Below, in pieces: positions 1-39,785 of a stretch of DNA of 39,785 nt. This DNA is from Thermoplasmata archaeon. GTDB lineage: Archaea; Thermoplasmatota; Thermoplasmata; Thermoplasmatales; Thermoplasmataceae. A program made the position numbers and the translations under genes. Under the pieces are notes generated by a model, which was not told the origin of the DNA, searched no databases, and saw nothing but the letters and a program-made list of their open reading frames with translations. The DNA lies in the NCBI GenBank assembly GCA_021797555.1, contig JAJZZM010000010.1, forward strand, positions 1-39,785. The letters are read 5' to 3'. Numbering within the stretch: position 1 is the stretch's first letter; each line of letters starts with the position of its first letter.

Positions 1-1
1 G

Positions 2-106
2 AAGATGCTTGGATGGAATGTGGCACAGAGGAGAAATGACAGAATATACAGTGCACTGTTCTGCACAGGCACATGGCATAATTTATTCAATATGGGTAGA
101 TTGTAG
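2..106 (+). pseudogene. 3' end of a probable transposase or other truncated gene
   Basis: An open frame enters from the left edge and stops at TAG 104-106. The 34 visible residues (starting KMLGWNVAQRRN and ending NLFNMGRL) are basic and aromatic, like the tail of an insertion-sequence transposase. I cannot name the family from so little. The gene's body lies outside the window, so it may be intact there rather than broken. The downstream bases 107-277 hold no gene I can see; the GTGTCCCACACC stretch at about 112 could be part of an IS end, but no partner repeat is visible. Confidence 0.35.
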
Positions 107-277
107 AATAGTGTCCCACACCCTATTATAATGAAATATTTATAGAATTATATTTACTATACTGCCAATAAAATGGTACCGTGAGATTATAATACTACAG
201 CAGTAGTAGCGGGTAAAGAAATATTAATCCATTTTGTTATTGTTTGTATATAGTACTGATTTGCACAGGTTTATATG

Positions 278-868
278 TTAAAATTTTAATTTATTATAAT
301 TTTTATATAAGCTCTGGATAAAATTGTCCTCATTACAATTCTGAATTAATAATTTATATTTATCATTATATGTTTTTATTGTAAAAAAATCGCATTTGAA
401 ATTCATATCCTCATTAATATTCAAATTTAGTTTAATTTTTTTCTGTTCTATCTCCATTATATTATTTATATTTACAATTAAAAATGGCACATCCGACAGC
501 ACATAATTTTCAAAAATTTGATAAAAATATAAATTATTATTATTTATAACAATTCTTGCCTCTATATCATTATTTTTTGTAATTTTTTTTATTACATTGT
601 AATTATTATTTTTTACAACTGCATTAAAACTATTATCTGCACTTATATCATTTATATTATATTTACTTAGTTTTTTTATAAAATATTTTTCTGATAAGTG
701 ATTATAGTATATAAATGGGAATATTGTAAATGAAACGATTATGAGAAATAATGCAAAAGTGTAAAATATATAATAGAATATAAAATTCTTATAATTATAT
801 GATATAAAATATGATGTAATTAATGATAATATAAAGCATGAAATGAAATAATATATATTTTTTATCAT
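278..868 (-). CDS. hypothetical protein with two N-terminal membrane helices
   Basis: I do not recognise this 196-residue protein. The first 55 residues form two closely spaced hydrophobic segments (about 3-24 and 29-53). A soluble, Asn/Lys/Ile-rich domain of about 140 residues follows, with alternating beta-type strands. This layout resembles small membrane proteins that carry a cytoplasmic beta-sandwich (PH-like) domain, but no motif settles it. Base composition is extremely AT-rich even for this window, which may inflate the Asn/Ile/Lys content. The gene stands alone, divergent from the signal peptidase gene at 985, with a TATA-like AT stretch between them. Confidence 0.6.
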   Translation of the reverse strand: MIKNIYYFISCFILSLITSYFISYNYKNFIFYYIFYTFALFLIIVSFTIFPFIYYNHLSEKYFIKKLSKYNINDISADNSFNAVVKNNNYNVIKKITKNNDIEARIVINNNNLYFYQIFENYVLSDVPFLIVNINNIMEIEQKKIKLNLNINEDMNFKCDFFTIKTYNDKYKLLIQNCNEDNFIQSLYKNYNKLKF

Positions 869-984
869 TACAATATAAATCGCAAATCATACTAATATTT
901 TATTATGCACAGACAATCATATATAAATATAAAAAATGCAATTAATTATAATAATTTAAATAATATTTTTTCATTAACTAGGAA

Positions 985-1797
985 GTGAAATTTAATAAAA
1001 ACAAAATTTATAAAAATGCATGGGTTATTGCAGTTTTAATTATAATATTAATCTTAATATCAATTACTTTATATTCTGGTGTTTTTCCACCTGCTTCTGT
1101 TGTTGAATCATACAGCATGGAGCATTCAAATAAATGGCAGTATGGAATAATAGATGAAGGCACGATAGTGTTTGTGAAAAAGGCAACAAGGATAAATGAA
1201 ATAAAAACATATGTAAATGGCAAGGAATCAAATTATAAAAGCTATGGCGAATTTGGGAATGTTATATTATATCATGATTATAATAATGGCAAGATAATTA
1301 TACATAGGGCAATGTTCTATCTATACTGGAATAATTCAATACCGGAAATATTAGGATACCATAACCAGAGTTATATTACAGTTAATAAAAATTTCATATT
1401 AATGAAGGATGTTGGCTATGCACACAGAAATTTAATTGTAAATATTTCAGGATTTAAAAATGATTCCGGCTTTATAACAGTCGGTGACCATAATTTAGCA
1501 TGCCTGCCTGATTATTCACCATATTATAATAAAACATATAATGCATATTATGCATCAGACCAGTTTTTATTCCATTTAAAGCCAGTTAAATTGTCTGATA
1601 TAGTTGGTATAGCATATGGCTATATACCATGGTATGGCCTAATAAAATTAAATATTATGAGGGCAGAGGGCAAATGGCCTGTTGAATACGCGGACCATGT
1701 GCCTGAGTATTCATATGCCGGATTATTCATATCACTGGCTGCAATACTAACTTTATTATTATTTCCGTATAAAAAATTGTTTAATAAAAATAGATAA
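985..1797 (+). CDS. signal peptidase I (S26 family, archaeal type)
   Basis: This membrane-bound serine protease would remove signal peptides from secreted proteins on the outer face of the membrane. The 270-residue protein has a membrane anchor at about 12-32 and a second helix near 244-261. The Ser-Met box (ESYSME, Ser44), a His box (IIHRA, His107) and a GDHN box (Asp168) fit the archaeal Ser/His/Asp arrangement, in which His replaces the bacterial Lys. The start is GTG at 985, since no in-frame ATG lies upstream or close downstream. A TATA-like stretch (ATATATAAATATA, about 917-929) lies some 60 bases upstream, so a leader is likely. The long extracellular domain between the His and Asp boxes is typical of Thermoplasmatales enzymes. 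Confidence 0.85.
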   Translation: MKFNKNKIYKNAWVIAVLIIILILISITLYSGVFPPASVVESYSMEHSNKWQYGIIDEGTIVFVKKATRINEIKTYVNGKESNYKSYGEFGNVILYHDYNNGKIIIHRAMFYLYWNNSIPEILGYHNQSYITVNKNFILMKDVGYAHRNLIVNISGFKNDSGFITVGDHNLACLPDYSPYYNKTYNAYYASDQFLFHLKPVKLSDIVGIAYGYIPWYGLIKLNIMRAEGKWPVEYADHVPEYSYAGLFISLAAILTLLLFPYKKLFNKNR

Positions 1798-1802
1798 TAA
1801 AA

Positions 1803-2771
1803 CTAAAAGTTTTTTGATATTACTTCTGGCTTGCCTGCAACCTTTAAATATACAGGAACGGAATTAAAATTCTTTGCCTCGTTGTATATCTTTTCTTTAT
1901 TGTTTTTTTCTACTGCCACAAATACATTTGTTCCCCCAGTAACTATATATGCATTCCAGAATTCATTTTTTAATTCTTTTAACCTGTTGATGAATTTATT
2001 CATATCTTCTGTAATAATATTTACATTAACATCCATTAACATTGAATGGTATTCATTGGTATCCTCTTCCGCCAGTTCAAAAATTCCCTTAATATTCCCG
2101 GAATCTGCAAGTTCTATTAACTTCTTTGATTTTAATTCAGAGTTCTTTACCCTGTCATTATATTTATCGTGCTTTATTATATTTTCATGTATTGTATCTG
2201 ATGGCTTTCTTTCCTCAGAAAATTTACATCCTACTATTATGTAATCTCTGAATTCATCTGCATCCAAAATTTCGTCTGTCAGTGATTCTTTGCCATTTGC
2301 ATGATTTACCGTTAAACCGCCATATAAACTCCTTCCAGCACTTTCTGATATTTTCTGCAGATCATTTTCAAATGTAAATATATTCATATTGTACTCAAAA
2401 ATTGATTCAATGCATTCACCTATTGCTGCAGCACCGGCATCAGAGCTGCCACTTATAATATTTTTATTTTCAGATATGAATGATATTTCCTTGAATTCCG
2501 GATGCCTCATTAAAATCTGGCCCTTGAATTTATCTATAACAGTAAATGGTGACCTCGAAGAGTTTATATCTACCTTTTTGCCATTAATAATCCCTGACCT
2601 TTCATTAGATAAATATAAATCTGTTTTAACATAAATGTCGTTATCCAGACTGGTATACGCTATGCCTGCGGTTGTATGCCTCGGTATTCTATTTATATTA
2701 TCTGATAAGCCGCCTAGCAATATTATTCCTACTGTTGGATATGCCTTTACCTCAACATAATATTTTTCCAT
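1803..2771 (-). CDS. mevalonate 3-kinase
   Basis: This enzyme of isoprenoid (ether-lipid) synthesis phosphorylates mevalonate at the 3-hydroxyl. It is the first step of the Thermoplasma variant of the mevalonate pathway, which goes through mevalonate 3,5-bisphosphate. The 322-residue protein follows the Thermoplasma acidophilum Ta1305 enzyme closely as I remember it: AYPTVGIILLGG near the start, HTTAGIAY, SGSSDAGAAAIG (about 107-118), ESAGRSLYGGLT, PSDTIHENI, EDTNEYHSML and TGGTNVFVAVE. It belongs to the diphosphomevalonate decarboxylase branch of the GHMP superfamily, and the family resemblance alone would suggest decarboxylase. I prefer the kinase because of the match to Ta1305. It lies tail to tail with the signal peptidase gene (5 bases apart). 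Confidence 0.85.
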   Translation of the reverse strand: MEKYYVEVKAYPTVGIILLGGLSDNINRIPRHTTAGIAYTSLDNDIYVKTDLYLSNERSGIINGKKVDINSSRSPFTVIDKFKGQILMRHPEFKEISFISENKNIISGSSDAGAAAIGECIESIFEYNMNIFTFENDLQKISESAGRSLYGGLTVNHANGKESLTDEILDADEFRDYIIVGCKFSEERKPSDTIHENIIKHDKYNDRVKNSELKSKKLIELADSGNIKGIFELAEEDTNEYHSMLMDVNVNIITEDMNKFINRLKELKNEFWNAYIVTGGTNVFVAVEKNNKEKIYNEAKNFNSVPVYLKVAGKPEVISKNF

Positions 2772-2942
2772 GAGACCATATTATTAATATATTAAAATTA
2801 TTTTTGTTATAATTTAATTAATTTAGTTATAATATCACTGTAAAAAAATTTAAATATGCATTTATTATAGCATACTATACTTAAGTAATTTTCTGTATTG
2901 TGAACCCTTGTATGGATTCCCTGACATAATAAAGGTGTTTAA

Positions 2943-4187
2943 ATGGATAATTTTGATCAATTGGATAATGGAAAGGCAGGGTCTCAGAAGAAATTGTTTA
3001 CATTAGCCTCTATGGGATTATTCCTCGATGGGTATGATTTGTCTATAATAACAATGGCAATACTGGTTATCCCATCACAGCTGGACCTTACCAAACTTGA
3101 ATATGTGCTTGTTGATGTATCATCCTTTGCCGGGATGCTTATAGGTGCCCCAATACTTGGAGTGTTATCTGATAGAATAGGAAGAAAAAAAATTTTTGGG
3201 CTGGATCTGATATTTTTTGTTGTATTTGCTATAACTTCTGGTCTGTCAGGCAATTTTATTGAATTGTTTTTATCCAGATTATTAATGGGCATTGGCATAG
3301 GTGGCGATTATCCTATAAGCTCAACAATGATGTCTGAGTTCTCTCCCAAGAAATACAGGGGAAAATTGTTAATAACAATGGTTGGCATGTACTGGCTCGG
3401 TGCCTTTGTTTCTTCTGCGGTAAATTATGTTTTTGTAATTTATCCATACTTCTGGAGATACACATTTATCATAGGTGGATTAATAGCAATACCTGTAATA
3501 TTATTAAGGTTTGAGATACCTGAATCACCAAGATGGATAGCATCAAAGGAAAAAACTGAAAATGATAAAAATAAATACAGTAAAAAATCACCCAAATTTT
3601 ATACAATGTTAATATTTGTTCTGCTTGCATGGTTTATATTTGATATTGCTGCATATGGCATTGGTTTCTATTATCCTGTTATTTTCAGTACTTTAGGCTT
3701 TAAGGATCAGTTCAGGCCAATAGCAGAAATAAGCATGTTAATATCAATAGGAGGCATTTCCGGCTATTTAATAGCCCTGCCATTAGCCGATAGAATAGGA
3801 AGAAGGTTCCTGATAATAGCAGGATTTTTTATAATGTCCGTACTTTTAATTCTGGGGTCTGTTATAAAAATAACAGGATTGTATACAGTTCCATTCTTCT
3901 TTTTATTTGTTTTATTTGAACAGTGGGTAGGTGCAGTTACATTATTTTATCCAACTGAAATATTTGACACATCAATAAGATCCAGTATGCAGGGGCTTGC
4001 AACGGCTGTTTCAAGAGTGGGTGCAATTATGGGCATTGTTTTATTTCCATTATTTCCCATATTTAGTTCCCTGTCCATATTTGCAGGGTTCTCGGTTGTG
4101 GGGTTGGTTCTTGTCATTTTCCTGGCACCTGAAACCAAAAATGCATCACTTGAAAAAAATGTGGAAAATTATACATTATCGAAATGA
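2943..4187 (+). CDS. MFS transporter, sugar/organic-acid:proton symporter type
   Basis: A 414-residue polytopic protein with about 12 membrane helices and the signatures of the major facilitator superfamily: the loop 2-3 motif LSDRIGRKK (about 74-82), RLLMGIGIGGDYPISS with STMMSEFSPKKYRGK in the middle of the N-terminal half, PESPRW at the end of helix 6, and a second ADRIGRR motif in the C-terminal half. The GGDYP and SPKKYRG forms are like those of phosphate, aromatic-acid and sugar symporters; the substrate cannot be read from sequence. The ATG at 2943 follows a Shine-Dalgarno-like AAGGTG at 2932-2937. It has a long leader, unlike most genes here. Confidence 0.85.
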   Translation: MDNFDQLDNGKAGSQKKLFTLASMGLFLDGYDLSIITMAILVIPSQLDLTKLEYVLVDVSSFAGMLIGAPILGVLSDRIGRKKIFGLDLIFFVVFAITSGLSGNFIELFLSRLLMGIGIGGDYPISSTMMSEFSPKKYRGKLLITMVGMYWLGAFVSSAVNYVFVIYPYFWRYTFIIGGLIAIPVILLRFEIPESPRWIASKEKTENDKNKYSKKSPKFYTMLIFVLLAWFIFDIAAYGIGFYYPVIFSTLGFKDQFRPIAEISMLISIGGISGYLIALPLADRIGRRFLIIAGFFIMSVLLILGSVIKITGLYTVPFFFLFVLFEQWVGAVTLFYPTEIFDTSIRSSMQGLATAVSRVGAIMGIVLFPLFPIFSSLSIFAGFSVVGLVLVIFLAPETKNASLEKNVENYTLSK

Positions 4188-4230
4188 ACTTTAATTTGTT
4201 TTAAATTTTTTAATGCAAAACTAAAAAATT

Positions 4231-4238
4231 ATTTATAA
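4231..4238 (+). promoter_or_regulatory. TATA box of the CBS-glyS pair
   Basis: ATTTATAA lies about 22 bases before the ATG at 4256. This is the distance expected for a leaderless archaeal transcript, and no Shine-Dalgarno sequence is seen. Confidence 0.5.
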
Positions 4239-4255
4239 GAAAAACATACACTCAC

Positions 4256-5113
4256 ATGGAATACAAAGTTTCAGATATAATGACAAAAAATCCTGTGAAA
4301 TATAATGTTCCGAGTTCCATTGCAGAGGTTATAAAAGTTCTAATAAAAAATAATGTGACAGGTATACCGGTAGTGGATAATTATAATAAATACCAGGGTG
4401 TAATAACAAGAAGGGATATATTCTATAATCCTGATGAGACTCAAACGGCTCTGGTAATGAGAAAGGCAAAACCGATAAATGAGAATGATAGTGTAGAAAA
4501 TGCAGCAAATGAACTTGTAAAGCAGGGTAAAAGGCATTTAATAGTAATTAATGATAATAAGGAGGTTACAGGCATATTAACACCCCAGAACTTCCTTAAT
4601 GTTGCCAAGGAGAAATATGGAAATATTAAAATAAAAAATATAATTGAGTATAACTCTGTATGCATATGGGAGAACACGCCATTGTCTGTGGCACTGGTAA
4701 TGATGAAATTATCGCAGATATTTTCATTTCCTGTACTTGATGAAAATGGCAAATTTATAGGCCTTATAACCGATAGGGATATATTCGACAAGGTAAAAAT
4801 GTCGCATACATCGGTTTTGTCTGAAGCTGGAATTGCTGATGATGAGGATCCGTGGTCATGGGATGGCATAAGAAATGTATTTACATACATAATAGAAAAA
4901 TCTAATATAAAGATACCAAACATAAAGGTAAATAAACTGATGGTCCCGAATCCAAATATAATATATCTCGAATCAACAGTGGAAGATGCGGTTAAGTTAA
5001 TGGCCAAGGGCAATTATAATCAATTGCCTATTTTATCGGGCCATGGCGATATCTATGGCATGCTATATGATATAGAAATATTAAAAATATTTAGCGATAA
5101 AAATGTACAGTGA
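4256..5113 (+). CDS. protein of four CBS domains
   Basis: The 285-residue protein consists of four tandem CBS motifs in two Bateman modules. Clear repeats are VSDIMTKNP near residue 5, VMRKAKPINENDSVENAA near 70, a third repeat near 130-180 with FPVLDENGKFIGLITDRDIF, and KLMVPNPNIIYLESTVEDAV near 230. Each repeat carries the typical G-I/V-(I/L)-T-x-x-D/N ending. CBS pairs bind adenosine nucleotides or SAM and act as energy or metabolite sensors. No catalytic domain is attached. The stop codon overlaps the start of glyS by 11 bases, so the two are co-transcribed and possibly translationally coupled. A link between nucleotide status and tRNA charging is possible but not shown. Confidence 0.85.
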   Translation: MEYKVSDIMTKNPVKYNVPSSIAEVIKVLIKNNVTGIPVVDNYNKYQGVITRRDIFYNPDETQTALVMRKAKPINENDSVENAANELVKQGKRHLIVINDNKEVTGILTPQNFLNVAKEKYGNIKIKNIIEYNSVCIWENTPLSVALVMMKLSQIFSFPVLDENGKFIGLITDRDIFDKVKMSHTSVLSEAGIADDEDPWSWDGIRNVFTYIIEKSNIKIPNIKVNKLMVPNPNIIYLESTVEDAVKLMAKGNYNQLPILSGHGDIYGMLYDIEILKIFSDKNVQ

Positions 5114-6521
5114 CATAATAGAAATTGCAAAAAGGAGAGGTTTTTTCTGGCCCTCGTTTTCCATATATGGTGGATTTTCCGGATTCTATGATTACGGACC
5201 ATTGGGAACATTATTAAAGGATAATATAATAAAAATATGGAAGGAATCATATTTAAATGACGATACTATATTTATTGATACGCCGAATTTAACGCCGGAG
5301 CCTGTTTTTAAAGCTTCAGGTCATATAGCAAGATTTGCTGATATAGCCGCTGAATGCAAAAAATGCAATAATAAATTTAAATTTGAGACGGTTTTATCAT
5401 ATAATAATATAAGTAAAATACCCAAAAATATTGATGAGGCAGTTGAACTAAAAAATGAATTTAAATTAAAATGCCCTGTATGCAATTCTATAATAGACAA
5501 TGTATATAATTTTAATCTTATGTTTAAGGCAGAGAACAATAATTTATATTTAAGGCCCGAAACTGCACAGGGCATATTTGTAAATTTTAAATTAATATAC
5601 AATTATAATAGGGGAAAACTGCCATTAATAATAGGCCAGGCCGGCAAGGGGTTCAGGAATGAAATAGCCCCAAGGCAGAGCCTGATCAGATTGAAAGAAT
5701 TTAACCAGTGCGAAATAGAGGCGTTTTTTGATCCGGATAATTTATATTTTAAGGAATTATATGATTATAAAAAAATAAAACTCAGGCCCAATACGGGTGA
5801 GGAATATAATATAACAGTTAAAGATGCAATGGAAAAAGGCATAATAGGCAGTAATGCGTTTGCATATTTTGTACTGAAAACACAGTATATCCTTGAATAT
5901 ATGGGCATGGACAATGAAAAATTAAGGTTCAGGCAGCATGAACCGGATGAACGCGCACACTATGCAGCGGATTCATGGGATGCTGAAGCTCTAATAGATA
6001 ATGACTGGTTTGAAATTGTCGGGATAGCAAACAGGACTGATTTTGATTTAAAAAATCATGATGAAAATTCAAATGAGCCCATGAAAATAAAAATAAATGA
6101 TAATGAGATAATACCATATGTTATAGAACCTTCATACGGCATAGACCGGATAATTTTAGCATTGCTTGTTCAATCATATTATGAAAGGGATAATAAATTC
6201 AAAGTTTTAAAATTAAATTACAATATTGCGCCGTATCACATTGCAGTATTTCCATTGATGAGAAAGGGTGAATTGAAAGAGAAGGCATTACAACTTTATA
6301 ATGAAATAAAAAAAATAGACAGATATATTTACTACGATGAATCCGGTTCTATAGGGAAAAGATATGCAAGGCAGGATGAAATAGGAACACCATACTGCAT
6401 TACTGTAGATTATCAAACTATAGAGGATAATACAGTAACGGTAAGATACCGCGATACAATGAAACAGAAAAGGGTTAAAATGGATGATATATTATTAAAA
6501 AATAATTTTGAAAATTTATAA
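5103..6521 (+). CDS. glyS: glycyl-tRNA synthetase, class II
   Basis: The enzyme charges tRNA-Gly with glycine in the cytoplasm. The 472-residue protein shows the alpha2-type archaeal/eukaryotic GlyRS fold: the N-terminal RRGFFWPSF and YDYGPLG signature, TPEPVFKASGH, a two-CxxC zinc module (CKKCNN near 80, CPVC near 125), motif 2 in LYLRPETAQGIF ... GKGFRNEIAPR, EFNQCEIEAFF, motif 3 in VIEPSYGIDRII, and a C-terminal anticodon-binding domain (from about 365, ending in YRDTMKQKR). At 472 residues it is about 100 shorter than many archaeal GlyRS, apparently through shorter insertions, because all the core motifs are present. The ATG lies inside the end of the CBS gene. Confidence 0.93.
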   Translation: MYSDIIEIAKRRGFFWPSFSIYGGFSGFYDYGPLGTLLKDNIIKIWKESYLNDDTIFIDTPNLTPEPVFKASGHIARFADIAAECKKCNNKFKFETVLSYNNISKIPKNIDEAVELKNEFKLKCPVCNSIIDNVYNFNLMFKAENNNLYLRPETAQGIFVNFKLIYNYNRGKLPLIIGQAGKGFRNEIAPRQSLIRLKEFNQCEIEAFFDPDNLYFKELYDYKKIKLRPNTGEEYNITVKDAMEKGIIGSNAFAYFVLKTQYILEYMGMDNEKLRFRQHEPDERAHYAADSWDAEALIDNDWFEIVGIANRTDFDLKNHDENSNEPMKIKINDNEIIPYVIEPSYGIDRIILALLVQSYYERDNKFKVLKLNYNIAPYHIAVFPLMRKGELKEKALQLYNEIKKIDRYIYYDESGSIGKRYARQDEIGTPYCITVDYQTIEDNTVTVRYRDTMKQKRVKMDDILLKNNFENL

Positions 6522-6585
6522 TTAAATTTTTATATATTTTGCAGTAATAGAAACGCTTATAATAAACTTTTATTTTATAATATTT

Positions 6586-6807
6586 ATGAATGCATTAAAG
6601 AGAAGGTTAATTTCTGCATCTGCAGGAATTATTGCCGCAGAAAAAATATCTAAAAAACATGGCAGGGTTCCGGGTGCAATTGCAGGTATTATAGCTGCAA
6701 AAAGTGTTTTTAACATGCATATTATAATACTCGTGATAATCATAATTGCAGGCATTATAGTGGCAAAAAGTGTAGATGCCGTATTAAAAAATATGAAAAA
6801 ATATTAA
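6586..6807 (+). CDS. small membrane protein with three AGII(A/V)A(K/E) repeats
   Basis: A 73-residue basic, Ala/Ile-rich protein that I do not recognise. The motif occurs three times: AGIIAAEK near 13, AGIIAAKSV near 33 and AGIIVAKSV near 55. Between the last two lies an uninterrupted aliphatic run (IIILVIIII) long enough to span a membrane. The small-residue spacing resembles a glycine zipper, which packs helices together in membranes. A TATA-like CTTATAAT at about 6556-6563 lies near 25 bases before the ATG, supporting a leaderless transcript and a real gene. It sits between glyS and the permease gene. Confidence 0.55.
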   Translation: MNALKRRLISASAGIIAAEKISKKHGRVPGAIAGIIAAKSVFNMHIIILVIIIIAGIIVAKSVDAVLKNMKKY

Positions 6808-6832
6808 TTTGCCTATGTTGATCCATGCCTAA

Positions 6833-6934
6833 CATCAAAGCAATGTTAATGTGGACATAAAGGCAACCGTTCAGGAAAGAGTTTTAAGTGCCGGTGATGG
6901 CACGTTGACCATGTCGGTGTTTCATTCAATATAG
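6833..6934 (+). pseudogene. possible transposase C-terminal relic
   Basis: A short open stretch ending with TAG at 6932-6934 reads VDIKATVQERVLSAGDGT and then TLTMSVFHSI. It is clearly richer in G+C than its surroundings, has no usable start codon and no upstream gene, and looks like the tail of an OrfB-like (IS605/IS607-type) transposase, where a Gly-Asp pair near the C-terminus is common. It is too short for certainty and may simply be non-coding. Confidence 0.25.
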
Positions 6935-6956
6935 CATTGCGTACCATGTTTGAAAT

Positions 6957-8813
6957 CTAATCTGCTGATGTTTTGTCTTCGGAATCATCAAATGAACCTG
7001 GTTTCTCAACAGTTCCAAGTTTTAATAATATCTCCCTTTCAGTTATTGTGCCTATGGCCTTGCCTGTACCATCAACAATTGCCAATATATTAACATTATT
7101 TTCCTTTAAAACACGGACTGCATCCGTTACATCCGCATCCTTATTTATGGTTACTGCCCTTTCAATATGCAACTGGTTGACTTTGCCATTATCTATTGCT
7201 TCTTTAGGCAATAATAATATATCTATGATATATAAAGTGCCCACCGGCTTTAAATTATTATCCGTAACCACAGCATATGGCAGATTTTTTGATAGTAATT
7301 TTTCCATAACAGATTTTAATGTGTCATTTATATTTACAATTATATCCGACCCTGGAATTCTGGCATCCATCACAGTAATATTCATAAGGTTTTCCGCAAC
7401 AATTTTTCCCTCCTTTGATATGTCCATTTCCTCGGGAGCTTTTGTTGCTATGCTTTTAACCTCGGATAAAATAAATCCGACAACTATCCATAATAGGAAT
7501 ATTGTGGTATAATAAGGAACCGTGGAATAGGCTGAATATATTAAAACTATGGTGCTTATAACAGCGCCTACAGTAGCCAATATAAATTCCTTATAATCAG
7601 ATAAATAGCCAATAAATGTTCTCTTTGCTCTTGAAACCAGGCGTTTTCCTCTTCTTAACCCTATTCTTAACAATGAGAAATTTGCACTGACATGTATGAA
7701 TAAACCTCCAAGTGCCGATATTGTTCCCAGAAATATAAACGCCGTTTCTGCAGATATATAATGTAATATTAATAATGGCAATAAAATCATGATTAAGCTT
7801 ACAACAAATGAGGAAAAAATAGGATTGTCTTTTATTTTTTTGGCAAATATTGACGGAAAGGTTCTATCATAGCCCATCCTGAAAAACGTTCTTGATGCTG
7901 CTGAACCAAATGACAGGATTGCAAGTATACCATCATTTATTGTTGCTATTGCAGCTGCATAGTAAAAATATATGCTGAAACCACCGAAGTCCTTCTGTAT
8001 AATGCCAATGACAGGCAATTTATCGGCAAATGGTATTATTAAATGATTTTCCAGTAATAGATTTGCTATTGCGTATATCATTAATGTTGCAAGTGCACCG
8101 CCTATCAAAATTACGGATATTACGCTTCTGCCCACAACCTTTTTTGGATTTGTAATTTCTCCTGAAACCGGTGCTATTGAACCATAACCCGTGGGTATGC
8201 CCATTGCAAATAATATACCTAAAAATAAATCTCCTGCCGATATTGGATATACTGTAGGATTCGGTGTATATACAGCACCCTTTGTCATAATAAATGATGC
8301 TATGATAATTATTACCATAAAACTTATTTCCATTAAAACTGCATATAAAGCATATTTTGATGATAATTTTATTCCAATCAATAAAAAAGAAACAGAAGGT
8401 ACCATTATAATCAAAAATGCATAGTATGTTGTTATGCCAAATGGGCCCAATATTGTTGTGATTATAAATATTCCTCCTACTAAATATGCCAGTCCATATA
8501 ATATTGAATAAAAAATATACATCCAGCCCGTATCGAAACCTATTCTTGCGGATAATGCCTGAAATGCATATGTATAATATCCTCCTGAAGATGAAAATCT
8601 TTTGGATAATTGGGTTACGGATAACCCATTTATTAAAACCAATAATGTACCTATAATCATTACTAAGGGTGCGTCATATCCCGCCAGTGTTATTGCGAAT
8701 GCCCCATATGTTAGTATACTCAATAATGGCGACATTCCACCAAAGGAAAGGAAGAAAACGTCCTTAAAAGTCAGATGCCTTGTTAGCTCTCCCCGTTTAT
8801 TTGATTCTGCCAT
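6957..8813 (-). CDS. APC-family amino acid permease with C-terminal CBS pair
   Basis: A 618-residue transporter. Residues about 20-450 form 12 or more hydrophobic helices of the amino acid-polyamine-organocation superfamily, with FLSFGGMSPLLSILTYGAF in helix 1, GYYTYAFQAL, and GYGSIAPVSGEITNPKK near 215 as in APC permeases. Residues about 480-605 are a CBS pair (KSVMEKLLSKNLPYAVVTDNN; VTDAVRVLKENNVNILAIVD), so transport is probably controlled by a bound nucleotide inside the cell. The N-terminal half matches putrescine/amino-acid importers, but the substrate cannot be told. On the minus strand a TATA-like TTATAA at 8834-8839 lies about 23 bases before the start. Confidence 0.85.
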   Translation of the reverse strand: MAESNKRGELTRHLTFKDVFFLSFGGMSPLLSILTYGAFAITLAGYDAPLVMIIGTLLVLINGLSVTQLSKRFSSSGGYYTYAFQALSARIGFDTGWMYIFYSILYGLAYLVGGIFIITTILGPFGITTYYAFLIIMVPSVSFLLIGIKLSSKYALYAVLMEISFMVIIIIASFIMTKGAVYTPNPTVYPISAGDLFLGILFAMGIPTGYGSIAPVSGEITNPKKVVGRSVISVILIGGALATLMIYAIANLLLENHLIIPFADKLPVIGIIQKDFGGFSIYFYYAAAIATINDGILAILSFGSAASRTFFRMGYDRTFPSIFAKKIKDNPIFSSFVVSLIMILLPLLILHYISAETAFIFLGTISALGGLFIHVSANFSLLRIGLRRGKRLVSRAKRTFIGYLSDYKEFILATVGAVISTIVLIYSAYSTVPYYTTIFLLWIVVGFILSEVKSIATKAPEEMDISKEGKIVAENLMNITVMDARIPGSDIIVNINDTLKSVMEKLLSKNLPYAVVTDNNLKPVGTLYIIDILLLPKEAIDNGKVNQLHIERAVTINKDADVTDAVRVLKENNVNILAIVDGTGKAIGTITEREILLKLGTVEKPGSFDDSEDKTSAD

Positions 8814-9183
8814 TTATTACGGATACCAAATTGTTATAAAATCTTATGTGTAGTTATATTTTTAATTGTTTATAATTAAATTATTATATTAATATTTAAA
8901 ATGACTGTATATATAAACAGGAATACATAATGCTAAAATTATATAAGTATGGGAAGGAAATATTATCTAATGCATTAATAAATGGAAATTGTGTCACAGC
9001 ACTATGAAGATATACACATTCTGTTACAATGGAATATTATCATATAACAGAGGAATAATTGCTATACTATAACTGCATAAATACCAGCGTAAGGGTTATT
9101 GCAGATGCAAAAAAGCGGGTCACAATATTGACCTTTTAAAATTATATTTTTTAATAAATTGATTTGTATATGTTTTTAAAATA
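8814..9183. other. 370-base intergenic region without a recognisable gene
   Basis: This gap lies between the permease start and the end of sufD. It holds the permease promoter (8834-8839) and, at 8930-9007 on the plus strand, a 25-codon ATG frame after a TATA-like TGTATATATA. Bases 9060-9125 are richer in G+C and could be decayed coding sequence, but no frame stays open. The T-rich run at 9145-9160 may hold the 3' end of suf transcripts only if they extend past 9184. No tRNA fold was found. Confidence 0.4.
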
Positions 9184-10398
9184 TTATAAATTAAATATTT
9201 TATTTATTTTATCAATTAAAAATTGATTATCTGTTATATCATTGATGTACCCAATAAAACCATTTACTATTAGATCTTTGGATTCTTCCTCGTTCAGTCC
9301 CCTTGACCTCAGATAGAATATCTGATCAGGGTCTAAACTGGATATTGATGATGAATGCTTCGATTTTGTATCATTATTTTTTATTAATAATGCAGGTTTT
9401 GAATTGCCCTTTCCGTTTTCAGACATTAGAAGAATTGCCGATCCATAGAATCCCGTAGATTTTATGCCCTCCGGTTCAATATCAATATTGCCCCTGTGCA
9501 TTGTGGAGCTATGATCGAACACAACACCTTTAATGTTTATGTCACAGTTTGAATATTTTCCATACTGTAAACTTGAATCCCAGATATCCATTTCCTGAAA
9601 ATCCTTTGATATATTCACACCGTATGATTTCATTGTTGTGTTATTATACATCTTGCTTTCATGGTTATAAAATACTTTTTTTGCGCCGGCATTTACATCT
9701 ATTATTTTTATTTCAGAATTGTTATATAATGTTGGCCTTAAATATGTTATATTTGTTATATTATTTCCCTCGTTCTGTATATAATTGTATGTAACCTTTG
9801 AATTTTCCTCACAGAATAAATATATATTCCGCCCATGGACTCCATCGCCATTATTTTCCTTTTCATATATATCAGTAATTTCAACATTTGAATTCTTTCC
9901 GGCAATTATTACATTTTTAAATGAAAATGAGGAATTGGAATCCTGCAATGATTCTATTTTTAATTCAATTTTTGTATTATCAGGAATATATATGAAATAA
10001 CCATTTTCGTATGAAAAGTTTATCAAATATTCACGATTATACTGCCCGAACTCCTTATCAACGTATTTGTTGAACAATTCATTTTTTTCAACAAATGCAT
10101 TTTTCATGTTTGATATGTATATATCATCCCTTTTGTTTTTTATCTTAAATTCTGAATCAGTAACAGTTAAATCAAAATCAGTATCTATTTTTTCATCCTT
10201 TTTCACACTTATTGATAATTCTCCATGTGCCATTCTTTCAAGCTCTTCCTCTGTTATATGTACGTATTCCTTCCTATCCGGGCTTTCCTTATAGGATGGC
10301 TCAGGATACTTCAGATAATATATATATGCCTGCTTCCTGTATTCTATATCAAATTGCTGAAATCTCTCATTTAATGTATCTAAATAATCTTCAATCAT
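9184..10398 (-). CDS. sufD: Fe-S cluster assembly scaffold subunit SufD
   Basis: SufD pairs with SufB and SufC in the SufBCD complex, which builds Fe-S clusters. The protein (404 residues from the ATG at 10398) has the SufB/SufD beta-helix core (about 160-330) and the C-terminal signature SISSLDPDQIFYLRSRGL near 355-375, followed by the helical tail. The KxKHSSS stretch just before it is the region of the functional His of E. coli SufD. I place the start at ATG 10398 because GGTGAT, ending 4 bases before it, serves as Shine-Dalgarno; the alternative GTG at 10410 lies inside that signal. It follows sufB by 15-27 bases, as the last gene of the sufCBD operon. Confidence 0.88.
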   Translation of the reverse strand: MIEDYLDTLNERFQQFDIEYRKQAYIYYLKYPEPSYKESPDRKEYVHITEEELERMAHGELSISVKKDEKIDTDFDLTVTDSEFKIKNKRDDIYISNMKNAFVEKNELFNKYVDKEFGQYNREYLINFSYENGYFIYIPDNTKIELKIESLQDSNSSFSFKNVIIAGKNSNVEITDIYEKENNGDGVHGRNIYLFCEENSKVTYNYIQNEGNNITNITYLRPTLYNNSEIKIIDVNAGAKKVFYNHESKMYNNTTMKSYGVNISKDFQEMDIWDSSLQYGKYSNCDINIKGVVFDHSSTMHRGNIDIEPEGIKSTGFYGSAILLMSENGKGNSKPALLIKNNDTKSKHSSSISSLDPDQIFYLRSRGLNEEESKDLIVNGFIGYINDITDNQFLIDKINKIFNL

Positions 10399-10425
10399 AA
10401 ATATCACCAAAAAATTAAAAAAAAT

Positions 10426-12933
10426 TTATCCTACAGCACCCATTTTTGACATTTCCAGTTTTACTAACCTGTTCATCTCAACTGCAAATTCCATGGGTAT
10501 TTCTTTCATTATATCATCCATGAATCCAAGGACTATCATTGATGATGCTTCATCCTCGCTCAGTCCCCTTGACCTCAGATATGTTAGCTCTTCTGTTCCT
10601 ATTTTTCCAACTGTTGCTTCATGGCTGAATGTTGCTGTGGGCTCATATATTTCATCATAAGGATAGGTATAGTTCTTTGAATCATTATTTATTAATAATG
10701 CATCGCACTGTACATGGCTTTTTGCGTTTTTTGCACCCTCATTCATTCTTACCAATCCACGGTATGCCGTTAATCCATCATCCAGGCTTATTGATTTGGA
10801 TACGATCCTTGATGTTGTGTCAGGTGCCATATGTATGGCTTTTCCCCCGGCATCCTTAAATGTCCCTTTTGTTGCCAATGTTATCTGTAGATTAGAGGTT
10901 GATGCCCCCCTTCCCCTTAAGTATGATGATGGATATATCATTGTTACCTTTGAACCAAGTTCCCCAGTAACCCAGTCCATATGGGCACCTTCATCTACCC
11001 ATGCTCTTTTGACAGGCAGGTTATATACACTATCGGACCAGTTCTGAACACTTGTATATTTTACATCTGAATATTTTCTTGCGTATATTTCAACTATTGC
11101 CGTATGTAATGAGCTCGTATTGTATTTCGGAGCAGTGCAGTTATGAACAGCGAATCCCTTTACCAGATATGAATCATCTGTTTCAACTTCAAGATTATAT
11201 ACAATATCATTGTATTCTTCACGCTCAATCTTCTTTATTGGGACATAATAATAGTTATTTTTATGCCTTACCCTGCTGAATTTTATATTTTCGGTATATT
11301 CTATTATATATTGTTCTTTTCTTTTAATTGATCTACCTTTCATTTTATCACTGGAAGCAGGCCTAATCATTATACTTGCAAATATGTTATTCCTTGAAAG
11401 CATTTCCTGGATCTGCAGTGCAAGGGTTCTGCTTGTTGTAGCTGCCCTTACCATTTTTGATTTTCCTTTTTTCATGTATACATTGCCATCACCTTTCAGA
11501 TAATAGTCTATTAAAAATTTCTGCTTTTCCTTTGGAAGTTTCATAACATTATCTGAAAAGACCTTTTTATCTGCGTATTTTCCACCATTTTTAAAGCAGA
11601 ATTTTATCAGTGATTTTGAGTATGTTGACACTGTATAGTATTTCTTCCTTGACATGTATATATTTGCCTGCTCACCGATTCCCTTTATCGTATCATACAA
11701 ATCATATGCAATTTCCTTCTCCTTATCTGAGTCTCCAAATGAAAACACCATCTGTTCCATTTTCAATGATGTATTAAATGATATAGAGCCTTCTGCCATG
11801 TACAGTCCAAGAATTTTCAGCATATTTTCATTTATGGAATCGTCATCTTTAGTTGCCACAGGAGATACATATACTATGAAATCTCCCTCACTAAGTTCAT
11901 CTGTTCTTCTGTAAACCGGTTCTACTTCCATTAATTTTTTAGTTGAAATTTCATCATACCCATTTCTCCTCCTGGATATAACATCCTCTTTCTTTATACT
12001 TAAAACTGGGTGTTCCGATGTTGCCTTAAAAGCATTTCCTGGAGATAACGGTATAATTTTGTACATAAATCCGTTGTAAGGATGCACATATTTTCTGGTG
12101 ATTTTCCTTTTGTTTCCAGTATTGGAAATAACATCATTGCCTGTAAGTAATTCATCTATTCTGACAAATTTATCTCCCTGGCTTACCAGCTCATCTTCTG
12201 GCAAGCATCCTTCTATGTAGTGAACTTTTGCCCCTTCATCTGCAACTACTATTGTGTGCTCGAACTGCCCGCTCTGTTCACCGTTTAATCTGAAATATGT
12301 CTGCAATGGCATATCTATTGTAACATTTTTAGGTACATATAAAAATGAACCTCCTGACCATACTGCACCATTTAAAGCTGCAAATTTATTATCGCTTGGC
12401 GGTATTGCCTTGCAGTAATAATCCTTTACTAAATCAGGGTATTTCTGTATTGCTGTATCTAAATCTGTAAATACTACTCCTTTATCTTCCCATTCTTTTT
12501 TCAGGCTTGCATAAACACCCTCACTGTCATACTGTGCTACAGATCCTGCCAAATATTTCTGTTCCATCTGCGGAATCCCTAATTTATTGAAAGTGTCCTT
12601 TATTTTATCTGGCACATCATCCCAGTTCTTCGCCTTTGATTCGCCGGGTTTTGTATAGTACGTAAGTTCATCAAAGTTTATCTCGGATAAATCCGGGCCC
12701 CATGTCGGCATTGGCTTTGATAAAAATATATTTAGAGACTTTAGCCTCATTCTTCTCATCCAGTCAGGTTCATTTTTTATATCTGATATTTCATTAACGA
12801 CTTTTTCGTTTAGGCCCTTGCCTGTGGAATAAACCGGATTTATTTTATCATAAAATTCGAAATCCGATTTTTTGCTATGTTTTAAACTTTCAGTTAATTT
12901 TTCTATTTCTTCATCCTTACTATAATCTTCCAT
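10426..12933 (-). CDS. sufB: SufB, Fe-S cluster scaffold, interrupted by an intein
   Basis: The main scaffold of the SUF system. Read from ATG 12933 the precursor has 835 residues. Residues 1-242 and 599-835 are the SufB exteins, about 479 residues when joined, a normal SufB length. Residues 243-598 are an intein. SufB signatures are AVWSGGSFLYVPK, VVADEGAKVHYIEG | CTAPKYNTSSLHTAIVEI, the conserved Cys in SHVQCDALLIN, and YLRSRGLSEDEA at the end. The ATG at 12933 follows GAGTGAT. The in-frame GTG at 12942 is inside that signal and overlaps the sufC stop, so it is the weaker choice. Translation is likely coupled to sufC. Active SufB requires removal of the intein. Confidence 0.93.
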   Translation of the reverse strand: MEDYSKDEEIEKLTESLKHSKKSDFEFYDKINPVYSTGKGLNEKVVNEISDIKNEPDWMRRMRLKSLNIFLSKPMPTWGPDLSEINFDELTYYTKPGESKAKNWDDVPDKIKDTFNKLGIPQMEQKYLAGSVAQYDSEGVYASLKKEWEDKGVVFTDLDTAIQKYPDLVKDYYCKAIPPSDNKFAALNGAVWSGGSFLYVPKNVTIDMPLQTYFRLNGEQSGQFEHTIVVADEGAKVHYIEGCLPEDELVSQGDKFVRIDELLTGNDVISNTGNKRKITRKYVHPYNGFMYKIIPLSPGNAFKATSEHPVLSIKKEDVISRRRNGYDEISTKKLMEVEPVYRRTDELSEGDFIVYVSPVATKDDDSINENMLKILGLYMAEGSISFNTSLKMEQMVFSFGDSDKEKEIAYDLYDTIKGIGEQANIYMSRKKYYTVSTYSKSLIKFCFKNGGKYADKKVFSDNVMKLPKEKQKFLIDYYLKGDGNVYMKKGKSKMVRAATTSRTLALQIQEMLSRNNIFASIMIRPASSDKMKGRSIKRKEQYIIEYTENIKFSRVRHKNNYYYVPIKKIEREEYNDIVYNLEVETDDSYLVKGFAVHNCTAPKYNTSSLHTAIVEIYARKYSDVKYTSVQNWSDSVYNLPVKRAWVDEGAHMDWVTGELGSKVTMIYPSSYLRGRGASTSNLQITLATKGTFKDAGGKAIHMAPDTTSRIVSKSISLDDGLTAYRGLVRMNEGAKNAKSHVQCDALLINNDSKNYTYPYDEIYEPTATFSHEATVGKIGTEELTYLRSRGLSEDEASSMIVLGFMDDIMKEIPMEFAVEMNRLVKLEMSKMGAVG
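11140..12207 (-). other. SufB intein with LAGLIDADG homing endonuclease domain
   Basis: A 356-residue intein, reading Cys1 (CLPEDELV) to His-Asn (GFAVHN), followed by the extein Cys of CTAP. Splicing blocks are visible: block A with Cys1; block B with TSEH, where the Thr and His are the usual pair; block F/G DDSYLVKGFAVHN with the penultimate His and terminal Asn. Two LAGLIDADG motifs (ILGLYMAEGS about 132 residues into the intein, FLIDYYLKGDG about 231) have acidic residues (Glu, Asp) in the catalytic positions, so the endonuclease may still cut. The +1 residue is Cys, giving a Cys/Asn/Cys class 1 intein. SufB inteins have been listed for Ferroplasma, as I recall, so the host gene is not novel. 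Confidence 0.93.
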
Positions 12934-12938
12934 AATTA

Positions 12939-13682
12939 TCACTCCGTTATCCAGTCGTATCCTTCATCTTCTATTTTATCGGATACACTTTTATCTCCAT
13001 TCATTACTATTCTGCCATCTTTTAACACATGCACAAATTCAGGCCTTATATCCTTTAATATCCTCTGGTAATGTGTTATTATCAGGAATCCAACATGCTG
13101 GTCATGCATTTTTTTAATTTCTGCGGAAACAAGCTTCAGTGCATCAACATCCAGACCTGAATCTATTTCATCAAGTATTACTATTTTTGGTTTTAATACA
13201 ACCATTTGGAGTATTTCAAATCTCTTTCTTTCCCCTCCCGAGAAACCATCATTTATTGACCTTGATATAAACGATTCGTTCATATCTATATCTTTCATTG
13301 TGCTTTTTACCATATTGAAGAAATCCTTTAATGACATTTTCTCTTCTGGGTATAAATTATTATATGCCATTCTTAAAAATGTCGATATCTTTACACCGCT
13401 TATAGAAATGGGACTCTGAAATGCAAGGAATAAACCTGCTTTTGCCCGATCTTCTGGAGCTGCATATGTCATATCCTTATTATTGATTAATATTTTTCCT
13501 GATATAATTTTATAGTTTGGGTGACCTATTAATACCTCGCCCAATGTGCTTTTGCCTGCACCATTTGGTCCCATCAGGGCATGAATTTCCCCAGATTTTA
13601 CTGTAAGGTCTATGCCCTTAAGTATCTCTTTATCTTCAACGTTTGCCTTTAAGTTTTTAATTTCAAGTACTGTTTCATTCAT
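12939..13682 (-). CDS. sufC: SufC, ATPase of the SufBCD complex
   Basis: A 247-residue ABC-type ATPase that drives conformational change in SufBD during Fe-S cluster assembly. Walker A GPNGAGKST lies near 38-46, the Q-loop in LAFQSPI near 88, the ABC signature SGGERKR near 150, Walker B IVILDEIDSGLD near 170 and the switch His in THYQR near 204. FQSPISISGV and the SGGERKRFEILQM form are specific to SufC rather than transporters. It is the first gene of the operon; its TGA overlaps the upstream in-frame GTG of sufB by 4 bases. Confidence 0.95.
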   Translation of the reverse strand: MNETVLEIKNLKANVEDKEILKGIDLTVKSGEIHALMGPNGAGKSTLGEVLIGHPNYKIISGKILINNKDMTYAAPEDRAKAGLFLAFQSPISISGVKISTFLRMAYNNLYPEEKMSLKDFFNMVKSTMKDIDMNESFISRSINDGFSGGERKRFEILQMVVLKPKIVILDEIDSGLDVDALKLVSAEIKKMHDQHVGFLIITHYQRILKDIRPEFVHVLKDGRIVMNGDKSVSDKIEDEGYDWITE

Positions 13683-13705
13683 TAATGTATTATTACAAAT
13701 TCCTA

Positions 13706-13729
13706 TTTAAACATTTTATTATGTTTAAA
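13706..13729. promoter_or_regulatory. inverted repeat over the sufC promoter (candidate operator)
   Basis: TTTAAACA at 13706-13713 and TGTTTAAA at 13722-13729 are perfect inverted 8-mers separated by 8 bases. On the minus strand the sufC TATA-like GTTTAAATAG occupies about 13704-13713, roughly 25 bases before the sufC ATG. A protein bound here would therefore block the suf operon. The obvious candidate is the SufR-like product of the divergent gene at 13785. Confidence 0.55.
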
Positions 13730-13735
13730 ATAACT

Positions 13736-13759
13736 AAATACGTATAAGTATTTATATTA
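13736..13759. promoter_or_regulatory. second inverted repeat and TATA box for sufR
   Basis: AAATAC at 13736-13741 and GTATTT at 13748-13753 are inverted 6-mers with a 6-base spacer. The right arm runs into ATTTATATTA (13750-13759), a TATA-like element about 30 bases before the ATG of the SufR-like gene. This suggests autoregulation, separate from the operator over sufC. Confidence 0.4.
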
Positions 13760-13784
13760 AAAAATAATATATAAGTGATAAGAC

Positions 13785-14438
13785 ATGGAAGAGATTGTAA
13801 ATGATTATCTTGGTGCCAGTAAAAGCTCAATATTAAATTCATTATTATATGACGATAAAACTTTAGATGAACTAGCAGTTATATTGAAAATAAATAAAAA
13901 TGCTGTTAAAGAACATATGAACTATTTAGAAAATAAAAATTTAGTATCGCCATATTTTTTAAAAGTAAAAACTGGAAGGCCTAAGAAATACTATAAATTA
14001 ACAGAAAGGGGAATGCAGATTTTCCCAAAACAGTATATTAACTTTTCATCCTTGTTATTAAAGGAAATAGAAAATGAATTCGGAACTGTTAAACTTAATA
14101 ACATATTAATGAGAATTGCCGATAAAATGGTACATGATATAGATTCAAACAATATGTCCTTAAAACTGTTGTCAAGAGATCAAAAGATTGAAAAATTGAA
14201 AGACTATGTAAATATATTAAATAAGCTCGGATACTATGCAAAAATGGAAATCGATGGCAACTGTGTAAAGATAGTAAGGCATAACTGCATATTTTATGAA
14301 CTTGCAAAAAATAATAAGGATCTTGTATGCGGATCCTTGGAAAAATCAATGATAGATGATTCCCTGGGCAACAATTTCACATTACTGGAAAATTTCCCGG
14401 ATGGCGATAATAAATGCGTTGTAGAAATTAAATTATAA
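13785..14438 (+). CDS. SufR-like winged-helix regulator with C-terminal cysteines
   Basis: A 217-residue DNA-binding protein. Residues 5-80 form a winged helix (SSILNSLLYD, TLDELAVILKINKNAVKEHMNYLENKNLV, then a wing with KTGRPKKYYKLTERG). The C-terminal part carries Cys160, Cys168, Cys182 and Cys211; the 168-182 pair has the C-x13-C spacing known from SufR proteins and ends in a form (YELAKNNKDLVC ... KCVVEI) typical of that family. SufR binds an Fe-S cluster and represses suf genes when clusters are plentiful. Divergent placement 102 bases from sufC supports this role. Cluster binding is inferred, not seen. Confidence 0.78.
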   Translation: MEEIVNDYLGASKSSILNSLLYDDKTLDELAVILKINKNAVKEHMNYLENKNLVSPYFLKVKTGRPKKYYKLTERGMQIFPKQYINFSSLLLKEIENEFGTVKLNNILMRIADKMVHDIDSNNMSLKLLSRDQKIEKLKDYVNILNKLGYYAKMEIDGNCVKIVRHNCIFYELAKNNKDLVCGSLEKSMIDDSLGNNFTLLENFPDGDNKCVVEIKL

Positions 14439-14509
14439 TAATTTATTAAAATTAATAATATTTTTATTTTTTAAAAAATTGCTGGAAATTAAAGGTAATT
14501 TAAAAAATT

Positions 14510-15649
14510 TTAAGATTTATTGAAGTAATTTCCTATTTTTGAAATTCCATCTTTTATTGTTTCCTCGGATGCTGCATATGATAGCCTGAAATGCTTCTCT
14601 GCACCGAATGGGCTTCCTGGAGTAACAATAACATTTTCCTTTTCAAGCAGGTCCATTGCTAATTCATTAGATTTTTTATTTAAATCATATTCAGGAAAAA
14701 CATAAAATGCCCCTTCAGGTTCATATAATGATAAATTATTTATTTCTTTTAGCATAGATACTGCCAATTCCCTTCTTTTATTGAATTCGTTTTTCATTTC
14801 AATAACACTTTTTTCATCGTCTAAAGCATATAATGCACCATACTGCGATATTGATGGGGCACATGTCAATGTCTGCTGCTGTATTTTATTTGATGCTTTT
14901 ATTATTTCTTCAGGTGCAACCATATATCCAATACGCCAGCCTGTCATTGCATAACTTTTGGAAAAGCCACTAACTGTTACCGTCCTTTCCTTCATTTCCT
15001 CAATGCTGCCCGGAGAAAACATTTTTCCCTTATAAATCAAATCCTCGTATATTTCATCTGAGATTAAATATAAATTATTTTCAATGATAAAATCAGATAA
15101 TTTTCTTAAAGATTTTTCTGAATAAACCTTGCCCGTGGGATTTACAGGATTATTTAACATGAATACCTTTGTTTTCGGTGAGACATATTTTTTCATTGAA
15201 TCAAAATCAAATTCATAATTGTTATCTGTTTCGAACGTTACCACTTTTCCACCATTCAGTGTGATGATATCGGGATAGGAAACATAATAGGGTGAAGGCA
15301 TCAAAACCTCATCACCTTCATCTATTATTGAATATAATGCTAAATTTAATGAAAATTTTGTTGGTGTAACAAGTATATTTTTTGCTTCTGCATCAATATT
15401 GTTCTTTTTCTTCATTTTCTCTGCTATTTTTTTCCTTAATTCTATTATTCCGGCAGATGGTGTATAATGAGTTTTACCTTCAAGTGCCTCCGCATATGCA
15501 TAATCTATAATTTTCCTGGGCGTCGTAAAATCTGGCTCACCAATGCCGAAATTATATATTGTTTTTCCCTGTGCTTTCAATTCTGCTGCCTTATTGGACA
15601 TGCTTACTGTTGCAGATTCATTAATTTTATTTACCCTTGACGATACCAT
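14510..15649 (-). CDS. PLP-dependent aminotransferase, aspartate aminotransferase-like (class I/II)
   Basis: A 379-residue fold-type I PLP enzyme that moves amino groups between an amino acid (probably Asp, or an aromatic or branched one) and 2-oxoglutarate. Family marks are FGIGEPDFTTP near 34-44, NNPVNPTG near 166-173 (Asn170), SDEIYEDL near 197 (Asp198), the Schiff-base Lys231 in SGFSKSYAMTGWRIGY, and FRLSYAAS near 358, with the Arg that binds the substrate carboxylate. Substrate range cannot be read. It is a single gene lying tail to tail with sufR. Confidence 0.9.
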   Translation of the reverse strand: MVSSRVNKINESATVSMSNKAAELKAQGKTIYNFGIGEPDFTTPRKIIDYAYAEALEGKTHYTPSAGIIELRKKIAEKMKKKNNIDAEAKNILVTPTKFSLNLALYSIIDEGDEVLMPSPYYVSYPDIITLNGGKVVTFETDNNYEFDFDSMKKYVSPKTKVFMLNNPVNPTGKVYSEKSLRKLSDFIIENNLYLISDEIYEDLIYKGKMFSPGSIEEMKERTVTVSGFSKSYAMTGWRIGYMVAPEEIIKASNKIQQQTLTCAPSISQYGALYALDDEKSVIEMKNEFNKRRELAVSMLKEINNLSLYEPEGAFYVFPEYDLNKKSNELAMDLLEKENVIVTPGSPFGAEKHFRLSYAASEETIKDGISKIGNYFNKS

Positions 15650-15937
15650 TATATCTAATTAATTATTAATTTATAATGTTTATTATTAAAAATAGGAACA
15701 TTTAATGAATTATTAAAAATTTTGTCTTCATATTTTCAAGTTTAAACTCTTTTATTTATAGTTATATTATGGTGATTGCATCATAAACTTCCTTACAATC
15801 TATTTTGCTTTTGTTTTTATGTTAATCTGCCATATAATATGTACCGGAAATGATCATAATAAAAATTATTATAAAAATACATTAATTAATGGCAATCCAT
15901 GCAATATATGTAATAACATATTATAATAAAATTATAA
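15650..15937. other. 288-base intergenic region, no gene seen
   Basis: The gap separates the aminotransferase start from the merA end. It is AT-rich with several stops in every frame. A short palindrome (ATATGT-AATA-ACATAT, about 15905-15922) near the merA 3' end could be a terminator-type hairpin. TGATTGCATCA near 15772 is a small imperfect palindrome. Nothing further can be assigned. Confidence 0.35.
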
Positions 15938-17308
15938 TTATTCCATACAGCAGCTCATTTTTGATATATCCCTTATGAATGATTGACCTGCTATTTTTAT
16001 TGATTCTGCCACGGTCGGAAATACATGGCTTGAATTGATTATATCATTGTATGTTAATTTATTCTGTATTAAATACACGCCTTCTATTATAAATTCTGCC
16101 GCGTTTGGTGCCAGTACCTGCACACCAATAATTGTACCATTTTCGTCCGAGATAACCTTTGCAATACCATCATTTGATTTTAATATGTTTGCCTTAACAA
16201 CATTTTTAAGATCTATTTTCCTTATATTGTATTTAATGTTCATGGATTTTAGTTCCTTTTCTGTATAGCCAACAGAGGCTACGTTTGGATCACAGAATAC
16301 AACCCACGGCACATTTTTTATATTTACTGTTTTTTCTGAGCCAAAAATATTTTCAGCGGATACTGCGCCCTCTTTTCCTGCTAAAGTTTCAAGCTTTAAT
16401 TCCTGATCGACACAATCACCGGCAGCGTATATATTTTCATTTGAAGTTTTAAAGTATTTGTCAACAATTATACCCCTGTTGTTAAATTTTATTCCGGCTT
16501 TGTTTAAATCCAGATCATCTATATTTGGTATTCTGCCTGTTGCAACTATTATTTCATCAAAATTTACCGAATTATTGCCATAGAATAATGTTTTACTTTT
16601 TATTTCATTGATATTTACGCCGGTATGAAATTTTATGCCATGATTTTCCATTATTTTCCTTAAATTATCTGTTATATCCTCATCAAATCCCTTTAAGATT
16701 CTATCGGACCTATTAAAAATGTGCACTTCAGACCCAAAATTGGAAAACGCATATGCAAGTTCAATTGCAACTTCTCCAGATCCAAGGATTACAAGTTTTT
16801 CAGGTATTTTTCTTATATTCCAAATATTTTCACTCGTATAATAATCAGTTAGGCCCTTTATATCCGGGATAAATGTCTTTGACCCTGTAGCAATCAAAAA
16901 ATTAAATGCAGTTATCCTATCATTATTTACGGCAACCGTATTTTTATCAAGAAATTTTGCCTTGCCATCATATAAATCTATATTATCGAAGTTTTTTATT
17001 ACTTTTTCATATTTTTCTTTTCTTTCATCTGAAACAAAGCCGTTCAAAGATTCCATAAATTTATCGAAGTCAATGCTTGCATCCGCCTTTATGCCATCAT
17101 ATAATGGCTTTTTTGCCATTTCAAAGTTTTTTGATGCCTCTATTAAGTATTTTGATGGCACGCAACCTACATTTACACAGGTTCCACCTATAGGCCCATA
17201 GCCTATCATTGCTATTTTTATCTGGTTTGAGGTTAATTCGCTTATTTTAATTGCTGCAGAGAATGCTGCTGCACCCTTTCCAATTATTGCAAGATCGTAT
17301 TCACTCAT
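15938..17308 (-). CDS. merA: mercuric reductase, MerA
   Basis: This flavoprotein reduces Hg(II) to volatile Hg(0) with NAD(P)H. In the 456-residue protein, the FAD site (IIGKGAAAFSAA) is at about 8, the redox disulfide Cys44/Cys49 is in GGTCVNVGCVPSKY, the NAD(P)H site is LVILGSGEVAIELA near 170, and the second FAD site is IYAAGDCVD near 290. The C-terminal Cys pair (Cys453, Cys454 in DISKMSCCME) receives Hg and separates MerA from lipoamide dehydrogenase. The Tyr after FP that lies near the metal in Tn501 MerA is not present here (FPTVAES). The usual N-terminal metal-binding domain is missing and is encoded by the preceding gene, which overlaps by 8 bases. Confidence 0.9.
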   Translation of the reverse strand: MSEYDLAIIGKGAAAFSAAIKISELTSNQIKIAMIGYGPIGGTCVNVGCVPSKYLIEASKNFEMAKKPLYDGIKADASIDFDKFMESLNGFVSDERKEKYEKVIKNFDNIDLYDGKAKFLDKNTVAVNNDRITAFNFLIATGSKTFIPDIKGLTDYYTSENIWNIRKIPEKLVILGSGEVAIELAYAFSNFGSEVHIFNRSDRILKGFDEDITDNLRKIMENHGIKFHTGVNINEIKSKTLFYGNNSVNFDEIIVATGRIPNIDDLDLNKAGIKFNNRGIIVDKYFKTSNENIYAAGDCVDQELKLETLAGKEGAVSAENIFGSEKTVNIKNVPWVVFCDPNVASVGYTEKELKSMNIKYNIRKIDLKNVVKANILKSNDGIAKVISDENGTIIGVQVLAPNAAEFIIEGVYLIQNKLTYNDIINSSHVFPTVAESIKIAGQSFIRDISKMSCCME

Positions 17309-17534
17309 CCTTTACACTCCTTACCTGTGCTTTATAATGTGTTTTTGTGAATACATCAAGCTTTTCTAATTCTTTTGGATTAACGCTGTCATCGGCTTTT
17401 ACAGTTGCTTTTCCATCCTTTAGTGATACATAAACATCCTTAACGCCAATAGCAGATTTTAAACCCTCTGTTACGTGTGCTACACAATCATCGCATGTCA
17501 TTCCATAAACTTTTAATTCTATATTTTTTGCCAT
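17301..17534 (-). CDS. heavy-metal-associated (HMA) domain protein, free-standing NmerA/MerP-like carrier
   Basis: A 77-residue ferredoxin-like HMA protein with the metal motif GMTCDDC (Cys14, Cys17) and the expected beta-alpha-beta-beta-alpha-beta pattern. It has no signal peptide and so should act in the cytoplasm. It overlaps merA by 8 bases. In many MerA proteins this domain is fused to the N-terminus and delivers Hg(II) to the catalytic cysteines, so here the two parts appear to be made separately. A copper chaperone role (CopZ-like) is the alternative, but the merA neighbour favours mercury. A TATA-like AATATAAA (plus-strand 17558-17565) lies about 28 bases upstream of the start. Confidence 0.85.
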   Translation of the reverse strand: MAKNIELKVYGMTCDDCVAHVTEGLKSAIGVKDVYVSLKDGKATVKADDSVNPKELEKLDVFTKTHYKAQVRSVKDE

Positions 17535-17761
17535 AATTGCTATATTAGATGACAGTATTTATATTATTAAGTAAATAAAAGTTTACCTGTATTCTGACAT
17601 AATTTATACCGTAATTCCTGAAATTATTATACCTTTAATAATTTATATATATTGCAATGCAAATATAATATTACATATTTTCTAATGTCGTATATTAAAC
17701 ACAATAATTGAGCAATAAATATTAAAAAATAACTAAATGTTATTTAATATACTTTAGCAAA

Positions 17762-17770
17762 TTTTATATC
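17762..17770 (+). promoter_or_regulatory. TATA box of the OFOR operon
   Basis: TTTTATATC is centred about 25 bases before the ATG at 17791, the spacing of a leaderless archaeal promoter. Confidence 0.55.
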
Positions 17771-17790
17771 TTAATAATGATTGTATTATT

Positions 17791-19551
17791 ATGGATAATA
17801 CTATAATAAGAATAGGTGGGGCAGCGGGCGACGGTGTCCAGTCTGCAGGATTAATACTGGCCAAAACATTTTCAAGGAATGGCCTATACATAAGTACATA
17901 CAATTACTATCAGAGCCTTATACGTGGTGGAAATAGTTGGTACCAGATAAGAACATCTGAAGATATTGTAAAAAATCAGGGTTCAGGCCTTGATATATTA
18001 ATAGCATTGAACGAGGATGCGTTGAAAAGGCATACAGATGAGAATATAAATGAGGGTGGGGCATCTCCATTAAATGGAATAGCAATTTTTGATGGTGCGA
18101 TGATAACACAGTATAAAAAAAATAGCAATATAAAATATTGCCCTGTGCCGTTAAGGGACATAGCGTTGAAATATGACAAAAACCCGCTGTTAAAAAATAC
18201 TGTGGCATTAGGTTCTACAGTAGCATCCCTGGGCATCGGTTTCGATATATTTTCCAATGTTATAATGGAGGTTTTCGGCAAAAAGGGAGAAATAGCTGAG
18301 TTGAACGTAAATGCCGCAAGGGAGGGCTATGACTATTTCCTTGATAATTATAAACCATACAAAAAATTGAGAACAGTAAAAAGAAAAATGTATGCAACTT
18401 CCGGTGGTGAAGCTGTTGGGCTTGGGGCAGTAAATGCGGGCATGCAGATGTATTTTGCATACCCTATGACACCTGCTTCATCGGCATTGCAATTTTTTGC
18501 AACACATGCAAAAAAATATAATTTGTTTGTAAAAGTAACCGAGGATGAAATATCCGCAATAAATGCGGCAGTAGGTGCAAATTATGCGGGCGTAAGGGCC
18601 ATGACGGGGAGTTCAGGCGGCGGCTTTGCATTAATGACAGAGGCAGTTGGATTATCTGGTATGACAGAGGTGCCATTAGTAATATATGAGGCACAGAGGC
18701 CTGGCCCTTCCACAGGTTTACCCACAAAAACGGAACAGGGTGATTTAAACCAGGTTATTGGAGCCGGGCAGGGTGACTTCCCAAGAATAGTACTTGCACC
18801 TGGAAATGTTACTGACGCCTTTGACCTTACAAAGGAGGCATTTAACCTTGCATATAAATACCAGCTCCCTGTTTTTGTTATGTCCGACCTTTATTTAGCA
18901 GAACATGTGGAAACATTGCTGGATATAAATCTTGGCTATATAATGGACAACGGGTTAATAGCACAGGACAATGAAGAAAACTATAAAAGATATGAATTCA
19001 CTGAAAATGGGATATCCAAGAGAGGTATGCCCGGGCAAAAGGGATTAATGCATAACGAGGATTCGGATGAACATGATGAATACGGCAATGTTGTCAGTGA
19101 CCAGATAACCGATCCAAAAATAAGGATATATTCCGTTGAAAAAAGAATGAGGAAACTTAATGATTATATAAAAAATATGCCACCCACAAGAACATATAAA
19201 ATGGATGATGCTGAGTATGCAATAATACAGTGGGGATCAACACGTGGTTCCGTTGAGGAAGCCATAGATAACCTCAGGGAAGAGGATATTAAAATAGGTG
19301 CCATAGAAATAGACCATGTATTCCCGTTAAATCCGGATATTAAAAATTATTTAAAAAATAAAAAGAAGATAATAGTTGTGGAAAATAATTATTCAGGGCA
19401 GTTGAATAGATTATTAAAATCGGAATTTCTTATAGATACAGATTTCATAGGAAAATATGATGGAGAGGCATTTTATCCGGAAGAACTTAAAAACAGCATT
19501 AACGGAAAAATAAATGAAAAATACGAAAAAATAAAAATAGGAGGTGAATAA
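17791..19551 (+). CDS. 2-oxoacid:ferredoxin oxidoreductase, fused gamma-alpha subunit
   Basis: This subunit of the enzyme makes acyl-CoA from 2-oxoacids and CoA with reduction of ferredoxin, in the citric acid cycle and amino acid breakdown. In the 586-residue protein, residues about 1-190 are the gamma domain (IRIGGAAGDGVQSAG near 6-20), followed by the alpha domain with GEAVGLGAVNAG and the YPMTPAS motif near 225 (YPITPSS in most relatives). TEDEISAINAAVGA, RAMTGSSGGGFALM and the RPGPSTGLPTKTEQGDL stretch are typical. As in Sulfolobus-type two-subunit enzymes, gamma and alpha are fused and the small delta ferredoxin subunit is absent. The substrate (pyruvate or 2-oxoglutarate, often both) is not resolved. 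Confidence 0.92.
   Translation: MDNTIIRIGGAAGDGVQSAGLILAKTFSRNGLYISTYNYYQSLIRGGNSWYQIRTSEDIVKNQGSGLDILIALNEDALKRHTDENINEGGASPLNGIAIFDGAMITQYKKNSNIKYCPVPLRDIALKYDKNPLLKNTVALGSTVASLGIGFDIFSNVIMEVFGKKGEIAELNVNAAREGYDYFLDNYKPYKKLRTVKRKMYATSGGEAVGLGAVNAGMQMYFAYPMTPASSALQFFATHAKKYNLFVKVTEDEISAINAAVGANYAGVRAMTGSSGGGFALMTEAVGLSGMTEVPLVIYEAQRPGPSTGLPTKTEQGDLNQVIGAGQGDFPRIVLAPGNVTDAFDLTKEAFNLAYKYQLPVFVMSDLYLAEHVETLLDINLGYIMDNGLIAQDNEENYKRYEFTENGISKRGMPGQKGLMHNEDSDEHDEYGNVVSDQITDPKIRIYSVEKRMRKLNDYIKNMPPTRTYKMDDAEYAIIQWGSTRGSVEEAIDNLREEDIKIGAIEIDHVFPLNPDIKNYLKNKKKIIVVENNYSGQLNRLLKSEFLIDTDFIGKYDGEAFYPEELKNSINGKINEKYEKIKIGGE
19539..19547 (+). promoter_or_regulatory. strong Shine-Dalgarno that fixes the start of the OFOR beta subunit
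   Basis: AGGAGGTGA occupies 19539-19547, inside the last codons of the alpha gene. It lies 5 bases before TTG 19553. An in-frame GTG at 19544 lies within this site, so it cannot be served by it; TTG is the likely start. Confidence 0.7.
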
Positions 19552-19552
19552 A

Positions 19553-20410
19553 TTGTTAAGTGTTGAATCATATAAAGGTAAGGTTGCACCAGACTGGTGC
19601 CCAGGCTGTGGAAACTTTGCACAGTTGAGGGCTATATCAGCGGCACTTGCCGAATTAAATATAGAGCCTGAAAATACTGTTGTAACTTCTGGAATAGGAT
19701 GTTCTAGTAATATGCCTGAATTTGTTAATGTCTATGGTTATCATGGTTTGCACGGGAGATCGTTGCCCGTGGCTGCAGGCATAAAATGGGCAAATCCTGA
19801 TCTAACCGTAATAGCATACGGTGGCGATGGTGATGGCTATTTTGAGGGGACCCAGCATTTCTACCATTATGCAAAGAGAAACGTTGATATAACGTATATG
19901 GTATCCGATAACCAGGTATTCGGCCTAACAACAGGTCAGGCATCACCCACAACGCCGTTAGGTAGAATAACTAAGAATACGCCGGATGGCAATATAGAGC
20001 CACCGTTCAATCCATTGCAGTATGCATTGACTGCCGGTGCATCATTTGTAGCCAGAGGATTTTCAGGTGATATAAAAACTTTAACTGAAATAACAAAGGA
20101 GGCAATAAACCACAAAGGCTTTTCATTTATTGATGTATTAAGCCCGTGCCCAACATATAACAAATTTAATGGCTATGATTTCTACCGTAAAACATTTTAC
20201 AGATTAGAGGGCAATAATAAAGAGGATTTCTATGAGGCATATAAACACGCATCCGAATGGGGGGATAAGCCAAACAGCATACCAACTGGCATATTCTATG
20301 AGGTTGATAAAATAAGATATGAAGATGCCGATGAGGTTTTATCTAAAGGTTCACTGAAAAAAAGGGAGCCGTATAAATTAACCGAAGATGACCTTGAAGA
20401 ATTTTATTAA
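19553..20410 (+). CDS. 2-oxoacid:ferredoxin oxidoreductase, beta subunit
   Basis: The beta subunit holds thiamine diphosphate and one [4Fe-4S] cluster. From TTG 19553 it has 285 residues. The first CxxC of the cluster site is in DWCPGCGNFAQL, with a further Cys in GIGCSS and another in PCPTYN. The TPP/Mg motif is GGDGDGYFEGTQHFYHYAKRNVDI and then SDNQVFGLTTGQASPTTP. The upstream GTG at 19544 would add MNK and overlap the alpha gene by 8 bases, but it lies inside the Shine-Dalgarno sequence. It is co-transcribed with the alpha gene; the next gene is tail to tail 10 bases away. Confidence 0.92.
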   Translation: MLSVESYKGKVAPDWCPGCGNFAQLRAISAALAELNIEPENTVVTSGIGCSSNMPEFVNVYGYHGLHGRSLPVAAGIKWANPDLTVIAYGGDGDGYFEGTQHFYHYAKRNVDITYMVSDNQVFGLTTGQASPTTPLGRITKNTPDGNIEPPFNPLQYALTAGASFVARGFSGDIKTLTEITKEAINHKGFSFIDVLSPCPTYNKFNGYDFYRKTFYRLEGNNKEDFYEAYKHASEWGDKPNSIPTGIFYEVDKIRYEDADEVLSKGSLKKREPYKLTEDDLEEFY

Positions 20411-20420
20411 ATTTAATTTT

Positions 20421-20717
20421 TTATATATATTTTAACCATTCCATAACCGGGTCATCCCCATCCTCTATTTCTATTTCAGTTTTATTTTCACTGCTTACAG
20501 TTATAAATTTATAGAAGTATGCTTTATTATTTAGGATCCTGCCATACATTATATGTTCAACCTGTTCCCCATTAGGAAAATGCCCTATTTGCTCCGGTAA
20601 AAACGGTATAAAATGTAATTCTATTAAATCGTTTTTCTCTATAATGCTGAATGCAGAGTTTTTTATTACATATAGCCTTAATTTTTCTATTTCTACCGAT
20701 GGTTTATCATTTATCAT
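20421..20717 (-). CDS. conserved-looking small protein of unknown function
   Basis: An acidic 98-residue protein that I do not recognise. It has alternating beta-type segments (LRLYVIKN, DLIELHFIPF, YFYKFITVSS, TEIEIEDGDD) and no membrane segment or Cys. The start ATG 20717 is followed by a regular reading frame with normal codon bias for this window, so it is likely real. It sits alone between OFOR and the phosphoesterase gene. Confidence 0.55.
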   Translation of the reverse strand: MINDKPSVEIEKLRLYVIKNSAFSIIEKNDLIELHFIPFLPEQIGHFPNGEQVEHIMYGRILNNKAYFYKFITVSSENKTEIEIEDGDDPVMEWLKYI

Positions 20718-20925
20718 TAATATAAATTATATATCCATATATAACTATTGGTAGATAACTTCAGCAATATTACAATGCTGCCATGCATTTTCAGATATCA
20801 CCGCAGCCTTATTGCACATAAATTAAACTGGAATACATAGCCATATAATATAATAAGGGCGAAAAACAGTTCTATTTTTTAATTATAGCAAAGGTTATTA
20901 TTTTATTTTTAATGGTTGTATTGAA

Positions 20926-21657
20926 TTGAAAGAAATACAGATAACAAAGGATGTTTTCATTTCGGATTTGTACTGTGTATATTTAAAGGATATTTCAGCT
21001 GTTGTGATATCTGACCTGCATCTCGGCTTTGAGGAGGAAATGAATTTACATGGTTTGTTTTTGCCAAAACTGCAGAGGGACCATGTAGAAAAAATGGTTG
21101 ATAATATTCTGGACAGGTATTCTCCGGACAAATTAATAATAAACGGAGATTTTAAACAGGAATTTTCGAGGAATCTGCCGCAGGAATGGGATGATGTCAA
21201 CCATTTTATAGAAAGATATAAAAATGAAGTAAAATTAACATTTGTAAGGGGAAACCATGATAATTATTTATTAACAATATTAAAATCAAATAAAATAGAT
21301 ATGTATGATTATTATGAGACCGATAATTATTACATTTACCATGGGGATAAAGACCGGTCATTAAAAAAAATTACAATTTTGGGCCATGAACATCCATCCA
21401 TTGTTTTAAGGGATGAGATAGGCAGTGTATTCAAAATACCTGCATTTGTTTTTAATAATGATTATAAGGTTTTAATAACACCGGCAATAAGTTTTTTTTC
21501 CTCTGGAACTGATGTTTCAGAATCATTATTAAGCGATGAACATTTTACACCGGTATTAAAAAATGTATCAAATAAATTCAGGGCATATGGCATTACCGAG
21601 GACTTTGGATTGCTTGATTTCGGTTATATTGCAGATATTGCACAGAACAGGTTATAA
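20926..21657 (+). CDS. metallophosphoesterase (calcineurin-like)
   Basis: A 243-residue two-metal phosphoesterase. All metal-binding motifs are present: ISDLHLGF near 27 (Asp, His), INGDFKQ near 72 (Asp), RGNHDN near 107 (Asn, His), and LGHEHPSI near 150 (the GHxH pair). The family covers nucleotide and DNA-repair-associated phosphatases; archaeal relatives of this size are often next to helicase genes, but no such neighbour is seen here. The start is TTG at 20926, because upstream in-frame codons offer neither ATG nor GTG. It is not in an operon. Confidence 0.85.
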   Translation: MKEIQITKDVFISDLYCVYLKDISAVVISDLHLGFEEEMNLHGLFLPKLQRDHVEKMVDNILDRYSPDKLIINGDFKQEFSRNLPQEWDDVNHFIERYKNEVKLTFVRGNHDNYLLTILKSNKIDMYDYYETDNYYIYHGDKDRSLKKITILGHEHPSIVLRDEIGSVFKIPAFVFNNDYKVLITPAISFFSSGTDVSESLLSDEHFTPVLKNVSNKFRAYGITEDFGLLDFGYIADIAQNRL

Positions 21658-21844
21658 TTTATGTGCATCCCCAGAATTTATTATATTTTTAATATAAATG
21701 TAAGTACCAAAATCAGAGAATGGGAACGTAATTTTTTTACCCGGAAAGCACCATATTTTAATGCATTGTATATAATAAATAACAAAAAATGTAGAAAATA
21801 TTTATTATAGTTTAAATGGTTAAACAAAATTGAATTGTATGGTT

Positions 21845-22963
21845 TTATTTTTTATATTCCCTTTTATCATAGCCATTGTAAATGGCCCTTGGCCTTATCA
21901 ATTTCTCCTGCTTTTCAACATATTCCGTTATATGTGCCAATATTCCAGATATCCTGGATAAACCGAACAGTGTTGTAAACATATCTAATGGAAACCCTAT
22001 TGCATTAAAAACAATTCCGGAATAGAAATCAGTATTTGTATATATCCCTTTGGGACCGAAGGTTTTTACACCTAATTCTTCCAATTTCTTTGCTATTTCC
22101 AGTATATTTTTTTGTTCAGGCGTTACACTTAATTTATCAGCATATTTTTTAAAGCTCTTTAATCTGGGGTCATATGTTTTATATACACGGTGGCCCAGAC
22201 CAATTAACCTCTTTTTATCCTCTATTATATTTTTTTTGAACCATGGCTCAACATTCTCAGGTGTTTTTATTTCTAAAAACTGTTTATATGCCCCTTCAGC
22301 AGCACCACCATGTAGTGGCCCCCTCAATGCGGTAACCGCAGATACCAGGGATGAATACATATCAGACAGTGTTGATGCTGTTACCAAAGCTGCCGTTGTT
22401 GATGCGGGTATTTCGTGGTCCATGTATAATATCAATGCAGCATCTATTGCATCTATTTTTTGATCATCTGTTTTATCAAAACACGCATTCAGAAATGTTT
22501 CGGCATAATTTTTTCCCGGGATCGGGTCTATTATGGCCTTACCGGATTTTATCCTGTAAATATTTGAAACTATTGATAGTACATTGCCTAAAATTTCAGG
22601 AATCAATTCCTTATCGTTTTTTTCACTGTATTTATAATTTAATTCTATTGAGGACCTTGCAGATAGAACTGTTTGCAATATTCCCAGCGAATCTGCTTCC
22701 CCGGGCAGGTTTTTTAGAATATTTTTCATATAATCCGGCAATTTTAGATTGTTATTTATTTTATTTTTAAAATTGCTTAATTCTTTTTCATCCGGCAATT
22801 CACCAAAAAGCATTAAATACGATACCTCCTCAAATGAAGATTTTTCTGCCAATTCATTTATATCATAACCACGATAACGCATTATGCCATTATCTCCATC
22901 TATATAGGTTAATTCTGTATATTTTATGTAAACATTTTCAAGTCCTGGACTTATCTCTGTCAT
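21845..22963 (-). CDS. prpC: citrate synthase (probably 2-methylcitrate synthase in this operon)
   Basis: Condenses acetyl- or propionyl-CoA with oxaloacetate. From ATG 22963 it has 372 residues and follows the Thermoplasma citrate synthase closely: EISPGLENVYIKYTELTYIDGD, the GPLHGGAAEGA region (catalytic His), LGHRVYKTYDPR (second catalytic His), and the Asp-containing stretch near the C-terminus, ending with RPRAIYNGY. The reading frame extends upstream to 23002, but homology begins at MTEISPG. A TATA-like GATATAAAA (plus-strand 22983-22991) is about 24 bases before 22963, fitting a leaderless start. Neighbours prpB and prpD favour 2-methylcitrate synthase, though citrate synthase of the TCA cycle remains possible. 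Confidence 0.88.
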   Translation of the reverse strand: MTEISPGLENVYIKYTELTYIDGDNGIMRYRGYDINELAEKSSFEEVSYLMLFGELPDEKELSNFKNKINNNLKLPDYMKNILKNLPGEADSLGILQTVLSARSSIELNYKYSEKNDKELIPEILGNVLSIVSNIYRIKSGKAIIDPIPGKNYAETFLNACFDKTDDQKIDAIDAALILYMDHEIPASTTAALVTASTLSDMYSSLVSAVTALRGPLHGGAAEGAYKQFLEIKTPENVEPWFKKNIIEDKKRLIGLGHRVYKTYDPRLKSFKKYADKLSVTPEQKNILEIAKKLEELGVKTFGPKGIYTNTDFYSGIVFNAIGFPLDMFTTLFGLSRISGILAHITEYVEKQEKLIRPRAIYNGYDKREYKK

Positions 22964-22982
22964 ATATAAGTAATATCTAACA

Positions 22983-22991
22983 GATATAAAA
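22983..22991 (-). promoter_or_regulatory. TATA box of the citrate synthase gene
   Basis: Plus-strand GATATAAAA is read on the minus strand as TTTTATATC, centred about 24 bases before the ATG at 22963. It suggests that this last gene of the cluster also has its own promoter. Confidence 0.45.
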
Positions 22992-23009
22992 ATTTTGGAC
23001 ATGGAACAT

Positions 23010-23615
23010 TTAAAATTTCAATGGTTCTCCATGGCCGGGCAATATTAATTTTGGCTTTAAATTTAATAATCTTTTCATAGAATCATTCGCTAAATCCATA
23101 TTCCATGAGAATAATTTATTTATGTATGGTTTTCCATTTTTTGATATTATGGCATCGCCGGAAAATATTATATTTTCTTTCTTTAGTATATACGAATTTG
23201 AATCAACTGTATGCCCAGGAGTATTATAATGTTCAATATCAGGTATTACAAGATTTATAACAGATATTACATTATCAATTTTTTCTACCCTCATTATTGA
23301 CGAAACAAATTTTGATAATGCGGATGCATCCTTTATTTTTTTGGTTCCCTTTATTGCATCCATTTCACCATTGGGCACATATATTTTAGGTTTATATTTA
23401 TCATATATTTCCTTTAGGCCACCGGTATGGTCAGGATGGTAATGGGTTATCAAAACTACATCTGGTTTTATTTTTTCATTCTCAAAAAATTTAATAATTT
23501 TTTTCCCTGACCCTTTTGTACCTGCATCAACAAGTATATTTAAATCATTTAGCTTCAAATAGTATGCATTTGCCATTGTATTGTCTATCAATTCTATGTT
23601 ATCGTTAATTTTCAT
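23010..23615 (-). CDS. metallo-beta-lactamase-fold hydrolase
   Basis: A 201-residue hydrolase with the Zn motif THYHPDHTGG near 56 (HxHxDH), a third His in NTPGHTVDSNSYIL near 134, the bridging Asp in FSGDAI near 154, and a last His in LPGHGEPL near the C-terminus. The fold matches the glyoxalase II/thioesterase group of MBL proteins, which often act on thioesters. Lying between prpB and the citrate synthase gene, it might hydrolyse an acyl-CoA or a related thioester in propionate metabolism; this is inference. About 67 bases separate it from prpB. Confidence 0.82.
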   Translation of the reverse strand: MKINDNIELIDNTMANAYYLKLNDLNILVDAGTKGSGKKIIKFFENEKIKPDVVLITHYHPDHTGGLKEIYDKYKPKIYVPNGEMDAIKGTKKIKDASALSKFVSSIMRVEKIDNVISVINLVIPDIEHYNTPGHTVDSNSYILKKENIIFSGDAIISKNGKPYINKLFSWNMDLANDSMKRLLNLKPKLILPGHGEPLKF

Positions 23616-23682
23616 AAGTAATAATTATTATTAAGAATTTAAATATTTATATTAATAAGTATGTATTAATATAAATATATAT

Positions 23683-24522
23683 TTATTTTTTATTCATAAT
23701 ATTTTTATCAAAGTCATTATAAAATTCATAGTTTATAACTTCGTACTGTTCCTTCCTTGTCATCATTTTATCAATAATGTTTTCCTGCGTGCCTTCATTT
23801 TTTATCGCATTTAATGCATCATCCATTGCCCTTGCTGCCATTCTGAATAATGTAACCGGAAATATCACAAATTTATAGCCATATTCCTCAAAAGTTTTCG
23901 CCCTTATAAATGGGGTTTTTCCGAATTCCGTCATGTTTGCAAGCAATGGAAAATCTGTTTTGTCTGAAAAATATTTAAATTCTGATTCATCAATCAAAGC
24001 CTCTGGAAATATGATATCCGCACCTTCCCTAATATATAATCTTGATCTATCTACTGCATCATCAATTCCATTTACAGCCCTGGAATCGGTTCTTGCTATT
24101 ATCAATGCATTGTTTCTTGCCTTATCCGCAGCCCTTATTTTTTCTACCATATTCTGCTTTGAAACCACTTCCTTGCCATCTAGATGACCACAACGTTTCG
24201 GGGAAACCTGATCCTCAATCTGTATGGCAGATGCACCTGCTTCTTCCAGCAATTTTACGGTCCTATACACGTTTAAGGTTTCGCCAAAACCGGTATCGGC
24301 ATCAACTATTATTGGTATATCAGTAATTTCGTGTATCTTCCTTACCATATCTGTTAATTCTGTTAATGTGATAACACCCAAATCCGGCAACCCGTATGAT
24401 GCTGTTAAGCCACCGCCGGATAAATAAACCGCATTGAATCCTTTCCTTTTGGCCAATAACGCCGAGAATGGATTGTAAACCCCCGGAACAATATTAAATT
24501 TATTTTTTAATAGATCAGACAA
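23683..24522 (-). CDS. prpB: 2-methylisocitrate lyase, PrpB
   Basis: Splits 2-methylisocitrate into pyruvate and succinate in the methylcitrate cycle of propionate use. The 279-residue protein belongs to the isocitrate lyase/PEP mutase family: PGVYNPFSALLAKRKGFNAVYLSGGGL at the start, the Mg-binding VDADTGFGE near 95, the catalytic Cys in KRCGHLDGKEVV near 131, ARTDSRAV near 160, and NMTEFGKTP near 217. The KRCGH motif, rather than the mutase form, marks a lyase. Overlap of 8 bases with prpD indicates one transcript. Confidence 0.92.
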   Translation of the reverse strand: MSDLLKNKFNIVPGVYNPFSALLAKRKGFNAVYLSGGGLTASYGLPDLGVITLTELTDMVRKIHEITDIPIIVDADTGFGETLNVYRTVKLLEEAGASAIQIEDQVSPKRCGHLDGKEVVSKQNMVEKIRAADKARNNALIIARTDSRAVNGIDDAVDRSRLYIREGADIIFPEALIDESEFKYFSDKTDFPLLANMTEFGKTPFIRAKTFEEYGYKFVIFPVTLFRMAARAMDDALNAIKNEGTQENIIDKMMTRKEQYEVINYEFYNDFDKNIMNKK

Positions 24523-25804
24523 TATTACCCACCTCCTTATCCTCCATTGACCACAGGTCCCTTAAAACATTGGTAAGGCCTGTTAATCTCACAAATTTTG
24601 TTTCAACCTCCTGGTCTGTCATGGGATTTAAATAATGGCCCCTTGGTATTATTACCTCACTTTCATGATTTTTATTATTTGATCTTATTGATAATTTAAT
24701 GGGCAATTTTTCAGGGTATTGCTTTGTATATTCCTTATCTTCTATAACCCGAATTTTTTTCATAATGTTCATTACAGTGCTGTTTTTTATGTCGTCATAG
24801 CTATTCACCCAGAAATCTTTGTTCAATAATGTTGATGCTATTATAAATGGCAAACTATGGTCCGCGGTTTCCTTATTTTTTGGTTCCCATTTTTCTTCAT
24901 CTGCCAGAATTGATACTGCGGCCTCATATGTATAAACGTTTATTTCATCTATTGAATTTATATCTATTTCATTTGCCAGTTTCAGTGCGGCTGTAACTGC
25001 AGCCTGTGCATGGTATTCTACAGGATATTTCTTTATATATGTCCTTAATATTCCATCACTTGTTTTTTTATCGAGCTTTGAAATATCCATATCCGGCGCT
25101 ATTATATTTTTAAATCCTAATTTCCCCGAAATTGGCTCATTTGCAGATGTAAATCCATATAAAGATGCTAAAGCGGCAAATACAGAATTCCTTGCAGAAT
25201 TTGCGGCTGCACCGGCCTTCCACATTGTTAAATTGCCAACCCTTGTTTGCCGCAATGCAATATGCGGTATTAATGATATTGAGATTGTATTTATTATTTT
25301 ATCATTATCAAAATCCATAAGTTTTGATAAGGCAGCTGCCATCGCTATTTCAGTGAAGTTTACATGGTCATATCCTTTTTTTCTTAATGATGTGGAATCG
25401 CACAGCCTTGTTCCAATTTCATAACCAACTGCTGCCGCTGTTATTAAATCCTTTCCGGTTTTGTTGAATAATGATGATAATGATATTAATGGCCCGAACA
25501 TATCGCTTGGATGTAATGGTTCAAGTGATAAATATGTGTCATTAAAATCCATGTATCTTATAATTAATGAATTCATAAATGCGGAAAAATCAGGTGATAC
25601 TTTACCAGATCCGATAATCTTTGAATTGCCAGGATACAACATTGACATTTTTTTTATTTTATTTGCCGGTTCGGAATTTATTGATGAATAGGCCACACCG
25701 AGGGCATCAATAAATCGCCTTTTAACCTCATGCTTTACCTTATCATCAAGATCTTCATATTTTACTCCTGAAATATAATTTGCTATACTTTCTTCAATGC
25801 TCAT
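24515..25804 (-). CDS. prpD: 2-methylcitrate dehydratase, PrpD (MmgE/PrpD family)
   Basis: Dehydrates 2-methylcitrate to 2-methylaconitate. A 429-residue MmgE/PrpD protein with DLDDKVKHEVKRRFIDALGVAYSS at the start, the active-site block FMNSLIIRYMDFNDTYLSLEPLHPSDMFGPLI near 83-107, AAVGYEIGTRLCDS near 128, MWKAGAAANSARNSVFAALAS near 195, and YPVEYHAQAAVTAAL near 258. The final aconitase-type hydration is not encoded here. It is the first gene of prpD-prpB-MBL-citrate synthase on the minus strand; no regulator is adjacent. Confidence 0.9.
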   Translation of the reverse strand: MSIEESIANYISGVKYEDLDDKVKHEVKRRFIDALGVAYSSINSEPANKIKKMSMLYPGNSKIIGSGKVSPDFSAFMNSLIIRYMDFNDTYLSLEPLHPSDMFGPLISLSSLFNKTGKDLITAAAVGYEIGTRLCDSTSLRKKGYDHVNFTEIAMAAALSKLMDFDNDKIINTISISLIPHIALRQTRVGNLTMWKAGAAANSARNSVFAALASLYGFTSANEPISGKLGFKNIIAPDMDISKLDKKTSDGILRTYIKKYPVEYHAQAAVTAALKLANEIDINSIDEINVYTYEAAVSILADEEKWEPKNKETADHSLPFIIASTLLNKDFWVNSYDDIKNSTVMNIMKKIRVIEDKEYTKQYPEKLPIKLSIRSNNKNHESEVIIPRGHYLNPMTDQEVETKFVRLTGLTNVLRDLWSMEDKEVGNIV

Positions 25805-25915
25805 AACTATGTCATAACATATTACAATATATTATTTTTTATCATTACATTGATAAAAGTTATATTTAATGCTAATTATGGGAATTATTATATTATTATT
25901 GAACGCATGATAATG

Positions 25916-25926
25916 TTTTTATATAA
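25916..25926 (+). promoter_or_regulatory. TATA box before the DUF929 gene
   Basis: TTTTTATATAA is centred about 27 bases before the ATG at 25949, consistent with a leaderless transcript. Confidence 0.5.
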
Positions 25927-25948
25927 CATTTCGTTTATTTAATTAATT

Positions 25949-26812
25949 ATGGGTAGCAAAAGCAATAAAAATAAGAAAATAAATAATGTTAAAAGCAATA
26001 CCAAAAATAAAAAAAATAATAACGTTTCCGAATCAAAAATAAAAAAAATAGTGAAGGATAAAAATTTTAAATGGGCAGTAATATTTTCGGTCATAATTGT
26101 AGCAATAGTTTTATCAGCAGCATTATACCCGTATATTGCACCATTCAATGGGCCATCGTCAATTACACCGGATACGTATTATAAAGTTTCAAACAAAGAC
26201 CTTTTGAGCAATGGATCATCGGCAATATTTTTTGTTTCATGGTATGGATGCCCTATAGGGGCCACTGATTCATGGCCATTATATTACATAATGAACAGTA
26301 CAGAAAATATAAGGAATGATGTTTCTTTGCATACTGCAAATCCAACGGATATATATGCTAACCAGCCGGGTTTATTATTTAATAAGGATATTACATTTAC
26401 AACAAACGGAAATAAATTTACATTTTATCCTTTATACATTTACAACGAATCAATGACCGGTACAGTGCATAATACACCAATTAAAAATTCAGATCTGGTA
26501 TCATACGGATTAAATAAAATTAAGGCTGATCTGCCATCAGGCGTATATAATTTATTTGCAAAATATGAGAGCACCATAGCAAGCGGCACTCCAAAGCATA
26601 TATCGACAACAATTGTAATTACAGGCCCGAAAGGTGCGTATATTTTGAATGCCTTTATGTACATCCCACCTGCTTCAGGAATACTTGGGCAGGGAACCTA
26701 TACAAGCTGGAATCCCAATACACCGCAGAGTGTTATGGCAAATATGGAGGGGTCATCCACAATAACAGGCCCGGCAGGTACATTTGCCGGATATTTAAGC
26801 AAGGTAGGATAA
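25949..26812 (+). CDS. DUF929 family protein, membrane-anchored extracytoplasmic
   Basis: A 287-residue protein. The first 45 residues are a highly charged Lys/Asn-rich cytoplasmic tail, followed by one hydrophobic segment (about 48-68) and an outside domain. The block IFFVSWYGCPIGATDSWPLYY near 90-110 is the hallmark of DUF929, a family known mainly from Sulfolobales and Thermoplasmatales; the WYGCP motif suggests a thioredoxin-like site with a single Cys, so a redox or thiol role is possible but not established. The low-complexity tail makes its length uncertain. It is close to cobJ (30 bases) and may share a transcript with it. Confidence 0.78.
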   Translation: MGSKSNKNKKINNVKSNTKNKKNNNVSESKIKKIVKDKNFKWAVIFSVIIVAIVLSAALYPYIAPFNGPSSITPDTYYKVSNKDLLSNGSSAIFFVSWYGCPIGATDSWPLYYIMNSTENIRNDVSLHTANPTDIYANQPGLLFNKDITFTTNGNKFTFYPLYIYNESMTGTVHNTPIKNSDLVSYGLNKIKADLPSGVYNLFAKYESTIASGTPKHISTTIVITGPKGAYILNAFMYIPPASGILGQGTYTSWNPNTPQSVMANMEGSSTITGPAGTFAGYLSKVG

Positions 26813-26842
26813 ATAATATATTTTAATAAAATATTAACTCTA

Positions 26843-27586
26843 ATGAAAAAATTATATTTGATAGGCATGGGCCCTGGCAGTATTGATAATTTAACATATT
26901 TGGCTGTTAAGAAAATAAACGAATGCGATATAATAATAGGGTATAAAAAATATTTAGAATTAATAAAGGAAGTTTTAATTAATAAAAATATTGAAGAATC
27001 TGATGTGGCTGATGAAATAGAAAGGGCGAATAATGCAATAAAATATGCAATGGAAGGCAGAATAACCGGTGTAATATCCAGTGGAGATTCCGGAATTTAT
27101 GGCATGGCAGGATTGGTATTTGAAATAGTCGCAAAGCACAATTATGATATAGATATAGAAATTATACCCGGAATTACTGCAGTAAATTCCGCTGCATCCT
27201 TGGTGGGTGTACCATTGATGAATGATTTCTGCTCTATAAGCTTAAGCAATAAATTAACGCCGGAAAATATAATATTGGAAAGGGTTGAAAATGCTGCTAA
27301 AGGAGATTTTGTTATAGGCTTATACAATCCGGTAAGCAAAAAAAGAACTGAATTAATAAAGGATGCGAGGAATATATTATTGAAATATTTAAATATAAAT
27401 ACTCCCGTTGCAATAATAAGAAATGCATATAGATATGACCAGGAAATTAAAATATCAAATTTAAATGATTTTCTTGATAACCATATTGATATGTTTTCAA
27501 TAATAATTATTGGCAATTCGAAATCATATGTGTATAAAAATTATATAATAACACCTAGGAATTATGATATAAAATATAGTCTATAA
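26843..27586 (+). CDS. cobJ: precorrin-3B/cobalt-factor III C17-methyltransferase
   Basis: A SAM-dependent ring-contraction methyltransferase of cobalamin (corrin) synthesis. The 247-residue protein has KLYLIGMGPGSIDNLT at the start, IIGYKKYLEL, ISSGDSGIYGMAGLVFEI near 80, IIPGITAVNSAASLVGVPLMNDFCSISLSN near 113, and GDFVIGLYNPVSKKR near 155, all typical of CobJ/CbiH. No other corrin genes are visible. The adjacent radical SAM genes may belong to heme or porphyrin metabolism, so it may be the only corrin-pathway gene at this site. Confidence 0.9.
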   Translation: MKKLYLIGMGPGSIDNLTYLAVKKINECDIIIGYKKYLELIKEVLINKNIEESDVADEIERANNAIKYAMEGRITGVISSGDSGIYGMAGLVFEIVAKHNYDIDIEIIPGITAVNSAASLVGVPLMNDFCSISLSNKLTPENIILERVENAAKGDFVIGLYNPVSKKRTELIKDARNILLKYLNINTPVAIIRNAYRYDQEIKISNLNDFLDNHIDMFSIIIIGNSKSYVYKNYIITPRNYDIKYSL

Positions 27587-27625
27587 TTTAGAAAATTATT
27601 TAAATATAATAGATATAAATGCTAT

Positions 27626-28702
27626 GTGCTTGCATTATTAAACAATGAATTAATCAAAATGGAATATAATAATAAAATAATGTTGATGGATTCAAAATCT
27701 GATATAATATATTATACCGATAAAAATAAAACATATAGAAGAACTTTAATGAATGATATTATTGAAATAAAAATACACAATAACATAAGGAAAATTAGAT
27801 ATTTAAATGAAAATGAAAAAATAAATATTGTAAATGATTTTTATAATAATGTAAGGAAATTATCAGAGAAATATGATTTTTTAAATGAAAATATAAAGAA
27901 TTATGATTATTTATATAAAAGGTCTACCGACCTGATAAAAATATATAATGAGAAAATCCCTATAGTGCCGCCGGACCAGTATTTTTCATTATATATAAGA
28001 ATATCATATGGATGCCCGTGGAATAAATGCACTTTCTGCAATTTATACAAAAAAGAAAATTATAATATAATCAACTTTTCATCATTGAAAGAACAGGTAA
28101 ATAATTTAAAATTATATTTCGGTGATTCAATAAAATCAAGAAAAGGCATATTTTTAGGTGATGCAAATGCAATAAATATAAAAAATGATATTTTGATTAA
28201 ATATATAAAATATATTAATGATAATTTTAACCTGCCCTTATATGCATTTTCAGATGCTTTTACAACGCCTTTCAATGATAATGACTTTGATTTATTGAAA
28301 AAATATAATATGAAAAGGATATATATAGGCGTAGAAAGCGGCAGTAAGGAAATACTGAAAATACTAAATAAAAAAATGGACCTGGGCATAGCTATAAAAT
28401 TTATAAACAATATTAAAAAACATAATATAAATGTTGGATTGATTTTTATGTCAGGATTCGGGAATTATAACCATGTGAATGATACCATAAATTTTATTAA
28501 AAATATAAATTTGGGCAGGGGAGATATTGTATATATTTCCCCGATAAAGGAATACAGTGGTTTTAATAAAATAATAATGGAAAACAATATTGATAATTCC
28601 ATTGAAATAAAAAATAACCAGTTTATGGAATTAAGGGAAGGCATATCAGAGTTATATAATATACCTGCTGTTTTATATGATGTAAATGAGTCTTTATACT
28701 GA
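27626..28702 (+). CDS. radical SAM protein
   Basis: A 358-residue protein. The cluster motif is GCPWNKCTFCNLYK: Cys130, Cys135 and Cys138, a C-x4-C-x2-C spacing that differs from the standard C-x3-C-x2-C but is known in a radical SAM branch with CxHNKCTFC motifs. The barrel continues with GIFLGDANAINI near 174, YIGVESGSKEILKILNKK near 231 and GLIFMSGFG near 273. The N-terminal 100 residues are unlike common domains and may recognise the substrate. Function cannot be stated. The start is GTG 27626; a TATA-like TTTAAATATAAT about 22 bases upstream supports a leaderless GTG start. It ends tail to tail with the next radical SAM gene with a 9-base overlap. Confidence 0.72.
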   Translation: MLALLNNELIKMEYNNKIMLMDSKSDIIYYTDKNKTYRRTLMNDIIEIKIHNNIRKIRYLNENEKINIVNDFYNNVRKLSEKYDFLNENIKNYDYLYKRSTDLIKIYNEKIPIVPPDQYFSLYIRISYGCPWNKCTFCNLYKKENYNIINFSSLKEQVNNLKLYFGDSIKSRKGIFLGDANAINIKNDILIKYIKYINDNFNLPLYAFSDAFTTPFNDNDFDLLKKYNMKRIYIGVESGSKEILKILNKKMDLGIAIKFINNIKKHNINVGLIFMSGFGNYNHVNDTINFIKNINLGRGDIVYISPIKEYSGFNKIIMENNIDNSIEIKNNQFMELREGISELYNIPAVLYDVNESLY

Positions 28703-29773
28703 GTTAATGCATGCCGGGTCCTTTGCAAATATATTATTATAATATGAATATGCCCTTGATCTGGAACCACCACATTTATCGTTCCAGTTGCATGATCCGC
28801 ATGGCCCTTCAAAATTTTCTGGATTTCTTAATTTTTTAAGTATTGTATTGTTTCTATATATATCTACAATATTATTATTTTTTACATTATCCAGTGCAAC
28901 AGGTAAAAATCCACTGGGACTAACATCACCGTTATGCGATACAAATATTATTCCCTTGCCATCACGTGTTTCCGCGCTTTTTAGGTACAACCTTTTATTC
29001 TCAGGCTTTCCAAGCAATCCTATTGTTTTATCTACTAATTTATCATATAAATAGCTATGATAATTTTCATTCCCCTGATCAATGATTCTTCTTAATATTG
29101 GTGATTCAACTGTACGTATAATTATATTATAATTCATTGCAAACAGTAGCCAGTGGTTTATATCTTCATGTTCATACAGTGTTAAATCCTCTGCATCAAT
29201 TGCCCTTCCAGTTTTTATTAAAAAGAAAACCTCCCATATATTTATTTTATTATCTATTAATAATTTTAAAACGTCAGGCAGATCCATTATGTTTCTTTTC
29301 ATAACAACTGTATTAATCTGCAATTTCATTTTTACATTATTTATTTCTTTTATTAAATTTATAGTTTTATCATAAACACCGTTGCCACGCAACCAGTCGT
29401 GGTTATTTTCATTGCCGTCCAATGACAGTGATATTGATAAAACATTATTTTCCTTAAAAAAATTTAAACTTTCTTTACTTAATAATGTGGTTGCTGCAGG
29501 GCTTACACTTACCGGTATATTGTTTTCATTTGCAATTTTTATTATATTTTTTATGCCATTTTTCCTCATGACATCGCCACCGGTTAATATTAAAACCGGA
29601 TATGGCTTTCCAAAATCCTTAATGGATTTTACAAAATTAATGGTTTCCCCATATGATAATTCGTCATTTAACGGGAATTCCATTGCAGAGGCACGGCAAT
29701 GCCTACATGCAAGCCCACATGCCTTCGTTGTTTCATAAAATATCAGTATAGGTTTTTCATTATAATTTATCAT
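28694..29773 (-). CDS. radical SAM/SPASM protein, heme-synthase-like (AhbC/AhbD-type)
   Basis: A 359-residue enzyme with the radical SAM motif CGLACRHC (Cys19, Cys23, Cys26), ILTGGDVMRKN near 61 and SVSPAATTLL near 88. The C-terminal SPASM-like domain is rich in Cys: SPSGFLP, CGSCNWNDKCGGSRSRAYSYY and DPACI near the end bind one or more extra Fe-S clusters. The ASPSGF/CGGSRARAY form recalls the AhbC/AhbD enzymes of siroheme-dependent heme synthesis and related TIGR04053-type proteins. The cobJ neighbour fits tetrapyrrole chemistry, but peptide modification is an alternative. Its 3' end overlaps that of the other radical SAM gene. Confidence 0.75.
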   Translation of the reverse strand: MINYNEKPILIFYETTKACGLACRHCRASAMEFPLNDELSYGETINFVKSIKDFGKPYPVLILTGGDVMRKNGIKNIIKIANENNIPVSVSPAATTLLSKESLNFFKENNVLSISLSLDGNENNHDWLRGNGVYDKTINLIKEINNVKMKLQINTVVMKRNIMDLPDVLKLLIDNKINIWEVFFLIKTGRAIDAEDLTLYEHEDINHWLLFAMNYNIIIRTVESPILRRIIDQGNENYHSYLYDKLVDKTIGLLGKPENKRLYLKSAETRDGKGIIFVSHNGDVSPSGFLPVALDNVKNNNIVDIYRNNTILKKLRNPENFEGPCGSCNWNDKCGGSRSRAYSYYNNIFAKDPACINSV

Positions 29774-29849
29774 AATTAATTATATTTGAATGATATAAAA
29801 TCTCTTAATAAAAATTGATTATGTTCAATGAAATAATTAATTATAAATA

Positions 29850-30785
29850 TTAATAATTTTTCAATATTTCAGGCAGTGAATCCAAATAAAAATGGTTTGT
29901 ATTAAAATGGCCTGAATCATATTCCTTAAAAAAATGTTTTACATTGTTTTCTGTTAAATAATTATTTAATATATTCATACCTATATCAATTTTAAATTCG
30001 TCCTTAAAGCCTGTTTGCAGTACTATTTTCTTATTTTTTATATTGTTTAATTTGCTTTTGATAACATTTACTGGGTCCATTGATAACCATTTATTCCATA
30101 TTTCATTATTAATTGTACCATCATGCATATTAAATGGCAGATCAATATTTTCATGCTCTGAATAAAATGCTGACATTGCTATTATATTAAATGCTGTTAT
30201 TTCATCATTGCTGTGCAAATATTTTCCGTTAAATTCTGAAATAAAATCATTTAAATTTTTATTTTTCAATGTTTTATATGTAACCGGAAAATCAGGTAAA
30301 TATGAATATTCGAAATATGAATCGCCGGAAATGTCAATAAAACCTGAGAATATGTCAGGATGGTTAATGTTTAATATGAATGAGCCGAAACCACCCGAGG
30401 ATTTCCCGAATAAATATATATCCCTATTTCCATATAAATTCTTAATATAATCTATTAAATCAATTGAAATGAAATCGTCATAATTGCCTACAACCTTTGA
30501 ATTTGTATACTGGTTTCCATGAAAAGATGTCATGGTATCCGGCAGCAGTATAATAAAGCCATATTTTTTTGATATTATGTCCAACATGGATAAAAAATCC
30601 AGTGATGTATAACTCCTGTTTAAGAAGCTATACGACGTGCCGAAAAAACCTGCTAAACCTATCATTACCGGTGTCTTATCATTAACATTATTTTCTATTG
30701 ATATTATATTTCTTTCATATGGATCTTTCAATGCATTATTTTTCAATGAATTTGCCATTATTTTATCATATTTCATTTGATACAT
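29850..30785 (-). CDS. alpha/beta-hydrolase, putative esterase
   Basis: A 311-residue alpha/beta hydrolase. The GxSxG nucleophile elbow is FGKSSGGFGS with Ser129 (about 127-131); the oxyanion stretch is GLAGFFGTSYSFL near 43; a late His is in SGHFNTNHFYLD near 290. The sequence around the nucleophile and DPVNVIKSKLNNIKNKKIVLQTGFKDEF near 215-260 fits the esterase-D/putative-esterase group rather than lipases. Asn/Lys-rich composition and a few Met near the N-terminus make the exact start uncertain. The substrate is unknown. Confidence 0.75.
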   Translation of the reverse strand: MYQMKYDKIMANSLKNNALKDPYERNIISIENNVNDKTPVMIGLAGFFGTSYSFLNRSYTSLDFLSMLDIISKKYGFIILLPDTMTSFHGNQYTNSKVVGNYDDFISIDLIDYIKNLYGNRDIYLFGKSSGGFGSFILNINHPDIFSGFIDISGDSYFEYSYLPDFPVTYKTLKNKNLNDFISEFNGKYLHSNDEITAFNIIAMSAFYSEHENIDLPFNMHDGTINNEIWNKWLSMDPVNVIKSKLNNIKNKKIVLQTGFKDEFKIDIGMNILNNYLTENNVKHFFKEYDSGHFNTNHFYLDSLPEILKNY

Positions 30786-30852
30786 ATTTCATAAATAAAA
30801 TCATGTATTAATAATATTATTATTAAACCAATTATTAAACCAATGAAAATGT

Positions 30853-30862
30853 TAATATATAC
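30853..30862 (+). promoter_or_regulatory. TATA box of the Sm-like gene
   Basis: TAATATATAC is centred about 24 bases before the ATG at 30881, in an otherwise AT-rich stretch. Confidence 0.4.
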
Positions 30863-30880
30863 ATTATTACATTATTTACC

Positions 30881-31135
30881 ATGGGGTCCATAGATTATTT
30901 CAAAAATAAGACTGTAACAGTATACCTTTTTGATGATGAGAATGATTTTTTAACTGGAATTTTAAAGGATTGCGATGATAATGGATTATTGCTAAAAATA
31001 AAGGATTCGGACAGGGCTATAAACAATAAAATGGTATGGGTCTCTCTTGATAATATAGAATCAATCTATGAAGGCAACACAGAAAAGGACAATATATTAG
31101 AATTAAAAATAAAAAAGAAGAGGAACAAGAAATAA
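30881..31135 (+). CDS. Sm-like (LSm) protein
   Basis: An 84-residue protein built like archaeal SmAPs: Sm1 in TVTVYLFDDENDFLTGILKDCDDNGLLLKI and a weaker Sm2 in WVSLDNIESIYEG, followed by a basic tail. Sm proteins form seven-membered rings on U-rich RNA and act in RNA processing and turnover. The classical SmAP Sm2 consensus (I-R-G-D/N) is replaced by SLDNI, so this may be a divergent or paralogous SmAP. It is monocistronic. Confidence 0.7.
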   Translation: MGSIDYFKNKTVTVYLFDDENDFLTGILKDCDDNGLLLKIKDSDRAINNKMVWVSLDNIESIYEGNTEKDNILELKIKKKRNKK

Positions 31136-31341
31136 CCTTGATTTAATATATTTTATCCAATAATAAATTTTTGATATTAATAAAAAAAACATTTGGTTGT
31201 GTAATGATATATTCATAAAAATTTGAGTGTATAGTTAAAATATATTAATAAATTTATATATGGCATAGAAAGATATTTGTATTACCCTGTATTAATATAT
31301 GATAACATTATAATAAAAATAATTAAATTATGTGGTGTGAA

Positions 31342-31944
31342 ATGGAAATTAAATACTTTACGGACGATGCAGGTTGCTATTTAAAAAATATCATTAAAAA
31401 CAATATAAATTTTAGGATAATTAAAAAAGAAATTCAGAATAATAATTTAATCGAGATTGTTGAAATACATAATAGTAATGAAGATTTAATAAAAGAACTA
31501 TTGAATTCCACAGCAATAATTGGTATGCAGGCTTTATATAGCAATAATAAAATCCTAATATTTAAAGTGAGATTAATAGAATGCAAAGCAATAGCGGTTA
31601 TGAAGGATTATTTTAATAAAAAAAATATAATTGAAGAAAAAATTGAAAGCAACTATAATGTCTGGACTTTTGACCTGAATAATTTATATGAGATACTTAA
31701 TGTTAAGAATAAATTTATTGAAATAACTGGAAATAATGTATATATTAAAATGGCCAAAAACTATAATAAAGATATAAAATTATTGCCAATATTAAAGGAG
31801 GCATATGAATTAGGTTATTTTGATGTGCCAAAAAGGATTAATTTGATAGAATTATCAAAAATACTTGATATAACACCTACAAAATTAAATCTAATAATAC
31901 GTAAAATTCTAAAAACTTTTCTTAAGGAAAATTTAAAATACTGA
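31342..31944 (+). CDS. HTH transcription regulator, bat/HTH-10 type
   Basis: From ATG 31342 it has 200 residues. The C-terminal 45 residues are a bacterio-opsin-activator-type HTH (ELGYFDVPKRINLIELSKILDITPTKLNLIIRKILKTFL). The N-terminal 150 residues hold beta-rich tandem segments (FRIIKKEIQNNNLIEIVEI; ILIFKVRLIEC), which in this family bind an unknown ligand. I choose ATG 31342 because GGTG at 31334-31337 precedes it; the frame is open from ATG 31330. It is the last gene before the integrated element begins. Confidence 0.75.
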   Translation: MEIKYFTDDAGCYLKNIIKNNINFRIIKKEIQNNNLIEIVEIHNSNEDLIKELLNSTAIIGMQALYSNNKILIFKVRLIECKAIAVMKDYFNKKNIIEEKIESNYNVWTFDLNNLYEILNVKNKFIEITGNNVYIKMAKNYNKDIKLLPILKEAYELGYFDVPKRINLIELSKILDITPTKLNLIIRKILKTFLKENLKY

Positions 31945-32148
31945 TTTTATTAAGCATTAATTATTATATTAAATACCTAATATTAATTTTAAAAATGAAA
32001 AATCCATGAGGATATTAATATCATATTCTGGCAATAATCAAAATACTGTTTTATACACAGGATTTATATAGTACAGCGCCCCGAGCGGAAGCTCTCACAA
32101 TTGTTTAAATCCCGTAATCATTATATTGCTTATGGGTGATTATTAATT
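31945..32148. promoter_or_regulatory. junction region before the integrase: TATA box and GC-rich island (candidate attachment site)
   Basis: A TATA box (TTTATATA, 32063-32070) precedes a conspicuously GC-rich segment at 32073-32115 (starting GCGCCCCGAGCGGAAGC and ending with a T-loop-like TTTAAATCCCG). GGGTGA near 32135 is a plausible Shine-Dalgarno for the integrase ATG at 32149. The island might be the attachment core or a decayed tRNA 3' end, but I could not fold a tRNA: the T-loop lacks its C at the usual place and the flanking arms do not pair. Host sequence to its left and element genes to its right are the reason to place attL here. Confidence 0.4.
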
Positions 32149-33417
32149 ATGGATGCAAAAATATCAGAGGAATACAACGCACTTAAAAATGAAAATATTC
32201 CTGAAAGGGATAAAAAGAAGATCCTGGATTTTGTAAATGACCTTGCATTAGAAGGCATATCCGAGATTAGAAGGAAAAACTACATTCAAAGGCTCAGGGT
32301 GGCAGCAAGATGGGTCCCTGATAAATTTACAGATCCATCAAGGGATGATTTAAGAAAAATACGTGAGCATTTAGATGATGGCTATATCCATAACGGAAGG
32401 AAAAAACATTATTCTGAATGGACAAAGGCAACATACCTTAAAATGCTTAAGAAATTCTACAGGTATACATTGCCAGAAAAACAGTTTAATGATCTTTTCA
32501 GGAATGTAAAAATAAATTCAAATCCAGGATCAAAAATTAAGCCTGAACAGATGATAAGGCCATGGGAAATTCAGAAGATGGTTGAAAGTGCAACAAATTC
32601 AAGGGACAGGGCATTGCTTTATACATTGTATGATTCAGGATGCAGAATCGGTGAGATACTAACATTAAAAATAAAGGATCTTGAATTTGATGATTATGGA
32701 TGCATTATAAAGGTTACAGGCAAAACCGGATACAGAAATGTGAGGATAGTTGGAAATTCAATACCTTATTTAAGGGCGTGGCTTGATTCACATCCGTTCA
32801 GGAATGACAGGGAGGCATGGCTTTTTTGTAATCTTGAGTCTAATATAAAGGGAAGGATGATGGAATACCAGAATGTCTATTCAACAATAAGGAATGCTGT
32901 AAGGAATGCAGGCCTGGATCCTGAAAGAAGGATATACCCGCATCTATTCAGGCATACAAGGGCAACAATACTTGCAACAAAATTAAATGAGGTCCCACTT
33001 GAAAACCAGATGGGTTGGATCCATGGATCCAAGATGACCGGTATTTATGTCCATGTGTCAGGGAGGGATCAGGATAATGCTGTTCTTAAGGCATACGGCC
33101 TTAAGGTTGATGATAATAGAGAGATTGAGGAAAGGCCCATAACATGCCCAAGATGCCATGAGCTTAATGATTCCAATGCAAAGTATTGCAGAAGGTGCTG
33201 GCTTCCATTCGATGAGAAGCTGGCCCTGGAATATGAAAATAGGGAAAAGGAAATAGAGAATAAAATAGAGAAATCAGAGGCAATACCAGGAATAGCAAAG
33301 AAGATGATAGAGAATGCACCGGAATCATTTAAATCAAAATTAATAGAGAATGTCCTGGAGGAAATATTAAAGGATCCTGGACTGTTAGAGAAATTCAGGA
33401 AAGAGTTAAATCAATAA
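32149..33417 (+). CDS. tyrosine recombinase/integrase with C-terminal zinc ribbon
   Basis: A 422-residue site-specific recombinase that integrates the element. The SAM-like N-terminal domain (1-125) is followed by the catalytic domain with Arg166 (SGCRIGEIL), the HLFRHTRA box (His265, Arg268), His292 (GWIHGS) and the nucleophile Tyr300 (MTGIYVH). After the catalytic domain comes an unusual zinc-ribbon (Cys333, Cys336, Cys347, Cys350: CPRC...CRRC) and a Lys/Glu-rich helical tail of about 70 residues. XerA-like archaeal recombinases often end shortly after the Tyr, so the extra tail may bind DNA or a partner. The gene is complete and not split by an attachment site. Confidence 0.88.
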   Translation: MDAKISEEYNALKNENIPERDKKKILDFVNDLALEGISEIRRKNYIQRLRVAARWVPDKFTDPSRDDLRKIREHLDDGYIHNGRKKHYSEWTKATYLKMLKKFYRYTLPEKQFNDLFRNVKINSNPGSKIKPEQMIRPWEIQKMVESATNSRDRALLYTLYDSGCRIGEILTLKIKDLEFDDYGCIIKVTGKTGYRNVRIVGNSIPYLRAWLDSHPFRNDREAWLFCNLESNIKGRMMEYQNVYSTIRNAVRNAGLDPERRIYPHLFRHTRATILATKLNEVPLENQMGWIHGSKMTGIYVHVSGRDQDNAVLKAYGLKVDDNREIEERPITCPRCHELNDSNAKYCRRCWLPFDEKLALEYENREKEIENKIEKSEAIPGIAKKMIENAPESFKSKLIENVLEEILKDPGLLEKFRKELNQ

Positions 33418-33818
33418 AAAATATATTATTTTATGGAGTTCAGATAGTTGTAGTTTTGGTTTTTTATTTATTAACACATAATATAACCTATATTATCGAT
33501 GCATCGACATAAAATCAGTGTTTTAAGCATAATTATCGATAATGGAATTAAATAGGCATAATTTTTTTCTAATATGGATATCTTATTTAATTATGCTCTT
33601 ATGACAAAATATGCAAAAGATGAAAGAATTTAAAATTATACTTCCTTCCTTCCCTTTTGTTTTGAAGAAGTATGGGGGCACGGCCACCCCATGACGTTTT
33701 CCGGTTTACGAATATCATTAATTAATTGTGCTGATGGGGAGGGGGGAGTGGCAATGGTAGGTATTAAATGAAAGTATGTTGAAAAAACGTTAATAATATC
33801 GCACACATTAAATATTCT
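33418..33818. other. 401-base non-coding stretch between integrase and winged-helix gene
   Basis: Contains two 12-bp perfect palindromes (33496-33507 TCGATGCATCGA and 33532-33543 ATTATCGATAAT), a copy of AGTGTTTTA at 33517-33525, a GC-rich hairpin (ATGGGG at 33672-33677 and CCCCAT at 33687-33692), and a 27-codon frame at 33611-33694 that I do not trust. G+C rises sharply at about 33640-33765 (with runs such as GGGGAGGGGGGAG), so a structured RNA is possible. The promoter of the next gene (TAATAATATC, 33791-33800) is at the end. Confidence 0.55.
33496..33543. repeat. two adjacent 12-bp palindromes
   Basis: TCGATGCATCGA (33496-33507) and ATTATCGATAAT (33532-33543) are each perfect palindromes, 36 bp apart centre to centre, and share the core ATCGAT. 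Such twin sites are typical of dimeric DNA-binding proteins, perhaps the integrase or an accessory factor. Confidence 0.55.
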
Positions 33819-33827
33819 ATGGAATAC
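33813..33827. promoter_or_regulatory. iteron-type site overlapping the winged-helix gene start
   Basis: TATTC at 33813-33817 and GAATA at 33822-33826 form an inverted pair over the ATG (33819-33821), and GGAATAC at 33821-33827 matches the dyad's heptamer. On a leaderless transcript this would be at the RNA 5' end, so binding would block its own expression. Confidence 0.45.
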
Positions 33828-34061
33828 AAATTTACGATATCCCTGAATGTAAAGATGGATGAAACAGATCTGGCCATTATGGATATATTTCAGAGGTTTC
33901 CGGCAAGGCATTTTCACGCACACCAGATAAGGGCAATTCTGGAATACAATGGAATTGAAATCAGCACCATGAAACTGGTAATGAAATTGCAGTTCTTTTC
34001 CTATATTTCTCTGATAAGGGTGGAAAAAGGAGGAAGGACGATGAGATACAGCCTTGCATGA
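33819..34061 (+). CDS. small winged-helix protein, probable element regulator/initiator
   Basis: An 80-residue protein with a winged-helix layout: DLAIMDIFQRFP (helix 1), HAHQIRAILEYNG (helix 2), ISTMKLVMKLQFFSYI (recognition helix), then a wing in VEKGGRTMRYSLA. A TATA-like TAATAATATC lies about 25 bases before the ATG. The ATG itself is part of a GGAATAC site (33821-33827), the same heptamer that makes up the dyad at 34413-34727, and another copy lies inside the gene (33942-33948). This suggests the protein may bind the dyad and its own start region. The function is an inference; no Rep motif is visible. Confidence 0.62.
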   Translation: MEYKFTISLNVKMDETDLAIMDIFQRFPARHFHAHQIRAILEYNGIEISTMKLVMKLQFFSYISLIRVEKGGRTMRYSLA

Positions 34062-34111
34062 ATTAAACAGAACATGGCTTTAAAAAACACAATATGAAAA
34101 AATAAAATATA

Positions 34112-34125
34112 GCCACCATGGTGGC
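34112..34125. repeat. perfect 14-bp palindrome GCCACCATGGTGGC
   Basis: The sequence is its own reverse complement. A degenerate relative (CCACCACTGTGGC, about 34140-34152) follows 14 bases later, so a dimeric protein may bind a pair of sites. The G+C content is far above the surroundings. Confidence 0.6.
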
Positions 34126-34153
34126 AAGATGCACCAAAACCACCACTGTGGCA

Positions 34154-34180
34154 AAGGAGAAGCCTTGCATCATTCTCCTT
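34154..34180. other. hairpin with 8-bp perfect stem
   Basis: AAGGAGAA (34154-34161) and TTCTCCTT (34173-34180) pair perfectly around an 11-base loop, and an AT-rich stretch follows. It could terminate the winged-helix transcript or lie in a small RNA. Confidence 0.5.
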
Positions 34181-34230
34181 ATTTTAATATAGAAAAAGAC
34201 CTATTTAAGCATTGTTGTATTGATGAAATT

Positions 34231-34352
34231 AAAAATCATGGATCATGAATTTTAGTTTTGAATAACCATGGATTTAAAAAAATTAAGATTAGGCCATAAT
34301 TGTTTTTTAAAAAAATCATGGACCATGGAATTTTAGTTTTTGAATAACCAGG
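34231..34352 (+). repeat. pair of ~42-bp direct repeats, 80-bp period
   Basis: Copy 1 (34231-34272) and copy 2 (34311-34352) share AAAAATCATGGA, CATG, AATTTTAGTTTT and GAATAACCA with one to three indels or changes. They immediately precede the dyad and might be additional origin or control repeats. Confidence 0.6.
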
Positions 34353-34412
34353 AAATGAATTTTTTAAAAATAGATTTTTTTTAATCTATGAAATTTAACA
34401 AACTCTAGCAAA

Positions 34413-34727
34413 ATTTTGTATTCCAATTTTTAAAAATGGAATACAAATGGAATACAAAATGGAATACAAAGATAAATTAGTGTTTTACTATATCTCTATA
34501 TAATTTTATATTATGTATTCTAGTATTCTATTATTTTATAATAAAAAATAGCAGATAGGCATGACGAATTTCGACATGATTTCTAAAAATATAATATATA
34601 CAAAAATTATGGAATACAAGAATACAATAAAAAAAAATTGATTATAGAATTAGTGTTTTAAGGGTTTTTTGTTGTATTCCATTTGTATTCCATTTGTATT
34701 CCATTTTTAAAAATTGGAATACAAAAT
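34413..34727. repeat. origin-like dyad: 12 symmetric GTATTCC/GGAATAC-type sites
   Basis: A 46-bp perfect inverted repeat (34413-34458 and 34682-34727) flanks a 223-bp core. Exact heptamers occur at 34418, 34438, 34449 and 34461 on the left and at 34674, 34685, 34696 and 34716 on the right. An inner pair (34515 and 34523, both one base off) faces 34611 (exact) and 34619 (one base off). Nearly all site pairs add up to the same mirror point, 34570. The centre carries CATG-A-CGAA-T-TTCG-A-CATG (34560-34578), a hyphenated palindrome. Arm spacing is mostly 11-12 bp, one DNA turn. Replication origin or partition site is the best reading; I cannot prove it. Confidence 0.75.
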
Positions 34728-34952
34728 ATTTTTATTTTAATGTATATATTTTATGTTTGTATTATGGTAACTCTTTATTTTAAAGTAAAAATAAATATTC
34801 ACTTATTTTTATATTATAAAATTCAATTTTTCAAATTGCATGGAAACCCAGTGTTTTATCTTAACAATAGAAGAGAATATTATAAGATGATTTTTATATT
34901 ATAAAATAGTGATTGTGAAGATTTTATCTTCATTAGTTTTGCTTTTTTAATT

Positions 34953-35720
34953 TTATCTTATCTTATTATCTCTACCATCATTCTTTATTTTTCCTATTAT
35001 TTTTTTTAATTCCTCTTTATAAATTTCATCCATGGCAGCAGGACCTGGAAAATACGAGACGGAGACTTTAGGTTCGATCATGCCCCAGCATATTTGTTCT
35101 ACAACGGGGCGATGCATATCCGGTCTCCTGAATATATCAATAAGGGTGTGAACTGCAATGCTAAAATCTAAAAAGTGCTTAAAACCACTATCTTCATAAA
35201 GCATGTCATCTGCTTTTCTTTTAAGTATATCAAGTTCTGTCGATGAGTGATTTGTGCCAAAAGAAATATTATAAAGCTCGGTTATAAATTTATCCTGCTT
35301 AATATTTTTTATATACTCACTTATCCAATAGTCATCTGGAAATCTGGTATTTTCCATATCTGTTCTGAAATGGTACCAAGGCTCTTCATTCTTTGATTTC
35401 CAGGCCTCTCCCTCCCTGTTAACCTTTACCACATCTCCCTCTTCTATAAGCTTTTTGAGAGCTGCCTTTATAGATTTATACTTATCCTTCTTTGACCTTA
35501 TCAGGTCTCCCTTGCATAAATTATAAAAATCCACTAGATTGAAAATTGAGATATATTTCCCTCCATTCTTGCTATCGCTTTTCATTGATTGATATAGGGC
35601 TACCCAGATTCGATCTTTCACACTCCTCCCCCACCTAAAATCCATTGCTGAAGGGGCTTCAAAAATATTATTAGGTAATTCTATATTATTAGGTAATTCT
35701 TTATCTTTAATTTTTTTCAT
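34953..35720 (-). CDS. 255-residue element protein of unknown function
   Basis: I do not recognise it. It begins with a tandem ELPNNI-ELPNNI, caused by a 17-base unit repeated at 18 bases (35666-35700). Residues about 55-105 (ISIFNLVDFYNLCKGD ... IKAALKKLIEEGDVVKVNREGEAW) look like a winged-helix domain. The rest is helical, with many Tyr, Lys and Asp, and ends in a basic tail. A DNA-binding regulator is most likely. It is on the minus strand, apart from the plus-strand operon. Confidence 0.55.
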   Translation of the reverse strand: MKKIKDKELPNNIELPNNIFEAPSAMDFRWGRSVKDRIWVALYQSMKSDSKNGGKYISIFNLVDFYNLCKGDLIRSKKDKYKSIKAALKKLIEEGDVVKVNREGEAWKSKNEEPWYHFRTDMENTRFPDDYWISEYIKNIKQDKFITELYNISFGTNHSSTELDILKRKADDMLYEDSGFKHFLDFSIAVHTLIDIFRRPDMHRPVVEQICWGMIEPKVSVSYFPGPAAMDEIYKEELKKIIGKIKNDGRDNKIR

Positions 35721-35800
35721 ATGAATATACTATTACAATAATAATATTAAAACTTATGGATAATATTCGATGTCACCCCTCGATTTTTAACTAATAGGTA

Positions 35801-35810
35801 GTATATATCT
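35801..35810 (+). promoter_or_regulatory. TATA box of the first AbrB-like gene
   Basis: GTATATATCT is centred about 24 bases before the ATG at 35829, fitting a leaderless transcript. Confidence 0.45.
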
Positions 35811-35828
35811 AATATTCATTTATGATAT

Positions 35829-36002
35829 ATGAGAACTGCTGGCAAAAAAGTTACAAAGTTTAACGGCTCCTTGTATGCGTTAATTCCTTTTTATGTGGCC
35901 GAGCCGTATGAGATAGATAAAGGATCGGATATAGAAATAGATACATCACACAAGAATGTTCTAATATTAAAAATAAAAAAGGAGGCAAAAGAATGTCATT
36001 AA
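35829..36002 (+). CDS. AbrB/SpoVT-type small DNA-binding protein
   Basis: A 57-residue protein (MRTAGKKVTKFNGSLYALIP ... ILKIKKEAKECH). VTKFNGSLYALIPFYVAEPYEIDKGSDIEID follows the swapped-hairpin pattern of AbrB domains: a first strand, a proline-bearing loop, a helix and a strand ending in a hydrophobic block. AbrB-type proteins act as dimeric transcription regulators or as antitoxin parts. It was too small for automatic listing but has a TATA box and a proper start. Its last four bases overlap the next gene tail to tail. Confidence 0.68.
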   Translation: MRTAGKKVTKFNGSLYALIPFYVAEPYEIDKGSDIEIDTSHKNVLILKIKKEAKECH

Positions 36003-36154
36003 AGTTTTTCTATAATAAGATTCCCATTATCTTCAAGTGTAATTTTAAGCTGCTCACCATTAGAAAAGGACAGATTTTTTGTAATACTTTTTGGCACGTA
36101 AATTCTTCCAGCTCCATCGCGGTCAATATAAAATTTGCAGGTAGATTTTTGCAT
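35999..36154 (-). CDS. second AbrB/SpoVT-type small DNA-binding protein
   Basis: A 51-residue protein on the minus strand (MQKSTCKFYIDRDGAGRIYV ... NLIIEKL). The stretch DRDGAGRIYVPKSITKNLSFSNGEQLKITLEDNG is a clean AbrB signature: a G-R-I-x-V-P-x-x-I core, then a helix, then the G-x-x-L-x-I-x-x-x strand. A minus-strand TATA-like TTTATATAAC lies about 25-30 bases upstream. It faces the other AbrB gene tail to tail with a 4-base overlap, and shares its upstream region with the replication operon, so it may control rep. Confidence 0.72.
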   Translation of the reverse strand: MQKSTCKFYIDRDGAGRIYVPKSITKNLSFSNGEQLKITLEDNGNLIIEKL

Positions 36155-36194
36155 AATTTAAGAATGTTACAAAGTTATATAAATTTGTTTATAT

Positions 36195-36212
36195 CTTTAC
36201 AAATCCGTAAAG
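36195..36212. promoter_or_regulatory. inverted repeat between the AbrB gene and the replication operon
   Basis: CTTTAC (36195-36200) and GTAAAG (36207-36212) are perfect inverted hexamers. The right arm abuts a TATA-like AGTTTATATC (36211-36220) that could drive 36267, and the left arm lies near the promoter of the minus-strand AbrB gene. Either AbrB protein could use it as an operator. Confidence 0.5.
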
Positions 36213-36266
36213 TTTATATCCTGTTAAATCCTTACATAAATATACAGAATTATAAGGTGATTAAAA

Positions 36267-36383
36267 ATGATTGAAACAAAAAAGGTTGAAAAAACTGAAA
36301 AACCGAGGTTATTCGAATTGTGGGATTTGATTGTCAACGGTGATAACCAAGAGGAAAACAAAAATAAAAAGGAGGGAAAATAA
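36267..36383 (+). CDS. micro-ORF 1 upstream of rep (38 aa)
   Basis: A 38-residue charged peptide, MIETKKVEKTEKPRLFELWD, followed by LIVNGDNQEENKNKKEGK. AAGGTGAT at 36254-36261 is a good Shine-Dalgarno. It is the first of three closely packed frames leading to the replication gene. The function is unknown; it may be an operon leader or a small regulator. Confidence 0.45.
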   Translation: MIETKKVEKTEKPRLFELWDLIVNGDNQEENKNKKEGK

Positions 36384-36384
36384 A

Positions 36385-36483
36385 ATGGCAATAGAGAGGC
36401 AAAGCCAATTAACTTTTAATCCCATTTTTTTAATGGGCTTGAAGGTAAATAAACTTTTCTTAGGTGAGGTATTTAAAAGATGA
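36385..36483 (+). CDS. micro-ORF 2, overlapping the rep start (32 aa)
   Basis: A 32-residue peptide, MAIERQSQLTFNPIFLMGLK, ending LGEVFKR. GGAGGG (36371-36376) precedes it. Its TGA overlaps the rep ATG (ATGA, 36480-36483), so translation of rep is probably coupled to it, a usual way to hold replication-protein levels low. No similarity is recognised. Confidence 0.45.
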   Translation: MAIERQSQLTFNPIFLMGLKVNKLFLGEVFKR

Positions 36484-39400
36484 TAAATAAATACATAGAT
36501 GATTATATAAAAAACAAGATTCCGGTATTTCTGCTCCAACCACACAGAAAGGACCCTATTCCTGGCTCGAAAGGATTCAAGGACTGGACAAAGGATGAAA
36601 AAATTATAAGATCCTGGAAGACAGAGAATATTGGAATACCTACAGGCGATATTTCAGGTATTTTTGTCTATGACACCGATATTAAAACTGGTGAAAATGG
36701 ATCCATAGGAATAAACGGCCTTTATGGTTTTTTAAAAATATTAAAATTGAATACACTCGATGACTATATAAAGAAATATCCAGATGCATTCATAGTTCAA
36801 ACAGGATCCGGCTATCAAATTTACTTTAGAATTCCTCCTGGCCTTGATCATAATCTTCGTAATACAACAAACATCAACGGATTTAAAGGACTCGATGTTA
36901 GAGGTAACGGTGGTTATGTTGTTGCTCCAGGATCCATTCATCCCAATGGCAATGAATACAAAATAATCCATGGTTCATTGGATAAAATCCCATTAATGCC
37001 CGAGGGGCTTTACAATTTCTGGCATTCACATGATCACCCCGATTTATTATCTGATGATTTTAACGAGCCAAGAATGCCGATGAACCTTGATGATAAAACC
37101 CTGAATTTAGATACTGAAACTACAGCAATGATATTCAAAAAAACTCCTGTGAACGAGGGCAATAATTTATTAATGGCACATGCCGGAGCTCATGCCTTAA
37201 GGGGTGTAAGCATTGAAAATGAAAAAATAATTTTAAAGGAGGCTGCAGCCCTTAATCACTGGAATGGCAAAATCAATTTTGCAACGGTTGATGATTCATA
37301 TAAACGTGTTGAAATGCAAAAATCCGGAAGGATACCTGAAAAGGAAAAATCAAAAACATTTGTTAAAGGCTACACAACATTAAAAAGGATTATAATGGAA
37401 AATAAGGAAAATTATCCTGATTATGATAAAATAATGAAAAACATGGAGGAAATCTTTGAAAGCAGAAGAAATTTAAACAGCATAGAATTTGAGCTGGATG
37501 ATGGCAAATATATTGGATATAACTGTGTTAAAAATTATTTTTATTCCGCATATGAATATGAAAAGAACGGGGAAATAAAGGCATCACACGAACTTATTTT
37601 TAATATTCCCATAAAATTCAAAGGACTTGTTGTAGATGATAACGGCAATAAATTCATAAATGCCATAATAAACGGCAATGATAATTATTACACACTTGAG
37701 GACTTTAAAAATGAGATGAAAAATTACGCAGTAGCAGGTTCTGATCTTAAAAAAATCGTAGAATTTTTAATTGCCTATATGAATGATAAAAATAACATAA
37801 AAAATACAAAATATATTCATCCTGACGGCATTTATATCGATGAAGGCAATGTAATCAGAACCGATAACTCCTATAAAATAGACCTGGAATCCACATTGGA
37901 AACAACATACAAAATATATGAAATTTCCACATCACCTAACAATTTCCTTATTAATTTTGCATATTATTTAATTTCACCATTGTCATATTACATTAGAAAA
38001 CAAAACAAATTATTTCCATATTTAATCAATGCAGGCCCACACCAGACAGGTAAAACCTCAGATATGCTTTTATTCGGTAATCTTGGCTATGCCCAGGATT
38101 TTCTAAAATCACATTTCACCAGGAACGATTTAAAAACATTCTATACACTAATGAAATCAAGATCAGAATCCATATTGCCCATAACCCTTGAGGATGTAGA
38201 CATAGACTGGATAAGATCGCAGGCAACAATGCTAAAAGGATCGGCAGGCACAATAAATGGAGGTTCCAGAGGTTATTTTAACAGGGTTATAAAATACGAA
38301 TCAAAATCTCAATTAACCTTTGATACAAATGATACTGTTGATGTTGAGACTGCACAGCTTGATAGGTTCATTGTATGTAATTTTAATGTTGATGACATTA
38401 ACAGAATAAATATTGCAAAATTCGATGAATTAAAAGGTAAATTAAATCCTGGATTTATGTTTACAATTTTTGATGCAGTTTTTGGTGGCAAGAATTTGAA
38501 TGAAATAATAAAAGATCTTTACAATGTCCAAAACAGGGATTCTTTAAAAATCAACATTATAAACTATGTTGTTAGCAAAATAAATAAGATAATGCCTAAT
38601 AATATGCAATTCAAAATGCCAGATTTTAGTCTTTTGCACAATGAAAATAATGAAACTGACTGGTATGCAGAAATTTATAATACTGGAAAATATGTATGCA
38701 GTCAGTTTAAATCTGATGAAAAGGTTCACATTTACGAATTAAACGAAACACAAATTGATTTCAATGAAAATTCACTTTTCCTTACAGCCGGTGGTTATCT
38801 ACTCTTGCAGAAACATTTAAATATACCATATAAAAGCATTACAAAACTATATAATAATACTGAAAGCAAGGATTTCATAGTTAAATTCACATCTCATAGA
38901 TTTGCCGGAGAAGATAATCATCCATTAAAATGTTTAATTATAGCACCAATTGAATCAGATGACCCGCCAGAGATAAGGGAAATAAAGGAGAAGATAGCAC
39001 AGCTTGAGGAAATTAAAAAGAAATTAAAGGCCAGTAACATAGACACAGAAGGCATTGATAAAACCATTGATGAATTAAATGCAAAAATAGAATCAATAAA
39101 AAGATCTTTGGAAGAAAATAAGGCCAATAACCAGGAGGAAAATAAAACTGATAAGGCCATTAAAAACAATGATGAAAACAAAACAGAGAATACCGACATT
39201 GATAATGATATAGAATCATTGCCAGATGGCCCAGTAAAACAATCATTAATAGAAGAAAGAGAATTAAAGGAAAGCAAAAAGGCCAGTAAAATCAATACTG
39301 ATAATAATGCAAACAAAACTATAACAATTCCTGGAAATCTAAAAACTTATTATTACCAGGTAACAAAAAATTTCAACAAATACGATGCATCATTTTTCAT

Positions 39401-39599
39401 TGGTTCTGATATATTCTTTGATAGCTCCAGGACAATACTTAAAAAAGATTCATCAGAAATATCGTACGTTCTTTTAAAACTCTTAATGCCTGACAAATTA
39501 AATAATACACCAAAGGACTGGAATAAATTTTTATCAGATTCCAGGCCCCTAAAATCTGAAACCGAGTATAACGTATTATCCAGGGGTGATTTATCATGA
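36480..39599 (+). CDS. replication protein: primase-polymerase plus superfamily 3-like helicase
   Basis: A 1039-residue, two-function replicase. The N-terminal Prim-Pol domain has the metal motif YDTD (Asp65, Asp67), the TGSGYQIYF strand near 108, and DVRGNGGYVVAPGSIHPNG near 139-157 with the conserved His154. This is the bifunctional primase-polymerase of archaeal plasmids and viruses. The middle (about 200-480) has no known motif. The helicase has Walker A GPHQTGKTS at 519-527, a Walker B-like stretch ILPITLEDVD near 566-575, and LKGSAGTINGGSRGYFN. A long coiled coil (about 830-895) with Asn/Glu/Lys-rich sequence follows. Its start overlaps micro-ORF 2 and its TGA overlaps the next gene by 4 bases. 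Confidence 0.88.
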   Translation: MINKYIDDYIKNKIPVFLLQPHRKDPIPGSKGFKDWTKDEKIIRSWKTENIGIPTGDISGIFVYDTDIKTGENGSIGINGLYGFLKILKLNTLDDYIKKYPDAFIVQTGSGYQIYFRIPPGLDHNLRNTTNINGFKGLDVRGNGGYVVAPGSIHPNGNEYKIIHGSLDKIPLMPEGLYNFWHSHDHPDLLSDDFNEPRMPMNLDDKTLNLDTETTAMIFKKTPVNEGNNLLMAHAGAHALRGVSIENEKIILKEAAALNHWNGKINFATVDDSYKRVEMQKSGRIPEKEKSKTFVKGYTTLKRIIMENKENYPDYDKIMKNMEEIFESRRNLNSIEFELDDGKYIGYNCVKNYFYSAYEYEKNGEIKASHELIFNIPIKFKGLVVDDNGNKFINAIINGNDNYYTLEDFKNEMKNYAVAGSDLKKIVEFLIAYMNDKNNIKNTKYIHPDGIYIDEGNVIRTDNSYKIDLESTLETTYKIYEISTSPNNFLINFAYYLISPLSYYIRKQNKLFPYLINAGPHQTGKTSDMLLFGNLGYAQDFLKSHFTRNDLKTFYTLMKSRSESILPITLEDVDIDWIRSQATMLKGSAGTINGGSRGYFNRVIKYESKSQLTFDTNDTVDVETAQLDRFIVCNFNVDDINRINIAKFDELKGKLNPGFMFTIFDAVFGGKNLNEIIKDLYNVQNRDSLKINIINYVVSKINKIMPNNMQFKMPDFSLLHNENNETDWYAEIYNTGKYVCSQFKSDEKVHIYELNETQIDFNENSLFLTAGGYLLLQKHLNIPYKSITKLYNNTESKDFIVKFTSHRFAGEDNHPLKCLIIAPIESDDPPEIREIKEKIAQLEEIKKKLKASNIDTEGIDKTIDELNAKIESIKRSLEENKANNQEENKTDKAIKNNDENKTENTDIDNDIESLPDGPVKQSLIEERELKESKKASKINTDNNANKTITIPGNLKTYYYQVTKNFNKYDASFFIGSDIFFDSSRTILKKDSSEISYVLLKLLMPDKLNNTPKDWNKFLSDSRPLKSETEYNVLSRGDLS

Positions 39600-39785
39600 A
39601 TTTTACAACTATTTTTTACTTAGGCCCAGAGATGAATGTATGCGGTTATCTCAATGATTATAAGCTAGTTCCAGGAAAAATAACAATCGAGGACTGGATT
39701 GCAGATCTTTTGATAAAGCACGGTTATGGCTTATCCTTAAAGCCAGGAGTTGAAAGATATGAAGGAAAAAATAGAAAATGGAATA
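39596..39785 (+). CDS. truncated gene after rep, unknown
   Basis: The ATG at 39596 overlaps the rep stop (ATGA). The visible 63 residues read MNFTTIFYLGPEMNVCGYLN and later ITIEDWIADLLIKHGYGLSL, without a known motif. It is coupled to rep, and the window edge cuts it off. Confidence 0.5.
   Translation, partial: MNFTTIFYLGPEMNVCGYLNDYKLVPGKITIEDWIADLLIKHGYGLSLKPGVERYEGKNRKWN

Follow-up and report, generated by a model that had tools for sequence, protein, structure and literature searches.

The replication origins of most archaeal plasmids are, to our knowledge, not known; pRN1, which has no iterons, is one well-studied Prim-Pol plasmid. At the origins of archaeal chromosomes, initiator boxes in inverted orientation flank an AT-rich element. 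In iteron plasmids and satellite islands of the SaPI type, an element-encoded helicase initiator reads short repeats, and in phage P4 the type 1 repeats are bound by the alpha primase-helicase. These repeats (GGTGAACA) are marked in both crr and ori in the P4 record (X51522). The primase of P4 alpha is of the Toprim type, and the origin of pRN1, which lies downstream of orf904, is a stem-loop of ∼ 100 bp without iterons (PMC4234260). Here we describe a two-fold symmetric array of short sites from a Thermoplasmata element, whose spacing plan recurs beside one family of helicase genes and resembles the crr unit of P4, and which is likely to be the replication origin of that element.

Results

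A mirrored array of twelve sites

The array occupies positions 34413-34727 of the window (the whole stretch of DNA that was analysed, 39,785 nt), which is the whole of contig C19 of a 1.94-Mb genome (G000) that is 99.56% complete and has a gene content suggestive of a Thermoplasmatales archaeon; the array occurs once in this genome. There are twelve GGAATACA-type sites, nine of them exact, in the order - +++ -- (left half) and ++ --- + (right half), with GGAATACA as +. The left half begins with an outer single on the minus strand (34417-34424, exact), followed by a plus-strand triple at 34438, 34449 and 34461 (34438-34468, spaced 11 and 12 bp, all exact) and a minus-strand inner pair 8 bp apart at 34514 and 34522 (34514-34529, 1 and 2 mismatches). 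The right half has a plus-strand inner pair, also 8 bp apart, at 34611 and 34619 (34611-34626, 0 and 1 mismatch), a minus-strand triple spaced 11 bp at 34673, 34684 and 34695 (34673-34702, exact) and an outer single on the plus strand (34716-34723, exact). The start of one site and the end of its mirror partner add up to 69140 in five of the six pairs and to 69141 in the sixth, which places the centre of symmetry at base 34570. The arms (34413-34458 and 34682-34727) form a perfect 46-bp inverted repeat, inside a 49-nt repeat at 98%, and are separated by 223 bp. The centre of the array is 82% AT and carries the hyphenated palindrome CATGACGAATTTCGACATG (34560-34578, centre 34569). The gap between triple and pair is 53/54 bp, one turn above that usual in the family (see below).

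The window contains 21 copies of the heptamer GGAATAC where 4.57 would be expected, a count that none of 100 shuffles reached, and nine exact copies fall within 34418-34722. An ungapped reverse-complement scan about one centre found 46 matched bases in runs at the array; 16 composition-matched resamplings of 430 kb gave a top score of 20, against these 46, and three runs at no centre. The original prediction had described a twelve-site array mirrored mostly to the base about 34570, perfect 46-bp arms, a palindrome at the centre and a chance expectation of four to five heptamers per window, and all of this agrees with the figures given here.

The palindrome was considered as a defining part of such arrays and rejected: it is found in the window, L036, L109 and L052 and is missing from most arrays. 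A second motif, (A/C)AGTGTTTTA, is present as direct repeats within the array and close to it (34475-34487, 34648-34660, 33512-33525 and 34849-34860), and a GGAAACCGTGAAAT-like motif lies between array sites in L052 and L089. To the left of the array is a direct repeat, the copies ∼ 80 bp apart (34231-34277, AAAAATCATGGAYCATG.., and 34311-34359, TTTTGAATAACCA), one copy of which is the flank conserved with the element of genome G003.

The array lies in an integrated element

Judged by its sequence, the carrier of the array is a plasmid-like element of ∼ 9.9 kb integrated in tRNA-Asp(GTC). Its left end is marked by the attL core CGCCCCGAGCGG (32077-32088, plus strand), and the identical 12 bp at C14:1905-1916 lie 3′-terminally in an intact tRNA-Asp(GTC); attR is on another contig. 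The uninterrupted tRNA-Asp(GTC) site is present in G007, with which chromosomal synteny breaks off at about 31950. To judge by its colinearity with G066, the element lacks ∼ 0.27 kb where the two contigs break off, and the size estimate follows from this. Elsewhere in the window, a SufB-like protein (10426-12942) has an apparent intein, recognized by eye between ..HYIEGC and NCTAPKYNTSS, with LAGLIDADG-like motifs.

One gene encodes a tyrosine recombinase with a C-terminal zinc ribbon (32149-33417, plus strand; PF00589, 7.8e-22), an integrase whose family adjoins tRNA ends in other elements too. It is followed by an 80-aa winged-helix-like protein (33819-34061, plus) with relatives in elements that have other kinds of repeat. 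Beyond the array are a 255-aa protein to which no function was assigned (34953-35720, minus), with relatives only in the G094 and G020 elements, which are without this array type; a 57-aa AbrB-like protein (35829-36002, plus), recognized by eye and with no Pfam match; and a 51-aa MazE/AbrB-like protein (35999-36154, minus; PF04014, 4e-4, below the gathering score). The proposed initiator, a 1039-aa primase-polymerase/helicase (36480-39599, plus; PF09250, 9.5e-23 at aa 8-174), begins 1.75 kb downstream of the array. Several further small proteins are also encoded. Among the element ORFs scanned with Pfam, which come from a sequence short of ∼ 0.27 kb, there was no partition (ParA/ParM/AspA-like) or capsid gene and no Orc1/Cdc6-like match.

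The 1039-aa protein is a mosaic. Residues 1-327 and the C-terminal tail (aa 859-1037; 39054-39590, plus strand) match G003, G066 and G009, the tail being kept in elements with another helicase. The helicase module (aa ∼ 388-830; 37641-38969, plus), with the Walker A motif GPHQTGKT, matches only the helicase family of the array-bearing loci, to which it is common. This module had no match in Pfam, NCBIfam or PHROG, its profile found nothing significant among solved structures, and a single-sequence AlphaFold model of the protein (pLDDT 34) was too poor for use. Type I members of the helicase family were found only in genomes of the class Thermoplasmata, within limited sampling and with viral-contig searches that use short conserved words. 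Those viral-contig searches, run with the 255-aa protein and with the helicase, gave nothing, and tblastn against plasmids gave nothing beyond distant Prim-Pol domains.

The spacing plan recurs while the site word changes

Relatives were gathered with a Prim-Pol/helicase search and their loci were then scanned for repeated words. Each of the eight discovery loci, the window included, has an intact-looking gene of the helicase family and an array of the same plan. The half-array common to them is a triple with a site every 11-12 bp, then 43-46 bp of gap (53-54 bp in the window) and an opposed pair whose sites are 7-9 bp apart. The word is TGTAGTCA in G108 and on contig C69 of G106, TGTAGTTA in G060, TGTAGTA in G076 and G024, TGTGGTA on contig C57 of G106 and GGTAGTAA in G029. 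The G108 array, from another family of the order, has twelve sites in the same order as the window (- +++ -- and ++ --- +), and they mirror to the base, all six pairs having the sum 1823. In L036 the opposed gaps are 43/43. When G024 is taken as a duplicate of G076, five of the seven independent arrays contain the strict module, compared with a mean of 0.042 for random site placement (maximum 2 in 3000). Polarity is a caveat: with words aligned as TGTA-type, outward-pointing triples are found in the window, G029, G076, G024 and G106:C57 and inward-pointing ones in G108, G060 and G106:C69.

The plan was fixed before profile searches added further family members, and four of the added loci show it (G467, two in G093, and G650). 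The G467 array, from a different family at class level, has twelve CATGGTCA sites (- +++ -- and ++ ----) with gaps of 12, 10, 12, 41 and 8 bp, about 70 bp at the centre, and 9, 41, 12, 11 and 10 bp. The two G093 loci (word GGTTACC, gaps 67-68 and 45 bp) and G650 (word TGTCCCG, gap 30 bp) have the triple and the opposed pair, and the arrays of G093:C2 and G650 overlap the rep reading frame. Across loci, triple-to-pair gaps of 30, 42-46, 53-54 and 67-68 bp are only suggestive of strict quantization in helical turns, and L034 has 44 and 50 bp. A 12-bp tandem repeat of twenty copies was also observed in G467 (L173:4363-4609), in a gene coding SVWASVGASV-type repeats.

Three other helicase-family loci (G498 and two in G015) have repeats without a clear plan, and none are seen in G034. 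In G046 the contig stops close to the helicase; no array accompanies the isolated helicase gene of G011 or the truncated one of G017, both in decayed-looking elements. When the doubled site was sought as an exact pattern in collections of genomes and viruses, only unrelated single matches came up.

The plan is thus present at eleven further Thermoplasmata loci, next to helicase genes of this one family or within them. Over all loci it has about three sites at intervals of 10-12 bp, then usually 42-46 bp, then opposed sites paired at 8-9 bp, and it is usually mirrored. The layout is not unique; the original prediction knew of no archaeal plasmid origin with exactly this arrangement. The accompanying proposal that the spacing itself is under selection is strengthened, because the spacing is retained although the site word differs between loci.

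Array and helicase change together

The helicase is the only gene family common to all eight discovery loci. Compared with the window, the G003 element keeps the primase domain of the protein (42%), its tail (38%) and the flanking sequence on either side of the array (34313-34353, blastn 93% over 41 bp; 34768-34907, 81% over 141 bp; both plus strand), whereas the helicase and the array are both replaced. Since the array between the conserved flanks cannot be aligned by blastn, helicase and array have been exchanged together. G003 and G009 have canonical SF3 helicases (D5_N/DUF5906) and arrays of another plan.

Site words differ even within one genome: G106 holds TGTGGTA and TGTAGTCA, and G000 holds three words (C19, C20 and C2). 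The distance between words tracks that between helicases (Mantel r 0.57, reached in 0 of 5000 permutations), a correlation dominated by two helicase clades. Some arrays lie inside the rep frame, in the C-terminal linker region (L089:11132-11354 in G000:C2, which is of the SF3 type; L176:1058-1430 in G093; L175:1542-1740 in G650), so one stretch of DNA is both coding sequence and candidate binding array.

The winged-helix product (33819) had been named as a possible binder of the array, which is unlikely because relatives of this 80-aa protein sit in elements without the layout. Several of these (L101, L102, L103, L105 and L106) have direct iteron-like repeats, e.g. GGTTCACA in six copies, a number of which lie inside small reading frames. 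Nearly identical array stretches occur in G029:C65 and G024:C63.

The half-array resembles the crr unit of phage P4

When rescored, the P4 crr unit consists of a pair (9 bp), an opposed gap of 43 bp, a triple (11 and 7 bp) and an opposed single (14 bp), a count of six sites that includes the middle site of the triple, which has 2 mismatches and is unannotated in the record. The spacings in P4 ori are 10, 11, 22, 43 and 10 bp; among the crr/ori repeats are an opposed gap of 43 bp and pairs with their sites 9-10 bp apart. The half-array of the window is likewise a six-site unit of pair, gap (43 bp in P4, 53/54 bp here), triple and single, and is likewise present twice. By hhalign, the type I helicase is not significantly similar to P4 alpha (probability 9% and 0.2%), and the match is therefore one of geometry only.

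A second element of the same genome (G000:C20; L088:7351-7648, integrase 2793-4013) has an array of a third kind, GTGTTCA/GTGTTCC with an opposed 43-bp gap; its word is close to the GGTGAACA of P4. It also has a duplicated ATCAGAT-containing block, and the contig stops before any helicase.

Discussion

We consider it likely that the array is the cis-acting replication origin of the element (ori and/or crr), bound by its own primase-polymerase/helicase, because the layout recurs at genes of the same primase/helicase family and matches the annotated crr unit of P4. Binding would probably go through a DNA-binding region within the helicase module. As the two halves of six sites each (single, triple, pair) are mirrored about the AT-rich centre, two helicase assemblies would load facing one another; they would open this centre, the Prim-Pol would prime, and replication would proceed from it in both directions. 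Some observations fit this reading less well: the array lies 1.75 kb from the gene in the window, the plan is unclear or missing at four family loci (G498, two in G015, and G034), the resemblance to P4 is confined to geometry, and two clades dominate the correlation between words and helicases. We speculate, with considerable doubt, that the six sites of a half-array seat the six subunits of one ring, giving two rings head to head, and that in this plan P4 and archaeal elements share a loading code that is ancient and independent of sequence, its reader here being a helicase family not described in databases.

The original prediction offered the array as an origin or a partition site, and of the two it is the origin that gains from the recurrence of the plan and from the P4 match. 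A centromere that segregates the element, bound by a small plasmid-encoded DNA-binding protein, would be in keeping with clustered symmetric sites between small regulator-like genes, and partition sites are often repeat arrays; this reading is weak because no ParA/AspA-like gene was found (nor a ParM-like one, among the element ORFs examined) and the helicase is the only gene that the array loci share, and arrays can moreover sit within the rep gene (L089, G093, G650). We regard partition as very improbable. It is no more plausible to see in the array an operator through which the 80-aa winged-helix, the 255-aa or the AbrB-like proteins control divergent genes. The intergenic region is indeed long, and replication regulators often bind near origins, but elements that lack this layout carry relatives of both the 80-aa and the 255-aa protein, operators seldom have 43-bp opposed gaps or a two-fold symmetry that spans 300 bp, and the array type goes with the helicase. 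Binding by a host protein (a chromosomal initiator, a chromatin protein or a recombinase) would recall the inverted boxes around an AT-rich element at chromosomal origins; that the words differ between elements of one genome (G106; C19, C20 and C2 of G000) and follow the helicase of each element makes it extremely unlikely.

A narrower question arises within the origin reading itself. The array could be an accessory element of the crr kind that needs a separate ori elsewhere, as in P4, and its six-site unit is indeed closer to P4 crr than to P4 ori. The window's share of the element has no second cluster of these sites, although ∼ 0.27 kb is missing and an ori could have other motifs; we think this version possible but rather unlikely.

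If the array is the origin, its interest lies in a spacing plan that persists although both the site sequence and the intervening DNA change. Because the plan is kept amid changing words, origin, initiator and specificity could be tested in pairs across natural variants, and the plan offers an easy guide to the origins of elements from uncultured archaea.

Like the pRN1-family plasmids of Sulfolobus, whose ORF904 combines Prim-Pol, SF3 helicase and winged helix, the carrier is a small element with a PF09250 Prim-Pol joined to a helicase; unlike pRN1, it has twelve iterons and arms 223 bp apart in place of a single ∼ 100-bp stem-loop. Iteron-type origins, too, have clustered short repeats in linkage with a rep gene; the two-fold 6+6 plan sets the array apart from iteron plasmids and SaPI-type islands. 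From an Orc1/Cdc6 chromosomal origin the array is distinguished in that no orc1/cdc6 gene was found beside inverted boxes among the scanned proteins. The SF3-type (D5_N/DUF5906) arrays of G003, G009 and G000:C2 are also symmetric, belong to elements with the same integrase family and, in G003 and G009, take the same place, but their plan is another (+63-, 95, +63-; +68-, 78, +68-), as are their words, and G003 has eight sites. P4 is close in layout and, like the window, has a primase-helicase fusion as its initiator (here the proposed one); its crr units are direct 120-bp repeats, whereas those of the window are inverted about one centre, and the site words differ. The plan thus links the origin layout proposed for these archaeal elements to that of phage P4.
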